Shown here: in pieces, positions 1-64,000 of the stretch | Numbering within the stretch: the stretch's first letter is position 1 | How the letters are laid out: the number at the start of each line of letters is the position of its first letter | Assembly: GCA_026984045.1 (NCBI GenBank) | Contig: JALSSV010000082.1 | Span: 1 to 64,000, forward strand | Source: Chromatiales bacterium | GTDB lineage: Bacteria; Pseudomonadota; Gammaproteobacteria; UBA6429; Thiohalophilaceae | Direction: 5' to 3' | Length of the DNA stretch: 64,000 bases | Translations under genes and position numbers: made by a program | Notes under the pieces: model-generated | What the model saw: only the letters and a program-made list of their open reading frames with translations | Told to the model about the DNA's origin: nothing | Database searches by the model: none

Positions 1-612
1 GAAGAGACGACCCGCCCCGGCGAACTGATGCCGGTGCTGGAAGACGAGCACGGCACCTACATCATGAACTCGCGGGATCTGCGCGCCATCCAGCACATCG
101 AACGGCTGGTGAAACTGGGCATCGACTCCTTCAAGATCGAAGGCCGCACCAAGTCCCATTATTACGTGGCCCGCACCGCCCAGCTCTACCGCCAGGCCAT
201 CGACGACGCCCTGGCCGACCGGCCCTTCGATCCGACCCTCTACGCCCGCCTCGAAGGCCTGGCCAACCGAGGCTACACCGACGGCTTCTACGAACGCCAT
301 CCCCCCCAGGACTACCAGAACTACCTGGAGGGCCACTCGGGCCGCTTCCGCCAGCGCTTCGTGGGCGAGATCCTCGACTACGACGCCCACACGGGCCTGG
401 CCCGGGTGCTGGCCAAGAACCGCTTCGCCATCGGCGACCGTCTGGAAGTGATCACGCCCGGCGGCAACCGGGAACTGATCCTCGACCACATCGAGGGCCT
501 CGACGGCCAGCGGCGCGAAATCGTGCCCGGCGGCGGCCACGAGGTGCGCATTCCCCTGCCGCCGGGGGAATACGCCTTCGGCCTGCTGGCCCGCGAAGAG
601 ACCGGCGACTGA
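1..612 (+). CDS. trhP: tRNA hydroxylation protein TrhP (YegQ), C-terminal part
   Basis: This is the 3' part of a U32-family gene. The frame is already open at base 1, so the N-terminus lies outside the window. TrhP makes 5-hydroxyuridine at the wobble position of certain tRNAs using a prephenate-derived pathway. The visible part begins in the conserved block reading GELMPVLEDEHGTYIMNS and contains the family signature KIEGRTKSHYYVARTAQLYR. The final third (from about base 360) matches the small beta-barrel C-terminal domain of YegQ. The gene stands alone, with about 150 bases before the next gene. The assignment to the U32 YegQ branch, rather than to UbiU/UbiV or RlhA, rests on these motifs. 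Confidence 0.9.
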   Translation, partial: EETTRPGELMPVLEDEHGTYIMNSRDLRAIQHIERLVKLGIDSFKIEGRTKSHYYVARTAQLYRQAIDDALADRPFDPTLYARLEGLANRGYTDGFYERHPPQDYQNYLEGHSGRFRQRFVGEILDYDAHTGLARVLAKNRFAIGDRLEVITPGGNRELILDHIEGLDGQRREIVPGGGHEVRIPLPPGEYAFGLLAREETGD

Positions 613-716
613 AGACGTCGCCCGAGGCCACTCCATCTATCGCGATCGTCATAGCCTTGCTGCAAACTGCAAGGTTTCCGTTCCCGCGCCGGCCGCCTTG
701 CCCTCTTCTCTCAAGT

Positions 717-746
717 TTGTGACGCCGTTCGCCGTTATAGTCACAA
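717..746 (+). promoter_or_regulatory. Putative promoter/dyad upstream of FGGY kinase
   Basis: A TATAGT -10-like hexamer lies at 736-741, about 20 bases before the kinase start. It is bracketed by a short inverted repeat, TTGTGAC (717-723) and GTCACAA (740-746), which could be an operator. The spacing is wider than a standard CRP site. No convincing -35 box is present, so this is a weak call. Confidence 0.3.
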
Positions 747-762
747 GTACCTGGGGGGATTC

Positions 763-2217
763 ATGGACTTCATCGGCGCCAAAGATCTGTTTCTGGCCAT
801 CGATCAGGGGGGGCATGCCAGTCGGGCGCTGGTCTTCGACATCGAAGGCAACCTGCGTGCCGCCGCCTGGCACGATCTGCATCCGCAGGTGAGCGACGAC
901 AGCCGGGTCGAATACGAACCCGGCCCCCTGCTCGCCTCCCTGCACGACGTGGTGGCCGAAGTGCTGGAGAAGCTGGGCGAGGATCGCCGCCACGTGGTGC
1001 GCGCGGGCCTGGCCACCCAGCGCGCCAACGTCATGTGCTGGGATCGGCTCACCGGCCGCGCCATCGGCCCGGTGATCAGCTGGCAGGATCGCCGCGGCCG
1101 GGAACAGGTGGCCGCGCTGGCCCGCCACAGCAAGTTCGTGCATGCCCGCACCGGCCTGTTTCTCTCTCCCCACTACGGCGCCAGCAAGATCCACTGGTGT
1201 CTCGAACACCTCCCCGAGGTGCTCAGGGCCCTGCAGGAGGATCGTCTGGGCTATGGCCCCATGGCCGCCTGGCTCACCTGGCAGCTCACCCATCGGGAAC
1301 CGGTGGTGACCGACGTGGTCAACGCCAGCCGCACCCAGCTGCTCTCCCTGGAACGGCTCGACTGGGACGACGCGCTGCTGGAGCTGTTCGACGTGCCCGC
1401 CGAACCCCTGCCCCGCTGCGTGCCCAACCTGCGGGAGTTCGGCCGCCTGAGCCATGCCCATGACGTGCCCCTGCACCTGGTCACCGGGGATCAGTCGGCG
1501 GCCCTGTTCGCCTACGGCGAGCTGCAGCCGGACACCGCCTACATCAACACCGGCACCGGCGCCTTCGTCTCCCGGCCCTCCGGCCCGGCCCGCCTGTATG
1601 GCCGGCGCCTGCTGACCAGCGTGATTCACCACACCGACGAGCAGACCGAATACGTCCTGGAAGGCACCGTCAACGGCGCCGGCGCGGCCCTGGAATGGTT
1701 CGCCCGCCGCTTCGAGGTGCCGGATCTGATCCAGCGTCTGCCCGCCTGGCTGGAGGAGACGGTGGGTTCACCCAGCCTGTTCCTCAACGGCGTGTCGGGG
1801 CTGGGCTCGCCCTTCTGGATCGCCGACTTCCCCACCCGCTTCGAGGGCCCGGCCGATCTGCCCCTGCGGGCGGTGGCGGTGGTGGAGAGCATCGTCTTCC
1901 TGCTGGGGGCCAACCTGGCCGAGATGCGCAAGCTGGCCTCGCCGCCCGAGCAGATCCAGATCACCGGGGGACTCGCCCACCTCGACGGCCTGTGCCGGCG
2001 CCTGGCCGATCTCTCCGGCCTGCCGGTGTACCGTCCCCGGGAGTGCGAAGCCACCGCCCGGGGCCTGGCCTTCCTGCTCGCCGGCCGCCCCCGCCACTGG
2101 CCCGAGGAATCCCCGGGCGACTGGTTCCAGCCGCAACCCAACCCGGCCCTGCAAGCCACCTATCACCGCTGGCTGGCGGCCATGCTCGGCACCATGCGCA
2201 AAGGAAAGAACGCGTAA
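763..2217 (+). CDS. FGGY-family carbohydrate kinase (GlpK-like)
   Basis: The product (484 aa) is an ATP-dependent sugar or polyol kinase of the FGGY fold. The N-terminal phosphate motif is AIDQGGHASRALVFD near residue 12. The catalytic-base motif GDQSAAL is near residue 241, the NTGTGAF loop near 264, and a C-terminal GGLAHLDGLCRRLADLSGLP nucleotide block follows. It most resembles glycerol kinase, including SWQDRR. However, the GlpK substrate pair Gln-Arg-Glu reads Gln-Arg-Ala here (ATQRANVMCWD), so the glycerol-binding Glu is missing and glycerol may not be the substrate. The ATG follows a run of six G residues. It converges with a glycerophosphodiesterase gene ending nine bases away, which suggests a link to glycerol-phosphate metabolism. 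Confidence 0.85.
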   Translation: MDFIGAKDLFLAIDQGGHASRALVFDIEGNLRAAAWHDLHPQVSDDSRVEYEPGPLLASLHDVVAEVLEKLGEDRRHVVRAGLATQRANVMCWDRLTGRAIGPVISWQDRRGREQVAALARHSKFVHARTGLFLSPHYGASKIHWCLEHLPEVLRALQEDRLGYGPMAAWLTWQLTHREPVVTDVVNASRTQLLSLERLDWDDALLELFDVPAEPLPRCVPNLREFGRLSHAHDVPLHLVTGDQSAALFAYGELQPDTAYINTGTGAFVSRPSGPARLYGRRLLTSVIHHTDEQTEYVLEGTVNGAGAALEWFARRFEVPDLIQRLPAWLEETVGSPSLFLNGVSGLGSPFWIADFPTRFEGPADLPLRAVAVVESIVFLLGANLAEMRKLASPPEQIQITGGLAHLDGLCRRLADLSGLPVYRPRECEATARGLAFLLAGRPRHWPEESPGDWFQPQPNPALQATYHRWLAAMLGTMRKGKNA

Positions 2218-2226
2218 GCGCCGCGC

Positions 2227-2967
2227 CTACGCGTGCTGGCGCAACGCGCCAAGCAAACGCCCAATGGCGAAGGTCTCCACCCGGTCCACGCCTCGCGAGA
2301 GCAGGTCGCGGGCCTGTTGCGGGTCGTCGCATTCGTAGACCGCGAGGCGGTGACCGGGGTGGGCGATGCGGCCGGGGGGGAGGGTGTCGAGCCGGCACAG
2401 CCACCACTCGGCCTCCAGGGCCTGCACCGCCGGCAATCGGTGATCCGCCCAGTCGTCGAACACGGCGCCGATGGGCCAGGACGTGCGCCCACGAACCGCG
2501 GCCAGGGCATCCGTATCGTAGGAGATGATCACGCAACGCCCGGCCAGGGGTTCCAGTGGCGGCAACACGGCATCGAGCACGGCGTCCACGCCGAACCGCG
2601 CCAGGCTGATCCGCTTGAGTTCCACATAGGTCTCCACGTCCGGCCGGGCGGTCAGCGAGTCCACGAAATCATGCAGGGCCGGGATCGGCGCGCCCTCGCC
2701 TCCCGTCGGGCTGCGCACGCGGAAGGCCTGCACCTGCTCGAGGGTCTTCTCGTGGATCGCGCCCGGCGCGCCGCAGAGGCGCCGCAGATCCCGATCGTGG
2801 AACAGCACCGGCACCCCGTCGGCGGTCAGTTGCACGTCGGTCTCCAGCACGTGCCCGCCCACGGCCAGGGCATCGGCGAAGGCCGGCAGGGTGTTCTCGG
2901 GAAAGCGGGCCGCGTGGCCCCGATGGGCCACCAGTTGCCAGCCCGGATCAAAGCGGGTCGCCGTCAT
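2227..2967 (-). CDS. Glycerophosphodiester phosphodiesterase family protein
   Basis: This 246-aa enzyme should hydrolyse glycerophosphodiesters to sn-glycerol 3-phosphate and an alcohol. The GDPD metal and catalytic motifs are clear. HRG is at residues 15-17, followed by PENTLPAF, then ETDVQLTADGVPVLFHD with the metal-binding Glu and Asp and the catalytic His. No signal peptide is visible, so it is probably cytoplasmic like UgpQ. A GAGGGG ribosome-binding site precedes the ATG. It is convergent with the FGGY kinase (gap 9 bases). Its upstream region abuts a MITE-like element. Confidence 0.9.
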   Translation of the reverse strand: MTATRFDPGWQLVAHRGHAARFPENTLPAFADALAVGGHVLETDVQLTADGVPVLFHDRDLRRLCGAPGAIHEKTLEQVQAFRVRSPTGGEGAPIPALHDFVDSLTARPDVETYVELKRISLARFGVDAVLDAVLPPLEPLAGRCVIISYDTDALAAVRGRTSWPIGAVFDDWADHRLPAVQALEAEWWLCRLDTLPPGRIAHPGHRLAVYECDDPQQARDLLSRGVDRVETFAIGRLLGALRQHA

Positions 2968-2997
2968 CGTGACCGGCCCCTCATTTTCCCGAACCTG

Positions 2998-3330
2998 CTA
3001 GCCCGGAGATTGCACCAAGGCGCCGGATGATTGCGGACTTTGCAGCCGCGCTCGCGCCGCGCTGGAGCGAAAGGCGTAGCCATGGCTACGGCTTTCGTGA
3101 AGCGCAAGCGAGCGCGAGCGACCGTTTCGTCTGGAACGAAACGGGTCGCGCAAAGCGCGCCCGCAGGGGGCAGACCAGGGAAGGTCTGCCACCAAAGCCG
3201 CAAGGGCCGGCGCAGAGGACGGGCGGAACAAAGTGTCTTTGGTGAAATCGTCCACATGTTTCAACAAGGCCTTGTTATTCAAGGATTTGTTTGACCGCCC
3301 GTCCTCGACTTGGTGCAATATCCGGGCTAG
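2998..3330. mobile_element. MITE-like element, 333 bp, 22-bp terminal inverted repeats
   Basis: The ends are inverted repeats: 2998-3019 begins CTAGCCCGGAGATTGCACCA, and 3309-3330 is its complement with 21 of 22 bases matching. The element is flanked by TA or CTAG, which could be a target duplication. Inside is a near-perfect 30-base hairpin at 3068-3097 (17 of 18 bases paired on each side of CCATGG). There is no credible protein. It fills the 374-base gap between the phosphodiesterase and the M50 protease, whose start codon lies 11 bases beyond its right end. A short degenerate relative lies at 52091-52177. The parent transposon is not in the window. Confidence 0.65.
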
Positions 3331-3341
3331 AATCCCCGTGC

Positions 3342-4001
3342 ATGAGCCCCGACACCCAGAGCACCCTGCAAATCCTCAGCATCGCCATCCTCCCCACGCT
3401 GTTCGCCATCGTGGTCCACGAGGTGGCCCACGGCTGGGTGGCCAAACGGCTGGGGGATAACACCGCCTGGATGCTGGGGCGGCTGACCCTCAACCCCCTC
3501 AAGCACATCGATCCCGTCGGCACCATCCTGGTACCCGTGATCACCATTCTCACCATGGGCTTCGCCTTTGGCTGGGCCAAGCCGGTGCCCATCGACTGGC
3601 GCAAGCTGCACCACCCGCGCCGCGACATGGTGCTGGTGGCCGCCGCCGGCCCCGGCGCCAACCTGCTGATGGCCATCGGCTGGGGCCTGGTGGCCAAGCT
3701 GGCCAGCCTGCTGCCCGAAGGGCTGGCGATGATCAGCATGCCGCTCATCTACATGGGCCTGTTTGGGATCCTGATCAACGTGGTCCTGATGGTCTTCAAC
3801 CTCGTGCCCCTGCCGCCGCTCGATGGCGGACGCATCGCCGTGGGCCTGCTGCCGCCGGCCCTGGCCCGTCCCCTCAGCCGCATCGAACCGCTGGGCCTGA
3901 TCCTCATCGTGGCCCTGCTGCTGACCGGCGGCTGGCGTTTCATCAGCCCGGTGATCGGCGCCGTGCGCCACGCCATCCAGGTGCTCACCGGCCTGTCCTG
4001 A
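3342..4001 (+). CDS. Site-2 protease family (M50) membrane metalloprotease
   Basis: The product (219 aa) is a polytopic membrane zinc protease of the M50 family. The first transmembrane helix carries the HExxH zinc motif, HEVAH, at residues 26-30. A second conserved block, NLVPLPPLDGGRI, near residue 160 provides the Asp ligand. At least five hydrophobic segments span the short chain. It belongs to the small stand-alone rhomboid-sized M50 group common next to housekeeping genes, with unknown substrates. I chose the ATG at 3342 because the longer reading frame starts inside the repeat element just upstream. Confidence 0.88.
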   Translation: MSPDTQSTLQILSIAILPTLFAIVVHEVAHGWVAKRLGDNTAWMLGRLTLNPLKHIDPVGTILVPVITILTMGFAFGWAKPVPIDWRKLHHPRRDMVLVAAAGPGANLLMAIGWGLVAKLASLLPEGLAMISMPLIYMGLFGILINVVLMVFNLVPLPPLDGGRIAVGLLPPALARPLSRIEPLGLILIVALLLTGGWRFISPVIGAVRHAIQVLTGLS

Positions 4002-4013
4002 ATTCCCGGCCGC

Positions 4014-4072
4014 AAGGGCGTGCCCAATACCGGACCACCAACCGAAGGTTTTCGGAAATTCGGAACGGCCAT
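4014..4072 (-). repeat. Half-copy relic of the 200-bp palindromic element
   Basis: Read on the minus strand, this stretch starts ATGGCCGTTCCGAATTTCCG and ends GGGCACGCCCTT. That matches the left flank of the full element at 41196-41253 over its whole length at roughly 70 percent identity. The palindrome and the other half are absent. It occupies the gap between two convergent genes. Confidence 0.5.
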
Positions 4073-4076
4073 TGCG

Positions 4077-4298
4077 TCAATCCAGCCGACGCAGGGCCAC
4101 GAAGCGCTGCCGTTCGTCGAACTCCAGCTCGAAACGCCCCCGGATCCCGTCGTGGCGCAGATGGGGGCGCAAGGCCGCGGCCGGAAACCGCACCCGCAGC
4201 CCCTCCTCGCTGCGGGCCTGCACGGCCTGCACCCGTCCGGCGTAGTACTGGCGGAACAGACGGGGCGAAATGGTCAGGCGCAAGCGCAGACAGGGCAT
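4077..4298 (-). CDS. DUF2835 family protein
   Basis: This small protein (73 aa) matches DUF2835, a gammaproteobacterial family of unknown function. The family pattern is visible: an N-terminal L-R-L-I-P-like strand with a following YY, a central RVRFPAAALRPHL block, and GIRGRFELEFDE near the C-terminus. It is highly basic. The start at 4298 (MPCLRLRL) fits the family better than the ATG seven codons upstream. It is transcribed divergently from the RRM gene. I cannot infer a role. Confidence 0.8.
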   Translation of the reverse strand: MPCLRLRLTISPRLFRQYYAGRVQAVQARSEEGLRVRFPAAALRPHLRHDGIRGRFELEFDERQRFVALRRLD

Positions 4299-4438
4299 GC
4301 AAATCCTCCGAATTTCCACGCAACTTGCAGGGATTGTGCCAAATTTTCCCTCAATCGTGGTTTGGGATTAGAATGGAGGACTTTGCCCGGGTGGCCTGTG
4401 ACCACCCCGTTTCCTGTTCATTCCCAGAGAGCCTTTTC

Positions 4439-4921
4439 ATGAAAATCGAGTTTCCCGCCCCCTCCACCATCCTGCGCCTGCTGATTGCCTCCATACTCGT
4501 GGCCGTGCTCGGCCGCTTCCTGCTGCCCTACACGCCGCTGACGGGCCTGGCCGCCGAATGGCTCTTTGCCCTGGGCCTGCTGCTCGGCGGCCTGCTCGCC
4601 GGCGGCCTGAGCCTGCTTCGCGCCAGCCCCCCGCGCGAGGAAACCGCCACCGAATCCATCTTCGTCGGCAATCTGGCCTTCCGCATGCCTGCCGAGGCCC
4701 TGCGGGAACTGTTCGCGCAGTACGGGGAAGTGCACAGCGTGCGCCTGATGACCGACCGGGTCACCCGCAAGCCCCGCGGCTTCGGCTTCGTGACCATGAA
4801 TCGCCGCGACGCCCGCGCCGCCATCAAGGCCCTCGACGGCAAGGAGTTCTTCGGCCGGCCGCTGAAGGTGAACGTGGCCCATGAACGCAAGCCGCGCCCG
4901 GAGCCGTCCCGCGCGGCCTGA
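4439..4921 (+). CDS. Membrane-anchored RRM RNA-binding protein
   Basis: The product (160 aa) joins two N-terminal hydrophobic helices (about residues 8-30 and 38-58) to a single RRM domain (about 70-148). The RNP2 motif is IFVGNL and the RNP1 motif is KPRGFGFV, both with the aromatic residues that stack on RNA. A basic tail (RKPRPEP) follows. Stand-alone bacterial RRM proteins are usually soluble. The membrane part suggests RNA binding at the inner membrane, which is an inference. A TAGAAT -10-like box lies at 4369-4374. The start at 4439 has a purine-rich leader (AGAGAG) and excludes an implausible upstream extension. Confidence 0.82.
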   Translation: MKIEFPAPSTILRLLIASILVAVLGRFLLPYTPLTGLAAEWLFALGLLLGGLLAGGLSLLRASPPREETATESIFVGNLAFRMPAEALRELFAQYGEVHSVRLMTDRVTRKPRGFGFVTMNRRDARAAIKALDGKEFFGRPLKVNVAHERKPRPEPSRAA

Positions 4922-4968
4922 AAAACGGGCCCGACCACGCAGGGCGACAGACAGGCCGCCACCGCGAA

Positions 4969-5322
4969 TCAGCCCTGCACGTCGAGCAGCTCCACCTCGA
5001 AGACCAGGGTGGCATTGGGCGGAATCACGCCACCCGCGCCCCGGGCGCCATACCCCATCTCCGGCGGAATGATCAGGGTGCGCACCCCGCCCACCTTCAT
5101 GCCCGCCACGCCCTCGTCCCAGCCGCGGATCACCTGACCGGCGCCGAGATTGAACAGGAAGGGCTGGTTGCGGTCACGAGAGCTGTCGAATTTCGTGCCC
5201 TTGCCCTCTTCGGCCTTGGGGTCGTGCAGCCAGCCGGTGTAATGCACCACCACCGGCTTGCCGGCCACGGCCTCCTTGCCCTCGCCTTCACGGATGTCGA
5301 TGGTCTGCAGGGTGTCGCTCAT
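4969..5322 (-). CDS. FKBP-type peptidyl-prolyl isomerase
   Basis: A single-domain FKBP of 117 aa that catalyses proline cis-trans isomerisation. Conserved pocket residues appear in [39 protein letters not shown] and [14 protein letters not shown]. There is no signal peptide, so it is cytoplasmic. The ribosome-binding site is GGGAG, nine bases before the ATG. It is a monocistronic gene between the RRM gene and cheV, unlike the SlyD-type FKBP at 39918. Confidence 0.93.
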
Positions 5323-5507
5323 GATTTTCTCCCGGTTCGGAAACAGGCCGGGAAGTCTATCATGGGCTGAAAAACCGCCCTGCCCCCCTCAACCACCAGC
5401 CATCCCGAATCACGCGCCGCCGGCCTCAAGAATCGCCGCTGCGGGCCGATAGGATCCGTGAACCGGGCCGGGTCCGCCGGCTGCCGGGGCCATCACGAGG
5501 CAAGCAC

Positions 5508-6482
5508 ATGGACAATTTCATCAAATCCGTGGACGAACGCACCAAGCTGGCCGGCGCCAACCGGCTGGAAGTGCTCCTGTTCAGTCTCGGCTACGATCGG
5601 CGGACCGAACGGGAAGAGGTCTTCGGCCTCAACGTGTTCAAGATCCGCGAGGTCATCCAGGTGCCGGAGATCACCCACGCCCCCGACATGCCGACCGGCG
5701 TGGAAGGCATGGTGAGCCTGCGCGGCAGCATGATCCCGGTGATCAACCTGGCCCACTTCTGCCAGATGGACGTGGAGGAACCGCCCACCAAGCTGATCGT
5801 CACCGAGTTCAACAAGTCCACCCAGGGCCTGCTGGTGGCCTCGGTGGAGCAGATCCTGCGCATGGAGTGGAACGACATCAAGGTGCCGCCGCCGATGATG
5901 GCCAACCGGCTCGGCGGCCTGGTGACGGCGGTCACCGAACTCAAGGACGGGCGCATCGTGATGGTGCTGGACGTGGAGAAGGTGCTGGCCGAGACCGCCG
6001 GCTTCATGGACGACCCCACCATGTTCAACGGCCTGGAACAGATCGACACCCCGGCCACGGTGCTGTTCGCCGACGATTCGGCCGTGGCCCGCCGCCAGAT
6101 CGAAACCACCCTCGATCACATGGGCGTGAACTATCTCGCGGCCAAGAACGGCGTGGAAGCCTGGGAGAAACTGGAGGATCTGGCCAGCCGCGCCGAGGCC
6201 AGCCACACGCCCGTGTACGAGATGCTGCAGGCCATCGTCACCGATGTGGAGATGCCGGGCATGGACGGCTACGTGCTGACCAAGAAGGTCAAGAGCGACA
6301 GCCGCTTCAATGGCGTCCCCGTCATCATGCATTCCTCCCTCTCGGCCGAGGCCAACATGAAGCTCGGCACCGAGGTCGGGGCCGACGCCTACGTGGCCAA
6401 GTTCGATCCCCAGGAATTCGCCCGTATCCTCACCCCCCTGCTCACCGGCACGCGCAATACGCCGGAGGCGTCCGCCGGCTGA
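5508..6482 (+). CDS. cheV: Chemotaxis coupling protein CheV
   Basis: The 324-aa protein fuses a CheW-like coupling domain (about 1-165) to a response-regulator receiver (about 183-312). The CheW part contains FGLNVFKIREVIQ and GMVSLRGSMIPVINL. The receiver has the acidic pair in FADDSAVARR, the phosphoacceptor Asp246 in VTDVEMPGMDGY, and the conserved Lys in YVAKFDP. CheV links chemoreceptors to CheA and may act as a phosphate sink. No other che genes lie beside it; the only receptor in the window is at 21050. Confidence 0.95.
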   Translation: MDNFIKSVDERTKLAGANRLEVLLFSLGYDRRTEREEVFGLNVFKIREVIQVPEITHAPDMPTGVEGMVSLRGSMIPVINLAHFCQMDVEEPPTKLIVTEFNKSTQGLLVASVEQILRMEWNDIKVPPPMMANRLGGLVTAVTELKDGRIVMVLDVEKVLAETAGFMDDPTMFNGLEQIDTPATVLFADDSAVARRQIETTLDHMGVNYLAAKNGVEAWEKLEDLASRAEASHTPVYEMLQAIVTDVEMPGMDGYVLTKKVKSDSRFNGVPVIMHSSLSAEANMKLGTEVGADAYVAKFDPQEFARILTPLLTGTRNTPEASAG

Positions 6483-6627
6483 ATCCGCGCCGTTGCCGCC
6501 AGGCACGATCCGCGCTTCCATCGGCGGCAGGAAGATCCGCTTCATGACACGGCGCTCGCCGGGTTGGCTGATTTCAGGAGCACGGACCGGCGGGCGCCGG
6601 GGACGTTCCGTCGCGCCCCGCCGGCGG

Positions 6628-6633
6628 TATAAT
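6628..6633 (+). promoter_or_regulatory. Putative -10 box (TATAAT) of thioredoxin-like gene
   Basis: A consensus TATAAT hexamer preceded by a weak -35 (TTCCGT, 16-base spacing). It predicts transcription from about 6640, which favours the ATG at 6666 over the one at 6642. Confidence 0.5.
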
Positions 6634-6665
6634 GCCGCGCCTTGTCTCATCCGGAAACCCTGCCC

Positions 6666-7010
6666 ATGCCTCAAGCCGCCATCTTCGATACCGATCTGGA
6701 ACACTTCGACCAGGACGTGCTGGCCGCCTCTCAAGAGGCGCCCGTGCTGGTGGACTTCTGGGCCGAGTGGTGTCCGCCCTGCCTGGTCATCGCGCCGATT
6801 CTGGAACAGGTGGTGCGCGAACGCGAGGGCGGGGTGCGGCTGGCCAAGCTGGAAGTGGACGAAGGCGAGAACATGAAACTGGCCGGCCGTTACGCCGTGC
6901 GCGGCTTCCCCACGGTGATCCTGTTCCGCGACGGCGAGGAAGTGGCGCGCTTCAGCGGCGCCCGGTCCGCCGGGTTCATCGAAGACTTCCTCGACGAGCA
7001 CGGAGTGTGA
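6666..7010 (+). CDS. Thioredoxin-like protein with CPPC active site
   Basis: This 114-aa protein has a complete thioredoxin fold. The active site is WAEWCPPC instead of the usual WCGPC, and the cis-proline is in RGFPTVILF. The protein lacks a signal peptide, so it is cytoplasmic. The CPPC dipeptide changes redox potential relative to CGPC, so its partners may differ from those of the main thioredoxin. An in-frame ATG lies 24 bases upstream, but the TATAAT box leaves almost no leader for it. Confidence 0.88.
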   Translation: MPQAAIFDTDLEHFDQDVLAASQEAPVLVDFWAEWCPPCLVIAPILEQVVREREGGVRLAKLEVDEGENMKLAGRYAVRGFPTVILFRDGEEVARFSGARSAGFIEDFLDEHGV

Positions 7011-7079
7011 AGGTTTCAAGACACCTCCTTCTCGCCATACGGCGGCAACGACCTGCGCTCCTCCTGGGGAATGGCCTCC

Positions 7080-7457
7080 TTATTTCTTGACGAACACGCC
7101 GGGGATCCAGGTCTTGCGCAGTTTGGCGGTTTCCTTGAGGTTGCCCTCGTCCTCGTCCACGAAGCGGAAGTTGTTCATGCCGATCCGGATCATGTCGCCG
7201 TTTTTGAGCTTGCACAGGGTGATCCGTTCGTCGTTGACGTAGGTGTGGTTGGTACTGTCCTGGTCCTGCAGGTAATAGTCCACCCGGCCCTCGCCATCGG
7301 GGCTGGCCACCACTTCCAGCACCGCATGGCGCTTGCTCACCAGATCGTCGTCGATGCTGATGTCGTTGTCCGTGTCGCGCCCGATGGTGATGCGCGGCTT
7401 GGCGATCACCAGCTTGATGCCGGCCCCGTCGGGCGAAAACTGGATCAGCATGGCCAT
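7080..7457 (-). CDS. FHA domain-containing protein
   Basis: The product (125 aa) is essentially a lone forkhead-associated domain, which binds phosphothreonine peptides. Core motifs are ITIGRDTDNDI, VSKRHAVLEV and the DSTNHTYVN loop. A short C-terminal tail (about residues 100-125) is basic. The ATG at 7457 is preceded by AGGAG nine bases upstream, so the longer frame is not used. No Ser/Thr kinase gene is adjacent. It is divergent from the HDOD gene. Confidence 0.88.
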   Translation of the reverse strand: MAMLIQFSPDGAGIKLVIAKPRITIGRDTDNDISIDDDLVSKRHAVLEVVASPDGEGRVDYYLQDQDSTNHTYVNDERITLCKLKNGDMIRIGMNNFRFVDEDEGNLKETAKLRKTWIPGVFVKK

Positions 7458-7562
7458 GGGGCAAGGCTCCTGCGTCACTGTGGTACCGGTTGCCTGGACA
7501 GCCGGCATGGGGTAGTTTGAGGGGAATTATGCCGGCGGTCGCCGGCGGAAGGAAGCCAGCCA

Positions 7563-8363
7563 TTGGGCCAGGAAGAGACCGCACTGCTCAGGGAGGTGGA
7601 AGCCGCCATCCGCGGCGACCGCCTGATCCTGCCCTCGCCACCGGATCATCTGCAGGAAATCCGCCGTCTGCTCGAGGATCCCGACGCCGGGGTCGATCGC
7701 ATCGCCGCTGCCATCGGCCAGGATCCGGCACTGGCTGCGCGCATCCTCAAGATCACCAACAGCGCCGCCCATCGCGGCGATCGCCCACCGGAATCCCTGA
7801 GCCAGGCCATCGCCCGGCTGGGCAACCGCCTGGTGGGCACGCTCGTGACCAGTCATGCCCTGCTGCAAACCTTCGGCGCGCCCTGTCCGGCCTATTCGGG
7901 CCTGCTGGAGATCATCCGCGAACTGAGCCGCCAGGTGGCGGCCTGGGCCTGGGTGCTGGCTCGGGAAGCGCCCCTGCCGCCGGCCGAGGAAGCCCTGCTG
8001 GCCGGGCTGGTGCATCGGATTGGCATGCTGCCCATCCTCCAGTGCGCTGCCCATCACGGCACGCCGCCCCCGCCCGAGGCCATGCACGCCCTGCTGGAGG
8101 AATACCATGCGCCGGTGGGCGCCATGCTCCTGGCCCACTGGCGCTTTCCCCCGGAACTGGTTGCAGCGGTGGGTCACTACCGCCAGCCGCCGGTGTCCGA
8201 CGAGGCCACGCTCACCGATCTCCTCGCGGCCGCCAGTGCCGCGCGCAACCGCCAGCCCCTGCCCCCGGGCACGTCCGCGCGTCTCGGCCTGACGGACTGG
8301 CCGGCGCTGCTCGACGACCCGGCCTGGCGGGAACACTACCAGCACGCACTGACCCTGCTCTGA
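7563..8363 (+). CDS. HDOD domain-containing protein
   Basis: The 266-aa protein is an HDOD domain, a HD-related fold lacking the metal-binding HD pair, seen in signalling proteins. The start is a TTG with a GGAAGG site upstream; no nearby ATG fits. The typical block ILKITNSAAHRG followed by SLSQAIARLGNRLVG is near residues 60-95, and GLVHRIGMLPIL is near 150. No output domain is attached. The gene stands alone and its ligand is unknown. Confidence 0.85.
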   Translation: MGQEETALLREVEAAIRGDRLILPSPPDHLQEIRRLLEDPDAGVDRIAAAIGQDPALAARILKITNSAAHRGDRPPESLSQAIARLGNRLVGTLVTSHALLQTFGAPCPAYSGLLEIIRELSRQVAAWAWVLAREAPLPPAEEALLAGLVHRIGMLPILQCAAHHGTPPPPEAMHALLEEYHAPVGAMLLAHWRFPPELVAAVGHYRQPPVSDEATLTDLLAAASAARNRQPLPPGTSARLGLTDWPALLDDPAWREHYQHALTLL

Positions 8364-8398
8364 ACCGGCAGAAGCCGCACGGCGCAATCCGCGACCTT

Positions 8399-8473
8399 GC
8401 GGTAGCGGGTAGCTGGGGACGGGTAGCGGAGAAAAGCGTTTGGTTTTCCCGGTTACCCGCCACCTGCTACCGC
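8399..8473. repeat. Imperfect inverted repeat of the GTAGCGGGT family
   Basis: The arms GCGGTAGC (8399-8406) and GCTACCGC (8466-8473) are complementary, and the inner sequence is also partly self-complementary. The same GTAGCGGGTRGCTGG core recurs at about 15708-15724, and inverted at about 15968-16000. It lies between convergent genes and may serve as a terminator or REP-like repeat. Confidence 0.5.
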
Positions 8474-8477
8474 CGGC

Positions 8478-8876
8478 TCAATGCCGGGTCTCTCCGGCGC
8501 CCGACATGGGAAACCGGACCTTGACCTGGTTTTCCAGCGGGCGATCGAAGATCAACTCGATGCGTACCCGCCCGTCTTCCCCGGTCTCGACCCGGACCTG
8601 TTGCAGATCCGGAATCCGCTCGGCCAGCCAGGCCAGGGTGGCCGCGGTGCGCGCTTCCTGCTCCTGCTGCAGGGATTCCACCAGGCTCATCGCCACGTAG
8701 CGAGCCCGTTGCAGCAGATCGGGGTTGGCCAGCATTTCGCCATCGAGGGGAATGCCGCCATCCATCTCTTCGTCCATGCGCTGCAGATAGTCTCGCTGAC
8801 GCGCGGGAAGCGGGACGTCCCGGTGATACTCCAGCTCGGCGATCCCGTTGACGAGCACCACCATCTTGTCACTCAC
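8478..8876 (-). CDS. Conserved hypothetical protein, coupled to thioredoxin-like gene
   Basis: I do not recognise a family for this 132-aa acidic protein. It is predicted to be helical in the middle (about residues 25-85, rich in Gln, Glu and Arg) with a beta-strand end (VRVETGEDGRVRIELIF). It has no signal peptide. The GTG at 8876 overlaps the stop codon of the upstream thioredoxin-like gene as GTGA, which implies translational coupling. Another candidate start is the ATG four codons later. Co-expression with an exported thiol protein is the only functional clue. Confidence 0.6.
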   Translation of the reverse strand: MSDKMVVLVNGIAELEYHRDVPLPARQRDYLQRMDEEMDGGIPLDGEMLANPDLLQRARYVAMSLVESLQQEQEARTAATLAWLAERIPDLQQVRVETGEDGRVRIELIFDRPLENQVKVRFPMSGAGETRH

Positions 8877-9379
8877 GGCTTGACCTCCGCCCGGGCCTGT
8901 CTGTGCATGAATTCCTCGATCAGCTCGGTGGGCACGGCCCCCACCTGCTTGGCGACCAGTTTCCCCTGCGGATTGAAGAACAGAAAGGTGGGCGTTCCCA
9001 CGAAGGCGTTGCCGGTAAGCCTTTGATACCACTCTGCCACTTCATCGGGCTCACCGATCAGGTTGGGGAAATTGACACGGTGCCGGGAGATGAATTGCTC
9101 GGCAGCGGCCCGCTTTTCCTGTCCATCGATGCTGATCCCCAGCACCCGGGCATCCTCGTCCTGATGCACGAAATGAAAATCCACGTAGTGACTGATTTCC
9201 TTGTTGCAGATGTGACAATCGGAGGCCCAGATCATCACCACCGTCCATTTGCCGTCGTCGAGGTAGTCGGAGACCCGGCCCGGCTTGCCGTCGAAGGTGG
9301 TCATGGCCTGGGAAGGCAGGCTGGCCAGCAGCAGGAACATTGCCAGCAGGCCGGTGAGCAGGATGTGAGTACGTTTCAT
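8873..9379 (-). CDS. Exported thioredoxin/TlpA-like protein (CHIC active site)
   Basis: The 168-aa protein has a Sec signal peptide (residues 1-25, ending SQA) and a thioredoxin-like domain. The active site is WASDCHICNKEI; the cis-proline is in VGTPTFLFFN. It resembles periplasmic TlpA/ResA thiol-disulfide proteins, with a CHIC rather than CxPC centre. The dipeptide Pro-His or His-Ile type usually favours oxidising chemistry; the direction here is inference. Its stop overlaps the next gene by four bases. Confidence 0.82.
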   Translation of the reverse strand: MKRTHILLTGLLAMFLLLASLPSQAMTTFDGKPGRVSDYLDDGKWTVVMIWASDCHICNKEISHYVDFHFVHQDEDARVLGISIDGQEKRAAAEQFISRHRVNFPNLIGEPDEVAEWYQRLTGNAFVGTPTFLFFNPQGKLVAKQVGAVPTELIEEFMHRQARAEVKP

Positions 9380-9461
9380 GTTGAAGTGTCCGGTTGCGGC
9401 GCAAGGGCCGGGGATGATCCATCCGACACTGTCCGGATGGCTTGGTTCGATTGCCGGGGCG

Positions 9462-10469
9462 TCAGGGCCAATCGATCCGGTGCCGGCGCAGGGCCGCCTC
9501 GATGGCCTCGGCCGATAACGACTCGAAATCGGCCTGGCGGGGAGTCACGAAGCCCCCGGCCATCTCGTACCAGGTGAAACCGCTGCTCCAGGCCGGCGGC
9601 GCCACCTGCCCCTGGCGGCGGCGCACGAACAGCCACAGGTGGCCCGGCGCAAGCAGCAGATTGTAGCCGATTTGCGCCTCGTGCAAACGTGCCAGGATGG
9701 GCCAGGCCGCGGCGGGCGAATCGAACTCCAGCCGGATCACCGGCCAGTCCCGCGCCTGCATCGCCGGCAGGGGCTGCTCCCGCCGCAGCAGGTGGAAATG
9801 CAGATGGTTGACGGAGGCATAGGCGCCAAAGGCATTGTAGGCCAGCAGCAGATCGGGCAGCGCCACGGCGGCGTTCTCGAGCAGGGCCCAGGCCCAGGCC
9901 AGGGTGGCCGCATCCAGGTATTGGGGATGACCGGCCTCGCGCTCCGGCACCAGCAGGGTGTGATGGCGGGCGAAGGGATACTTGTTGAAATAGAAGGCCG
10001 TGCTGCGACCGAGGAGTTCGCCCTCCCAATACCGCTCCGCAAGCATGAAGGGGCGGTTGAAATGGAACCCCTCGGAATCGAAGGGCCGGTACAGGGTCTG
10101 TGGCGCCAGACGGCTGATCCGCGGCGGCCGCAACGCCCGCAGACGGTTGAACTGCACCTCCCACGGCCCGGCCTGGCGGAACCGGGTCGGCTCCAGGGCA
10201 TCCTCGCCCAGGGCCTGCATCTGCCCGAAGACCGCAAAGTCCTCCTCGCCGGCTTCGCTCTTTCCCTCGGCCAGAAGCCGGGCCTGGAACCGGCCCTGTT
10301 TCGACAGGGCCGGTTCCAGGGCTTCCCGGATGGCCGGATCGGTCGCGGCATTGGCGGCACAGAGAATGTAGCCGGACAGGGCCTGTCCTTCGAGCAGCCG
10401 GCGCAAACCGGTCACGAAGGCCGCTTCCAGGACCCGGGATGACAGCAGGGGGGACTCGGTGGCGAACAT
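9462..10469 (-). CDS. HIT-superfamily nucleotidyltransferase/phosphorylase-like protein
   Basis: The 335-aa protein carries a histidine-triad-like motif NHLHFHLL near residue 232. It is preceded by NKYPFARHHTLLVPE, as in dinucleoside tetraphosphate phosphorylases and GDP-sugar phosphorylases of the HIT superfamily. The N-terminal 100 residues resemble a DUF4922-type region. The substrate cannot be told from sequence alone; Ap4A phosphorylase or a related nucleotide phosphorylase is possible. There is no signal peptide. It is monocistronic, with a divergent exported thioredoxin-like neighbour downstream. Confidence 0.65.
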   Translation of the reverse strand: MFATESPLLSSRVLEAAFVTGLRRLLEGQALSGYILCAANAATDPAIREALEPALSKQGRFQARLLAEGKSEAGEEDFAVFGQMQALGEDALEPTRFRQAGPWEVQFNRLRALRPPRISRLAPQTLYRPFDSEGFHFNRPFMLAERYWEGELLGRSTAFYFNKYPFARHHTLLVPEREAGHPQYLDAATLAWAWALLENAAVALPDLLLAYNAFGAYASVNHLHFHLLRREQPLPAMQARDWPVIRLEFDSPAAAWPILARLHEAQIGYNLLLAPGHLWLFVRRRQGQVAPPAWSSGFTWYEMAGGFVTPRQADFESLSAEAIEAALRRHRIDWP

Positions 10470-10541
10470 GAACGGATCCGTTGTACGACTGGCGTCGTAT
10501 TATCCGCCCTCGTTCGCCGCCCGGCTACACTTGACAGCCTG

Positions 10542-10739
10542 TCAGGCCCGGGTAAAGACGAACTCGTCGCCGTTACGCTTCACGGTCACGCCGGCACGGG
10601 TGAAAGTGTATTCCTCACCATCTTCCAGCTTGTGGAGATCGCCGGCGCAAACGGCCGTGTAGTCCTCCAGCACGCCACAATGAAGAATGCCCAGATTGTC
10701 GTAGGTATGGGGTTTGAGGGTAATGGATTCGGCTGACAT
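10542..10739 (-). CDS. Small hypothetical protein (65 aa)
   Basis: A short acidic protein with alternating beta-type pattern (GDEFVFTRA at the end, a repeat of the preceding YTFTRAG). The AGGAG ribosome-binding site eight bases before the ATG and the GC-rich third positions support it as a true gene. Two Cys residues (near 21 and 31) could bind metal or form a disulfide. No family is recognised. Confidence 0.6.
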   Translation of the reverse strand: MSAESITLKPHTYDNLGILHCGVLEDYTAVCAGDLHKLEDGEEYTFTRAGVTVKRNGDEFVFTRA

Positions 10740-10846
10740 GACGCTATCTCCTGTCTGGTTGTTCGTGATGACTCTCGGGAACGACAGGGACTTGCCCCAT
10801 CGTCAGCAGAAGATGGCGATCCGCGCCGGTTTTTCAAGTGGCCAAA

Positions 10847-10886
10847 TGAAAACGGCCATTCGCCACAAGGCGAATGGCCGTTTTCA
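10847..10886 (-). terminator. Strong intrinsic terminator of the VPLPA-CTERM gene
   Basis: A perfect 18-bp stem (10847-10864 with 10869-10886) around a four-base loop ACAA. It lies just downstream of the minus-strand gene ending at 10907. The stem ends in TTTTCA on either strand, so it could stop transcription in both directions. Confidence 0.8.
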
Positions 10887-10906
10887 TCGGTATCGTCTTG
10901 CCGGAC

Positions 10907-11521
10907 TCAGGACAGCGTCTTGCGCCGGCGCTGAAGGAATCCGATCAGCAGCAGACCAGCCAGGAACAGGGGCGCCGTGGCCGGCAGGGGCACGGCGCTG
11001 ATGCTATAGGCGGTCAAGTGGCTCAATCCCTGAAATCTTGGGCTCTCGGGGTTCAGGAACATGGCGATGTCTCCCGTGTTCCAGCCCCCGTAATTGGCAC
11101 CGGGCTCGTAACCGTACAGGGCCACATACCCGGCTGAGGCCACGGCCAGCACATCGACGGTCCCCCGGCCGAGATAGGCCCACAGCCCCACATTGGCTTC
11201 CCCCGTGCCAGAAGACAAGACTTCCGGATAGAGCGTGACATTCAACAGGCCATTCTGATACAGGACGTCTTCGTTGCGTGCCAGCTCGGTGACCTGTGCC
11301 CCGCTCCCCCAGCCGCTGTTGGTCAATGCGGCGGAGACCGTGTTCACATTGTCGTTTCCATTTTCGGAAACCTTCCAGATGTCGATAAGGGTGCCAAACC
11401 CGGCACCGAAACCGGAAGCGTAATCCATGGCCTGATCCAGGGTGATGGCCGAGACAGACCCGGAAACGACAAACAAAAGAGACAGCATCAGTCCCTTCAG
11501 AGATGATTGCTTGATGTTCAT
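10907..11521 (-). CDS. VPLPA-CTERM sorting domain protein
   Basis: The 204-aa protein has a signal peptide (residues 1-25, ending VSA) and a C-terminal sorting signal. The signal is VPLPATAPLFLAG, then a hydrophobic helix, then QRRRK. This tripartite end is the VPLPA type of PEP-CTERM signal, which is processed by an exosortase on the way to the surface or extracellular matrix. The middle is rich in Gly, Asn and Ser, with no known domain. The ribosome-binding site is GGGGAG. No exosortase is in the window. A strong terminator follows. Confidence 0.85.
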   Translation of the reverse strand: MNIKQSSLKGLMLSLLFVVSGSVSAITLDQAMDYASGFGAGFGTLIDIWKVSENGNDNVNTVSAALTNSGWGSGAQVTELARNEDVLYQNGLLNVTLYPEVLSSGTGEANVGLWAYLGRGTVDVLAVASAGYVALYGYEPGANYGGWNTGDIAMFLNPESPRFQGLSHLTAYSISAVPLPATAPLFLAGLLLIGFLQRRRKTLS

Positions 11522-11756
11522 GATGGCTTCTCCCCTCTTGTCGTCTCGTCCATCCCGGCGCCGAGGCAAACCGGATCCCCTGCTGACATGGATGATTCGA
11601 TCGTTGAATTGCATCGATTCCTGATTCGAATATAACAGAGGAATGCCGAAAGACAACTCTCTCATTGGTCATACGACAACCTCTGTCAAAAGCATATCCG
11701 TTTGATTTTACTGTGGTTTTGGCGGACTGTCGAAAACGGCGGTTGCCAGCTGCCTG

Positions 11757-12491
11757 TTAGGTATTTGCCGCCTTCACGATATCGAGCACCTCGATGGTTC
11801 CGCCCTGCACCTGCCAGTGGATGTCGTAATCCCCCAGGCGCAGACCATGGATCCGGCCCGCCTCGGCATCGCTGCGGTAGGCCGGTCGCGGATCGAGGGC
11901 CAGGATCTGCTCCAGGAGCCGGGGGAACTCGGACCAGTGGCGGGCGATTTCGGCACATTGGCGGGCCGCCCCGGGGGCGAAGCGAACCGGGAGAGCCGCC
12001 CCGGGGCGCTCGCTGGCGTAACTGGCGCGCGCATCGGGTACGGCATCCACCCAGGGCAGATAGGGCTTGATGTCCAGCACCGGCGTGCCGTCGAGCAGAT
12101 CGGCGCCGCGCAGATGCAGGACCGGCTTGCCATCCTCGCGGTCGATGCGCTCCAGTTCCACCACCGACAATCCGAGGGGATTGGGCCGGAACATAGAGCG
12201 GGAGGCGAACACGCCGACACGGCGGTTGCCGCCGAGGCGCGGCGGACGCACCGTGGGTTTCCAGGCCTGACGGGCCGTGGCATGGAAGTGGAACAGCAAC
12301 CAGACATGGGAAAAGCCGTCCAGCCCCTCGAGCGCCTCGGGCCGATCGAAGGGCGGCAGAAGGGCCAGGGTGGCCCGCACGGCCGGCACCAGTCCCGGCT
12401 GACGGGGGATGCCGAACTTCTCGCGGAAGGGAGAGCGCAGGACCCCGATGGGTTGATAGCAGATGGACTTGACGGAAGGTTTGGAGGGCAT
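11757..12491 (-). CDS. trmO: tRNA m6t6A37 methyltransferase TrmO
   Basis: The 244-aa protein methylates N6 of threonylcarbamoyladenosine-37 in tRNAs for Thr codons, using S-adenosylmethionine. The TrmO barrel motifs are visible: YQPIGVLRSPF with EKFGIPRQPG, LDGFSHVWLLFHFH, RRVGVFASRSMFRPN and GLSVVELERI. The C-terminal domain (from about 165) is also present. The length matches E. coli TrmO (235 aa). It is a single gene. The adjacent hairpin at 12529 belongs to the upstream alcohol dehydrogenase gene. Confidence 0.93.
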   Translation of the reverse strand: MPSKPSVKSICYQPIGVLRSPFREKFGIPRQPGLVPAVRATLALLPPFDRPEALEGLDGFSHVWLLFHFHATARQAWKPTVRPPRLGGNRRVGVFASRSMFRPNPLGLSVVELERIDREDGKPVLHLRGADLLDGTPVLDIKPYLPWVDAVPDARASYASERPGAALPVRFAPGAARQCAEIARHWSEFPRLLEQILALDPRPAYRSDAEAGRIHGLRLGDYDIHWQVQGGTIEVLDIVKAANT

Positions 12492-12528
12492 TGGCCAAAT
12501 GGAAGTTCCAAATACCGGTTCACTTGGC

Positions 12529-12570
12529 AGGCTGTTGAAAAAGCCCTTCCATGGGCTTTTTCAACAGCCT
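12529..12570 (-). terminator. Intrinsic terminator after iron alcohol dehydrogenase
   Basis: A perfect 18-bp stem, AGGCTGTTGAAAAAGCCC (12529-12546) with its complement at 12553-12570, and a six-base loop. It starts two bases beyond the stop codon of the minus-strand gene at 12572. The CTGTTGAAAAA core recurs as a short motif elsewhere in the window. Confidence 0.8.
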
Positions 12571-12571
12571 G

Positions 12572-13786
12572 TCAGAGCCGCCGGCGCAGGATTTCGCGCA
12601 GTTCCTCGTCGCTCAGCTCAATGGGGTTGGTGCGCATGGAGCTGCCGCGGGCATGGGCGACGATGCGGTCCAGATCGGCTTCCCCGATGCCGTAGGCCGA
12701 CAGGCGCGGCAGCTTCAGATGTTCGCTCCAGGCCCGCAGCCGTTCCACCAGCAGCGCCCAGGCCTGTTCCGGATCCCGCAGCGGGGTCTCGAGCAGCAGT
12801 TCGGCCAGCCGGGCGTAGCGGGCCAGGGCCGGGTTGTGCCGGTCCCGTTCGCGCATGGCGCGGATGTTGATGGCGGTGGCCTCGGCCAGCAGGGTGCCGC
12901 AGACCACGCCGTGGGGAATGGGGAAGAAGGCGCCCAGCGGCGAGGCCAGGCCATGGACCGCGCCGAGCCCCGCCTGGGCCAGAGTGATCCCGGAAACCAG
13001 GGAGGCCCAGGCCATGCGGCTGCGGGCGGCCTCGGTGATTTCCGCCGCCTCGCCAGCCCGGGAATACCAGGGCAACAGGCCATCGCGGGCCGCCTCCAGG
13101 CCGCTCAGGGCCAGCGCGTCGGTAAAGGGGCTGGCCCGCAGCGAGGTCCACGATTCGATGAGCTGGGTCAGGGCATCCATGCCGTTGGCGGCGATGAGTT
13201 CGGGCGGGCAGCCGATGAGCAGATCCGGATCCACCAGGGCATGTTCGGCCACCAGGCGATCGTCGCGGAAGGATTTCTTGAAGCCCTCGGCGCCCTGGCG
13301 GCTGAGCACGGCGTTCTTCGTCGCCTCGCTGCCGGTGCCGGCAGTGGTGGGCACGGCGATGAAGGGCACGGCCGGCCCCGCATAGGGTTTCTCCGGCCCC
13401 ACGCCCTTGAGGTAATCGGTGACCGGATCGCCCACTCGCAGCAGGCCGGCGATGGCCTTGGCCGCATCCAGGGCACTGCCCCCGCCGATGCCCACCACCA
13501 CGTCGATGGCCTCTTCTGCATGCTGCTGCACGGCCATGTCCACCAGCTCCGGCGAGGGCTCGCCGGGCACGGTGACGTGAAAGCGGGTGAAGCCGTGATC
13601 CCGCAACTCGGTTTCCAGCCAGACCCAGTTCGCCGTGGCCTGGAAGGACTGGCTGCCGGTGACCAGCAGCACCCCCCGACCGTACCCGGCCAGCAGGCCG
13701 GGCAGCCGGGCGAAGACGCCCACCCCGAAGTGCACCCGGGGCAGGCGGCCGATGGTGAACGGCGCAAAGGGAGAGGGCATTTCCAT
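12572..13786 (-). CDS. Iron-containing alcohol dehydrogenase
   Basis: The 404-aa protein belongs to the group III (iron) alcohol dehydrogenases. The nucleotide-binding loop is IGGGSALDAAKAIA, followed by PTTAGTGSEAT. The metal ligands appear in DPDLLIG, GLGAVHGLASPLG and PIPHGVVCG. The reaction is NAD(P)-dependent oxidation or reduction of an alcohol or aldehyde whose identity is not clear. I chose the ATG at 13786 because the residues upstream of it do not align with the family; a second ATG lies two codons later. Confidence 0.9.
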   Translation of the reverse strand: MEMPSPFAPFTIGRLPRVHFGVGVFARLPGLLAGYGRGVLLVTGSQSFQATANWVWLETELRDHGFTRFHVTVPGEPSPELVDMAVQQHAEEAIDVVVGIGGGSALDAAKAIAGLLRVGDPVTDYLKGVGPEKPYAGPAVPFIAVPTTAGTGSEATKNAVLSRQGAEGFKKSFRDDRLVAEHALVDPDLLIGCPPELIAANGMDALTQLIESWTSLRASPFTDALALSGLEAARDGLLPWYSRAGEAAEITEAARSRMAWASLVSGITLAQAGLGAVHGLASPLGAFFPIPHGVVCGTLLAEATAINIRAMRERDRHNPALARYARLAELLLETPLRDPEQAWALLVERLRAWSEHLKLPRLSAYGIGEADLDRIVAHARGSSMRTNPIELSDEELREILRRRL

Positions 13787-13894
13787 GATGGACCCGAAAT
13801 CTCTGGGATGCGATGCCAGCGCCGAGTATAGCCCGGATAGGGCGTCGGCGAGGGGACCGTGACGCGCTCCCGCGGCCAACCGGCGCGGCTTTTT

Positions 13895-14335
13895 TCAATC
13901 CACCTCGAAGCCGGTGGTCTTGTGGCTGGCGTCGCAGAAGGGTTTCTTCCCCGAAGCACCGCAGCGGCACAGGGCTGCCTTGTTGCGGCGGGTTTCGTAA
14001 CCGCCATCCTCGCTGCGAATGATCACCGGTCCCTTGACCACGTACATGGCATTGGCCCGGCAGGTGATGGTGACCGGGCCGCTCGCCCCGGACAGATCCT
14101 CGGCCCGTTCGTCGGGCACCAGGCCATCGTCGAATTCGATCTTCTTGTGGCTGCCATCGCAGAACGGCGTCTTCTTGGAGGCCCCACAACGGCACAGCCA
14201 GAGTTCCTCCTCGCCCCGCGCCAGCTCCTCGCCGTTGGCGGCCAGCAGGGTGAAGTTGCCCCGGCAAATCAAGGGTCCGTTGGCCCGGATGAGGATCACG
14301 TTCTGCCCGGGGGACGGCTTGCGGTTGTCGCTCAA
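13895..14335 (-). CDS. Double CDGSH iron-sulfur domain protein
   Basis: The 146-aa protein has two CDGSH motifs, each binding a [2Fe-2S] cluster with three Cys and one His ligands. The first is CRCGASKKTPFCDGSH. The second is CRCGASGKKPFCDASH, where Gly is replaced by Ala without loss of a ligand. A conserved N-terminal beta domain (about 1-50) and a middle segment (85-110) match bacterial mitoNEET-like proteins. These may transfer electrons or clusters; the role here is unknown. The gene is single, divergent from the permease at 14512. Confidence 0.92.
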   Translation of the reverse strand: MSDNRKPSPGQNVILIRANGPLICRGNFTLLAANGEELARGEEELWLCRCGASKKTPFCDGSHKKIEFDDGLVPDERAEDLSGASGPVTITCRANAMYVVKGPVIIRSEDGGYETRRNKAALCRCGASGKKPFCDASHKTTGFEVD

Positions 14336-14511
14336 GGTTCGCTCCTCAGGTTGGTGGGGGCGCCGGCACGGCGGCGCGCTATGCTACCATAGGCGTTCGG
14401 GCAAACCCGCCTTCGGCCAGCACCCTCTGTCATCGCAGGCACCGCGTCTGGGCGGCGACCCAGAAGTGGGTCCGGCAGCGACGGATTCAAGCGGTCGGCG
14501 GCCCTGAGACC

Positions 14512-15177
14512 ATGAACATTCCCTACCGACTGCTCTCCGACTCCTGGTATCTTGGCGCGGCCGGGCTCTACGCCCTGTTGCTTGGCGCGGCGCTGTGGCG
14601 CGCCCCGTGGCGGCGCTTTCGCATCGGCGAAATCCAGCACGTGTTCCTCGGCTCGGTGGTTGGCCTGCTGGCGCTGTGGCACATCACCACCACCCACTTC
14701 CCCGGCCTGGACTACCACTATATCGGCGCCACCCTGCTGACCTTGATGTTCGGCTGGCGGCTGGCCCTGCTGGCCTTCAGCCTGGTCTATCTGGGCATGA
14801 TGCTCAACGGCGAGAGCGACTGGCAGGCCCTGCCCCTGAACGTGCTGCTGATGGGGGCCGTGCCCATCCTCTTCAGCCAGGCGATCTACCGCCTGGTGGA
14901 TCGGTACCTGCCCAACAACTTCTTCATCTACGTCTTTCTCAATGCCTTCTTTGGTGCCGGGCTGGCCATGGTGACGCTGGTGCTGGCCACCACCGCCGTC
15001 CTGGTGACAGGCGGCGCCTATCGCTTTGATCAACTGGCCAGCGACTTTCTGCCCTTCATTCCCCTGATGGCCTTTCCCGAGAGTTTCATCACCGGCATGC
15101 TGATTGCCATCATGGTGGTGATGGTGCCGAACTGGGTCTGCACCTTCGACGATTTTCGCTACCTGAAAGGTAAGTGA
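14512..15177 (+). CDS. CbiM-like energy-coupling factor permease
   Basis: The 221-aa integral membrane protein resembles the substrate-binding (S) component of ECF transporters for cobalt or nickel. About six hydrophobic helices are visible. Conserved blocks are HITTTHFPGLDYHYIGATLLTL (read in two parts) and SFITGM near the end. Canonical CbiM begins with Met-His-Ile for metal binding, which is absent here (MNIPYR), so the substrate is uncertain. No ATPase or T-component is nearby, so it either shares these or acts alone. The 120-base leader contains no riboswitch I recognise. Confidence 0.7.
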   Translation: MNIPYRLLSDSWYLGAAGLYALLLGAALWRAPWRRFRIGEIQHVFLGSVVGLLALWHITTTHFPGLDYHYIGATLLTLMFGWRLALLAFSLVYLGMMLNGESDWQALPLNVLLMGAVPILFSQAIYRLVDRYLPNNFFIYVFLNAFFGAGLAMVTLVLATTAVLVTGGAYRFDQLASDFLPFIPLMAFPESFITGMLIAIMVVMVPNWVCTFDDFRYLKGK

Positions 15178-15445
15178 GCGCACACGAAGGGAATGGTTTG
15201 TAGGACCAGTCCCACATCCGTTTGCGCAACCACCGACAGCCTCGGCGAGCTCCCGGGACTAGACTTCAACCAGGTGGATGAAAAACGCCGGTCGTCACGA
15301 CATCTGCCGCGCTTGAAATCGCGCCCGCCGGCGCCATCTCACAGGCGGTTGAAAAACGCCGTTTTTTCGGCAGCCTGCCAGCGAAGGAAGAAAGGGAAGG
15401 CTTCCCGACAACCGGAACCACCGGAAAAGCAGTACGGGCAAGACC

Positions 15446-15658
15446 ATGACCGATCTGAAAACCGAACGACATACCCCCCGCCGCGGCGAATCCGGCCCGA
15501 TTCCGCCCCGCAAGCGCCGCTATTACATGAAGAACCACCAGTGGTATTTCATGACCCGCGACGGCCGCCACCACGGCCCCTACTCCCACCTCACCGATGC
15601 GGAGGCCGCCCTGAAGCTGTACCTGCGGCGCTGCGGGATCGTGCGCGTGGCGTCCTGA
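15446..15658 (+). CDS. DUF6316 family protein (copy 1)
   Basis: This 70-aa basic protein shares a pattern with two other genes in the window (37951 and 52311). The pattern is GESGPIPPR, then RYY, QWYFMTRDG and GPYSHLTDAEAALKLY. The family (DUF6316) has no known function. The WYF and GP(Y/F) pair suggests a small beta-hairpin with a helix. The ribosome-binding site is weak. It precedes a cluster of REP and palindromic repeats. Confidence 0.7.
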   Translation: MTDLKTERHTPRRGESGPIPPRKRRYYMKNHQWYFMTRDGRHHGPYSHLTDAEAALKLYLRRCGIVRVAS

Positions 15659-15678
15659 GGGGAACCGTTGGGTTTCCC

Positions 15679-15700
15679 GTAGGAGCGGCGCGAGCCGCGA
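15679..15700 (+). repeat. REP sequence (GTAGGAGCGG family)
   Basis: A 22-base palindromic unit reading GTAGGAGCGGCGCGAGCCGC plus two bases. It pairs with the inverted copy at 16009-16030. Such units are REP sequences, normally mobilised by a RAYT transposase that is not in this window. Confidence 0.75.
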
Positions 15701-15761
15701 TTTGTGGGTAGCGGGTGGCTGGCAAGAGCAGGTATTGCCCAGTCACCAGCCACTGGCTATC

Positions 15762-15960
15762 TGTTCCGAAATATGCGTCATCTTGTTGCCGGGTAGCTGA
15801 CCCAGGGCCGCCCTCATGGCCGGAAGGGCGTTGCGTGACACGCCCTAAATACATCCATGTAGGCTCTGCGGCCGCATCCCTGCGGCCGAAGGTCACGCAA
15901 CGCCCTTCCGGCCATGAGGGCTTCGCGCCTGTAGCAAAGATTGATCGATATTTCGGTACA
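15762..15960. mobile_element. Palindromic 199-bp element, copy 1
   Basis: The ends are inverted repeats, TGTTCCGAAATAT (15762-15774) and ATATTTCGGTACA (15948-15960), 12 of 13 complementary. Inside is a perfect 30-bp palindrome, with arms at 15810-15839 and 15892-15921. Between the arms is a 52-base head with two small hairpins, TACATCCATGTA and CGGCCGCATCCCTGCGGCCG. The head and the outer stem bases are conserved in two other copies, but the middle of the stem is unique. It lies in a convergent gap. No coding sequence is seen. Confidence 0.75.
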
Positions 15961-16008
15961 ACCATCTAGCCACTCGCTACCAGCGACCAGCCACCCCCTA
16001 CCGCGGTA

Positions 16009-16030
16009 TCGCGGCTCGCGCCGCTCCTAC
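16009..16030 (-). repeat. REP sequence, inverted partner
   Basis: Complement of the REP at 15679, with TCGCGGCTCGCGCCGCTCCT plus two bases. Together they bracket the palindromic element. Confidence 0.75.
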
Positions 16031-16113
16031 CGAAAACGGGCGGCAGGGAACAAAACGCCTTTATCGGCGACCCGCTCCTTGCGATCGGTATCGCAGGGAG
16101 CACGTTCAGGCGG

Positions 16114-16707
16114 TCATTCGATCCGGCAGGCCTCGTCGAAGTCGAGGCGCGGGCCGCGGGGATAGAGGCCGCTCGGGTCGCCGTAGCCGATGGCGCAGAT
16201 GAAGTTGGATTTCACCCTGCCATCGGGGAAGAACGTGGCGTCGAGCTTTTCGTTGTCGAAGCCGGACATGGGCCCGCAGTCGAGCCCCAGGCTGCGGGCG
16301 GCCAGGATGAGATAGGCGCCCTGCAGGGAACTGTTGCGAAACGCGGTTTCCCGGATCTTCTCGGGCTTGCCCACGAACCAGCTGCGCGCATCGGTGTGGG
16401 GGAACAGCCTGGGCAGCTTCTCGTAGAATTCCATGTCCATGCCGATGATGGCCACCACGGGGGCGCTCATGGCCTTGTCCACGTTGCCTTCGTCCAGACA
16501 GGGTTTCAGGCGTTCCTTGGCCTCGGGGCTGCGCACGAACACGAAGCGGGCCGGGCAGGAATTGGCGCTGGTGGGGCCCCACTTGAACAGGTCGTAGAGC
16601 TGGCGGATCTGGTCTTCGCTGACCGGCTTGTCGAGCCACTTGTTGTGGGAACGGGCCTCGCGGAAGAGCTGATCCAGCGCGGCGTCGGACAGGGGTTGGC
16701 CTGACAT
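16114..16707 (-). CDS. RutE/HadB-type nitroreductase (malonic semialdehyde reductase-like)
   Basis: The 197-aa protein is a flavin-dependent nitroreductase of the RutE branch, which reduces malonic semialdehyde in pyrimidine breakdown. Typical features are [20 protein letters not shown] (N-terminal), [17 protein letters not shown], and [20 protein letters not shown]. The length equals that of RutE (196 aa). A GGAGG site precedes the ATG at 16707, excluding the longer frame. No other rut genes are nearby, so the physiological substrate is unsure. Confidence 0.88.
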
Positions 16708-16797
16708 GCTGCTTGCCTCCGGTTTTTGTTCTCCTGCCCCACAATGTGGCACGAAGCGCCGCCGGGAACAAGGGACGAAAAGCAGGGGAAATGCCGG

Positions 16798-17157
16798 CTA
16801 CGTCTCCCGCAGGCGCTGCGAGACCAGCAGGGCCTCGGGCACGTACAGCTTGATCACGGCCGGCAGTTCCAGGGTGATGCCCGGCACCGGGCGTACCGAA
16901 ACCCACAGCAGGTTGAGCGCCAGGTTGAGATCGGCGAACACCACGGCCCGGGCATAGGCCTTCAGCGCCCGTTCGATACGTCCGGTCACGGCAGCAATCT
17001 CGGCAGGCGACCGCTGGCGCAGACGGGGAATGATCATCATGAAGTCGGTCAGGCGGGTTCCATCGGCGTCACGCACCGGCACCCGCTTCCAAAGCGGTTC
17101 GGCCGGTTGCAGGGGGGATTCGGCCGGTTCCCGGCCGGGGCGGCGGGCGAGTGTCAC
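16798..17157 (-). CDS. Hypothetical protein (119 aa)
   Basis: No family is recognised. The protein has a Pro- and Arg-rich N-terminus, a central basic helix-prone part (PRLRQRSPAEIAAVTGRIER) and a hydrophobic strand/helix near the end (LALNLLWVSVRPVPG, then ELPAVIKLYVPEALLV). The proposed GTG start has a GGAG site six bases upstream. A longer reading frame continues upstream but overlaps the HNH gene antiparallel to codon usage. Confidence is moderate. Confidence 0.55.
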   Translation of the reverse strand: MTLARRPGREPAESPLQPAEPLWKRVPVRDADGTRLTDFMMIIPRLRQRSPAEIAAVTGRIERALKAYARAVVFADLNLALNLLWVSVRPVPGITLELPAVIKLYVPEALLVSQRLRET

Positions 17158-17204
17158 GGGCGTCTCCGGAAGGGGGATACCCAAGATATAGCACAGGATC
17201 CGGC

Positions 17205-17513
17205 TCAGCGCCGCCGGCGAGCCCGCGGTTTCAGATCGGCCGGACGGGTTCGGATCCACTCCACGAAACGCCGGATCCCCGGATGAGCCAGCAGCGCCTC
17301 CCGGCTGTGGAAGTGATCGGCCAGTTCCTTTTCCGACAGCAGCGCATGGATCTGGCCGTGACAGGGCCGGCAGACCATGAGGATCCGGCGGGTCAGTTCC
17401 TCGCGGCCGAAGCGGCGGCGCACCCGCCGGTTGCGGTGCCGGGTGCGGGGGATGAGATGGTGCCGGGTCAGCTCCAGGTTCTCGCGGCCGCACAGCTCGC
17501 ACACGCCCTTCAT
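17205..17513 (-). CDS. HNH endonuclease family protein
   Basis: The 102-aa protein shows a compact HNH nuclease domain. CELCGRENLELTRHHLIPR supplies the first CxxC and the catalytic His pair. MVCRPCHGQIHAL supplies the second CxxC and following His. The C-terminal third is basic (RTRPADLKPRARRRR). HNH proteins of this size are common beside transporters and are often of unknown cleavage role. Its ATG overlaps the stop codon of the upstream EamA gene as ATGA, so the two are translationally coupled. Confidence 0.85.
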   Translation of the reverse strand: MKGVCELCGRENLELTRHHLIPRTRHRNRRVRRRFGREELTRRILMVCRPCHGQIHALLSEKELADHFHSREALLAHPGIRRFVEWIRTRPADLKPRARRRR

Positions 17514-18373
17514 GCCGCTGTCTCCCGGCGCAGGCGCAGCGCCAGCCCCCCGGCCAGGCCGATGAGCAGGGCGCCGGCCACGAAACCGCCGTCCAGCGTC
17601 TCGTCCCAGAACAGGAAGCCGTACACGGCCCCGAACACCACCGAGGCATAGGTGAAGGGCGCGAGGCGCGAGGCCGCGGCCAGGCCGTATCCGCGGGTGA
17701 GAAAGAGCTGACCCAGGGTGCCGAACAGCCCCATCAGACCCAGCCAGGCCCATTGTCCGGTATCGGGGGTCCGCCAGTGCCACAACAGGGGCATGGCGGT
17801 GGCCACCACCATCCCCAGCGAGAACCAGAACACGATGCGCAGCGTCGGCTCGCTGCGGGCCAGGCGCCGCACCGTGACCTTGGCCCCGGCAGCGAACAGG
17901 CCACCGGCCAGGCCGGCCAGTGCCGCCGGCGCCAGCTGGCCGGTCGGCGCCACCACCAGCACCACGCCGAGAAAGCCGATGCCCACCGCCAGCCACACCG
18001 CGCCCCGCAGCCGTTCGGCCAGCCACAGGGTGGCGATCAGCGGCATGAACAGGGGCGAGGTCATTTTCAGCAGCATGCCATCGGCCAGCGGCAGGCGCGA
18101 CAGGGCATAGAAGAAACAGTACAGGGCCGACACCCCGAGCGCGGTACGCAGCAGATGCAGGCCGGGCACCCGGGAGACCAGTGTCTGCCGCCCCGCCTGG
18201 CGCCAGCCCAGGGGCAACAGCAGGAGCAGCCCGAACAGGCCACGCATGAAGGCCACTTCCACCACTGGCAGCGTTCCCGTGAGGTGCTTGACCAGGGCGC
18301 CCATGGTGGCGAAACACAGCTCCGAGAGCAGGATCAGGCCGGCACCTAGCAGGAAGTTCTGGCGATAGAACAT
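17510..18373 (-). CDS. EamA/DMT family transporter
   Basis: The protein (about 287 aa) has ten predicted transmembrane helices in two EamA repeats. The first repeat shows [11 protein letters not shown] and [11 protein letters not shown]; the second is [17 protein letters not shown] followed by [14 protein letters not shown]. Members export amino acids, nucleosides or other metabolites; the substrate is unknown. The start at 18373 (MFYRQNF) gives a canonical N-terminus; an in-frame ATG 39 bases upstream is possible, neither with a strong ribosome-binding site. Confidence 0.88.
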
Positions 18374-18468
18374 GGCGATCACGGAAAGCGACAGGACGCG
18401 CAGTTTACCCATTGCCGCACGGCTTTCGCATCCACCGGCGCTGGAGCGGCCTATACTCAGAAACGAGC

Positions 18469-19626
18469 ATGGAGACAGCAGCGCAACAGACCCGGACCGG
18501 CCTGGTCCTCACCGGCGGCGGCGCCCGTGCCGCCTATCAGGTGGGGGTGCTGCGTGCCATCGCCCGACTTTTGCCGCGCGGCAGCCCCAGCCCCTTCCCC
18601 GTGATCTGCGGCACCTCGGCGGGGGCACTCAACGCCGCCAGTCTGGCGCTGGAGGCCGACGACTTCCGTCATGCCGTGTCCCGGCTGGTGCGGATCTGGG
18701 CCAACTTCCACTCCGCCGACGTGTTCCGCAGCGACGTGACCGGCATCGCCCGCACCGGTGCCCGCTGGCTGCTGACCATGATGACCGCCGGTCTGCTCGG
18801 GCGCAGCGATGCCCTTTATCTGCTCGATCGCACTCCCCTGCAGCGTCTCATGGAGCGGCATTTCGACCCTCGCCGCCTCCAGGCCAACATCGACGCCGGG
18901 CGGCTGCACGCTCTGAGCATCACTGCCTCGGGGTATACCTCCCACGAATCGGTGAGCTTCTTCCAGGGGGCGCCGGAGCTGCAGCCCTGGCGACGGGCCC
19001 GGCGGGTGGGTTGCCGGACAAAACTGGGCGTGGAACACCTGCTGGCCTCGTCGGCCATTCCCTTCGTCTTCGCCGCCCAGAAGGTCAACCGCGAATACTT
19101 CGGCGATGGCTCCATGCGTCAGATCGCCCCCATCAGCCCGGCCCTGCACCTGGGGGCCCGCCGGGTACTGGTGATCGGCAACCGCTACCGGGACGAGCAG
19201 GCGCCACCCCGCATCCATGCGGCGGAATACCCCACCCTGGGTGAAATCGCCGGTCACGTGCTCAACAGCATCTTTCTCGACTCCCTGGAGGCGGACATCG
19301 AGCGCCTGCAGCGGATCAACCGCACCATCAGTCTCATTCCCCGCCATCGCCTCGAGGAAAACGGCATCCTGCTGCGCCACGTGGACGTGCTGGTCATCTC
19401 GCCGAGCCAGGATCTGGGCGAACTGGCGGCTCACCACCGACGGGAATTGCCGCGCACTCTCCGCCTGCTGTTCCGCGGCATCGGTGCCATGCGCCCTTCC
19501 GGCGCCAGCCTGCTCAGCTACCTGCTGTTCGAGAAGGGCTACTGCCGGGAACTCATCGAACTGGGCTACCGGGACGCCATGCGCCAGGAGGCGGACATTC
19601 GGCAACTGCTCGAACCGGCCCTGTGA
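18469..19626 (+). CDS. Patatin-like phospholipase
   Basis: The 385-aa protein is a patatin-type acyl hydrolase. The oxyanion hole motif [11 protein letters not shown] is near residue 18. The nucleophile serine is in GTSAGA, and the catalytic Asp is in FGDGSMRQ. The family contains phospholipases A of broad substrate range; a bacterial subset acts on phospholipids in membrane remodelling. There is no signal peptide, so it is likely cytoplasmic. The gene is divergent from the EamA gene, with its start near a weak GAG site. Confidence 0.9.
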
Positions 19627-19700
19627 TCCCTTCGCGCCGTTTTCTCAACCCTGCGCGCCAACGGCCGATAACCGGGGAAACGGTTCAGAGGATCCGGATC

Positions 19701-20057
19701 ATGAGCGCCACGCCGCTGCTGCAGTTTCCCATGAACATCGACACGGTCGAGTCGGTGGTCCGCCGCGCCCTCAGGACCGTCGGCATGCCCGACTCCCTGC
19801 GCCACCGGGCCGAGCGCCACGGCATCTGGCATGAGCTGATCCTGGCTGACCGGCGCGCGGAAGACGCCGCCTGGATCGTGATCACGGTAGCCCCGCAGCA
19901 GCCGGTGGTGATGGAAATTCTCGCCCGGCCCGATGCCCCGGACGCCGCCCCCCAGTGCCTCTACGAAACCGCCGTCATCAATGCCGACGAACTGTATCAC
20001 CAGACCTGCCGACTGGCCCTGTTGTGCCTGAATGCGGCCAACGATCAGCCCTGCTGA
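19701..20057 (+). CDS. Hypothetical protein (118 aa)
   Basis: No family is recognised. The sequence suggests a mixed alpha/beta fold: helix VESVVRRALRTVGMP, strand AAWIVITVAPQQPVVMEIL, helix DELYHQTCRLALLCLNAA. The GAGGAT ribosome-binding site eight bases before the ATG supports the start. It follows the patatin gene by 74 bases and precedes the BASS gene by 49, so it could be co-transcribed with both. Confidence 0.55.
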   Translation: MSATPLLQFPMNIDTVESVVRRALRTVGMPDSLRHRAERHGIWHELILADRRAEDAAWIVITVAPQQPVVMEILARPDAPDAAPQCLYETAVINADELYHQTCRLALLCLNAANDQPC

Positions 20058-20106
20058 GCCGTTCCCCCCTCTTTTCTCTTTCCGCGTTCCTCTTTACCCT
20101 TGCCCC

Positions 20107-21021
20107 ATGCAACGCACCCTGCTGCTGTTTCCTCTTTGGGCCCTGCTGCTGTCGGCGGTGGCCTGGTTCCTGCCCCAGTGGTTCACGCCGTGGCGCGGCG
20201 CCATCGTGCCCCTGCTGATGGTGATCATGTTCGGCATGGGCATGACCCTCACGCTGCGGGACTTCGTGCGGGTCTGGCGACGCCCGGGGGTGCTGGCCTT
20301 CGGCGTGGCCCTGCAATACGGCATCATGCCGGTGGCCGCCTGGGGCGTGGCCACGTGGCTCGGCCTGCCCCCCGCCCTGCTGGCCGGCATGGTGCTGGTG
20401 GGCAGCAGTCCCGGCGGCACGGCCTCCAATGTGGTCTGCTTCCTGGCGCAGGGCAATGTGGCGCTGTCGGTGAGCCTGACCCTTCTCTCCACGCTGCTGG
20501 CCTTTCTCCTCACCCCGGCGTTCACCTGGCTGCTGGCCGGCAAGGCGGTGCCGGTGCCCTTCGAGGCCATGCTGCTGGACATCCTGCGCATCGTGCTGGC
20601 CCCGGTGCTGCTGGGGGCCGCCATCAATTCCCTGTTCGGCCGGCGACTGCGACGACTGTTGCCGTTTTTTCCCCTGCTCTCGGTGCTGGCCATCGTGGTG
20701 ATCATCGCTATCATCGTGGCCCTCAACCAGGCGCGGCTGGCCCAGGTGGGGCTGGCCCAGGTGGGGCTGGTGCTCGTCGGCGCCGTGCTGCTGCACAACG
20801 CCATCGGCCTGCTGCTGGGCTACCTCCTGCCCCGCCTGGCCGGGCATGACCCGGTCACCGCCCGCACCCTGGCCATCGAGACCGGCATGCAGAACTCGGG
20901 GCTGGCCGTGGCCCTGGCCCTGAAGTACTTCGGCCCCCTGGCCGCCCTGCCCGGCGCCCTGTTCAGCATCGGACACAATCTCTCGGGCGCGCTGCTGGCG
21001 AGTTTCTGGCGCAGAGGCTGA
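20107..21021 (+). CDS. Bile acid:sodium symporter family protein
   Basis: The 304-aa protein has about ten hydrophobic helices and fits the BASS family. Typical motifs are MFGMGMTLTLRDF near residue 40, GSSPGGTASNVVCFLAQGN near 99, and the late block ETGMQNSGLAVALA. These Na+-coupled transporters in bacteria move organic anions such as pantoate or pyruvate relatives; the substrate here is not clear. A repeated stretch AQVGLAQVGLVLVG comes from a short in-frame DNA duplication (20745-20772). Confidence 0.9.
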   Translation: MQRTLLLFPLWALLLSAVAWFLPQWFTPWRGAIVPLLMVIMFGMGMTLTLRDFVRVWRRPGVLAFGVALQYGIMPVAAWGVATWLGLPPALLAGMVLVGSSPGGTASNVVCFLAQGNVALSVSLTLLSTLLAFLLTPAFTWLLAGKAVPVPFEAMLLDILRIVLAPVLLGAAINSLFGRRLRRLLPFFPLLSVLAIVVIIAIIVALNQARLAQVGLAQVGLVLVGAVLLHNAIGLLLGYLLPRLAGHDPVTARTLAIETGMQNSGLAVALALKYFGPLAALPGALFSIGHNLSGALLASFWRRG

Positions 21022-21049
21022 AAGCGTGCGGCGCGCCGCGCCTGCCCGG

Positions 21050-23077
21050 TTACTCGATGCGGAACTGACCGACCTGGCCCTGCAGCTCGGTGGAGAGCTG
21101 GGCCAGTTCGGTGCTGGCCTGGGCGATCTGCTGGCCGCCGGCGGCGGTCTGGTTGGCCATCTCGGTGATGGCGACCACGTTGCGATTGATCTCTTCGGCC
21201 ACCGCGTTCTGTTCCTCGGCCGCACTGGCGATCTGGGTGCTCATCTGGTTGATGTGCGCCACGGCCTCGGCGATGGATTCGAGCGAGGCACCGGCGAGAT
21301 TGGCCTGTTCCACCACCTGTTGAGCCTGTTCGCGGCTGCGGTTCATCACCTCCACCGCCTGCCGGGAACCGCTCTGCAGGGTCTCGATCACCTGGTTGAT
21401 CTCTTCCGTGGATTCCTGGGTGCGGCCGGCCAGGGTGCGCACCTCGTCGGCCACCACGGCGAAGCCGCGGCCCTGCTCACCGGCCCGGGCCGCCTCGATG
21501 GCGGCATTGAGCGCCAGCAGGTTGGTCTGCTCGGCCACGCCCTTGATCACGTCGAGCACCGCGCTGATGCTCTCGCTGTCCTTCTCCAGGCGATGGATCA
21601 CGCCGGCCGCATCTTCGATCTGGCCGGCCAGTTGCTGGATGGCGCTGACCGTTGAATCCACCACTTCGCGGCCCTCAGCGGTCTGACCGTTGGCCTCGTC
21701 CGCGGCGTGGGCGGTCTCGGCGATGTTGCGGCTCACTTCCTGCACGGTCGAGGTCATCTCGTTCATGGCCGTGGCCACCTGCTCGATCTGGGCCTGCTGC
21801 TCCTGGATGTTGTGACTGGTCTGATCGGTCACCACCGACATCTCCTCTGAGGCCGCCGCCACCTGCTGGGAGGAGTCGACGATCTGGCGGGCGAGGCCAC
21901 CAAACTTCTCGGCCATGCGGTTGAAGCTGTCGGCGACCTGCTTCAGCTCGTCACGCACTATCACGTTGGCCCGCACGGTGAGATCGCCTTCGGCCATCCG
22001 CCCGGTGGCATCGTCGATCGCCCGGATGCTTTCGATGACCGAGGAATAGAACCCGCCGAAGAGGTAGATGATGAGGGCCAGCACCCCCACCACGGTCACG
22101 ATGGACACCGTGCGCTGCCGGGTGAGCGCCTCGAGACGCCCCGCCAGGATGCCGTCGAGGCTGGGCAGCACCGCATCGAAGAGGCCGAAGGCGGCGCCGA
22201 TGGCTTCCGTCCCGGCGGAGAAGACCCGCTTGGCGGAAACCTGGATGTCGTCCGTCTCGATCAGATCCTTCTGAACGAGGCCCAGGAAGACCCTGGCCTT
22301 GTCGACCGCGGCCTTGTCCCGGCCCTGCAACTGGCCGGCGATGGCGCCGTTGTTGCGGATCGCCACACCGAGATCGTAGTTCATGGCCTTCTCGCCGTCC
22401 TCGACCTTGGCAGCGAGCACCGCCAGGCGCATGCCGGTTTTGTCGTCCATGATGCCCTGGGCGGCCACACCGGCACCCAGGCCGCGGGCCTGGCCCATGG
22501 CGTCGGTGAGGACCGGCAGGCGGTTGACCACCAGATCCATCAGGTAGTAGCTGTCCAGCTCCGGATCCAGGATCAGGTTGGAAGTGTCGGCCACGTGGGC
22601 GATGAGGCCGATGAGCTTGCCGATGAGCGCTGAGTGGGCACGGAAGGCCTCGTCGGCCGGCATGTCGAAGGCCCGCTGCTCCAGGGCCCGCCAGTCGTCG
22701 CGCAGGGCCTGTGCCCGCCCTTCGGTCTCGAGCGCGGCGGCCAGCTCGCCATCCACGGCCTCCAGGGCCGCGAAGTCCGCGGCGATGGCCTTGCGCTTGG
22801 CCAGCAGCTTGTCGCGGAATGCCTTGTCGCCACGCAGATAGGCATTGGTCATGCCCCGGTGCTGGGGCAGGTGTTCGAGCAGGGGCCGCAAGGCGGCGAT
22901 GTAGCGCACACCGAAGCGTTCCTGATCGAGAAAGCCGATCTCCTTCTGCAGCCCGCGCAGCTCGAGAGTCGCCAGCAGCAGCAGGGGCACCAGAAAGACG
23001 ATGAAGATGAACATGAACTTGTGCAGATAGCGCAGACGTCCCATCAGCGCCCGGGCCGGAGTCAGAAAACCTTTCAT
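21050..23077 (-). CDS. Methyl-accepting chemotaxis protein
   Basis: The 675-aa receptor has a transmembrane helix at about 20-40, a periplasmic all-helical region of roughly 285 residues (40-325), a second helix at about 325-348, a HAMP domain (348-402) and a signalling domain (about 410-675). The hairpin tip reads [20 protein letters not shown], the family hallmark. The sensor part begins after [10 protein letters not shown] and resembles a nitrate-sensor-type helical bundle, but the ligand is unknown. No C-terminal CheR-tether pentapeptide is visible. It could signal through the CheV at 5508. Confidence 0.93.
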
Positions 23078-23325
23078 GACGCTTCTCCTTCAGGTAGATG
23101 CGTTCGGAATACCGCCGTGGGTTTTCGTGCGGGGACAGGGCACGCAATAGAGACAGCGGGCAGGGCGAGGCACGCGGGCCCTGCCGGGAATGATGTGTTC
23201 TGGCTACAACATCGTCCGGAGAGGGAAAAACTTTAGCGCCGGTTCAGGCCAACAACGGGCGGCAGCGGGTAACGGCCTGAACGATTTTTCCGGCCAACCG
23301 CTCCCGGCCGCCTGCAACCGCAGAA

Positions 23326-23347
23326 TCGCGACTTGCGTCGCTCCTAC
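23326..23347 (-). repeat. REP sequence, single
   Basis: A diverged REP, TCGCGACTTGCGTCGCTCCT plus two bases, related to those at 42163 and 52648. It is directly followed by a CTTTGCG-type repeat. Confidence 0.6.
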
Positions 23348-23357
23348 ACGGAGAATT

Positions 23358-23395
23358 CTTTGCGATCTTTGCGCCTTCGCGTCTTTGCGTTGGAT
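23358..23395 (-). repeat. CTTTGCG-type repeat
   Basis: A 38-base string of CTTTGCG-like units ending GCGTTGGAT. Related strings lie at 42196-42217 and at 43341-43378, with a complementary one at 43263-43298. It sits eleven bases from a REP, an arrangement also seen at 42163-42217. Confidence 0.6.
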
Positions 23396-23476
23396 TTGCC
23401 GGCCGTAGAATCCAGGGCCGTGGTGGGGGGGGCGCCGCTCCTGCAATAGACAGCGGTTTCGGTTTTCGAGGGACCG

Positions 23477-24424
23477 CTAGCCGCCGCTTTCGAGCAGGGC
23501 GGCGACCACGGCGCTCCAGGCGGCGCCGATGTTGTCGGGGGTGTATCCGCCGCCGCCCATGGCCAGCAGGCGGCCGTCGCAGAAGTCGTCGGCGAGGCGG
23601 CAGAGATCGCGGGTCACCTGGGCGTGTACCCGGTGGCTGAAGGCCAGGTGGGTGATGGGATCGCCGGCCAGGCTGTCGGCGCCGCATTGCAGGAGGACGA
23701 ATTCGGGGCGGGCGGCGCGCAGGAAGGCGAGGCATTCGGGCCAGAGCCGGGCGAAGGCGATGTCGTCCGCGCCCATGGGCAGGGGCACGTTGCGCTTGCT
23801 GCCTTCGGCCTCGCCGCGGCCGGTCTCTTCCGCCGCGCCGGTGCCGGGATAGAGGAAGCGACCGTCCTCGTGCAGATCCACGATGAAGACGTCCGGATCG
23901 TCCTCGAAGGCGTAGAAGACGCCGTCACCGTGATGGGCATCGATGTCCACGTAGGCGATGCGCCGCAGGCCGTGTACCTGGCGCAGGGTCTCGATGGCCA
24001 CGCCGCCGTCGTTGAACACGCAGAAACCGGCGGCGCCGTCGCGGCGGGCATGGTGCAGACCGGCGATGGGCGTGAAGGCCCGCCGGGCCTCGCCGGCCAG
24101 GAGGCGCGCAACCCCCTCGAGGGTGGTGCCCACCACCCGCGAGGCGGCCTCGAAAATCCCGGGAAACACCGGCGTGTCCCCCTGATCCAGCCAGGCCAGG
24201 CCCTCGGCCTCGGCCGTGCGCACCCGTTCAACGTAGTCCCGGGTGTGAAAGCGCAGGAGTTCCTCGCGGCGGGCCTGGCGAGCGGGCCAGCCGCGAACCC
24301 GGCGATCCAGCCCCTGGCGGCGGCAGGCCTCGAGAAAGGCTGGCAGGCGGTAGGGGCCGAAGGGATGACTGGGACCGAAATGGTACTCGCCGAGGGCCGA
24401 ATCACTGCATACGAGTACAGTCAT
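23477..24424 (-). CDS. Histone deacetylase-like (AcuC/Hda) zinc deacylase
   Basis: The 315-aa protein is a class II-like bacterial HDAC homologue. The motif GLHHARRDGAAGFCVFND carries the tandem His pair and substrate loop. YVDIDAHHGDG supplies Asp and His zinc ligands, and MGGGGYTP supplies the glycine-rich loop. Bacterial relatives deacetylate polyamines or acetoin-related metabolites; the substrate here is open. The start at 24424 (MTVLVCSD) is close to the family norm. It is divergent from YjbQ. Confidence 0.9.
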   Translation of the reverse strand: MTVLVCSDSALGEYHFGPSHPFGPYRLPAFLEACRRQGLDRRVRGWPARQARREELLRFHTRDYVERVRTAEAEGLAWLDQGDTPVFPGIFEAASRVVGTTLEGVARLLAGEARRAFTPIAGLHHARRDGAAGFCVFNDGGVAIETLRQVHGLRRIAYVDIDAHHGDGVFYAFEDDPDVFIVDLHEDGRFLYPGTGAAEETGRGEAEGSKRNVPLPMGADDIAFARLWPECLAFLRAARPEFVLLQCGADSLAGDPITHLAFSHRVHAQVTRDLCRLADDFCDGRLLAMGGGGYTPDNIGAAWSAVVAALLESGG

Positions 24425-24513
24425 TGGTATACTCGTGCTGCCGGGGTCCGCCGGGGCCGGCCCGGCAACCGCCATCCCTTTGCCCCGTCGAGAAACGGTT
24501 CGCTCCAGGCAGT

Positions 24514-24930
24514 ATGGTTCATCAGCAAAACCTGATCGTGACCACGCGGGGACGGGGCACGCTCGAGATCACCGATCGCATTCGCGAGGTGGTGAGCGAC
24601 GCGGGCCTCTCCACCGGCCTGTGTCACGTCTTCATCCACCACACCAGCGCCTCGCTGGTGGTCACCGAGAACGCCGATCCCAGCGTGCGGGACGATCTGG
24701 AAATGATCATGCAGCGTCTGGCCCCCGACGGCGATCCCGCCTACCGCCATCATCTGGAAGGCCCCGACGACATGCCGGCGCACATCCGCAGCGTATTGAC
24801 CCAGAGCAGCCTGAGCCTGCCGGTGACCGCCGGCCGCCTGGCGCTCGGCACCTGGCAGGGGGTCTATCTCTGGGAGCACCGCAGCAGCGGCCATCGCCGC
24901 CAGCTCACCGTTACCGTCTACGGCGAGTGA
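24514..24930 (+). CDS. YjbQ family protein (UPF0047)
   Basis: The 138-aa protein matches the YjbQ/UPF0047 family, which has thiamine phosphate synthase side activity in some tests. Conserved residues are HHTSASLVVTENADPSV near residue 48, and HHLEGPDDMPAHIRS near 84, which form the metal-like binding site. The C-terminal block LALGTWQGVYLWEHR is diagnostic. Physiological function is uncertain. The gene ends convergently on and overlaps the esterase gene by 13 bases. Confidence 0.9.
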   Translation: MVHQQNLIVTTRGRGTLEITDRIREVVSDAGLSTGLCHVFIHHTSASLVVTENADPSVRDDLEMIMQRLAPDGDPAYRHHLEGPDDMPAHIRSVLTQSSLSLPVTAGRLALGTWQGVYLWEHRSSGHRRQLTVTVYGE

Positions 24931-25916
24931 CGGCGCGCCCGCCGCAGGGCCTTGCTCAACAGCGCTCCCAGCCGGTGTGCCAGCTCGCGGCTCTGCGGTT
25001 CTTCTTCCAGGGCTTCGCCCATGGCCATGCCGATGAAGCCGTGCACCCGGCTGGTGGGGTGAATCTCGTCGAAGAAGACGTATTCCCCGAACTTCGCGCC
25101 GTTCTCGCAGCCGGGATAGAAGGTGAAGGTCTCGCTGCTGAAACAGGGATCGGTGGTGTTGGTGAAACCGTACTGTTCGGCATTGGCGAGCAGGGCGCCC
25201 AGGTAAGCGAACAGGTCGAACTCGGTGATCCGCAGGGCTGGATTGTAGGCCAGCAGGGAAACGGTCCGGTGCAGTTTGCGGTTCAACCGGCGGCTCAGCC
25301 GGGTGGCCCGCGCCGGCAGCGTGGCATCACCGGTGGCGGCCGCCAGCAGGCGGGTTTCGGGAATCACGCCGATGTCGGGAACGTTGACCACCAGGAAGCG
25401 GCGCGCCCCGGCGCCGGCCAGGGTGGCCAGGGCCACGCCGATGCGCCGCACGGCCCGGCGGATGATGCGCCTTGCCTCCAGGTCCGTCCGCGCATCACGG
25501 GCATCGCGCACGTCGTTGCCGCCGATCATGATCACGTAGAGGGCCTTCCTCGGGGCCTGCAGGCCGTGATTGGCCAGGAACAGGGTCACCTGCGTGGCCA
25601 GATCGATGGCCTCGTCGCCACGGGCCCGGGCCCCCGCCACCGCATAGTTGGGGCCCACCGCCGGCCCAATCAGATGCAGGGAGGCATCGGCCGTGAGGCC
25701 GAAGCCGGCGGCTAGGGTATCCACCGCCACCGGCCCGTTGGAAATGCGGTTCCGGTAGTAGGGTGGCGGCAACGGCCCGATCAGGGAGGCGAGGTTGCCG
25801 GTGTCGGAAAGGCTGTCGCCGAAGATGTAGATCCGGTCGAATTCGTCCGCTGCCGCCCCGACACCGAACGACAACAGCGCCAGCAGACAGAATGCCCGCC
25901 GCATGAACTGGTACAT
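24918..25916 (-). CDS. SGNH/GDSL hydrolase, exported
   Basis: The 332-aa protein has a signal peptide (about residues 1-23) and an SGNH esterase/lipase domain. Block I is FGDSLSDTGN with the nucleophile Ser. Block III is MIGGNDVRD with the Asn and Gly oxyanion residues. Block V is DEIHPTSRVH with the catalytic Asp-His pair. It resembles exported phospholipase/thermolabile-hemolysin-like proteins. The GGGAGGG site before the ATG at 25916 decides the start. No autotransporter domain follows, so it is probably periplasmic or secreted. Confidence 0.9.
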   Translation of the reverse strand: MYQFMRRAFCLLALLSFGVGAAADEFDRIYIFGDSLSDTGNLASLIGPLPPPYYRNRISNGPVAVDTLAAGFGLTADASLHLIGPAVGPNYAVAGARARGDEAIDLATQVTLFLANHGLQAPRKALYVIMIGGNDVRDARDARTDLEARRIIRRAVRRIGVALATLAGAGARRFLVVNVPDIGVIPETRLLAAATGDATLPARATRLSRRLNRKLHRTVSLLAYNPALRITEFDLFAYLGALLANAEQYGFTNTTDPCFSSETFTFYPGCENGAKFGEYVFFDEIHPTSRVHGFIGMAMGEALEEEPQSRELAHRLGALLSKALRRARRHSP

Positions 25917-25972
25917 GGCGTTTCCCTCCCCGTGGTTTTATTCAGGCTGTCATGCCATCGTCTCGTGGACGG

Positions 25973-26632
<660 letters not shown>

Positions 26633-26713
26633 GATGGCGGGCGCCCCTGCTTGTGGTGGCTGGCGGGAAAGGCGTATTCTGGACCGGAAGGGCCGACAAG
26701 GGAAACACGGGGC

Positions 26714-27325
26714 ATGACCAGGCTGGATTGCGAACTCGTCACCTGGGGCACGGTGCAACGCCTGTCCCGGAAGCTGGCCCAGACCATTCACGCCGACGGC
26801 TTTCGCCCCGATCTCGTGGTGGCCATCGGCCGTGGCGGCTACGTGCCTGCCCGCCTGCTCTGCGACTGGCTGGATCTCACCGAACTCACGTCCATCAAGC
26901 TCGAACACTACCGGGCCGGCTCCGACAAGCAGCCCGAGGCGGTGATCCGCTTTCCCCTCTGCCAGCCCATCCCCGGCCAGCGGGTACTGCTGGTGGACGA
27001 CGTGAACGACACCGGCGACACCCTGCGCGCTGCCGTGGGACATCTGCGGGAGATGGGCGCCAGCGAGGTTCGCGTGGCCGTATTGCATGACAAAACCACT
27101 TCCCATTTCGCCGTGGACTTTCGTGGCCAGTGGGTACGGCGCTGGCGCTGGCTGATCTATCCCTGGGCGGTGGCCGAGGACGTGCGCGGCTTCCTGGCCC
27201 GTCACAACGGGCCCCGGGACCCCGAGGCGGCCCGGGCGTGGCTGGCCGAGCACTTCGGCATCCGCCTCTCACCCCGCTATCTCGCCGACATTCTCGCGCT
27301 CACCCCAGAGGGGGAATCCCCATGA
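26714..27325 (+). CDS. Phosphoribosyltransferase family protein
   Basis: The 203-aa protein is a type I phosphoribosyltransferase. The PRPP-binding loop is [14 protein letters not shown] near residue 95. An [13 protein letters not shown] loop comes earlier. It resembles Gpt or archaeal HGPRTase-like proteins, so the acceptor is a purine base, probably guanine, hypoxanthine or xanthine. Its stop codon overlaps the next start as ATGA, placing it first in an operon with ahcY and pcm. A purine role fits because AhcY releases adenosine. Confidence 0.85.
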
Positions 27326-28581
27326 CCGATCACGACATCGCCCACCCCGAACAGGCCGCGGCCGGCTGGCGGCGCATCGAATGGGCCTGGCAGGAAATGC
27401 CGGTGCTGCGTGATCTGCATGACGAATTGGCGCGGACGCGGCCGCTTACCGGGCTCCGAATCAGCGGCTGCCTGCACATCACCACCGAGACGGCCAACCT
27501 CGCCCGGGTGCTCCAGGCCGCCGGGGCCGAGGTGGTGCTGTGCGCCAGCAACCCGCTCTCCACCCAGGACGACGTGGCCGCGGCCCTGGTGGAACGGCTC
27601 GCCATTCCGGTCTTCGCCCGTCACGGCGAGGACACGGAAACCTATTACCGGCACATCGAGTCGGCCATCGCCCACGAACCGCAGATCACCCTGGACGACG
27701 GGGCCGATCTGATCTCCACCCTGCACCGCCGTCACCCGGACCGGCTGGCGGGGATCCTCGGTGGCACCGAGGAGACCACCACCGGCGTGATCCGCCTGCG
27801 CGCCATGGCCGCGGACGGCGCCCTGCGCTATCCGGTGATCGCGGTCAACGACGCCATGACCAAGCACCTGTTCGACAACCGCTACGGCACCGGCCAGAGC
27901 GCCCTCGACGGGGTGATCCGCGCCACCAACATCCTGCTGGCCGGCCGCCACTTCGTGGTGGTGGGCTACGGCTGGTGCGGACGCGGCATCGCCCTGCGCG
28001 CCCGCGGCCATGGCGCCCACGTGATCGTCACCGAGGTGGATCCCCTGCGCGCCCTGGAAGCCACCATGGACGGCTACCGGGTGATGCCGCTGATCGAGGC
28101 GGCGCGGATCGCCGACTTCATCGTCACCGCCACCGGCGACAAGCACGTGGTGGACGCCGAACACCTGGCCGTGGCGAAGGACGGCTGCGTGCTGGCCAAT
28201 GCCGGCCACTTCAACGTGGAGATCAACCTGCCCGCCCTGGAGGCGATGAGCACCGGCAAGACCCGGCCACGCCCCTCGGTGGAGGAATACCGGCTCGAGG
28301 ACGGCCGCCGCCTGCGCCTGCTGGCCGAAGGCCGGCTGGTGAACCTGGCGGCGGCCGAAGGGCATCCCTCGGCGGTGATGGACATGAGTTTCGCCAACCA
28401 GGTGCTGGCCGTGCGCCATCTGGCCGCGCACGGCCGGGCGCTGCCGCCCGCGGTGCATCCGGTGCCGGCGGAACTGGATGCCGAAGTGGCCCGGCGCAAG
28501 CTGGCGGCGCTCGGGATCAACATCGACCAGCTCACCGCCGAACAGCGGCGCTACCTGGCCTCCTGGCAGGAAGGCACCTGA
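27322..28581 (+). CDS. ahcY: Adenosylhomocysteinase
   Basis: The 419-aa enzyme hydrolyses S-adenosylhomocysteine to adenosine and homocysteine. It has the NAD-binding motif [15 protein letters not shown] near residue 214. The substrate residues in [23 protein letters not shown] and [18 protein letters not shown] are intact, as is the late NAGHFNVEI. The size fits the archaeal-like class that lacks the 40-residue insert and has a shorter C-terminus. It overlaps the previous gene by four bases and the next by one. Confidence 0.96.
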
Positions 28582-29267
28582 TGAGCCGCGCCGGCGTGAA
28601 ACGCATGCTGGCCGACATTCGCAGTGAAACGGCCCTGGCCCGACGCTGGCTCGGCCGCGACACGCTCGACCCGCGAGTGCTGGAGGCCATGGCCCGCGTG
28701 CCCCGGGATCGGTTCGTGCCCGAGGAACTGCGGGATCACGCCTGGGACAACGGCCCCCTGCCCATCGGCCATGGCCAGACCATCTCCCAGCCCTTCATCG
28801 TGGCCCTGATGACCGATCTGCTGGACATCGAACCGCACCACCGCATCCTGGAAATCGGCACCGGCTCGGGATACCAGACCGCGATCCTCGCCGAACTGGC
28901 CGATCAGGTGTACACGGTGGAAGTGGTGCCGCCACTGGGCGCACAGGCAAAACGCGTTCTCGATGCGCTGGGCTACGAAAACATCCACTATCGCACCGCC
29001 GACGGCCACCTGGGCTGGCCGGAACACGCCCCCTACGACGGCATCATCGTCACCGCCGCCGCCCGCGAGATCCCCGAGGAACTGATCGCGCAACTGAAAC
29101 CGGGCGGCCGCCTGGTGATCCCCGTCGGCCCGCCGTGGACCACCCAGCAACTGCGGCGCCTCACCCGCAGGGAAGACGGCACCCTCGACGAACAGGCGAT
29201 CCTGCCGGTGGCGTTCGTGCCGCTTGTGGAGGAAGACGCCGGGCATCAGGACAGGCAAAAACCGTAG
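28581..29267 (+). CDS. pcm: Protein-L-isoaspartate O-methyltransferase
   Basis: The 228-aa enzyme methylates isoaspartyl residues, starting repair of damaged proteins, and yields S-adenosylhomocysteine, the substrate of the adjacent AhcY. The fold is Rossmann-like with GTGSGYQTAILAEL near residue 96, and the characteristic PIGHGQTISQPFIVALM block near residue 55. Its ATG overlaps the ahcY stop as TGATG. The operon of phosphoribosyltransferase, AhcY and Pcm could clear the by-product and recycle the purine. That is an inference. Confidence 0.95.
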   Translation: MSRAGVKRMLADIRSETALARRWLGRDTLDPRVLEAMARVPRDRFVPEELRDHAWDNGPLPIGHGQTISQPFIVALMTDLLDIEPHHRILEIGTGSGYQTAILAELADQVYTVEVVPPLGAQAKRVLDALGYENIHYRTADGHLGWPEHAPYDGIIVTAAAREIPEELIAQLKPGGRLVIPVGPPWTTQQLRRLTRREDGTLDEQAILPVAFVPLVEEDAGHQDRQKP

Positions 29268-29416
29268 GGTACGTTCGCAAAGCAACGCACCATGGCACGG
29301 ATTGCAAGCGGGGCGAAAGCCGGGCGAGACAGGATGGCAAAAAGCGATCCGCGGCGGCACGTCCCTGTGCCACCACGAATCGTCACTCGTGGCCTGAAAT
29401 GTTCAGGCGGACGGGT

Positions 29417-31864
29417 TCAGCGCATGCGGGTCACCGTGATGGTGCCCGATTCTCCCACATGACCGTCGGCATCGGTGGCGATGACCGTCGTGGTGGTGGG
29501 GAACCGCCCGGCCTGGAACAGGCCGGTGGCCGGGTCGATGGTGCCGGCCAGCGGATTGCTCAGCGACCAGGTATAGGGAGCCCGACCGCCGCTGGCCGTG
29601 AACTGCAGGGTCCCGAAGCGCGGCACCGAGGCGGTGAAGGGCGTGATCTCGATGACGTGATTGGCGCTGACGGTGATGTTGTCCGTGCTGCCGGCGATGC
29701 CGTCGGCATCGATGGCGGTGACGATCACCGTGCCCGGCGCCAGCGCCGTGAGCACGCCATTGGCATCGACGCTGGCCACCGCCGGATCCGATACGCTCCA
29801 GGCATAGGGCGCAGCCCCGCCCGTGGCGGTGAAGGCCAGCGTGTCGCCGACCACGAGATTCGCCGTGGCCGGGCTCACCTGCACGTCACGGACCGTAATG
29901 TCGCCGCTGGTGAGGGACAGGCCGGCTGCATCGGTGACGGTCACCTGGGTGACGCCGGCGCCCACGGCGGTCAGCAGGCCGTTGGCATCGATGGTGGCCA
30001 CGGCCAGATTTCCCGACTGCCAGGTATAAGGCGGCGTGCCACCGGTCACGCTGAACTGGAGCGTGTCGCCCACGCCCAGAATGGCGGTGACCGGATCGAT
30101 GGCCAGATCCGAGATCACGATGTCGCCCGTGCTGTCGCTGAAGCCATTGGCATCGGTAGCCGTCACCTGAACCGTGCCCGGCGCGATCCCCGTCAGCAGA
30201 CCGGTGCTCACGTCGATGCTGGCGATGGCCGGATCCGATACGGTCCACACATAGGGCGGCGTGCCGCCGCTGGCCGTGAACTGCAGGCTGCTTCCCACCT
30301 GCAGGGAGGCGGTATCGGGGCTCACCAGGACGGTGGTGACGGTCGCCGAAGCCGTGCCCTGCACGCCATTGGCATCGGTCGCGTTCACCGTGACCGTCCC
30401 GGGCACCAGGCCGGTGAGCAGGCCGCTGGCGTCGATGGCGGCGACGGCCGGATCGGACACGCTCCAGGCATAGGGCGCCGCCCCGCCGCTCGCGCTGAAT
30501 TGCACGCGGGTGCCGGCCGCGAGGGTGACTTCGGCCGGCGTCACGTCCACCCGCACCAGGCTGGCCAGGGCATTGGCGGCATTCAGGCGCCCGCCGCTGA
30601 CGGTGAGGCCGGCCAGAGCGGCCACGGCATCCACGCTGTCGAGCAGCGCGGCCTTGAGGGCCACCACGTCGAGCGTGGGATCGGCCGCCAGGAGCAGCGC
30701 CGCCGTGCCCGCCACATGGGGCGTGGCCATGGAGGTGCCACTGAAACTCGAATAGGTGTTGGCCGGAGTGGTGCTGAGAATGCTCACGCCGGGCGCGCCC
30801 AGATCCACCGTCACGGCGCCAAAGTTGGAGAAACCGGCCAGGGCATCGTTGTCATCGGTGGCTGCAACCGACACGATGTTGTCGAGATCGTAACTGGCCG
30901 GATAGCTGGGGGTGACGTCAGTATTCACGCCGTCGTTGCCCGCCGCCGCCACGAACAGGTGACCCGCGGCCTGGGCAGCGGCGATGGCGTCGTACAGGGC
31001 CTGACTGAACGCACCGCCGCCCCAGGAGTTGTTGGAGATCCGCGCGCCCATCATCACGGCATAGTCCAGGGCGCTGATGGCATCGGCGGTGCTGCCCGAG
31101 CCCCGGGCGCTGAGAAACTTCAGGGGCATGATCCGCGCCGACCAGTTCACCCCCGTCACGCCGATGCCGTTGTTGCCCACCGCGGCGATGGTGCCTGAGA
31201 CATGGGTGCCGTGATCGTTGTCGTCGAAGGGATCGTTGTCGTTGTTGACGAAATCCCAGCCCCGCACGTCGTCCACGTAACCGTTGTTGTCGTCGTCGAT
31301 CCCGTTGCCGGGAATCTCGCCGGGGTTGGTCCAGACGTTGCCGACGATATCCTCGTGGTTGTAGTCCAGGCCGGTATCGATCACCGCCACCACCACGTCG
31401 GTGCCGGTCTGGCGATCCCAGGCTTCCGGCGCGTCGATGTCGGCATCGGGCGTGCCGCCGGTCTGCCCGGTGTTGTGCAAACCGTACAGCTCGGGAAAGC
31501 GCGGATCATCGGGCAGCACCGTGGCCTGCACCCGGTAATCGGGCTCGGCGTACCTCACTCCGGCGCTGGCCTGCAGGCGGGCACGGGCAGCGTCCATGGA
31601 CATGCCGCTGCGCACCTTGACCAGGGTGAGCCCCTGGACCAGCCGGAACCGTCGCTGGGCCTCGCAGCCGGCCGCCGTGAGCAGCTGCCGTTGCCTGGCG
31701 GCATCCACACCGGCCTCGAAGCGCACCAGCAGGGTATCGGGGGTTAAGGATTCGGCGTCGGGCTGCAGGCCGACCACCGCACCGGCCATGCCCGGCAGCA
31801 GCAGCCAGATCCACAGCCCGGCAAGGAACAGAAAGTGAAAGCGTGAACGGAATTCGGTTCTCAT
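29417..31864 (-). CDS. Secreted S8 subtilisin-like protease with five Ig-like repeats
   Basis: The 815-aa protein has a signal peptide (about 1-28), an inhibitor-I9-like propeptide (about 40-110), an S8 catalytic domain (about 120-430) and five Ig-like repeats of about 72-80 residues. The triad is Asp163 (VIDTGLD), His218 (NDHGTHVSG) and Ser378 (SGTSMATPH). The repeats have the pattern LQFTASGGAPPYTWS and look like bacterial Ig group 2 domains, suited to surface or extracellular use. The GGAGG site supports the ATG at 31864. The gene lies 118 bases downstream of the oxidase and may be co-transcribed with it. No sorting signal is seen. Confidence 0.9.
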   Translation of the reverse strand: MRTEFRSRFHFLFLAGLWIWLLLPGMAGAVVGLQPDAESLTPDTLLVRFEAGVDAARQRQLLTAAGCEAQRRFRLVQGLTLVKVRSGMSMDAARARLQASAGVRYAEPDYRVQATVLPDDPRFPELYGLHNTGQTGGTPDADIDAPEAWDRQTGTDVVVAVIDTGLDYNHEDIVGNVWTNPGEIPGNGIDDDNNGYVDDVRGWDFVNNDNDPFDDNDHGTHVSGTIAAVGNNGIGVTGVNWSARIMPLKFLSARGSGSTADAISALDYAVMMGARISNNSWGGGAFSQALYDAIAAAQAAGHLFVAAAGNDGVNTDVTPSYPASYDLDNIVSVAATDDNDALAGFSNFGAVTVDLGAPGVSILSTTPANTYSSFSGTSMATPHVAGTAALLLAADPTLDVVALKAALLDSVDAVAALAGLTVSGGRLNAANALASLVRVDVTPAEVTLAAGTRVQFSASGGAAPYAWSVSDPAVAAIDASGLLTGLVPGTVTVNATDANGVQGTASATVTTVLVSPDTASLQVGSSLQFTASGGTPPYVWTVSDPAIASIDVSTGLLTGIAPGTVQVTATDANGFSDSTGDIVISDLAIDPVTAILGVGDTLQFSVTGGTPPYTWQSGNLAVATIDANGLLTAVGAGVTQVTVTDAAGLSLTSGDITVRDVQVSPATANLVVGDTLAFTATGGAAPYAWSVSDPAVASVDANGVLTALAPGTVIVTAIDADGIAGSTDNITVSANHVIEITPFTASVPRFGTLQFTASGGRAPYTWSLSNPLAGTIDPATGLFQAGRFPTTTTVIATDADGHVGESGTITVTRMR

Positions 31865-31982
31865 CGTCGTGTCCTCCGGAAATGAAAATCGGGAGTGCAA
31901 CCGACGACAGCAGGGTCGGACCACTTGCAAGGTGACGGGCACGGCACCGGCCGTGCCCGTCTTGCCGATCGAGGGTTCCCCC

Positions 31983-33440
31983 TCACTCCACCACGATGAA
32001 CTGGGTCATCATGGCGTGATCCTCGTGCTCGAGGATGTGGCAGTGCATCATGTAGGCGGTGGTAATCTCGTTGGGATCGCCCACATAGTCGTCGAAGCGG
32101 CCAATGACCCGTACCGTCCCACCGGGTGGCACCTTGAACGTATCCTTCCACCCGGCATCCTCCGGCGCCGGCGGCCGCCCGTTCACGTCCAGGACCTGCC
32201 ACATGATGTCGTGGATGTGTACCGGATGCATCATGCCCGTGCGGTTGACCAGCTCCCAGATTTCGGTGGTTCCCACCCGCGGGAAGGCATCTACCCGGTT
32301 TTCGTCATAAGGCTGACCGTTGATCACCCAGGGCGTGCCGCCACCACCGCCCATGCTGAACACCCAGCGACGCGTCTGAACCGCCGCGGCGGGGTCCAGG
32401 CGCTCGATCTGTCGCAGGAATGACGGAATCACGCTGGGGTCGTCCTCCACCCGCACCACGTCGAAACGCATGATCTGGGCGGTACCGCCGCTGCCGGCGG
32501 TGTTTTCGAGAATGATCTGATCTCCCACGCTGGCCTGGCCGAAATCGATGATCACGTCGAGCCGCTCCGCCGGGGCGATATCGAGGCTGGTTCGGGTCAC
32601 CGGCGCTTCCAGCAGACCGCCGTCGGAGCCGATCTGCACGAAGCTCGCTCCGTTGCTCAGCCGCAGGTTGTAGCGGCGGGCATTGGAACCGTTGAGGATC
32701 CGGAAGCGGTAACGTGCCGTGCCGACTTCGAAATAGGGATAGGGCGTGCCGTTGACGAGAATGGTGTCGCCCAGCTCGCCCATGATGTTGTCGCGGTAGA
32801 TCAGCGAGCCGTCGGCGGCGAAGGTCCTGTCCTGGATCACGATGGCCACCTCGTGGTCACCTGAAGGCAGGCCCAGCGAACGTTCATAATCATCGGAGAT
32901 GAGGTAGAAACCGGCCAGGCCGGCATAGACCTGGTCTCCGGTCACGTCCATGGTGTGATCGTGATACCAGAGCGTGGCCGGCACCTGCTTGTTGGTGTAG
33001 TAGTAGTCCTTGGAGGTGCCGGGATCCACGTTATCGACGGGATGGCCGTCGTTGCCCGCCGGCATGTGACCGCCGTGCAGGTGGGTGGTGGTACGCACGT
33101 TGGTCTCGTTGATCTGCCGCACGATCACTTCCTGGTTGCTGTCCACCGTGATGGTCGGCCCCGGCGTCATGCCGTCATAGCCGAGAATGTCGGTCTGCAG
33201 GCCGGGGAGAATCTCCACACTGGCATTGCGCTGCCGGATTTCATAGATGGGGCGACCGGCGACATCCGTACCAACCGGCTGGGCCACGGGCGGGATGTTC
33301 AGCGGCAATTCGAAGAGCGGCACGGTGGTACTGCCGCCACCGCCAGCGCTACCCATGCGGGCCAGCCCGGTGCGGGCCAGCAGCAGGGCCGGCGCGGCGG
33401 CACCGACGGTCTTGAGAAATCTGCGACGGGATGTGGTCAT
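31983..33440 (-). CDS. Multicopper oxidase, Tat-exported
   Basis: The 485-aa protein has a twin-arginine signal (SRRRFLKTVGAAAPALLLA). All four copper-binding motifs are present: THLHGGHMP, WYHDHTMD, MHPVHIHDIMWQ and HCHILEHEDHAMM. The last one has a Met axial ligand at the type 1 copper, as in bilirubin oxidase and CotA. The fold should oxidise phenols, metals or copper(I). The GGAGG ribosome-binding site fits. It is divergent from a Crp/Fnr regulator and leads the S8 protease gene. Confidence 0.93.
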   Translation of the reverse strand: MTTSRRRFLKTVGAAAPALLLARTGLARMGSAGGGGSTTVPLFELPLNIPPVAQPVGTDVAGRPIYEIRQRNASVEILPGLQTDILGYDGMTPGPTITVDSNQEVIVRQINETNVRTTTHLHGGHMPAGNDGHPVDNVDPGTSKDYYYTNKQVPATLWYHDHTMDVTGDQVYAGLAGFYLISDDYERSLGLPSGDHEVAIVIQDRTFAADGSLIYRDNIMGELGDTILVNGTPYPYFEVGTARYRFRILNGSNARRYNLRLSNGASFVQIGSDGGLLEAPVTRTSLDIAPAERLDVIIDFGQASVGDQIILENTAGSGGTAQIMRFDVVRVEDDPSVIPSFLRQIERLDPAAAVQTRRWVFSMGGGGGTPWVINGQPYDENRVDAFPRVGTTEIWELVNRTGMMHPVHIHDIMWQVLDVNGRPPAPEDAGWKDTFKVPPGGTVRVIGRFDDYVGDPNEITTAYMMHCHILEHEDHAMMTQFIVVE

Positions 33441-33742
33441 GTTGAGGCTTCCTCCACGGTTGGTGCCATGCCCGGGGGGGCTGGCATGGATTTCTTGTTG
33501 TGTTTGCGGAATGTCCGCGCCGGAGAACCCTAGCCGAACCCCGACTTCGGAATCTGTATCCCCCGTCTGGAACTTTTGACACAGAAGCCGTGGCCCCGGC
33601 TGGGGTAAGGTTGCGGAAGTACCCGTCGTTCCTGCAGAAGTTCCCCTGACATCCTCAGGGTCGTTGCGGGAGGGTTTTTGCGGAATTTGTGGAAGGCGTC
33701 ACAGGTTTTGCCACTGACGAGGCTTTCTGGAGGGTACACACC
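33441..33742. other. Divergent regulatory region, oxidase and regulator
   Basis: This 302-base gap separates the oxidase (minus) and the Crp/Fnr gene (plus). It holds a TTGACA hexamer at 33576-33581 without a well-spaced -10. It also contains a short dyad CCCTGA-CATCC-TCAGGG at 33644-33660, which may be an operator. No ORF is supported. Confidence 0.45.
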
Positions 33743-34432
33743 ATGGACATGACCATCGAATCGCCCAAGGCCGGTTCTGCGGATTCCTCGACACTCGAGG
33801 ATCTGCTCGCCCAACCCTGGGCCGGCATCTTCGACATCCATCAGCAAAGGCGGATCCCGGCCGGTACCTATCTGTTTCGGGAAGGCGAGACCTGCGCCCA
33901 TTTCATGTGGCTGCTGGAAGGTGCGGTTCGGGTCTTCAAGCACTCCCCGGCCGGTCGCGAGATCACCCTCTACCGGGTCCATCCCGGCGAGCTGTGCGTG
34001 CTGAGCCTGCAATGCCTGCTGTCCGGCAGCGGTTTTCCGGCCGTGGCGGTGGCCGAAACCCGGCTGCGGGGCCTGGTCCTCGGCCGCGCCGACTTCCTCC
34101 AGGCCATCGATGATTCCGCGGAATTTCGTCGCTATCTGCTGAACACCCTGTCCCGACGTCTGGCCGACGTGGTGCAACTGGTCTCGGACGTGACCTTCCA
34201 GCGCCTGGAACTGCGGCTGAGCTGCCTGCTCGGCAAGCTGTTCCGCCAATCGGAAGGGAGGCCACTGCAGATCACCCATGCCCGGCTGGCCCACGAACTC
34301 GGCACCACCCGGGAGATGATCAGCCGGATCCTCAAGTCGCTCGAACAGCGCCGGTGCATCCGTCTCTCACGGGGTGAAATCGAATTGCTGTCGGCCGAGG
34401 AACTGAGCCTGGACATGGCGTCGGCGTTGTGA
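33743..34432 (+). CDS. Crp/Fnr family transcriptional regulator
   Basis: The 229-aa protein has an N-terminal cyclic-nucleotide-like domain (about 25-140) and a C-terminal winged helix (about 150-225). The recognition region is ARLAHELGTTREMISRILKS, typical of the family. It lacks the N-terminal four-Cys cluster of Fnr, so it is not an iron-sulfur oxygen sensor, and no cAMP-binding signature is clear. The GGAGG site supports the ATG at 33743 over the upstream one. It may control the divergent oxidase-protease genes; this is context-based. Confidence 0.88.
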   Translation: MDMTIESPKAGSADSSTLEDLLAQPWAGIFDIHQQRRIPAGTYLFREGETCAHFMWLLEGAVRVFKHSPAGREITLYRVHPGELCVLSLQCLLSGSGFPAVAVAETRLRGLVLGRADFLQAIDDSAEFRRYLLNTLSRRLADVVQLVSDVTFQRLELRLSCLLGKLFRQSEGRPLQITHARLAHELGTTREMISRILKSLEQRRCIRLSRGEIELLSAEELSLDMASAL

Positions 34433-34495
34433 CCCGACGCTCGTCATGTTGAAGGGTTGCCGAATGGAAACGGCGCACTGCGGCGCGAGCGCGCC

Positions 34496-35185
34496 CTACC
34501 GGCCGACCGGCACGCCGGCGGCGGACAGGCGGTGGTAGTGCACGACCTTCTCGATCAACAGCCAGTGGAATCCCATGCCGAAGAGCACGGCCACGTGAAA
34601 CAGCTCGTGGCCGCCGATGACGCCCGGAACCAGTTCGGGGGGATGAAGGAAGTCGACGACCGCGCCGGCGGTGAAGGCGATGGCTCCATAGATCAACGGC
34701 TTGAGGAAACGGGTGCCGTGCCAGCGGTACAGGGCCACGGCGGAGAGGATCCCCATCCAGCCCAGGCCCAGGTACATCAGCAGGCCGAGGCCTTCGGGGA
34801 GTTCGTCGAAGTAGATGCTCTTGAGGGTGAGGCCGGCGATGGCCAGCCCCCAGACCAGCGCCAGGATCCCCCAGCGCCAGAAGCCGCGGAACAGCAGGAT
34901 GTGCAGGGGCGTGAAGGTGCCGGCGATCTGAATGAAGATGGCGGCATGATCCAGCCGCTGCAGCACCAGCCGCGGCGTGCCGCCCGGATCGAGCAGGTGG
35001 AACACGCCGCTCATGGCCAGCAGGAACACGCAGGCGAACACGTACACGGCCAGCGAGGCGAGACGCGCCGCATGGCCGCGCGCCCGCAGCAGCAGGGCGA
35101 CGCCGAAACCGGTGAAGGCGGCAATGGGCAGCAGATGGGAAAGGGAACTGAAGGGCTCGGCGAAGCCGGGAATGGCCTGAATCAA
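34496..35185 (-). CDS. Hemolysin III/PAQR family membrane protein
   Basis: The 229-aa protein has seven predicted helices and the HlyIII/PAQR motifs: SGVFHLL with a Ser and His, RLDHAAIFIQIAGTFTP, and the late GGHELFHVAV. These zinc-site His residues suggest hydrolase or ceramidase-like chemistry, and family members in bacteria affect membrane lipids. It is not necessarily a hemolysin. It is a lone gene, convergent with the Crp gene. Confidence 0.9.
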   Translation of the reverse strand: MIQAIPGFAEPFSSLSHLLPIAAFTGFGVALLLRARGHAARLASLAVYVFACVFLLAMSGVFHLLDPGGTPRLVLQRLDHAAIFIQIAGTFTPLHILLFRGFWRWGILALVWGLAIAGLTLKSIYFDELPEGLGLLMYLGLGWMGILSAVALYRWHGTRFLKPLIYGAIAFTAGAVVDFLHPPELVPGVIGGHELFHVAVLFGMGFHWLLIEKVVHYHRLSAAGVPVGR

Positions 35186-35316
35186 GGGGAAACGTCCTGA
35201 AATGGTCGACGGCCACGTGCACCGTCACCATTCAGCATACGCCATTTCCGGTCAAAGTAAAGGCGTTTCCACGAATCCGGCGCAGGTTCAGGTTCGAGTT
35301 GGCGAACCCTCCATTT

Positions 35317-35331
35317 GGCACGCCCTTGAGG
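35317..35331 (+). repeat. Fragment of the 200-bp palindromic element
   Basis: The 15 bases GGCACGCCCTTGAGG equal the start of the palindrome arm in copy 3 (41244-41258). The upstream bases back to about 35267 look weakly related to its left flank. No palindrome or right end remains. It is probably a relic. Confidence 0.3.
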
Positions 35332-35364
35332 GTCGGCGGGCACGCTGAAGCCGAGCGCCCAATA

Positions 35365-37059
35365 TCACGCCGGCTCGCGGGTGAACCAGCGCCAGAGATG
35401 GCCGGCGGGATGTTCCTCGCCGGTGATCACGTAGTTGAGCACGTTGTCGTTGCCGCGCACCCATTCCATCATCCAGCGGGCATGGGGATGGCCGCAGAAC
35501 AGCAGCCGATCCCCCGAGCGCAGGGGGAAGTCGGCATCGGGCAGAAGGATGTCCTCGCCGCCCCGTTCACACAGCAGCGGGATACAGGGCAGGCTGCGGT
35601 TCCGATCCCGGGGGTCGCGGCAGACGTGGTCCAGGCGCAGATCCCCTTCGCGCCGGGCGCGGGCATAGAGCGCCGGCGCGTCGCCGGGCGTGATGTCCAC
35701 CTCCCAGGTGACCGGGGCCCGGTCTTCCACCACCCCGTAGATCCGGCTGTTGAGCCGGTTGGCCCAGTCGTTGTCCTGCTGCCGGGCCAGGCGCAGGAAG
35801 GTTTCCAGCAGCGGGGTCTGGATCAGGGCGAAGATCTTGTGGGCGATGATGCTGCCACGGCGCATGATGAGATCCAGCTTCGCGGCGCGGAAGATGGCAT
35901 CGTTGCTGCGCGAGTTCTGGCGGGCCACCCGGAACAGCTTCGGGTTGAGATCCCGCGCGGTCATGAGGATCGACAGGTTGTTGGCGTCGTCGTCGGTGCC
36001 GGCCACGATCCCCACCGCCTCGTCCACGCCCGCCAGGCGCAGGGTCTCGGCCTCGGTGCCCAGCCCCTTGACCGTACCCGGCGGCGCGCCGGCCGCTTCC
36101 GGCCGGGCCTCGATGACGGTGACTTCGATGTTCTCCTGGCGCAGGCGTTCATAGACCGCCTTGCCGAAGCGGCCGTAGCCGCAGAGGATCCACTTGCCAT
36201 GGGGCGGGTAGAGCGGCTCGAGCAACGCCTCGCCGGGCACCGCGGTCATCCATTCGTAGAGCAGGTAGGTGCCGGGCGAATGCAGGGCCAGGGCCAGACG
36301 GCCGGCGAAGGTGTCGAAGGGGTTGATGATGTGGTTGGCGCCGAAGGAGGCGATGTTGGCTTCCGTCTCCCGGGTCTCGGCGCGAGCGATGGTGGTCAGG
36401 TGGGGATTGAGCAGGTTGCTGGTGATGGCCACCTGCAGGTTCACCGCGTCCACGTTGGTCAGGGCCACCACGCCGATGCAGCGGGGATTCTTCAGGCCCG
36501 CCTTGCACAGGTTGTCGGGCTCGGCGGCGTCGGCGCACAGGGCCGGCACGTAGCTGCGCAGATCGGCCAGTTCCAGGGCATCGATCCGCTCCTGGCGCTT
36601 TTCCACCACCACCGCATTGAAGCCGGCATCGGTCAGGGCCCGCACCAGCATGCTGCCCGTGTCGCCATAGCCGCAGACCAGGTAGAAGGGATCGCGGATC
36701 CGGCGCACGGCGCGCAGGAAGGCCTGCTCGGTGAGCAGGCGCCGGAAGCCCGGATCCTGCAGGGCCGAGAGCAGCGAACCAATGCCGTAGAGCCAGGCCA
36801 CCACGGTGGCATAGATGGAGACGGTGGCCCACAGGCGCTGGGCATCGGTGAAGGGGTAGGGGATCTCGCCGAAACCGATGGTGGTGCCCATGAAGCTGAC
36901 GAAGTAGAAGGCATGGAAGAAATCCATGCGCCAGGGGCGGCCCTGATCGTCCATCCCCGGAATCAGGGTGAAGCCGAGAATGGAGACGGCATACACCAGG
37001 ATCAGGACGATCAGCGGCGAATGCAGGCGCCGCAGCAGGAGGAAGACGATGTTGGGCAT
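35365..37059 (-). CDS. Potassium channel with two RCK (TrkA-N) domains
   Basis: The 564-aa protein has two N-terminal helices with a pore loop (about residues 10-100). The selectivity filter reads TTIGFGEIPY. Two NAD-binding RCK domains follow, one from about 115 (LVCGYGDTGSMLVRAL) and one from about 290 (ILCGYGRFGKAVYERL). A C-terminal TrkA-C-like module follows from about 480. It should form a ligand-gated K+ channel. The AGGAG site gives the ATG at 37059. A palindromic element begins 20 bases upstream, so transcription from DUF6394 would cross it. Confidence 0.92.
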   Translation of the reverse strand: MPNIVFLLLRRLHSPLIVLILVYAVSILGFTLIPGMDDQGRPWRMDFFHAFYFVSFMGTTIGFGEIPYPFTDAQRLWATVSIYATVVAWLYGIGSLLSALQDPGFRRLLTEQAFLRAVRRIRDPFYLVCGYGDTGSMLVRALTDAGFNAVVVEKRQERIDALELADLRSYVPALCADAAEPDNLCKAGLKNPRCIGVVALTNVDAVNLQVAITSNLLNPHLTTIARAETRETEANIASFGANHIINPFDTFAGRLALALHSPGTYLLYEWMTAVPGEALLEPLYPPHGKWILCGYGRFGKAVYERLRQENIEVTVIEARPEAAGAPPGTVKGLGTEAETLRLAGVDEAVGIVAGTDDDANNLSILMTARDLNPKLFRVARQNSRSNDAIFRAAKLDLIMRRGSIIAHKIFALIQTPLLETFLRLARQQDNDWANRLNSRIYGVVEDRAPVTWEVDITPGDAPALYARARREGDLRLDHVCRDPRDRNRSLPCIPLLCERGGEDILLPDADFPLRSGDRLLFCGHPHARWMMEWVRGNDNVLNYVITGEEHPAGHLWRWFTREPA

Positions 37060-37078
37060 GAATGCGCTCCTAAATAAG

Positions 37079-37278
37079 TGTTCCGAATCCTCGGACACCT
37101 TAAGCTGAAGCAACAAGAACCAGACACGCCCTCAAGGGGGGACAGATCGTTTCGTGACACGCTGTGAATACATCCTTGTAAGCTCTACGGCCGCATCCCT
37201 GCGGCCGAAGGTCACGAAACGATCTGTCCCCCCTTGAGGGCTTCATGCTTGTCACTGAATGTAGGGGGATTCCGAACA
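37079..37278. mobile_element. Palindromic 200-bp element, copy 2
   Basis: Ends TGTTCCGAATCCTC (37079-37092) and its complement at 37265-37278 (12 of 14). The internal palindrome has perfect 31-bp arms at 37128-37158 and 37211-37241. The head between them is nearly the same as in the other copies, with TACATCCTTGTA and CGGCCGCATCCCTGCGGCCG hairpins. The stem centre differs from the other copies. It lies 20 bases upstream of the potassium channel start, inside the gap to DUF6394, and could modulate its expression. Confidence 0.75.
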
Positions 37279-37289
37279 GCCATTAAGAC

Positions 37290-37392
37290 GCCGTGCCGAA
37301 TTCTCGAATATTTCGATCGCAAGTCCACCAATGGGCACGTCCTCGAGGGCTCTGTGCCAACGAATCACGGACAAGCGAAATCGGGAATGCCT
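37290..37392 (+). repeat. Element copy lacking the palindrome
   Basis: The left half starts GCCGTGCCGAATTCTCGAA and resembles the left flank of the full element. It runs to GGGCACGTCCTCGAGGGCTC, where the left outer stem and the right outer stem join with no palindrome between. The right part matches the family only for about nine bases before diverging. It abuts copy 2 in the DUF6394-channel gap. Confidence 0.5.
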
Positions 37393-37394
37393 TT

Positions 37395-37778
37395 TTATCG
37401 CCGGACCATCACCGTCTCGGTGACCAGCAGCACGACCGAGGTCACGTTGGCCAGCACCGCCCCGCCGGAGAGGGAGACGATGGCGGCCATGGCATGGGGG
37501 GTCATGCCGGCCTCGGTCATGTTCTCCACGATGCCCCAGACCACGGCCGCGGCGATGAGCTGCAGATCCGCCACCAGGGAGGTGGCCAGCAGCACCGCGC
37601 CGATGTGGGTGCGATCGCCGAACTTGAGCACGGTGGCGATCAGGCTCACCACGATGGCGGCATACAGCTCGTAGACGTTGTGGTGGACCGGGTTGGCGAT
37701 GTCACCGAGGAAGAAACCGAAGTTGAGGGTCAGCGCCAGGACGATGAAGAACGCGAAGATGACCTTTTCCAGATTCAT
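37395..37778 (-). CDS. DUF6394 family membrane protein
   Basis: The 127-aa protein has four predicted helices. Conserved features include FFLGDIANPVHHNVYELYAA and TVLKFGDRTHIGAVLLATSL. This family (DUF6394) is typically encoded beside an RCK potassium channel, as here. A role as a channel partner is inferred from that linkage. The GGGAGAGGGG site precedes the ATG at 37778. It is divergent from DUF6316 copy 2. Confidence 0.8.
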   Translation of the reverse strand: MNLEKVIFAFFIVLALTLNFGFFLGDIANPVHHNVYELYAAIVVSLIATVLKFGDRTHIGAVLLATSLVADLQLIAAAVVWGIVENMTEAGMTPHAMAAIVSLSGGAVLANVTSVVLLVTETVMVRR

Positions 37779-37888
37779 GCCCCTCTCCCGATGGCCGGCG
37801 AATGTCCGCGAAAATATAGCATGATTTCCGGTTTCTGCCGCCGAGCCTCCGTTTTCCTGCCATCCGTCGCCTGGTTGGCCCCACGGCT

Positions 37889-37917
37889 TTGACAAGCCGA
37901 CAGGAACACACTATATC
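37889..37917 (+). promoter_or_regulatory. Sigma-70-like promoter of DUF6316 copy 2
   Basis: TTGACA (37889-37894), a 17-base spacer, then TATATC (37912-37917). It predicts a leader of about 27 bases before the ATG at 37951. This is the best sigma-70-type promoter seen in the window. Confidence 0.7.
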
Positions 37918-37950
37918 CATGGGTGTAACCCGAGATGGGAGGATCCGCTC

Positions 37951-38145
37951 ATGGAAGTCAATCGCCAAGGGGAAAGCGGTCCCGTACCCTTCCGTTCCGG
38001 CCGCTTCTTCAACGTGGGCTCCGCCTGGTATTTCGCTACCCGCGAGGCCCTCGATCAGGGGCCCTATCCGACCCGCCGGGAGGCCGAATCGGCCCTGGCC
38101 ATGTACATCGAGAACGTTCGCCAGGTGGAACGGCACTGGCAATGA
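37951..38145 (+). CDS. DUF6316 family protein (copy 2)
   Basis: This 64-aa protein shares the family pattern: QGESGPVPFRSGRFFNV, then AWYFATRE, then GPYPTRREAESALAMYI. Compared with copy 1 it has a shorter N-terminus; compared with copy 3 it lacks a C-terminal extension. It has a strong promoter, a GGGAGG ribosome-binding site and a clear terminator. Its function is unknown. Confidence 0.8.
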   Translation: MEVNRQGESGPVPFRSGRFFNVGSAWYFATREALDQGPYPTRREAESALAMYIENVRQVERHWQ

Positions 38146-38148
38146 TCT

Positions 38149-38172
38149 CCCCGGCGGATCCCGCCGGGGTTT
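38149..38172 (+). terminator. Terminator after DUF6316 copy 2
   Basis: A nine-base stem CCCCGGCGG/CCGCCGGGG with a three-base ATC loop, followed by TTT. It begins three bases after the stop codon. Confidence 0.75.
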
Positions 38173-38226
38173 CCCTTCAGTTCCTCTCCCACCCTGCCGA
38201 TAGAGGTGGAACAGGCCCACCGAAAA

Positions 38227-38250
38227 TGTCATTGACGATCGTCAATGACA
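38227..38250. promoter_or_regulatory. Perfect 24-bp dyad upstream of ppk2
   Basis: The half-site TGTCATTGACGA is followed directly by its exact complement TCGTCAATGACA. It ends 56 bases before the ppk2 start. A CATACT -10-like box lies at 38267-38272, so the dyad would overlap the -35 region. Such exact symmetry suggests an operator for a dimeric repressor; the factor is unknown. Confidence 0.65.
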
Positions 38251-38306
38251 GGGGCCGGCGGTGACGCATACTTGAACTTTCATGCCACGTTTCCCGGGAA
38301 TCCGCC

Positions 38307-39209
38307 ATGACCGACGCCCATTCCGACTCGCCCGAACTCGCCCTGGCCTCGCCGCCGGCCGCCGGTGGCAAGCGCAAGCGCCTCTCGCGCAAGGACATCT
38401 TTCGCCACGGGGCCTATCCCTACAAGAAGAAGATGTCGGTGAAGGAATACGAAGCGCGCAAGAAGGAACTGCAGATCGAGCTGCTGAAATTGCAGAACTG
38501 GGTGAAGGACACCGGGCAGCGGATCGTGATCCTGTTCGAGGGCCGCGACGCGGCCGGCAAGGGCGGTACCATCAAGCGCTTCATGGAACATCTCAACCCC
38601 CGCGGCGCGCGGGTGGTGGCCCTGGAGAAACCCACCGAAGTCGAACGGGGCCAGTGGTACTTCCAGCGTTACATCAACAACCTGCCCACCGCGGGCGAGA
38701 TCGTCCTGTTCGACCGTTCCTGGTACAACCGCGCCGGGGTGGAGAAGGTGATGGGATTCTGCACGCCGGCCGAATACCTGGAGTTCATGCGCCAGGCCCC
38801 GGAGCTGGAGCGGATGCTGGTGCGCAGCGGCATCCATCTGTTCAAGCTGTGGTTCTCGGTGAGCCGCGAGGAGCAGTTCCGCCGCTTCCAGAAACGGCGC
38901 AAGGATCCCCTCAAGCAGTGGAAGCTCAGCCCCATCGACATGGCCTCGCTGGACAAGTGGGACGACTACACCCGGGCCAAGGAATCCATGTTCTTCTATA
39001 CCGACACCGCCGACGCGCCGTGGACGGTGATCAAGTCGGACGACAAGAAGCGCGCCCGCATCAATGCCATGCTGCACGTGCTCAACAACCTGCCCTATGC
39101 CAACAAGGACGACCGCGTGGTGACCGCGCCCGATCCGCTGATCGTGGGCCGCACCGCCGATCTCTACGAGGAAGACGAAAAGCCCTTCCACGACGCGCCG
39201 ACGGTGTGA
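38307..39209 (+). CDS. ppk2: Polyphosphate kinase 2
   Basis: The 300-aa enzyme transfers phosphate between polyphosphate and nucleotides. Walker A is FEGRDAAGKGGTIKRF near residue 74, and Walker B is VLFDRSWYNRAGVEK near 133, with a lid of Arg residues near 200. One-domain PPK2s of this type (class I) make GTP or ATP from polyphosphate. The dyad upstream suggests regulated expression. Two small genes follow closely. No exopolyphosphatase is in the window. Confidence 0.95.
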   Translation: MTDAHSDSPELALASPPAAGGKRKRLSRKDIFRHGAYPYKKKMSVKEYEARKKELQIELLKLQNWVKDTGQRIVILFEGRDAAGKGGTIKRFMEHLNPRGARVVALEKPTEVERGQWYFQRYINNLPTAGEIVLFDRSWYNRAGVEKVMGFCTPAEYLEFMRQAPELERMLVRSGIHLFKLWFSVSREEQFRRFQKRRKDPLKQWKLSPIDMASLDKWDDYTRAKESMFFYTDTADAPWTVIKSDDKKRARINAMLHVLNNLPYANKDDRVVTAPDPLIVGRTADLYEEDEKPFHDAPTV

Positions 39210-39220
39210 GGGAGCATGCC

Positions 39221-39460
39221 ATGAGCCACCGTCATCGCGAGCATGCCCGACAGGTTGTGCACCAGTTCAACGACATGCTCAGCCCCAGCGGGCGCGAGCA
39301 TGTGGGTCAGCGACATTTCGACGAGCTGGCCCTGCTGGTGGAAGCGGCCATCAGCAGCGCCGTGCTGGAGGAAATGGAAGGCGTGGCCGATCGCCTCGAG
39401 GCCCTGGCCCGGGAGATGCGCAACCAGGCCGAACATTTCGACACCCCTGCCACCGACTGA
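39221..39460 (+). CDS. Small helical protein (79 aa), ppk2 cluster
   Basis: The 79-aa product is predicted to be fully helical, with heptad-like spacing of hydrophobic residues (FDELALLVEAAISSAVLEEM) and a His-rich start (SHRHREHARQVVHQF). It could oligomerise. No family is recognised. It starts 12 bases after ppk2, behind a GAGGGAG ribosome-binding site, and ends 14 bases before the YdcH-like gene, so these three probably form an operon. Confidence 0.65.
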   Translation: MSHRHREHARQVVHQFNDMLSPSGREHVGQRHFDELALLVEAAISSAVLEEMEGVADRLEALAREMRNQAEHFDTPATD

Positions 39461-39474
39461 GCCCCGGAGACCCC

Positions 39475-39723
39475 ATGCCTCTCGAACATCACGATCTCGT
39501 CCACGAATTCCCGGAATTCCGCGAGCAGATCCACGCGCTGAAGATGCAGGATCACCATTTCGCCCGCCTGTTCCGGGAATACGAGGAACTGGACAAGGAA
39601 ATCTTTCGCATCGAGGAACAGATCGAAACGCCCTCCGATCAGTACCTGGAAGAATGCAAGAAACGCCGCCTGGCACTCAAGGACACCCTCTACGCCATGC
39701 TGCAGAAGGCCGCCGCCGGCTGA
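39475..39723 (+). CDS. YdcH family protein (DUF465)
   Basis: The 82-aa protein has the YdcH pattern: HHDLVHEFPEFREQIHAL with a following FARLFREYEELDKEI, and a helical C-terminus KKRRLALKDTLYAML. The family is of unknown function and forms a short antiparallel helical pair. It closes the ppk2 cluster. The ATG follows a CCCGGAG site. Confidence 0.85.
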   Translation: MPLEHHDLVHEFPEFREQIHALKMQDHHFARLFREYEELDKEIFRIEEQIETPSDQYLEECKKRRLALKDTLYAMLQKAAAG

Positions 39724-39917
39724 GCCGGCCCCTCCCCCACCGGCGGGGGCTGGCCGCAGCGCAGGCCTCGGGCGACAGAATCCGCACGCGCACCGCCAAA
39801 AGCTGCTATGCTTGCGGGGAATCAGGACATCCTTCTGCCCTGCCGAGGGTCGAACGGCCCGCTTCATCCATCATCCAACCCCAATCATTTCCCTAGTTCA
39901 ATCAAGGATTTATCTTT

Positions 39918-40403
39918 ATGCAAATCGCAGACAACGCCGTGGTCACCATCGACTACACCCTGAAGGACGACGAAGGCAACGTCATCGACAGCTCCACCGA
40001 CGGCAAATTCGCCTATCTGCACGGCGCCTTCAACATCATTCCCGGCCTCGAAAAGGCCCTGGCCGGCAAGAGCGCCGGTGACGAGCTCAACGTGAGCGTC
40101 AGCCCCGCCGAAGGCTATGGCGAGCGCAACGATGCCATGGTGCAGGCCGTGCCCCGCGAGATGTTCGAGGAAGGCACCAACCCCGAGGTGGGCATGCAGT
40201 TCCACGCCGAGTCGCCCCAGGGCGAGACCATCGTGGTCACCGTGGTCGGCGTCGAGGACGACACCATCACCGTGGACGGCAACCACCCCCTGGCCGGCGT
40301 GAACCTCAACTTCGACGTGAAGGTGGTGGACGTGCGCCCGGCCACCGAGGAAGAGATCGCCCACGGTCACGTGCACGGCCCCGAGGGCCACGCCCACGCC
40401 TGA
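39918..40403 (+). CDS. slyD: SlyD-like FKBP peptidyl-prolyl isomerase
   Basis: The 161-aa protein has the SlyD arrangement: an FKBP domain (1-68 and 122-145) split by the IF chaperone domain (about 69-121). Key residues are in DYTLKDDEGNVIDSS, IIPGLEKALAGKSAGD, and GYGERNDAMVQAVPREMF. The C-terminus is a short His-rich tail (HGHVHGPEGHAHA) that could bind nickel, as in SlyD, which also assists hydrogenase maturation in E. coli. A hydrogenase is encoded at 56-64 kb, so a link is possible. Confidence 0.93.
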   Translation: MQIADNAVVTIDYTLKDDEGNVIDSSTDGKFAYLHGAFNIIPGLEKALAGKSAGDELNVSVSPAEGYGERNDAMVQAVPREMFEEGTNPEVGMQFHAESPQGETIVVTVVGVEDDTITVDGNHPLAGVNLNFDVKVVDVRPATEEEIAHGHVHGPEGHAHA

Positions 40404-40411
40404 GGGCAGCC

Positions 40412-40441
40412 GGGCCGTTCAGGTCTCCATCTGAACGGCCC
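40412..40441. terminator. Hairpin between convergent slyD and GIY-YIG genes
   Basis: An 11-base stem GGGCCGTTCAG (40412-40422) with its complement at 40431-40441. It lies in the gap and the last codons of the minus-strand gene. It could act as a bidirectional terminator; there is no T-run. Confidence 0.5.
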
Positions 40442-40892
40442 GCAGATCGTCTTCCGGCAGCCCTGCCTCGCGCAGGGCCTGCCGGAAGGCCTGCCGCGTC
40501 GGACAGCGGCGGGCGAAGAACAGGTGGGAGGCGCCCGGCTTCCCGTCGCTGGCGCCGAAACCCGGCAACGGCACCGACAGGCCGCGCATGGCGGCCAGCA
40601 CCTCTGCCCACTGCGCTTCGCGGTGGATCTCCCCGCACTGATACCAGACGCTCACCAGGCGCGCATGCTCGCGCAGGGTGTCGATGTGCCAGCGTCGCGG
40701 CTTGTCCTGCCGGGCATGGCGCCCGACCCGCGCGGCGATGCCGCCGGGGCCGAAGGCCGAACCCACGTACAGATAGCAGCCGGGTTCGAGCGCCAGCGTG
40801 CCGAGCCGCCCCACTTCCAGGCGGTCGAAGGTGCAGGACTCGAGCAGCAGCACGTAGGTGCCGCTGCAGTCGGGCAGCGCGGGCGATGACAC
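40419..40892 (-). CDS. GIY-YIG-like DUF123 family protein
   Basis: The 157-aa protein fits the DUF123/GIY-YIG superfamily, often fused to endonuclease III in archaea. It starts with SGTYVLLLES, and the signature pair is LEPGCYLYVGSAFGPGGIAARVGRH followed by RRWHIDTL. The final FFARRC part is also diagnostic. Nuclease activity is not proven for the family. It ends convergently on slyD. Confidence 0.85.
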   Translation of the reverse strand: MSSPALPDCSGTYVLLLESCTFDRLEVGRLGTLALEPGCYLYVGSAFGPGGIAARVGRHARQDKPRRWHIDTLREHARLVSVWYQCGEIHREAQWAEVLAAMRGLSVPLPGFGASDGKPGASHLFFARRCPTRQAFRQALREAGLPEDDLRAVQMET

Positions 40893-40904
40893 CGCCGGTC
40901 GGCC

Positions 40905-41156
40905 TTACATCAGGCCGCAGGCGCCGCCGCCACAGCAGCCGCCCGTGTCACAGGCGCTGCCGCTGCCCAGGCTGGAGGCGTTGACCACCTGGCCGCCGGT
41001 GGCCAGCTTGCGCACCGGCGCATCGGATGGCGTGTCGCCCGGCTCGATGCCGGCACGCTCGCACAGCTCGCCCCAAGTGGCGATGACCTCGTTCATGCCG
41101 TGGCGGACTTCCACCACGCGGTCGTTGGCGTCGCAGCGATAATCGTAGGTAGGCAT
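40905..41156 (-). CDS. FmdB-like zinc ribbon protein (degenerate)
   Basis: The 83-aa protein starts MPTYDYRC, like FmdB-type regulatory zinc ribbons. The normal first knuckle CxxC has lost its second Cys (CDANDR). The following Cys is in GELCERAG. A C-terminal tail is Gly- and Cys-rich (CDTGGCCGGGACGLM) and may bind metal instead. The ribbon is therefore atypical. It is divergent from the uracil-DNA glycosylase gene, with a palindromic element between. Confidence 0.75.
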   Translation of the reverse strand: MPTYDYRCDANDRVVEVRHGMNEVIATWGELCERAGIEPGDTPSDAPVRKLATGGQVVNASSLGSGSACDTGGCCGGGACGLM

Positions 41157-41200
41157 GACGACTCCTGTTGCTGAAGGTTGAAAATCGGAATCTGCATGGC

Positions 41201-41399
41201 TGTTCCGAATTCCCGAACATCTTTGGCTATTGGGCAGCCTCTGGCACGCCCTTGAGGCCGGTGAGACGTTTCGTGACATGCCGTGAATACATCCCTGTAG
41301 GCTCGACGGCCGCCTCCCTGCGGCCGACGGTCACGAAACGTCTCACCGGCCTCAAGGGCTCTGTACTCGCAACGGTCCCCTGCTCGGGAATTCGGAACA
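41201..41399. mobile_element. Palindromic 199-bp element, copy 3
   Basis: Ends TGTTCCGAATTCCCGA (41201-41216) and its exact complement at 41384-41399, 16 of 16; the match can be extended by about five bases (ATGGC/ACCAT). The palindrome has perfect 30-bp arms at 41248-41277 and 41330-41359, with a head containing TACATCCCTGTA and CGGCCGCCTCCCTGCGGCCG. The stem core TGAGGCCGGTGAGA is unlike the other copies. It sits 44-46 bases from both divergent starts, so it should lie within or near both promoters. Confidence 0.8.
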
Positions 41400-41445
41400 A
41401 CCATTTCGAGATATAGTAACGTTTTTCCCGATCCCAAGCCGAAAC

Positions 41446-42060
41446 ATGCCCGCCACCCCGCAGATCCTCGCCCGCCATCAGGCCCGCCTGCGCCAGTGCC
41501 GCCGCTGTCCCGACATGCAGGGTCCGCCGGTCACCGGCCAGCCGGTGGTCTCGCCGGTGCTGCTGGTGGGCCAGGCGCCCGGGCCGAAGGAAATCGTCGA
41601 GCACCGGCCCTTCGCCTGGACCGCCGGCAAGACCCTGTTCGGCTGGTTCGCCACCCTGGGGGTGGACGAGGCGGCCTTCCGCAGCCACGTGTACATGGCC
41701 GCCGTCTGCCGCTGCTTTCCCGGCAAGAACCCCAAGGGCGGCGACCGGGTGCCAAGCCCCGAGGAGATCGCCCACTGCGCCCCGTGGCTGGAGAAGGAGA
41801 TCACCCTGCTGCAGCCGCGCCTGCTGCTGCCGGTGGGCAAGCTGGCCATCGCCCGCTTCCTGCCCGTGCAGAAACTCACGGAAGTCATCGGTGGCGAATT
41901 CAGCGTGGAACACGCCGGTCATGCAATGGACTGCATCCCCCTGCCCCACCCCTCCGGCGCCTCCACCTGGCACCGCACCGAACCGGGCAAGACCCTGCTG
42001 CAGAAAGCCCTGCGGCGGATCGCACGGCATCCGGCGTGGCAGGCGGCGTTCGTGGGGTAA
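41446..42060 (+). CDS. Uracil-DNA glycosylase family protein
   Basis: The 204-aa protein resembles family 4/5 uracil-DNA glycosylases. Motif A is VGQAPGPKE, and motif B is PLPHPSGASTW. Cysteines in RQCRRCPD, AVCRCFPGK and AHCAPWLE would bind an iron-sulfur cluster as in this class. It should excise uracil from DNA, though closely related proteins act on RNA or have other targets. It is monocistronic, with palindromic copy 3 upstream. Confidence 0.88.
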   Translation: MPATPQILARHQARLRQCRRCPDMQGPPVTGQPVVSPVLLVGQAPGPKEIVEHRPFAWTAGKTLFGWFATLGVDEAAFRSHVYMAAVCRCFPGKNPKGGDRVPSPEEIAHCAPWLEKEITLLQPRLLLPVGKLAIARFLPVQKLTEVIGGEFSVEHAGHAMDCIPLPHPSGASTWHRTEPGKTLLQKALRRIARHPAWQAAFVG

Positions 42061-42128
42061 TCGTTTTTCAACAGCCTGTTATTGATCTTCTCATAATTGT
42101 TTTGACCGAAATTGCCAGGGGCTACCCT

Positions 42129-42184
42129 GTAGGAGCGGCGCAAGCCGCGAAGGGGGACGTTTTCGCGGCCTGCGCCGCTCCTAC
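42129..42184. repeat. REP pair (REPIN)
   Basis: Two REP units, GTAGGAGCGGCGCAAGCCGC (42129-42150, forward) and its inverse TCGCGGCCTGCGCCGCTCCT (42163-42184), separated by 12 bases. As a unit they can fold into a long hairpin. It follows the glycosylase gene and is flanked by a CTTTGCG repeat. Confidence 0.75.
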
Positions 42185-42195
42185 ACGATCACTTT

Positions 42196-42217
42196 CTTTG
42201 CGTCCTTTGCGTTGGAT
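42196..42217 (-). repeat. CTTTGCG-type repeat (short)
   Basis: A 22-base unit CTTTGCGTCCTTTGCGTTGG plus two bases. Related to repeats at 23358 and 43341. It follows a REP by eleven bases, as at 23347. Confidence 0.55.
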
Positions 42218-42219
42218 GT

Positions 42220-42987
42220 TCATCCCCCGGTCACGTCCAGATGCAGGTACCGACCCAGCCATAGAAACGGTTCGCGGCGGCAGAACCTCCGCTCCATTTC
42301 CAGCAGGTCGTCGAAGCTTCGGGCCTCGCGGATGGCGGGATCGAGGTAGTCGTGAATCACGCGCACGCCGCAGGGTTCGTGGACGGCGAGATCCAGCTCG
42401 CGCAGCCAGTGTTGCACTTCGCGGGGATCGCGGGGATGGGTGGGGGTGAGGCTGCGGGGATGACCGCCAAGGTCGCCGCGTTCGATCTTGCGGAAGTTGC
42501 CGCGCAGCAGATGGCGCCAGATCAGGGCATCACGGTTGTAGAAGAGCAGGGAGAGGCGGCCCTGCGGCGCCAGCAGATCGCGCACGTGGGCCAGCACGGC
42601 ATGGGGCTCGGCCACCCATTCGAGGACAGCATGCAGCAGTACCAGATCGAAGCGGCCGTGTTCGTCTGCGCTCAGCGACTGCAACGGGCCATGGACGAAA
42701 TGGATCCGATCCATGTGCTCGGCCAGGTTCTCCCGTGCCTGTGCGATCATCCGCGCCGAGTGATCGCACAGGAGCAGTTGGTGCCCCTTCCCCGCCAGCC
42801 AACCGGCCACGTGGCCCGGCCCGCAGCCGGCATCGAGAATGCGCAGGGGGCGGCCGGCCGGCAACGCCGCCAGCATCCGCTCCAGGGCCTCCTGCACGAT
42901 GGCCAGGCGCAGACGGCCCTTGGCGGTACCGTAGATGTTGCGCGCAAAGCGGTCGGCCAGATCGTCGAAATTGCGATCGCCGCTCAT
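42220..42987 (-). CDS. cmoM: tRNA 5-carboxymethoxyuridine methyltransferase CmoM
   Basis: The 255-aa enzyme methylates cmo5U34 to mcmo5U34 in certain tRNAs, with S-adenosylmethionine. The start DRNFDDLADRFARNIYGTAK and the later blocks LLHAVLEWVAEPHAVL, LSLLFYN and YPRDP-like HPRDP match CmoM closely. The binding motif is LDAGCGPGHVAGWL. The start at 42987 gives the canonical N-terminus. It overlaps no other gene; a small hypothetical gene lies just upstream. Confidence 0.94.
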   Translation of the reverse strand: MSGDRNFDDLADRFARNIYGTAKGRLRLAIVQEALERMLAALPAGRPLRILDAGCGPGHVAGWLAGKGHQLLLCDHSARMIAQARENLAEHMDRIHFVHGPLQSLSADEHGRFDLVLLHAVLEWVAEPHAVLAHVRDLLAPQGRLSLLFYNRDALIWRHLLRGNFRKIERGDLGGHPRSLTPTHPRDPREVQHWLRELDLAVHEPCGVRVIHDYLDPAIREARSFDDLLEMERRFCRREPFLWLGRYLHLDVTGG

Positions 42988-42997
42988 GGCAGCTCGA

Positions 42998-43237
42998 TCA
43001 GTCCAGCCATTCGACGATGTAGTACAGCCGCAGGCCTTCGGAAGAGCGGGACGGGCCGACCACCCGCGCCGCATACCGCTTGCGTGCCGGATCGGCCGCG
43101 GCGCGCGCCGCCTCGGCCGAGTCCATGAGTGTCACCGATCCTTCCGGCACCCGATCCCGACTGCGCCGCGGCACGTGCACCACGGCGTACTGCTCGTCGA
43201 TCACGGGGGCGTCGGGGTCAATCTCGATACCGCGCAT
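42998..43237 (-). CDS. Small hypothetical protein (79 aa), upstream of cmoM
   Basis: The product is 79 aa, with alternating charged and hydrophobic stretches (AVVHVPRRSRD, VTLMDSAEAARAAAD, RLYYIVEWLD). It is likely a small alpha/beta protein. No family is recognised. The GGAG site nine bases before the ATG at 43237 supports the start. It lies 10 bases upstream of cmoM and is probably co-transcribed with it. Confidence 0.65.
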   Translation of the reverse strand: MRGIEIDPDAPVIDEQYAVVHVPRRSRDRVPEGSVTLMDSAEAARAAADPARKRYAARVVGPSRSSEGLRLYYIVEWLD

Positions 43238-43262
43238 GGTCTCAGGCTCCAAGGATGATTTT

Positions 43263-43378
43263 CAACGCAAAGCCGCAAGGACGCCAAGGGCGCAAAGGGG
43301 TATCGATGATTTCATGTACAAGGCTCGAAACAAGCCGCCTCTTTGCGTTCTCTGCGCCTTCGCGCCTTTGCGTTGGAT
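43263..43378. repeat. Inverted pair of CTTTGCG-type repeats
   Basis: A left unit (43263-43298) CAACGCAAAGCCGCAAGGAC and on, and its complement-like right unit (43341-43378) ending GCGTTGGAT. The two point at each other across about 42 bases and fill the gap between the TrpB2 gene and the small gene upstream of cmoM. They could form a hairpin in mRNA. Confidence 0.65.
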
Positions 43379-43388
43379 CTTCCCCGGT

Positions 43389-44744
43389 TCATCCCGCCAC
43401 CTTGGGCAGATGGTGCAGGGCCTCTTCGATGGCCTCGGCCGGATACTCGAAGTCTTCCAGTTCGCCGCTGAAGTACTTGTCGTAGGAGGCCATGTCGAAG
43501 TGACCGTGGCCGGAGAGATTGAAGAACAGGGTCTTGGCCTCGCCGGTTTCCTTGCACCGGAGGGCCTCGTCGATGCAGGCGCGGATGGCGTGGTTGGATT
43601 CGGGCGCGGGGATGATGCCCTCGGCGCGGGCGAACTGCACGCCGGCCTCGAAGGTGGGCAACTGGTGCACGGCCACCGCCTCGATGAGGCCTTCGTGATA
43701 GAGCTGGGAGACCAGGGCCGAGTCGCCGTGGTAGCGCAGGCCGCCGGCATGGATGCCGGGGGGCACGAAGTCGTGGCCGAGGGTGTACATCTTCAGCAGC
43801 GGGGTGAGGCCGATGGTGTCGCCGAAGTCGTAGGCGTAATGGCCTCGGGTGAGGGTGGGACAGGAGGCCGGCTCCACCGCCACCAGGCGCACGTCTTTCC
43901 CGGCGGCCTTGTCGGCGAAGAAGGGAAACGCCACACCGCCGAAGTTGGAGCCGCCACCGCAGGGGGCGAAGATCACGTCGGGATAGTCGTCCACCATCTC
44001 GAACTGCTTCTTGGCTTCCTGGCCGATCACGGTCTGGTGCAACAAGACGTGGTTGAGCACCGAGCCGAGGGAATAGTTGGTGTCGTCCCGTGACGCCGCT
44101 TCCTCCACCGCCTCGGAGATGGCGATGCCCAGCGAGCCGGGCGAATCGGGATCTTCGGCCAGGATCCTGCGCCCGGCTTCGGTCCGGTCGGTGGGGCTGG
44201 CCAGCACCTCGGCGCCCCAGGTCTGCATCATGGAACGGCGGAACGGTTTCTGCTCGTAGCTCACCTTGACCATGTATACCCGCACTTCGATGCCGAACAT
44301 CTCGCCCACCAGGGCCAGGGACGAGCCCCACTGGCCGGCGCCGGTCTCGGTGGTGAGGCGGCGGATGCCGGCCTCGCGGTTGTAGTAGGCCTGGGCCACG
44401 GCCGTGTTGGGCTTGTGGGAGCCGGCGGGGCTCACGCCTTCGTACTTGTAATAGATCCGTGCGGGCGTCCCGAGCGCCTGCTCGAGGCGATGGGCACGGT
44501 ACAGCGGCGAGGGCCGCCACAGACGGTAGATTTCCCGCACTTCCTCGGGGATCGGGATCCAGCGTTCGGCCGAGACTTCCTGCTCGATGAGGGCCTCGGG
44601 GAAGATCGCCGTGAGGGCGTCCGGGCCGATGGGCTGGCCGTCGGGACCCAGGGGCGGCGCTGGCGGGTTGGGCATGTCGGCCACCACGTTGTACCAGTGG
44701 GTGGGAATGTCACGCTCGTCGAGCAGGATCTTGGTTCGGGACAT
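43389..44744 (-). CDS. TrpB-like PLP enzyme (TrpB2)
   Basis: The 451-aa protein is a TrpB2-type tryptophan synthase beta-like enzyme. The PLP lysine is in [15 protein letters not shown]. The phosphate-binding loop is CGGGSNFGG, and the substrate loop is [13 protein letters not shown]. TrpB2 enzymes lack a TrpA partner and may use indole or other nucleophiles with serine or O-phosphoserine. The GGGGGAG site supports the ATG at 44744. It lies 82 bases downstream of the rhodanese gene. Its role in that cluster is uncertain. Confidence 0.92.
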
Positions 44745-44826
44745 CAGGACTCCCCCTTGTTTGAATTGCGAGTGACGAGGGACGAGGACGATGGCGGGCT
44801 TGAGCCCGCCATCCTGGTCGCCCCCG

Positions 44827-45801
44827 TCATTTTTCGAGTTCGTATTTGCGGGTGGGACGTTTCTCCAGGGTCCATTCGTGCATGGAGCCGTCGTAGAGCT
44901 TCGTGTTCCTGTTGCCAAACAGCTCGTGCCAGATGAACCAGCCGCCGGAAGCGAGATGGCCGCTGTTGCAGTAGGTGATGGTGGGCTTGCCGGGCTCGAG
45001 GCCCAGCCCCCTGGCCAGTTGCTTCAGATCGGCCACCGGCAGGAACTTCGCCGGCAGGCGGGGCCGGGTCATGATGTCGTTGCTGTAGATCCGGGCGCCT
45101 GGAATGTGGCCCTCGGCATATACGTAGGATTTGCGATAGACGCCCAGGTACTGGGGCAGCGGCCGGTTGTCCACAAGCTGGGCATTGCCCTGTTTCACCG
45201 CCCTGGCCACGTCGTCCGAGGAGGCGAAGATTTCCTTGCGCTCGGCGGTGGCCACCCAGTCGCCCTTCGTCGCCCGGGGCATGCTGGTCTCGACCTCGTG
45301 GCCGGCGGCGATCCAGGCGGCCAGCCCGCCGTTGAGGATGGCCATGTCGTCGGTGCCATAGTATTTGAGCTGCCAGTAGAGGCGGGTGGCCATGGTCATG
45401 TCGCCGTTGTGCTGGCCACGGGAGGTAATGACCAGCGGCTTGCCCTTGGGCACGCCGAAGGACTGCATGATCTTCTCGAAGGCCGCCTTGTCGAGAATCA
45501 TCTTCTCGACCTTGCGGCCATCCTCCATGCGGGTGCCGCGGATCTTCCTGTAGTCGATCCAGATGGCGCCGGGAATGCGGCCGTTGGCCTGCACCAGTAC
45601 CCGCTTGCCGGTCTTGCGATCCTTCACGAAGCGCGGCGGCTGGGTGAAACTGCGCGGATTGACCCGCACGTCGAGCACCACCACCTGGTCGCGGTTGGCC
45701 GCAAGCCAGGCGGCATCCACCAGCGGACCGGGCACGGTTTTCGCCACGGCCAGCCACGGCAGCAGCAACAGGGTCAGCAACCATCCTGTGCGGTATTTCA
45801 T
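44827..45801 (-). CDS. Exported rhodanese (sulfurtransferase)
   Basis: The 324-aa protein has a signal peptide (about residues 1-20, ending AVA) and two rhodanese domains. The N-terminal domain has no catalytic Cys (Ser127 in VITSRGQ). The C-terminal domain has Cys278 in [10 protein letters not shown], so that domain is the active one. Exported rhodaneses transfer sulfane sulfur in the periplasm. A perfect AAGGAGGTGTG ribosome-binding site precedes the ATG. The start is one base after the upstream stop. It belongs to the YedE/Cys-repeat cluster. Confidence 0.92.
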
Positions 45802-45802
45802 G

Positions 45803-46468
45803 TCACACCTCCTTCGCGGTTGAGGGGGAGCGCGACGGCGCGTCCGCTCCCGATGGGGGTTCGCCGCTGTCGAGCCCGAGCCGTTCGGCCAGCGTGGCCA
45901 GCAGTTCCACCGGCTGGCGCGACAGCGTGTAGATGTTCCGATCCTGCCAGACCGTCTCCGGCGGCCGGCCTGCGCTCCGTTCGGCCAGACGGGCATCCCG
46001 CGCTTCGAGCAGGGCGGGCAGTTGCGGCCGCCACAGGCCCAGCATGTGGGTCAACCAGCGCTCGGTGAGCGAGAGGCCTTGTGCCTCCCCGGCGCAGGCC
46101 AGAAAGCGGTCGAGCGCGGTCAGCAGCTCGGTCGGTTCGCACCACGGCCCGGCCGTGACCCAGCGGTTGACGGTGAACCAGGCCTGCGGCTGGCCCTGCC
46201 CGTCGATGGACAGCGCCGCCAGATGCGACCACTCGCTCCCCGCCGGCAGGAACAGGTGGAAATGGCCATGTTCGTCGTCGCGCCGCCAGGGATCGGCGTG
46301 GCTGTGATAGTAGGCCCGCAATCCGCACTCACCGAAACGCAGCGCCCGGCGGGGATAGCGCACGCCCCGCACGATGCGCGGCGGCTCGCCCAGCAGGGGC
46401 AGCACCGGATTGGTGCGCTGCTCGCCCAGCGCCTGCAGATCGGCCAGCAGGGCGCGGGCCGGATCCAT
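45803..46468 (-). CDS. Hypothetical protein (221 aa) in the sulfur cluster
   Basis: I do not recognise this 221-aa protein with certainty. It has no signal peptide. Conserved-looking pieces are YYHSHADPWRRDDEHGHFHLF with a cluster of His, then HLAALSIDGQGQPQAWFTVN and RNIYTLSRQPVELLATL. The His-rich part could bind metal. The ATG overlaps the stop of the Cys-repeat gene as TGATG. The stop lies one base before the rhodanese start. It could belong to an uncharacterised family conserved with YedE; I cannot confirm this. Confidence 0.7.
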   Translation of the reverse strand: MDPARALLADLQALGEQRTNPVLPLLGEPPRIVRGVRYPRRALRFGECGLRAYYHSHADPWRRDDEHGHFHLFLPAGSEWSHLAALSIDGQGQPQAWFTVNRWVTAGPWCEPTELLTALDRFLACAGEAQGLSLTERWLTHMLGLWRPQLPALLEARDARLAERSAGRPPETVWQDRNIYTLSRQPVELLATLAERLGLDSGEPPSGADAPSRSPSTAKEV

Positions 46469-46854
46469 CAGCCCAGTCCGCAGGGCGCTTCGCTGGACGG
46501 TTCCGTGCCCAGTCCGCAGGGGGCTTCGCTGCCCGGTTCGGCATCCAGGCCGCAAGGGGTTTCGGTATTGCCCGGTTCCGTGCCCAGGCCACAGGGCGCC
46601 TCATCGCCACCCAGGCCACAGGGTGTCAAATCACAGGGCGAGCCGCCTTCCAGTCCGCAGGGGGTCTCGCCCAGCCCGCAGGGATTGCCCATGCCGCAGG
46701 GCACCGTCGTCTCACCGGCGGGAACATGCCGGGCGGTGGGCGCGGTCGGCGCCGGCAGCGGGTGGCGGGTGTAGTCGATGGCCACGGCCAGGGCCGCGAG
46801 GCTGAGGGCGGTGCCCATGACGAGGGCGCTCTGCTTGTGTTCGAGTCTGGCCAT
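46468..46854 (-). CDS. Membrane-anchored Cys-repeat protein (nine PCGLG-like repeats)
   Basis: The 128-aa protein has one hydrophobic helix (about 11-26), a Pro- and Thr-rich linker (about 27-50) and a tail with nine cysteines. Each Cys is in a Pro-Cys-Gly-Leu-Gly-like unit: PCGMG, PCGLG, PCGLE, PCDL, PCGLG, PCGLG, PCGLD, PCGLG, PCGLG. The Cys spacing is 5 to 13 residues. The orientation suggests the tail is periplasmic. The layout could bind metal or carry persulfide sulfur; this is inference. It lies between YedE (11 bases) and an overlapping unknown gene. No family is known to me. Confidence 0.75.
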   Translation of the reverse strand: MARLEHKQSALVMGTALSLAALAVAIDYTRHPLPAPTAPTARHVPAGETTVPCGMGNPCGLGETPCGLEGGSPCDLTPCGLGGDEAPCGLGTEPGNTETPCGLDAEPGSEAPCGLGTEPSSEAPCGLG

Positions 46855-46865
46855 GGCTTGCCGTA

Positions 46866-48056
46866 TCAGTAGGGTTTGTCCAGTCCGGCCCAGATCCGGA
46901 TGCGCACGCCGACCCAGGTGCCGGCGAAGCCGGCCAGCATCCACAGCCAGCCGTGCAGGCTGCCCGAGGCGATGCCGGCGAACATGCCGCCGATGTTGCA
47001 GCCAAAGGCCAGCCGGGCGCCATAGCCCAGCAGCAGACCGCCGACGACGGAAGCGGCCACCAGCCGCCAGTCGATCCGCTTGGCCGGGGCGAACTTGCCG
47101 GCCAGGGCCGCGGCGAGCATGGCGCCGAGAATGATTCCGAAGTCCATCACCGAGGTGATGTCGGCCAGTACCGGGCGCTGCAGCGCCCGGGCGGGATAAC
47201 CGGCGCTCCAGTAGGTCCAGGTGCTCACGTCACCCCCAAGGGCGGTATAGATCTTGGCGCCCCAGAGGCCGAAGGCGAAGGTGATGGACCAGGGATACCC
47301 GGCCACCAGCAGGGTCAGAAAACTGAACAGGGCCAAACCCGCCACCCCCCAGGCCCAGGACCACGGGCCGAAGACGAGCCGCTCGCTGAAGGGCCGGTCA
47401 TCGGTGAGGGTGAGTGGCTTGAGGCGGCCATGACGCCGCCATTCGAGGCTGCGCACGATCCAGAACAGGCCGGCCAGCACCGCGATCTGGATCGCCGCGG
47501 CCGGCAGCCAGCCGCCCAGCTCCCGTATCACCGACACCCGGCCGATGTTGGGCAGGCTGGTCCACCAGGGCAGGTGCGCGGTGCCGATGAGCGAGCCGAC
47601 GATGAAGAAGGCCAGGGTGATGAGCATGTTCACATGGCCCTGCCCCACCGTGAACAGGGTGCCCGAGCCGCAGCCGGCCCCCAGCTCCATGCCGATGCCG
47701 AACAGGAAGGCGCCCACCAGCACCGAGATCCCCACCGGCCCCATGGCACTGGTGGCCCGCAGGCCGGGGAAGACCTGGTCGATCACGGGAAAGAAAAGCG
47801 CGGTGGTGACCATGAACAGCAACAGTTGCGCGCGCAGGCCGGCACTCTCGCGGCGACGGATGAAATTGCGCCAGACGCTGGAGAAACCGAAAGCGGCGTG
47901 CAGGAGCGTTACCCCGAGTCCAACCGCGATCAGGAACAGCAGGGCATGACGGTTGTCCACCAGGCCTTGCAGTAGCAGGGCCAGGCCGAGAATGGCAAGG
48001 CTGGACGTCAATGCCACCGGATATTCCGTGCGCGGAGCCGGGATCGCCTGTGCCAT
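46866..48056 (-). CDS. YeeE/YedE family sulfur transporter
   Basis: The 396-aa protein has about ten hydrophobic helices and two inverted repeats. The repeats carry the family Cys motifs, GAGCGSGTLF near residue 129 and FGCNIGGMF near residue 345. Characterised YeeE members take up thiosulfate, passing it between conserved cysteines. The GGGGGAAAT site supports the ATG at 48056. It is the first gene in a cluster with the Cys-repeat protein, an unknown protein and an exported rhodanese, supporting a sulfur role. Confidence 0.9.
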   Translation of the reverse strand: MAQAIPAPRTEYPVALTSSLAILGLALLLQGLVDNRHALLFLIAVGLGVTLLHAAFGFSSVWRNFIRRRESAGLRAQLLLFMVTTALFFPVIDQVFPGLRATSAMGPVGISVLVGAFLFGIGMELGAGCGSGTLFTVGQGHVNMLITLAFFIVGSLIGTAHLPWWTSLPNIGRVSVIRELGGWLPAAAIQIAVLAGLFWIVRSLEWRRHGRLKPLTLTDDRPFSERLVFGPWSWAWGVAGLALFSFLTLLVAGYPWSITFAFGLWGAKIYTALGGDVSTWTYWSAGYPARALQRPVLADITSVMDFGIILGAMLAAALAGKFAPAKRIDWRLVAASVVGGLLLGYGARLAFGCNIGGMFAGIASGSLHGWLWMLAGFAGTWVGVRIRIWAGLDKPY

Positions 48057-48124
48057 GGGATTTCCCCCGTTGTGATCGTTGAAGCCAGAGTAGGGCATGG
48101 CAACCACGACTTCAAGGGTGGGCG

Positions 48125-48529
48125 TCACCGTCGCCGCAGGCGCGACAGATAGCCCTGCAACGCGGTGCGCTCGAAGCGTTCATGCTGCCAGGGCCGGTTG
48201 GCCAGGCGCATCCGGGAGCGGGGCCGCAGCACATAGCACCAGGCCGGCTTCTGCCGGCCGGCCGCGTCCCGCACCGTCACCTCGACCCGGCGGTAGAAGG
48301 CATCCTCGTAGCGATCGAGTCGGGCCAGTTCCCGGGGAGAAAGGCCCGTGTACAACACCCCTGCCACGCGGGCGTCACGCTCGGGCACCACCACCGGATA
48401 GACCCGGCCGCGCAGGCCGTAGCGGCGATAACCGGGCAACACCGCCGGCGCGTGCGGCGGCACGCGGCCGATCACGGCGCGCATCACCGCCGGGGTCATC
48501 AGGGTGCCATACACGAACAGATCCGCCAT
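48125..48529 (-). CDS. Gamma-glutamylcyclotransferase family protein
   Basis: The 134-aa protein is a GGCT-like (AIG2) fold. It has the substrate loop VYGTLMTP at the start and the catalytic Glu in RYEDAFYRR. A basic tail ends GYLSRLRRR. Members release 5-oxoproline from gamma-glutamyl peptides or act on other gamma-glutamyl amines. It may be the head of the YedE cluster, 68 bases upstream, but the link is weak. Confidence 0.88.
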   Translation of the reverse strand: MADLFVYGTLMTPAVMRAVIGRVPPHAPAVLPGYRRYGLRGRVYPVVVPERDARVAGVLYTGLSPRELARLDRYEDAFYRRVEVTVRDAAGRQKPAWCYVLRPRSRMRLANRPWQHERFERTALQGYLSRLRRR

Positions 48530-48597
48530 GCCGCCAGTATGCCAGAGGGCGCGGCTGGTACACTACGCGCCCGGTTCCACCTGCCACACATGCCGTC

Positions 48598-51555
48598 ATG
48601 ACCGAATCCACCGCTTACCAGCCCGGCCAGCGGGTGCTCTCCGACGCCGAGCCGGAGCTGGGCCTCGGCGTGATCGAGGAGATCTCGCCGCGCCGGGTGA
48701 CGGTGACCTTCCCCGCCAGCGACACCCGCCGCACCTACGCCCTGCCCGACCCGCCCCTGCACCGTCTGCGTTTCGTGCCGGGGGATCGGATCACTCTGCG
48801 CGACGGCACCCTGCTCACCGTAGAGACGGTGGACGAGGAAAACGGCCTCCTGATCTACACCGGACGCACGGACGAAGGAACGCCCCGGCGCGCCGCGGAA
48901 ACGGCGCTGGACGACCACCTGCGCCTCGATCGCCCGCGGGATCGCCTGCTGGCCGGGCAGATCGACAGCGAAACCTGGTATCAGCTGCGGCGCGAGGGAC
49001 GCGAGGCCCGGGCGCGCCTGCTGCCTGCGCCGACATGGGGGCTGGCCGGCGCGCGCGTCGATCTCCTTCCCCACCAGATCTACATCGCCCACGAAGTGGC
49101 CAACCGTCCCCTGCCACGGGTCCTGCTGGCCGACGAGGTGGGTCTGGGCAAGACCATCGAGGCGGGTCTGATCCTCCACCGCCTGATTCTCGGCGGGCGC
49201 GTGCAGCGGGCCCTGATCCTGGTGCCGGACGCCCTCGTCCACCAGTGGCTGGTGGAGATGCGCCACCGTTTCCATCTGCGTTTCGCCCTGTTCGACGCGG
49301 CGCGTTGCGAGGCCCTGGCCGCGGATGGCGGCAACCCCTTTCAGAGTGAACAGCTCGTGCTGGCGGGCCTCAGCCTGTTCCTCGGCCCGCAGGCTTGGCG
49401 CGAGCCGGCGCTGGCGAGTGACTGGGACATGATCGTGGTGGACGAGGCCCATCACCTGGAATGGACCCCCGAGGCCCCCAGCGAGGCCTACCGTTTCGTG
49501 GAAGGGCTGGCCGAGCGCAGCCCCGGCGTGCTGCTGCTGACCGCCACCCCCGAACAGCTCGGCGCCGCCGGCCACTTCGCCCGGTTGCGCCTGCTCGATC
49601 CCCACCGCTTCCACGATCTCGAGGCCTTTCTGGAGGAGGAACGACGCTACCGTCCCGTGGCCCGCGCCGCCGCCTCTCTGCTGGACGAACCGGTCCTGCC
49701 GGCCGACGCCCGCGACATCCTGCGCCAGACCTTTCGCGACGATCGGCAAGCCCTGGCCTGGATCGACACGGTGGCCGATCCCGACCAGGACGTGGACACC
49801 CGCGACGAGGCCCGCGATCGTCTTCTGCAGCGCCTGCTGGATCGCCACGGCACCGGCCGCGTGCTGTTCCGCAACACCCGCGATCACGTGAAGGGCTTCC
49901 CCCTCCGGGAGCTACGTTCCACGCCCCTGCCCTGGCCGGCCGAGTACGACGCCATTTTCGCCGTGCTCGCCACCCGCGAAGCCCGCGAACGTTTTGCCGC
50001 GCAACGGCAGCGCCCCTGGCACCGGCTGCTGCTCACGCCGGAGGTGATCTATCGCACCCTGCAGACGCTCGAGACGCCGGCGCTCGCCGGCAGCCGGCCG
50101 TGGTGGCGGTTCGATCCCCGCGTCGGCTGGCTGCTGCAGACCCTGCGCGCCCTGCGTGGCGAAAAAGTGCTGGTGATCTGCGCCGACGCGCAGACCGCCG
50201 TCGATCTCGAACAGGTATTGCGCCAGCGCGAAGGGCTGCGGGTAGCCGCCTTCCACGAAGGCATGACGCTGCTGGAACGGGATCGCGCCGCCGCCTGGTT
50301 TGCCGAACCGGAGGAAGGCGCCCAGGCCCTGCTCTGTTCCGAGATCGGCAGCGAGGGCCGCAATTTCCAGTTCGCCCACCACCTGGTACTCTTCGACCTG
50401 CCCGAGCATCCCGATCTGCTGGAGCAGCGCATCGGCCGGCTCGATCGCATCGGCCAGAAGGAGACCATCCGCATCCACGTGCCCTGGCTGCGGGACTCGG
50501 CCCAGGCCGTGCAGTTTCGCTGGTATCACGAAGGACTGGATGCCTTCCTGCACACCTGTCCGGCCGGCCCCGGGGTGTACGCCGAGCTGGGTGCCGACCT
50601 CGAAATCCTGCGCAGCCAACCCCATCCGTCCCCCGAGGCGATCGACCGGCTGTTGGACGCCACCCGGCCGGTGTTCGCGCGCCTCGACCGCGAACTGAAG
50701 GAAGGCCGCGACCGCCTGCTGGAGCTGAATGCCTACCGGCCCGAAGTGGCCAGACCGCTGGTCGAAGCGATCCGCACCCAGGATGCCGATCCCGCGCTTG
50801 CGGACTATCTGCTGCGCCTGGCCGACGCCTTCGGCGTGGAGGTGGAGGAACACTCCCGCGACAACCTGATCCTGCGCCCCGGCGATCACATGCAGGTGCA
50901 CCAGTTCCCGGAACTGGGCGAGGACGGCGCCACCCTCTGCTTCGATCGCCACGCCGCGCTCGTGCACGAGGATCGGCTGTTCATCACCTGGGAGCACCCC
51001 ATGGTCACCGGTGCCCTCGATCTGCTGCTCGAGAGCGAACGGGGCAACACCGCCCTCAGTCTGTGCAAGCTGCCCGGGCTGGCCACCGGCAGCCTGCTGC
51101 TCGAATGCCTCTACCGGGTGGAATGCCTGGCACCGCCCGCCTTGCAGGTGTTCCGCTTCCTGCCGCCGCAGGTCATCCCCGTGCTGCTCGATGCCGAAGG
51201 CCGCGACCGCCGGGGCCAGTGGACCGAGGCGCAGCTCAGGGGCCTGCCCGCCCAGCTTGGCCGTGACACGGTGCAGCAGATCATCACCGGCTATCAGGCC
51301 CGCTTGCGGGAACTGTTCGAACGTGCCGAGCGATTCGCCGCGGATCGCCTGCCTGCCAGCGTGGACGCCGCGCGCCAACGCATGGAACGGGAACTGGGCG
51401 AGGAGATCGATCGCCTGCGGCAGTTGCAGAAGCGCAATCCCAACGTGCGCGACGAGGAGATCCGGGAACTGATCCGGCGCCGAGACGCCTTGCGCGAGAC
51501 GCTGACCCGCGCCCACGTGCGGCTCGATGCGGTGCGGGTGATTCTGACGGCCTGA
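48598..51555 (+). CDS. rapA: RNA polymerase-associated helicase RapA
   Basis: The 985-aa Swi2/Snf2 ATPase helps to recycle RNA polymerase. It starts with two Tudor-like domains (about 1-110), followed by helicase motif I DEVGLGKTIEAGLIL near residue 182, motif II DEAHHLEW near 283 and a C-terminal helicase half from about 480 to 660 containing DLPEHPDLLEQRIGRLDR. A RapA-specific C-terminal region follows. The length is close to E. coli RapA (968 aa). The start MTESTAYQPGQRVLSD matches the family. Confidence 0.96.
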   Translation: MTESTAYQPGQRVLSDAEPELGLGVIEEISPRRVTVTFPASDTRRTYALPDPPLHRLRFVPGDRITLRDGTLLTVETVDEENGLLIYTGRTDEGTPRRAAETALDDHLRLDRPRDRLLAGQIDSETWYQLRREGREARARLLPAPTWGLAGARVDLLPHQIYIAHEVANRPLPRVLLADEVGLGKTIEAGLILHRLILGGRVQRALILVPDALVHQWLVEMRHRFHLRFALFDAARCEALAADGGNPFQSEQLVLAGLSLFLGPQAWREPALASDWDMIVVDEAHHLEWTPEAPSEAYRFVEGLAERSPGVLLLTATPEQLGAAGHFARLRLLDPHRFHDLEAFLEEERRYRPVARAAASLLDEPVLPADARDILRQTFRDDRQALAWIDTVADPDQDVDTRDEARDRLLQRLLDRHGTGRVLFRNTRDHVKGFPLRELRSTPLPWPAEYDAIFAVLATREARERFAAQRQRPWHRLLLTPEVIYRTLQTLETPALAGSRPWWRFDPRVGWLLQTLRALRGEKVLVICADAQTAVDLEQVLRQREGLRVAAFHEGMTLLERDRAAAWFAEPEEGAQALLCSEIGSEGRNFQFAHHLVLFDLPEHPDLLEQRIGRLDRIGQKETIRIHVPWLRDSAQAVQFRWYHEGLDAFLHTCPAGPGVYAELGADLEILRSQPHPSPEAIDRLLDATRPVFARLDRELKEGRDRLLELNAYRPEVARPLVEAIRTQDADPALADYLLRLADAFGVEVEEHSRDNLILRPGDHMQVHQFPELGEDGATLCFDRHAALVHEDRLFITWEHPMVTGALDLLLESERGNTALSLCKLPGLATGSLLLECLYRVECLAPPALQVFRFLPPQVIPVLLDAEGRDRRGQWTEAQLRGLPAQLGRDTVQQIITGYQARLRELFERAERFAADRLPASVDAARQRMERELGEEIDRLRQLQKRNPNVRDEEIRELIRRRDALRETLTRAHVRLDAVRVILTA

Positions 51556-51558
51556 TCC

Positions 51559-52074
51559 TCATCCGGTTGAACGAATCACGCGTTCGAGAAAGGCCCGGCG
51601 CCGGTCCGCGTCGGCCAGGGCGTCTTCATCGATGCAGGGCAGATCCGGCCAGCGTTCACGCAACCCCTGAACGTAGAGCCCGTCGATGCGTTCGCGTTCG
51701 TGGCCGGCGGCATCGAACAGGGGCGCGCTGCCGATGGCGCAGCTCGGGGAACGGGCCTTGAGGATGGCCCCGTGGATTTCGGGCAGGGCGGCGACGTGGC
51801 GGCGACAGAATTCGGCCAGGCGGTCGGTGACATCGAGGGTGGAATCGATCGCGCCGCGCAGGCGACGGAGGCCGTCGCTTTCGACCCATTGCACCGGCGG
51901 GCGGGGCACGCCGAGGCCGGCTTCGGCTTCGGGACAGACGGGAAGAAAATCGCAGCACCCGGCCAGAACGGCCAGTTCCGGCGCGCGACGATCGGTGCCG
52001 TCATAGCGCACCGCCTCGCCGAGCAGGCAACGGCTCACCAGAATCCGGGGACGTCGGGGTTCTTCGGGCTTCAT
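51559..52074 (-). CDS. DUF523 family protein
   Basis: The 171-aa protein matches DUF523. The start ILVSRCLLGEAVRYDG has the conserved SxCLLG and RYDG parts, followed by PVCPEAEAGLGVPRPPVQ and LKARSPSCAIGSA. The conserved Cys residues suggest a metal or sulfur site, but no activity is established. It is convergent with rapA. Confidence 0.9.
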   Translation of the reverse strand: MKPEEPRRPRILVSRCLLGEAVRYDGTDRRAPELAVLAGCCDFLPVCPEAEAGLGVPRPPVQWVESDGLRRLRGAIDSTLDVTDRLAEFCRRHVAALPEIHGAILKARSPSCAIGSAPLFDAAGHERERIDGLYVQGLRERWPDLPCIDEDALADADRRRAFLERVIRSTG

Positions 52075-52090
52075 CGGATCGCATTCCCGC

Positions 52091-52177
52091 CTAGCCCGGG
52101 TATTGCCCCAAGGATTCGTTTCTCAGGGCGAAGCGGACGAAGCAGGTTGGCCGCCTTGGTGCGATGTCCGGGCGAGC
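52091..52177. repeat. Degenerate MITE-like element, 87 bp
   Basis: The ends CTAGCCCGGGTATTGCCCCA (52091-) and CCTTGGTGCGATGTCCGGGC (52155-) pair at 18 of 23 positions and resemble the terminal repeats at 2998 and 3309. The central part of the larger element is missing. It lies upstream of DUF523. Confidence 0.45.
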
Positions 52178-52244
52178 AAAACCACGGAAACCGGTCTGCG
52201 AACCGCGATTTCGGGCCCGAAAACGGGCATTTCGGGGCCATTCA

Positions 52245-52273
52245 TTGCATTTGGTCATTTTTTGACCTATACC
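52245..52273 (+). promoter_or_regulatory. Putative promoter of DUF6316 copy 3
   Basis: TTGCAT (52245-52250), a 17-base spacer and TATACC (52268-52273). It gives a leader of about 30 bases to the ATG at 52311, matching the layout at 37889. Confidence 0.45.
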
Positions 52274-52310
52274 AGAAGTAAACGTCATGACAAGCACGAG
52301 GTCACCGGCC

Positions 52311-52532
52311 ATGAGTCGGCACAGACGCGGTGAAGTGGGTGGCACGCCCTGGTGCCGAACCGGCCGCTTCTTCTACATCCACCAGAAATGGTACTTCGCC
52401 TGCCGCGAGGGCGGAAACCGCGGCCCCTTCGACAGCAAGGCCGAAGCCCAGGCCGCCCTGGCCCGGCACATCGCCGCCTGCGAAGGGCGCGACCTGCCCG
52501 ACGCGAGAGACCTCTCGCCCAGTCCGGGCTGA
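52311..52532 (+). CDS. DUF6316 family protein (copy 3)
   Basis: The 73-aa protein shares the pattern RRGEVGGTPWCRTGRFFY, KWYFACREG and GPFDSKAEAQAALARHI with copies 1 and 2. It has an extra C-terminal tail of about 15 residues (GRDLPDARDLSPSPG). The ATG at 52311 has a GAGG site and lies 30 bases after the promoter; an upstream ATG at 52287 has neither. A REP pair follows. Confidence 0.8.
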   Translation: MSRHRRGEVGGTPWCRTGRFFYIHQKWYFACREGGNRGPFDSKAEAQAALARHIAACEGRDLPDARDLSPSPG

Positions 52533-52608
52533 AACAGAGCGCCTGTTCCGCGCTCGCTTCGATTCGATTCAGCCCACCCCATCCGGTGACGCCCATTCCG
52601 CCACTCCA

Positions 52609-52669
52609 TCGTGGCTTGCGCCGCTCCTGCGGGTTTTTCGCCAGCCTGTAGGAGCGGCGCAAGCCGCGA
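52609..52669. repeat. REP pair in reverse order
   Basis: An inverted REP (52609-52630, TCGTGGCTTGCGCCGCTCCT plus two bases) and a forward REP (52648-52669, GTAGGAGCGGCGCAAGCCGC plus two bases), 17 bases apart. It lies between DUF6316 copy 3 and the barrel gene. Confidence 0.7.
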
Positions 52670-52708
52670 CATGCGTTGGCGCAGGAAACGACGCATCAAG
52701 CCGTCTCT

Positions 52709-53671
52709 TTACTGCCGCCCGAACACGACATCGAAACGCAGCAGGAAGGAACGCACCGGCCGCCAGTCCTCGCCCTCGGCATAACTCAGTTGCGGGCGCA
52801 TCTCGAGAAACAGCCAGTCCCGGTAGAGAAGCTGGCGATAGTTGATGGTGAACAGGTAATCGGTCACGTGCAGGGTGGGCGCGGTTCGGCCGAACATGCC
52901 GACCTGGTAGTACATCTGCACACCGGGCCGGATGTAGTGATAGAGTACCAGATTCTGGCTGGGCTCCCAGTAGTCGTTGCGATCGGTCCAGCGCAGAAAG
53001 CTGCCGAAACGCAGCAGGAAATCGTCGGACAGACGGTAATTGAATTCCAGGTAGCTGTCGGATCCGGCCCCCTGCCCCGTGTACCAGTAAACGTTCTGAT
53101 CCGGGCGCATGGTCCATTTCTCGCCCAGGGGAATGCTCTTGTACAGCCGCAGGCGGAGGAAGGCCTCGAGCGGCAGTTTCAGCTCCACGCCGATGTTGGG
53201 CTGGAAGTTCCAGCCGCTTTCGCTCACCCGTTCCCGCAGCATGGACAGGAAATAGTTGCCTGCGCCTGCGCCGCCCGTGGTGCCGGCATTGTTCTGGGAA
53301 AGATCCTGCGGAGTCTGGCGTTCCTGGGGATCGGTTTCCAGCATCAGTTTGAAACGGCGCTCGGCGCCGGGCAGATGCAGCTTGGCGCGCAGGCGCGGCG
53401 TGTATTCGGGCGTACGCTCGTCACGCCAGTAGCCATCCAGGCGGATTTGCACATAGGTGCGGTTGGTGTACTGGTAGTGCTTCTGATTGGCGAAGAAACG
53501 ATCGATGCTGGTGGCCAGCTCTTCCACGCTCTGGGATACGTAGTCATGGGTGAAATCCAGCATCCCGTAGACCCACGCCGGCTTGGCCGGCCGTGCCGCT
53601 CCGGCCGCTCCGGCCGCTCCGGCCAGCAGGGGCCACCCCAGTAGCAGACAAGCGACCTGCAAGCCTTTCAT
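52709..53671 (-). CDS. Putative outer-membrane beta-barrel protein
   Basis: The 320-aa protein has a signal peptide (about 1-26) and then alternating strands with many Tyr, Phe and Trp (PAWVYGMLDFTHDY, NYRLSDDFLLRFGSFLRW, YHYIRPGVQMYYQVGMFG). It ends FLLRFDVVFGRQ, a barrel-like terminus. I do not recognise the family. A 9-base repeat (CCGGCCGCT, about 53601-53626) encodes Ala-Gly-Ala units of the signal peptide; changes by one unit would keep frame. The start overlaps the stop of the antiporter gene as ATGA. Confidence 0.65.
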   Translation of the reverse strand: MKGLQVACLLLGWPLLAGAAGAAGAARPAKPAWVYGMLDFTHDYVSQSVEELATSIDRFFANQKHYQYTNRTYVQIRLDGYWRDERTPEYTPRLRAKLHLPGAERRFKLMLETDPQERQTPQDLSQNNAGTTGGAGAGNYFLSMLRERVSESGWNFQPNIGVELKLPLEAFLRLRLYKSIPLGEKWTMRPDQNVYWYTGQGAGSDSYLEFNYRLSDDFLLRFGSFLRWTDRNDYWEPSQNLVLYHYIRPGVQMYYQVGMFGRTAPTLHVTDYLFTINYRQLLYRDWLFLEMRPQLSYAEGEDWRPVRSFLLRFDVVFGRQ

Positions 53672-55104
53672 GGGACCTCGACGGCATCGGCTGGACGGCG
53701 GCCAAGGACCCGTTTGAGCAGGGGGGGCGTGACCAGGGTGGTGACGATGACCATCAGCACCACCGCCGAGAACAGCGCCGCGTTGATGACCTCGAGACTC
53801 TGGCCGATGGAGGCGAACACCAGGCCCACCTCACCCCGTGGCATCATGCCGATGCCCACCGCCGCCTTGCGGATCCCGCGCCCGGCCACCAGCCCGCTGA
53901 CGAACTTGCCGAGCAGGGCTGCCGCGATCAGCCCGCCGGCCATGAACAGGACATGGCTGTCGGCCATGGTCTCGAGCTTGACCTGCATGCCCATCAGAAT
54001 GAAGAAGATGGGCACCATGATCACCTCCAGGGGCGCGATCAGATCCCGAATGGCGAAACGGTGTGATGCCACCTCGCCCCAGTGACGGAAATAGGCATCG
54101 TGCAGGATCACGCCGGCGGCAAAGGCCCCGACGATGGTGGACAGACCGGCCAGATTGGCCAGCCAGGCCAGCACCATCACGAACAGGAAGGAGATGAACA
54201 TCTTGGCCTCGATGATATCGAGGTTGCGCACCAGGGCAATGGTATGGGTGAGAAACCGCGGCCCGAGACGGAAGGCCGCCCACAGGAACAGGGCCGCCAG
54301 TGTCAGGATCTGCAGGACATGGCCCACCTCGAAGCCGCCAGAGACGATGATTCCCGAGACCACGGCCAGCATCACCAGGCCGAGGATGTCGTCGATCACG
54401 GCCGCCCCCAGGATGACATGCGCCTCGGGGGTGTGCAGCCGCCGGAGTTCCTGCAGCACCCGGGCGGTGATGCCGATGCTGGTGGCCCCGAGGGTCGCGG
54501 CCACGAAAAGATCCGCGTTCAGCGACAGTTCCGGCATCAACAGACGGGCGGCGCCGAAACCAAGCAGGAAGGGGGCCGCCACGCCGACCACGGCCACCCG
54601 CAGGGAAGCAGGACCGACCCGCTGCATTTCTTCCAGAGACGTCTCGAGGCCGATCAGGAACAGCATGAAGATCACCCCGTAACGGGAGAAGATGTCCACC
54701 GTGTGGGAGACCTGGATCAGCGCCGGCCCACCCGGCCCGCGCAGGATTTCGAGGATCCGCTCGGCATCGGGATGCCCCAGCGCCTCGATCGCCGAGCGGC
54801 TCAGCGGTTCGCCCGCCAGGGTGAGGTCCACCATCTCGAAGATGGCCGGCCCATTGCGCAGCACCTCGACGAAGTCGAATCCCGCCCAGTAGCCGAGATT
54901 GCCGATGGCGACCCCCATCAGCAGTTCCCCGAGCACCGAGGGCTGCCCGGCACGGCGCGCCAGAAAGCGGCCCAGCACGGCGAAGAACAGGATCCCGGTC
55001 ACCCCCAGGATCACCGGCGCGATGGGATCGCTGTGCAGCGGGCCCGCCCACGCCACGGCCGGCATCGCCAGGATCAGCCCCGTCAGCAGTTCAGTGACCT
55101 TCAC
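53668..55104 (-). CDS. CPA2-type cation:proton antiporter
   Basis: The 478-aa protein has an optional N-terminal leader (about 1-21) and twelve to thirteen hydrophobic helices. The family motifs are MLFLIGLETSLEEM near residue 143 and the ion-binding pair in AAVIDDILGL near 229. It has no C-terminal RCK domain. It exchanges Na+ or K+ for protons. A GTG at 55104 starts within the end of the CDF gene (14-base overlap), and the stop overlaps the next gene. Confidence 0.88.
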   Translation of the reverse strand: MKVTELLTGLILAMPAVAWAGPLHSDPIAPVILGVTGILFFAVLGRFLARRAGQPSVLGELLMGVAIGNLGYWAGFDFVEVLRNGPAIFEMVDLTLAGEPLSRSAIEALGHPDAERILEILRGPGGPALIQVSHTVDIFSRYGVIFMLFLIGLETSLEEMQRVGPASLRVAVVGVAAPFLLGFGAARLLMPELSLNADLFVAATLGATSIGITARVLQELRRLHTPEAHVILGAAVIDDILGLVMLAVVSGIIVSGGFEVGHVLQILTLAALFLWAAFRLGPRFLTHTIALVRNLDIIEAKMFISFLFVMVLAWLANLAGLSTIVGAFAAGVILHDAYFRHWGEVASHRFAIRDLIAPLEVIMVPIFFILMGMQVKLETMADSHVLFMAGGLIAAALLGKFVSGLVAGRGIRKAAVGIGMMPRGEVGLVFASIGQSLEVINAALFSAVVLMVIVTTLVTPPLLKRVLGRRPADAVEVP

Positions 55105-55912
55105 CGGCCAGCGCCTCGTCGATGCAGGCGGCCGTTTCCACCTGCACGGTGGAATGATCGATGCCGAACACCTCGTGCAGAATGCGCTTGACCGCCGCCA
55201 GCACCTGCCCGCAATCGGTCCCCTCGGCCACAGTCACGTGCAGGGTGAGCATGGTCCGCTCCGGCGTCAGGGACCAGACGTGCAGGTGATGCACGTCTTC
55301 GATCTCGGGAAGGCGGCGGTGCAGTTCGGCACGGATGCGTTCCGGATCCACGTCCGGCGGCGCGCCCTCGAGCAGGATGTGTCCCGACTGGCGCACCACC
55401 TTCCCGGCGCTGTAGAGAATGAGCAGGGCCACCAGGATCGAAAGCAGGGGATCGATCGGATACCAGCCGGTGATCAGAATCACGCCGGCCGCCACGATGG
55501 CGGCCACCGACCCCAGCAGATCGCCCAGCACGTGCAGCAGCGCGGCCCGCACGTTGAGGTTGTGCCGGTGGCCGCCATGCAGCAGGCGAAAGGCCACGAG
55601 ATTGATGCCCAGGCCGGCCAGCGCCACCCACAGCATCACGCCGCCGAGCACCGGCTGGGGCATCAGCAGCCGCTGCACCGCCTCGAAGCCGATCCAGGCG
55701 ACGATGAACAGAAAGAAGAGGCCGTTGACGAACGCCGCAAGGATCTGCAGGCGGTGATAGCCGTAGGTGCGCAGGGCGTCGGCCGGCCGCCGCGAGAGCC
55801 GCGCCGCCAGCCAGGCCAGGCCCAGCGACACGGTATCGGTGAGCATGTGCCCGGCATCGGCCAGCAGCGCCAGGGAACCGGACCACAGGCCCCCGATCAC
55901 TTCCACCACCAT
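55091..55912 (-). CDS. Cation diffusion facilitator (CDF) transporter
   Basis: The 273-aa protein has about five helices and a C-terminal cytoplasmic domain (about 185-270). The site motifs are ADAGHMLTDTVSLG near residue 18 and HVLGDLLGSVAAIVAAGV near 126, giving the His-Asp metal site. Likely substrates are zinc or cadmium. In-frame sequence upstream of 55912 encodes the usual family N-terminus (HSHTHDERRLLLALSLTGGF) but has no ATG, GTG or TTG; an ATC at 55984 is the only likely alternative start. It overlaps the antiporter gene by 14 bases. Confidence 0.9.
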   Translation of the reverse strand: MVVEVIGGLWSGSLALLADAGHMLTDTVSLGLAWLAARLSRRPADALRTYGYHRLQILAAFVNGLFFLFIVAWIGFEAVQRLLMPQPVLGGVMLWVALAGLGINLVAFRLLHGGHRHNLNVRAALLHVLGDLLGSVAAIVAAGVILITGWYPIDPLLSILVALLILYSAGKVVRQSGHILLEGAPPDVDPERIRAELHRRLPEIEDVHHLHVWSLTPERTMLTLHVTVAEGTDCGQVLAAVKRILHEVFGIDHSTVQVETAACIDEALAGEGH

Positions 55913-56094
55913 GAAGCCGCCGGTCAGGCTCAGGGCCAGCAGCAGCCGGCGTTCGTCATGGGTATGGGAATGCTGTGCCGCGATGACCGCTTACCGTCGG
56001 GTTGAAGCCTGCGGACATTGTAGCGCAGCCCTCTCCCGCCCGGCAGGCATCCGGGCCTCGACGGTCGTGCTGGCAGGCAGGGATCCGAAAACGG

Positions 56095-56634
56095 CTATTC
56101 CGGCCGGCCCGGGGTTCCGGCGACGAGCCCCCGCTCCCGTGCAAGCCAGCGCCGGCCCAGTTCCATCCCCGCGGTCAGCAACAGCCCCATGCCGGTCGCG
56201 GCGCCCGTCATCCAGTCGGGCCGGGGCGCGCCTTCCATGCCGTGAGCAAAGCCGTGCAGGAACGCAATCCCCGCAAGGGCGAGCCACAGCCCGGCACCGG
56301 GTGCCGTGCGGCGCCAGAGGAAGAACCCCAGCACCGGCAGGCCGAGCAGCAGCAGACCGTCGATGGCGGCCTGCGGCCCCAGCGCGACGCCAGCCAGCAG
56401 ACCAGACAGAAAGGCGCCGACAAACCCGGCGCCCAGCGCCAACCGCCGGCGGGCCAGCCGGCCGATGACGATCCCGGCGAGGAGCAGGGACAACAGGTGA
56501 TCGAGCCCGCTCAGCGGATGCCGAAATCCGGCCAGGAAGCCGTCCGCCGGCGTCGGCGCACCGTGCGCCAGGGCCAGGGAGGAGACCGGCAGCATCAGCA
56601 GGGCCACAACGAATCGCAACAGTGAACGGGACAT
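56095..56634 (-). CDS. hupE: HupE/UreJ family nickel-type permease
   Basis: The 179-aa protein has a signal-like N-terminus (about 1-23, ending LAHG) and six hydrophobic helices. The HupE motif is FRHPLSGLDHLLSLL, and a late FLHGFAHGMEG carries a second His pair. HupE moves nickel or cobalt for hydrogenase. It lies 27 bases downstream of the large subunit gene, in the same direction, so it belongs to the hydrogenase operon. Confidence 0.9.
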   Translation of the reverse strand: MSRSLLRFVVALLMLPVSSLALAHGAPTPADGFLAGFRHPLSGLDHLLSLLLAGIVIGRLARRRLALGAGFVGAFLSGLLAGVALGPQAAIDGLLLLGLPVLGFFLWRRTAPGAGLWLALAGIAFLHGFAHGMEGAPRPDWMTGAATGMGLLLTAGMELGRRWLARERGLVAGTPGRPE

Positions 56635-56661
56635 GACGGGATTTCCTCCTGTTTTCGAATG

Positions 56662-58387
<1,726 letters not shown>

Positions 58388-58395
<8 letters not shown>

Positions 58396-59668
58396 GTTGC
58401 GTCTCCTCGTCCGGCGGTGCCAGGTTTTCGGCCAGCAGCTCGGCCATGCCGACGATCTCCAGCGCCATCTCCCGGGCCTCGATGCCATCCTCCAGCACCG
58501 CCCGGCAGTTGGCGCAGGCGGTGACCACCTTGCGCGCACCGGTGGCATCGAACTGGCGTTTCTTCATGGCGAAGGCCCGATTGCGCAACGCGTCCGCATC
58601 GGGGTTGGCGCTGACCCCGCCCCCGCCGCCACAACACCAGTTCCACACCCCGGCGCAATCCATCTCCTCGAACGCCTCGGCCGCCATGTCGAGCAGATGC
58701 CGTGGCTCGTCGATGAGCCCGCCGCGGCGCACCAGTTGACAGGGATCGTGGAAGGTCAGCTTTTCCCGGTGCTTGCCGGCCAGGGTGAGCCGCCCGTCCC
58801 GGCGCAGTTCGTCGAACAGCTCCAGCAAGTGCACGACGCGGAAGCGGTAGGGCCGCCCGATCAGGTTGGGCCCGTCCCAGCGCAGGGTGGTGTAGGCATG
58901 CCCGCACTCGGGACTGATGACTGTCTTCACCCCCAGTTTCTCGGCCGTCTCGACGATGCGCAGCAACAGTTCCCGCGCCAGATCCGAAGAACCGATCTGG
59001 ATGCCGGCATTGGTCGCCTCGTAGCCTTCGCTGGCGAGCGTCCAGGACAGGCCGGCGCGGTGGAAGATGCGCGCCATGGCGGCGATGCTCTCGGGATAGA
59101 GCATGTATTCGTTGGCGGAGAGCACCAGCAGGTAGTCGGCGCCTTCACGATCGAAGGGCACTTCGATGCCCTCTTCCTTCTCCAGCGAGGCGATGATTTT
59201 CGCCAGGGCGGGATAGCGCACCCCCATCGGGCTGCCGGTGGTCAAGGCCCGGTAGGTGGTGGTCTTCAAGCCCTCGGGGGCATGGCCCGCGGCCACCATG
59301 CCTTCCCGCGCCTTGCGGATCATGTAGGTGATGTCGTTGCCCACGGGACAGACCAGCGAACAGCGCCCGCAGAGGGTGCAACTGTCGTAGAGCAGCGACT
59401 GCCATTCGGCCAGCTCGGCCTCGTCGGGGGGCGGCAGGAGGCCGAGCCGGGCCAGCAGCCGGCCCCACAGGGTGTATTCACGTTGCCAGATCCGCCGCAG
59501 GGGTTCGAGCTTGTGGATCGGCGTATAGCGCGGATCACCGGTCTCCACGTGAAAATGGCAGGCCCCGGCGCACAGGCCGCAGTGCACGCAACTGTTGAAG
59601 AAACTGGCGATCGGCGCATCGATGCCGGCCGCAAGCGTGGTCAGGCCGTTTTGCAGCGAGACGCTCAT
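58388..59668 (-). CDS. isp2: Isp2, HdrD-like iron-sulfur protein of hydrogenase
   Basis: The 426-aa protein has two N-terminal [4Fe-4S] motifs, CVHCGLCAGACHF and CTLCGRCSLVCPVGN, and two CCG-like domains, one with HDPCQLVRR and CCGGGGG, the other with TACANCRAVL. It is like HdrD and the Isp2 of Thiocapsa. It probably carries electrons from hydrogenase to membrane quinone or a heterodisulfide-like acceptor. It overlaps isp1 as ATGA and hynL by eight bases. Confidence 0.93.
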
Positions 59669-60333
59669 ACCTTCACTCCCCGCCGCCCGGCCATCTGGCC
59701 GGTGTACCAGCGCGAGAACCACAGGGTGAAGCCGTGCATCAGCCTGGTGAACGGCAGGCTGGCCAGCAGCACTTCGACACTGAGGATGTGCAGCACCAGC
59801 AGGGTGTTGTATTCCCCCAGCAGACGGTGATAGGCCAGGTAACCGGTGAGCACCGGCAGGAAGGTGATCGCCAGGGCATACCAGTCATTGAAGCGCGAGA
59901 GGAAGCGCCGGACCGGATCGGTGAGGCGAAACCAGAACGCCAGCAGCAGGGCGGCCAGGGTGATCAGCGTCACGCCGTCCACGAGCCCGGCCGCGAGCCC
60001 CGGCCAGGACAAGCCGGTCACGGCCTCGATCAGCAGGATGTGCGGCACGAAGAAGAACACGACGAGGAACAGGCCGAGGTGAAAGACATAGCCGGTCAGG
60101 AATTCGATCCGGCGATAGCGCACGCAGGCCGAAGACGGCAGCACACTGCGGGTGAGAATCGTGCGCCAGCCGTACCCGCCGCTGTGGGCGACCCGCGGTT
60201 CGCTCAGATCCGGCTTGCGGCCGAGCAGCAGCATCTCGACCAGGCGCACCCCCACCCCGATCACCAGAATCGAAAGCGACAGGACCAGCCCCGGCCCACG
60301 CACCCAGGCCAGCATCTCCATGGTGTTCATCAT
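59665..60333 (-). CDS. isp1: Isp1, NarI-like heme b membrane protein
   Basis: The 222-aa protein has about five helices and fits the NarI/DsrM-like cytochrome b fold, with His residues in TGYVFHLGLF, FVPHILLI and LVLHILSVE that may bind heme. It anchors electron flow between the periplasmic hydrogenase and Isp2. The start is an ATG pair (Met-Met) overlapping the HynS stop as ATGA. It matches the position of isp1 in purple sulfur bacteria. Confidence 0.92.
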   Translation of the reverse strand: MMNTMEMLAWVRGPGLVLSLSILVIGVGVRLVEMLLLGRKPDLSEPRVAHSGGYGWRTILTRSVLPSSACVRYRRIEFLTGYVFHLGLFLVVFFFVPHILLIEAVTGLSWPGLAAGLVDGVTLITLAALLLAFWFRLTDPVRRFLSRFNDWYALAITFLPVLTGYLAYHRLLGEYNTLLVLHILSVEVLLASLPFTRLMHGFTLWFSRWYTGQMAGRRGVKV

Positions 60334-61427
60334 CCCTCTCCCCCTTTCACGTCGTCGGCGGCGAGGGGCTGGCGGCGGCGCTCGGCACGGGCCTTGCGCA
60401 GGCGGTTGGCCAGACCGGCCGCGGCGCCGGCCGCCACGCCGACGCCGATCGCCGGCACGACCCATTTCGCCACGTCCACGGGGGGCGCGGTCAGGGCCTG
60501 GTAGAAACTGCCGGCATCCCAGAAATCCGGCTCCGAACAGCCCAGGCAGGGATGTCCCGACTGGATGGGAAAGCTGGTGCCCTGGTTCCATTTCTCCGTG
60601 GCGCAGGCGTTGCGGGTGGTCGGCCCCTTGCAGCCGAGCTTGTACAGGCACCAGCCGTTGCGCGCCCCTTCATCGTCAAACTGCTCGGCGAACAGATTGC
60701 GATCGTAGAACGGCCGGCGATAGCAGCGGTCGTGAATGGTCTGCCCATAGAACACCGTCGGCCGACCCAGGTCATCCAGTTCCGGCACCCGGCCGAAGGT
60801 CAGCACATGGGCGATGACGCCGCTGATCACCACCGGGATGGGCGGACAGCCCGGCACGTTGACGATGGTCCGATCGGCGAGGATCTCGCTCACCGGCACC
60901 GCGCCGGTGGGATTGGGCCGGGCATGGGGCAGACCACCGTAGGCCGCGCAGGTGCCGACCGAGACAATGGCCGCGGCACCGGCCGCAGTCTCCCTGAGCA
61001 TGTCGAGATTGCTGATCCCGGCGATGGTGGAATAGACGCCGCCCTCGGCCACGGGAATCGAACCTTCCACCACCAGGATGTACTTGCCCCGGTTCGCTTC
61101 CATCGACTGACGGCGCGCGTCTTCGGCGTGGCGGCCGGCGGCGGCCTGCAGGGTGTGATGGTAGTCCAGGGAGAGGACGTTGAAGATCAGGTTCTCGAGG
61201 GTGGGGCTGAAGGAACGGGTCAGCGATTCGGTGCAGGCGGTGCACTCCTGGAAGGAGAGCCAGATCACCGCCGGCCGCCGGGCCCGCTCCAGGGCCTCGG
61301 CGATGCGTGGCGCCATGGCCGGCGGCAGGGCCAGCAGCGAAGCCAGCCCGGCGCAGTATTTCAGGAAACTGCGCCGGCTGATCCCCTGCTGGCGCAGCCG
61401 TTCGAGCAGATCCGCTTCATCGGCCAT
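60330..61427 (-). CDS. hynS: [NiFe] hydrogenase small subunit (HynS)
   Basis: The 365-aa subunit has a twin-arginine signal (SRRSFLKYCAG). Proximal cluster Cys residues are in QECTACTESL and GTCAAYGG. Others are in HDRCYRRPFYD, GWCLYKLGCKGP and HPCLGCSEPDFWD. The proximal CTACTE motif lacks the extra Cys of oxygen-tolerant enzymes. A C-terminal helix (about 320-340) anchors it in the membrane. The product exports folded HynL through the Tat system. It overlaps hupH by 11 bases. Confidence 0.96.
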   Translation of the reverse strand: MADEADLLERLRQQGISRRSFLKYCAGLASLLALPPAMAPRIAEALERARRPAVIWLSFQECTACTESLTRSFSPTLENLIFNVLSLDYHHTLQAAAGRHAEDARRQSMEANRGKYILVVEGSIPVAEGGVYSTIAGISNLDMLRETAAGAAAIVSVGTCAAYGGLPHARPNPTGAVPVSEILADRTIVNVPGCPPIPVVISGVIAHVLTFGRVPELDDLGRPTVFYGQTIHDRCYRRPFYDRNLFAEQFDDEGARNGWCLYKLGCKGPTTRNACATEKWNQGTSFPIQSGHPCLGCSEPDFWDAGSFYQALTAPPVDVAKWVVPAIGVGVAAGAAAGLANRLRKARAERRRQPLAADDVKGGEG

Positions 61428-61866
61428 CGTCCCCTCCTGTCGCCCCGCCCGTCCATTCCGCGAGCTGTTCGCGCAGGGCGACGCCTGCCTCGCGCATGTC
61501 GCGCGGATCGCTTTTCAGGATCGCCGGGCAGGGCGTCACCTCGATGAACTCGGCGATCGTCTCCCCGGCCGGATCCGCATGCCGCACCCACCATACCCCG
61601 GCCAGGCGCGTCTCGGTCACCCGCGTCTCGCCCAGGGCGTCGATCACGGCCACCACTTCGCCATCGCCGAGCACGGTCTTCAGAACCTCACGCTCCCCCG
61701 GCAGCAGGGGCAGGCCGCGCAGATCGATGCTTCCCGGCGCCCCCTCCTCGGCCAGCGCCGTGAGCAGACTGGCGATCTCGTGCAACAGGGCCAGGACGTT
61801 GCCGGAAAGGCCATCGGACGGCGGCACCGTAATCCCCGGCACGGCGATGTCCTGCAGGGAACTCAT
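61417..61866 (-). CDS. HupH/HyaF-like hydrogenase expression protein
   Basis: The 149-aa protein matches the C-terminal domain of HupH/HyaF. Its middle reads LPLLPGEREVLKTVLGDGE, TRLAGVWWVRHAD, and FIEVTPCPAIL. Members help in cofactor insertion to the small subunit. It is shorter than the full HyaF (about 285 aa), so only this domain is present. It overlaps the maturation protease by four bases and hynS by 11 bases. Confidence 0.85.
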   Translation of the reverse strand: MSSLQDIAVPGITVPPSDGLSGNVLALLHEIASLLTALAEEGAPGSIDLRGLPLLPGEREVLKTVLGDGEVVAVIDALGETRVTETRLAGVWWVRHADPAGETIAEFIEVTPCPAILKSDPRDMREAGVALREQLAEWTGGATGGDDGR

Positions 61867-62327
61867 TGCCAGGCCGCGAGCAGGGTCCGGGCCTGTTCGC
61901 AGGCCCGGGGAATGGCCGCGGCCACCTCCGGCGACGGCACAGGCGACCAGTCCACGGAACGGGGCCGGATCCCGATCAGGGCCCGGGGCGCGGGCAGGGC
62001 ATCGAGCAGGCGCACCATGTCCAGCAGTTCGGCCAGCCCCACCTCGTGCACGCTGCTGCAGGGATGCCTGGCCACGAAGTCGTCCATGGCCTCATCGACG
62101 AAGACCCGCACCGTGCCTGCCGGCGCGTCGAAGCGGGCGGCGTCGATCACGATCAGGCGCGCCGCTTCTCCCAGCACCTCGGTGAGCGGAAAGCTGAGGG
62201 TACCGCCATCGACGAACCGGCAGTCCTGCCGGGGGGACCGGGTTCGCAGGGCCTCCATCGCCAGCAGGCCGGCGCCGTCATCGCCGCGCAGGGGATTGCC
62301 CAGGCCGAGGATCACGGTCGGAGGCAT
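61863..62327 (-). CDS. Hydrogenase maturation protease
   Basis: The 154-aa endopeptidase removes the C-terminal tail of the large subunit after nickel insertion. The motif is ILGLGNPLRGDDGAG at the start with a metal-binding Asp/Glu, and a late VHEVGLAELL has a conserved His. It is most similar to HyaD/HupD/HynD. It is the first gene on the minus strand. The GGAG site and short start fit the ATG at 62327. Confidence 0.93.
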   Translation of the reverse strand: MPPTVILGLGNPLRGDDGAGLLAMEALRTRSPRQDCRFVDGGTLSFPLTEVLGEAARLIVIDAARFDAPAGTVRVFVDEAMDDFVARHPCSSVHEVGLAELLDMVRLLDALPAPRALIGIRPRSVDWSPVPSPEVAAAIPRACEQARTLLAAWQ

Positions 62328-62470
62328 GCCACCGCTCCACCACGAAAAAGAATGCAGCCAGACACCATTGCCGTCCCCCTGCCGTCGTCGATTCAGCAAA
62401 TGGCCTGTCGGCCGATGTGCCGGGAAAAACGGTCTTTCCTGTTTCTGTCTATCCTTAAAAAGTAAACCAC

Positions 62471-62517
62471 GGCAGCGCAAATGCAAGGTTGACGGAAGGC
62501 AGACGCGGGTGTTTACT
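62471..62517 (+). promoter_or_regulatory. Putative promoters of hypC (sigma-54 and sigma-70-like)
   Basis: A GG-N10-GC pattern at 62471-62484 (context GGCAGCGCAAATGC) resembles a -24/-12 promoter. A TTGACG (62489-62494) with a 17-base spacer and TTTACT (62512-62517) is a sigma-70-like candidate. Either fits the start at 62550. Both are weak. Confidence 0.3.
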
Positions 62518-62549
62518 GACCTGCATCAGTTGCGATTGCGGAGCCGGCC

Positions 62550-62801
62550 ATGTGCCTCGCCATTCCCATGCGCATCGTCGCCATCGACGGTTTCCTGGCC
62601 CGTTGCGAGGCCAGGGGGGTGGAACGGGAGGTCAGCCTGTTCCTGATGCAGGAGACGGATCTGGCGCCCGGCGATCACGTGATGGTGCACGTGGGCTACG
62701 CCATCCAGAAGATCAGCGAGGCCGACGCGGCGGAAGCCTGGGCGCTGTACGACGAGATGCTCGAAACCCTGGACGGCGAGGCCGGAGCCCCCCGTGCATG
62801 A
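62550..62801 (+). CDS. hypC: Hydrogenase maturation chaperone HypC
   Basis: The 83-aa protein has the conserved start MCLAIPMRI with the essential Cys2. It binds HypD and carries the Fe(CN)2CO group to the large subunit. The later VHVGYAIQKI block is typical. It opens a hyp operon divergent from the structural genes, overlapping hypA by eight bases. Confidence 0.95.
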   Translation: MCLAIPMRIVAIDGFLARCEARGVEREVSLFLMQETDLAPGDHVMVHVGYAIQKISEADAAEAWALYDEMLETLDGEAGAPRA

Positions 62802-63153
62802 ACTGGCGGTATGCCAGGGCCTGCTGCGACAGGTGGGCGCCCTGGCCCGCGAGCACCATGCCGGGCGGGTCACGCGGATCGTCCTGCAGATCGGCCCGCT
62901 GTCGGGCGTGGAAGCGGATCTGCTGCGGGAAGCCTTCCCGCTGGCGGCCGCGGACAGCGTGGCGGCCGGGGCGGAACTGATCATCGAGCAGACGAGGGTC
63001 CGGGTGCGCTGCGACACCTGCGGCGCCGAGAGCGACGCGGCGGCCAACCGGCTGCTGTGCGGCGCCTGCGGCGACTGGCACACCCGCCTGGTCGGCGGCG
63101 ACGAGCTGTTGCTGGCCAGCGTGGAACTGGATCGGGAGAGCGAACATGTGTGA
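62794..63153 (+). CDS. hypA: Hydrogenase nickel incorporation protein HypA
   Basis: The 119-aa protein starts with a GTG followed by His-Glu, giving the nickel-binding Met1-His2-Glu3. A zinc ribbon has CDTC near residue 73 and CGAC near residue 89. HypA passes nickel to the large subunit with HypB. The start overlaps hypC; the end overlaps hypB by eight bases. Confidence 0.95.
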   Translation: MHELAVCQGLLRQVGALAREHHAGRVTRIVLQIGPLSGVEADLLREAFPLAAADSVAAGAELIIEQTRVRVRCDTCGAESDAAANRLLCGACGDWHTRLVGGDELLLASVELDRESEHV

Positions 63154-63967
63154 CACCTGCGGCTGCAACCTCACCCCCGGCAACCGGCATCTGGTCGAGT
63201 CCGGCGGCCGGCTTTCCCACACCGCCGAAGGCCGGGAGGCGGTCACCGTCCTGCGCAGCCTGCTGTCGGAGAACGATGTCACCGCCCGCCACAACCGCGC
63301 CCACTTCGATCGCCACGGGGTGCTGGCCGTCAACCTCATGTCCTCGCCGGGCGCCGGCAAGACCGCGCTGCTCGAGGCCACCCTCGCGGCCCTCTCGGCG
63401 GATCTGCGCATCGGCGTGATCGAGGGCGATCTGGAAACCGAGAACGATGCCGAGCGGATCCGCGCCCACGGCATCCCCGCCGTGCAGATCACCACCGGCT
63501 CGGCCTGCCATCTGGATGCCCACATGGTGCACGACGCCGTGCATCAACTGCCGCTGGCGGAACTCGATCTGCTGTTCATCGAAAACGTGGGCAACCTGGT
63601 CTGTCCCGCCAGCTTCGATCTGGGCCAGCATCACAACGTCACCCTGCTCTCGGTGACCGAGGGCGACGACAAGCCGGCCAAGTATCCGGTGATGTTCCGC
63701 GCCGCCGACCTCATGCTCCTGACCAAGACCGATCTGCTCGCGGTGCTCGACGACTTCGACCCGCAGGCTGCCGAACGGCACCTGCGCCACCTCGCCTCCG
63801 AGGCCCCCGTCCTGCCGCTGTCCGCCCGCACGGGGCAGGGCCTCGATGCCTGGCTCGCCTGGCTGCAGGCCCGCCTTGCCGAGCAGCGTGCCCGCCGCGC
63901 GGCCGGCGAGAGCCGCCAACCTGCCCTCCCGCCCGACGGCGCCACCCGGCCCGCCCGGGAGGGCTGA
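63146..63967 (+). CDS. hypB: Hydrogenase nickel GTPase HypB
   Basis: The 273-aa GTPase has an N-terminal nickel site MCDTCGC, the P-loop SSPGAGKTALLEA near residue 68 and the switch EGDLETENDAERI near 94. The second nickel/zinc site is in GSACHLDAHMV near 120. The NKxD-type base motif reads TKTD in LLTKTDLL. It delivers nickel to the hydrogenase with HypA. It lacks a His-rich linker. Confidence 0.95.
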   Translation: MCDTCGCNLTPGNRHLVESGGRLSHTAEGREAVTVLRSLLSENDVTARHNRAHFDRHGVLAVNLMSSPGAGKTALLEATLAALSADLRIGVIEGDLETENDAERIRAHGIPAVQITTGSACHLDAHMVHDAVHQLPLAELDLLFIENVGNLVCPASFDLGQHHNVTLLSVTEGDDKPAKYPVMFRAADLMLLTKTDLLAVLDDFDPQAAERHLRHLASEAPVLPLSARTGQGLDAWLAWLQARLAEQRARRAAGESRQPALPPDGATRPAREG

Positions 63968-64000
63968 ATGCCCCGCCGCTCCGCGCAGGCCTGGCTGGAC
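63968..64000 (+). CDS. Start of a further gene, cut by the window edge
   Basis: An ATG directly follows the hypB stop, and eleven codons (MPRRSAQAWLD) are visible before the sequence ends. By position it is probably another hyp gene, such as hypF, hypD or hypE. The few residues do not identify it. Confidence 0.4.
   Translation, partial: MPRRSAQAWLD

Follow-up and report, generated by a model that had tools for sequence, protein, structure and literature searches.

The window (the whole 64,000-nucleotide stretch of Chromatiales bacterium DNA analyzed here) encodes a conserved gene set: a YeeE-type sulfur transporter, a membrane-anchored Cys-array protein, a DUF6969 protein and, as an optional fourth member, an exported rhodanese (Table 1). 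Beyond this set, DUF6969 pairs more widely with Cys-array proteins that are exported but built along unrelated lines. The array protein fits the defining features of no known family, and neither it nor DUF6969 has a described function. Our preferred reading, to which we give a probability of roughly 0.45, is that the array would be a tethered, multi-site carrier of sulfane sulfur serving YeeE, with DUF6969 acting on it before export.

Table 1. Genes of the conserved set and the gene preceding it in the window
Feature	Position	Strand	Basis or remark
Gamma-glutamyl cyclotransferase-like gene	48125-48529	- (strand of YeeE)	Precedes YeeE
YeeE/YedE-family sulfur transporter	46866..48056	-	PF04143, E 1.1e-62; alignment to 6leo and 11 module YeeEs
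Anchored Cys-array protein of 128 aa with nine PC units	46468..46854	-	Translated sequence, table of units, alignment of the family, model of low confidence
DUF6969 protein of 221 aa with motif YHxH...EHGHFHxF	45803..46468	-	PF22308, E 2.3e-40; AlphaFold pLDDT 91
Exported sulfurtransferase of rhodanese type (324 aa) with active-site-like loop CNSGHL	44827..45801	-	PF00581, E 7e-24; start and N-terminus

Eleven nucleotides separate the YeeE stop codon from the array ATG, the array and DUF6969 genes overlap in a TGATG junction (-1), a single nucleotide lies between DUF6969 and the rhodanese, and 82 nt follow before TrpB2, all exactly as given in the original prediction. Profile matches were strong for YeeE (PF04143, 212.9 bits), for the rhodanese (PF00581, 84.6 bits; cut-off, 22.2), whose N-terminus is signal-peptide-like, and for the 221-aa protein (PF22308, 138.8 bits over nearly its full length; curated cut-off, 27). 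The last had been described as an unknown; it is a member of DUF6969, a family without assigned function, and is a more constant partner of Cys arrays than YeeE, occurring in many genomes with other arrays and without YeeE. TrpB2, which had been counted into the cluster, was dropped as a module member: it was absent from every other DUF6969 locus searched, and its adjacency to the rhodanese was kept in one same-family genome only (G010; L039).

Translation confirmed that the array protein combines one N-terminal helix with nine Pro-Cys (PC) units, eight PCG and one PCD, at residues 52, 58, 65, 73, 78, 87, 100, 112, and 124 (spacings of 6, 7, 8, 5, 9, 13, 12, and 12). When the 84-aa tail was shuffled 20,000 times, nine PC were never reached (maximum, 6). 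The gene contains imperfect repeats up to 36 nt long. Its Cys, Gly, and Leu codons differ synonymously from unit to unit while the residues stay nearly constant; this variation, together with retention of the motif in homologues, excludes the frame artifact that had been raised as an objection to the Cys tail. An AlphaFold model based on a shallow alignment placed a helix at about residues 3 to 30 and gave the tail a pLDDT below 50. With this helix as the presumed anchor, the positively charged N-terminus suggests that the tail lies outside the membrane. Searched against Pfam, the protein matched nothing, SoxY (PF13501) included, and a hit to NCBIfam Asr (11.5 bits; cut-off, 50) was set aside as a chance match.

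Clear homologues of the array were found in seven same-family genomes, each adjoining a homologue of the 221-aa protein; in an eighth (G029), an array tail truncated at a contig end was found, again beside a 221-aa homologue. Across 26 collected sequences, the best conserved stretch was the anchor, LAAIAVAIDHTRHxLP, followed by a tail of 2 to 9 units with the consensus [SNAT]-P-C-[GSA]-[LM]-[GDE]. All but one of the 113 Cys residues in these sequences fell inside PC units (112/113), and unit totals were odd in 9 of the 26; the units therefore seem to act singly rather than as fixed disulfide or CxxC pairs. Two further, reduced homologues (L042 and L045) carry one PCSL and one other Cys each. 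Judged by sequence, the anchored arrays are a real family, and the prediction that it was undescribed held: a literature search, which covered few subscription papers, found no paper on DUF6969 or on the array repeat strings, nor any earlier report linking DUF6969 to Cys arrays.

The neighborhood of the anchored form was assessed in 13 named loci (L040 to L045, L047 to L050, L052, L072, and L083). YeeE lay directly upstream of the array in 12 (the exception being L041), and an exported rhodanese lay downstream in 8 of the 11 loci whose sequence reached far enough, which bears out the predicted link to both genes. In an alignment search of 369 gammaproteobacterial genomes, all 13 strong array hits (E below 1e-20) adjoined DUF6969 on the same contig; a further three, weak at E 1e-5 to 1e-4, came from genomes without DUF6969. 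DUF6969 itself was present in 30 of these 369 genomes and in 20 of 398 genomes of the phylum. Homologues lacking a link to YeeE or rhodanese would have counted against the original prediction: by this standard the anchored form is not refuted, but the wider class of arrays includes unlinked cases.

Exported Cys arrays of other build beside DUF6969 included NPCAAK, NPCGPAKKK, GCCAAKK, and CGAK types. Strings seen were NPCGPANPCGPAKKK in Burkholderiales as well as NPCAAKNPCAAK, SARGGNPCAP, and CGAKCGAK; GCCAAKK occurred in Undibacterium, and GCCAAEGCC, lipoprotein-like, in Erythrobacter. In 50 DUF6969 loci, taken with flanks of about 1.5 kb from genomes that had been drawn evenly, a strict filter recovered an exported Cys-array open reading frame (ORF) in 26, whereas all 100 control windows, each 3.5 kb long and from 20 of the same genomes, gave none; 26/50 is a lower bound because the filter overlooks arrays with few units. 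By our own count, an array stood beside DUF6969 in about 66 of 80 named loci, a set biased toward the query. Since DUF6969, which occurs in hundreds of genomes, usually adjoins some exported Cys-repeat protein, they appear to be partners in an as yet undescribed system that deals with sulfur, or metal, beyond the cell membrane. Cys-repeat proteins can escape annotation because they are short and of low complexity. The two array classes are bridged by L083, L187, Ciceribacter thiooxidans, and Sinorhizobium medicae, in which the same kind of anchor is joined to units of PCAA or CAAKK type. On pSymA of S. medicae, consecutive genes encode a sulfurtransferase, YeeE, an anchored array, and DUF6969; the array ORF (L229 5496-5839; CP140906.1), which is unannotated and lies between YeeE and DUF6969, has the anchor AVAVDHYTHPVP and PCAA units.

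Some DUF6969 loci had other surroundings. A counter-case is Azospirillum sp. B510 (plasmid pAB510e; L226), where DUF6969 adjoins genes for lipid transport of the Mla type: the gap immediately upstream of it holds no Cys array, and neither array nor YeeE is nearby. On a Burkholderia glumae plasmid (L228), DUF6969 and a CGAK/CAPK array sit between CcdA, thioredoxin, and ECF sigma genes on one side and arsenosugar-biosynthesis genes on the other. DUF6969 also occurred, without a clear Cys array, on MAG contigs assigned to Chlamydiae and Simkaniaceae (L105 and L106), where transfer or binning error is possible.

In 61 aligned DUF6969 proteins, the invariant residues were Y54, H55, H57, E66, H67, G68, H69, F70, H71, F73, G92, and N101, and no Cys was invariant. 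The His residues suggest a multi-His site that probably binds metal. The AlphaFold model places the His motifs on strands and has a long helix at residues 134 to 165. A sequence search against the PDB gave no match; the best Foldseek E value was 1.2, and VIA-align reached a Z of at most 3.4 among the Foldseek candidates, with none of the weak rows (Plk4 polo box, p32, and FomD) convincing. With no signal peptide evident, DUF6969 is expected in the cytoplasm, as a probably cytoplasmic, His-rich protein; this placement, like the topology of the array, is read from the N-terminal sequence only. A role as a TsuB-like persulfide carrier is unlikely because the alignment has no invariant Cys.

Among the 80 named loci, YeeE-like genes lay near DUF6969 in 34 and rhodanese genes in 33. 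All 12 module YeeEs examined have Gly at the position of the first channel Cys of S. thermophila TsuA, and all 12 keep the residues matching TsuA Cys91 and Cys293 (Cys129 and Cys353 in the window), both reported to be indispensable in TsuA. The two other full-length YeeEs of the genome (L172 and L173) have NFCTMG, with Cys kept at the first channel position. The window YeeE does not classify as a TsuA-type thiosulfate transporter, given its Gly at that position and its score of 55 bits against the NCBIfam TsuA equivalog (cut-off, 400). Several arrays in DUF6969 loci were fused to other domains: with a rhodanese (L061 3254-3958) or a DSP-phosphatase/BLH-type domain (L112 3463-4359) in one ORF upstream of DUF6969, with a SoxA/TsdA-type cytochrome c (L116, above the cut-off; L058, just below), and with P460-like heme domains. 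Two SoxY proteins are encoded in the genome away from the locus.

As a sulfane-sulfur carrier, the array would be held in the membrane by its N-terminal helix and would extend its disordered tail into the periplasm, with each [SNAT]PC[GSA][LM] unit serving as a thiol site of its own. Sulfane sulfur would be placed on these thiols by the exported rhodanese, or elsewhere by SoxA/TsdA-like cytochromes, and the tethered array would pass it for import to YeeE, whose own first channel Cys is missing; many units in series would add local buffering capacity. DUF6969 would modify or protect the array in the cytoplasm before export through its multi-His, probably metal-binding site. In favor stand the linkage of the anchored form to YeeE and rhodanese, the pairing of DUF6969 with arrays, the fusions to rhodanese and to SoxA/TsdA-type cytochrome c, the missing first channel Cys of the module YeeEs, the single behavior of the units, and the two SoxY proteins of the genome. 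The periplasmic sulfur carrier of the original prediction remains the best single reading. Against it, Cys arrays bind soft metals as well as sulfur, some DUF6969 genes (Azospirillum sp. B510) lie near neither array nor YeeE, and sulfur genes do not always accompany the alphaproteobacterial arrays, which occur with ECF sigma factor/NrsF and P460-like proteins.

In a metal-centered rival, which we consider fairly unlikely, DUF6969 would be a metal-dependent enzyme modifying the Cys residues of an exported Cys-repeat precursor, in the manner of a RiPP without MNIO, and the product would buffer copper or another soft metal, as bufferins do. Bufferin and EGKCG/oxazolin precursors are likewise exported Cys-repeat proteins (PMC12452194) with a dedicated cytoplasmic partner, as proposed here, and the multi-His motif of DUF6969 would suit such an enzyme. 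In six alphaproteobacterial loci (L062, L071, L080, L088, L090, and L114), DUF6969 comes immediately after genes for an ECF sigma factor and NrsF; clusters of Buf1 bufferins are listed with the same regulatory pair (PMC12452194). P460-like proteins with long Cys arrays were seen in alphaproteobacterial DUF6969 loci (L062, L071, L073, L074, L080, L088, L090, L093, L113, L114, and L115), some with ECF sigma and NrsF; the longest array has 26 PC by simple count (L071). The bufferin and EGKCG systems use MNIO, however, whereas the partner here is DUF6969, and the array motif is PC[GSA][LM] rather than EGKCG. No MNIO (PF05114) was found in the locus or the whole genome, which is 99% complete and in which the positive control matched, so that an MNIO partnership in the source genome was ruled out. 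MNIO was encoded in only 1 of 130 DUF6969 loci, although somewhere in the genome in 17 of 29 such genomes; the sole case (L123 2745-3560; E 2.5e-109) adjoins an NPCAAQ array, and this pairing speaks for the metal reading. By its defining enzyme, the system is therefore no bufferin, but it could work like one. Also against the metal reading, the neighbors in gamma- and betaproteobacterial loci are sulfur rather than metal genes, and Cys modification of the array is hypothetical.

It is improbable that the array instead stores thiols in the periplasm, or works there in disulfide-redox chemistry, to shield YeeE and other envelope proteins from oxidants, with DUF6969 keeping it reduced or unfolded until export. 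Free thiols on a disordered tail would suit that role, as would the thioredoxin and CcdA genes near the B. glumae pair, and stress control would agree with the ECF/zf-HC2 or NrsF regulators; the units, however, are not spaced as CxxC redox pairs would be and often come in odd totals, and the specific linkage to YeeE and rhodanese would be left unexplained. Very improbable is an array without thiol function, its anchor a small accessory subunit of YeeE and its tail a drifting low-complexity repeat: widely varying unit number, the reduced L042 and L045, and the better conservation of the anchor would agree, but the near confinement of Cys to motif units and the recurrence of DUF6969 with differently built arrays lacking the window-type anchor do not.

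SoxT1A/SoxT1B and TsuA modules likewise encode a YeeE-family transporter with sulfur-transfer proteins, and periplasmic Cys proteins have been proposed as their sulfur presenters (PMC11582611). Those presenters (SoxYZ, SoxS, and DsbA-like proteins) are folded, whereas the set described here pairs a predicted disordered, tethered array with DUF6969; TsuA has the first channel Cys that the module YeeE lacks. The proposed role of the array resembles that of SoxYZ, in which sulfane sulfur is carried by a periplasmic Cys on a flexible segment. SoxY, however, has a folded domain that ends in just one carrier Cys, and the array protein has no Pfam match to it or to another family.

Tentatively, and with the odds somewhat against it, DUF6969 may be a metal-dependent enzyme of a new class, one modifying the Cys residues of exported repeat-Cys proteins, or loading them with sulfur, before secretion, in widespread, MNIO-independent Cys-array systems for sulfur or metal. 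With the present results, DUF6969, found in hundreds of proteobacterial loci, gains a likely partner in exported Cys-repeat proteins. How periplasmic sulfur is delivered to YeeE-type transporters is described as an unsolved question (PMC11582611), and a tethered array whose gene lies between those of the importer and the sulfurtransferase offers a direct candidate for presenting sulfane sulfur to YeeE; if the array is indeed a sulfane-sulfur carrier, the system would fairly be classed as a form of sulfur carrier.
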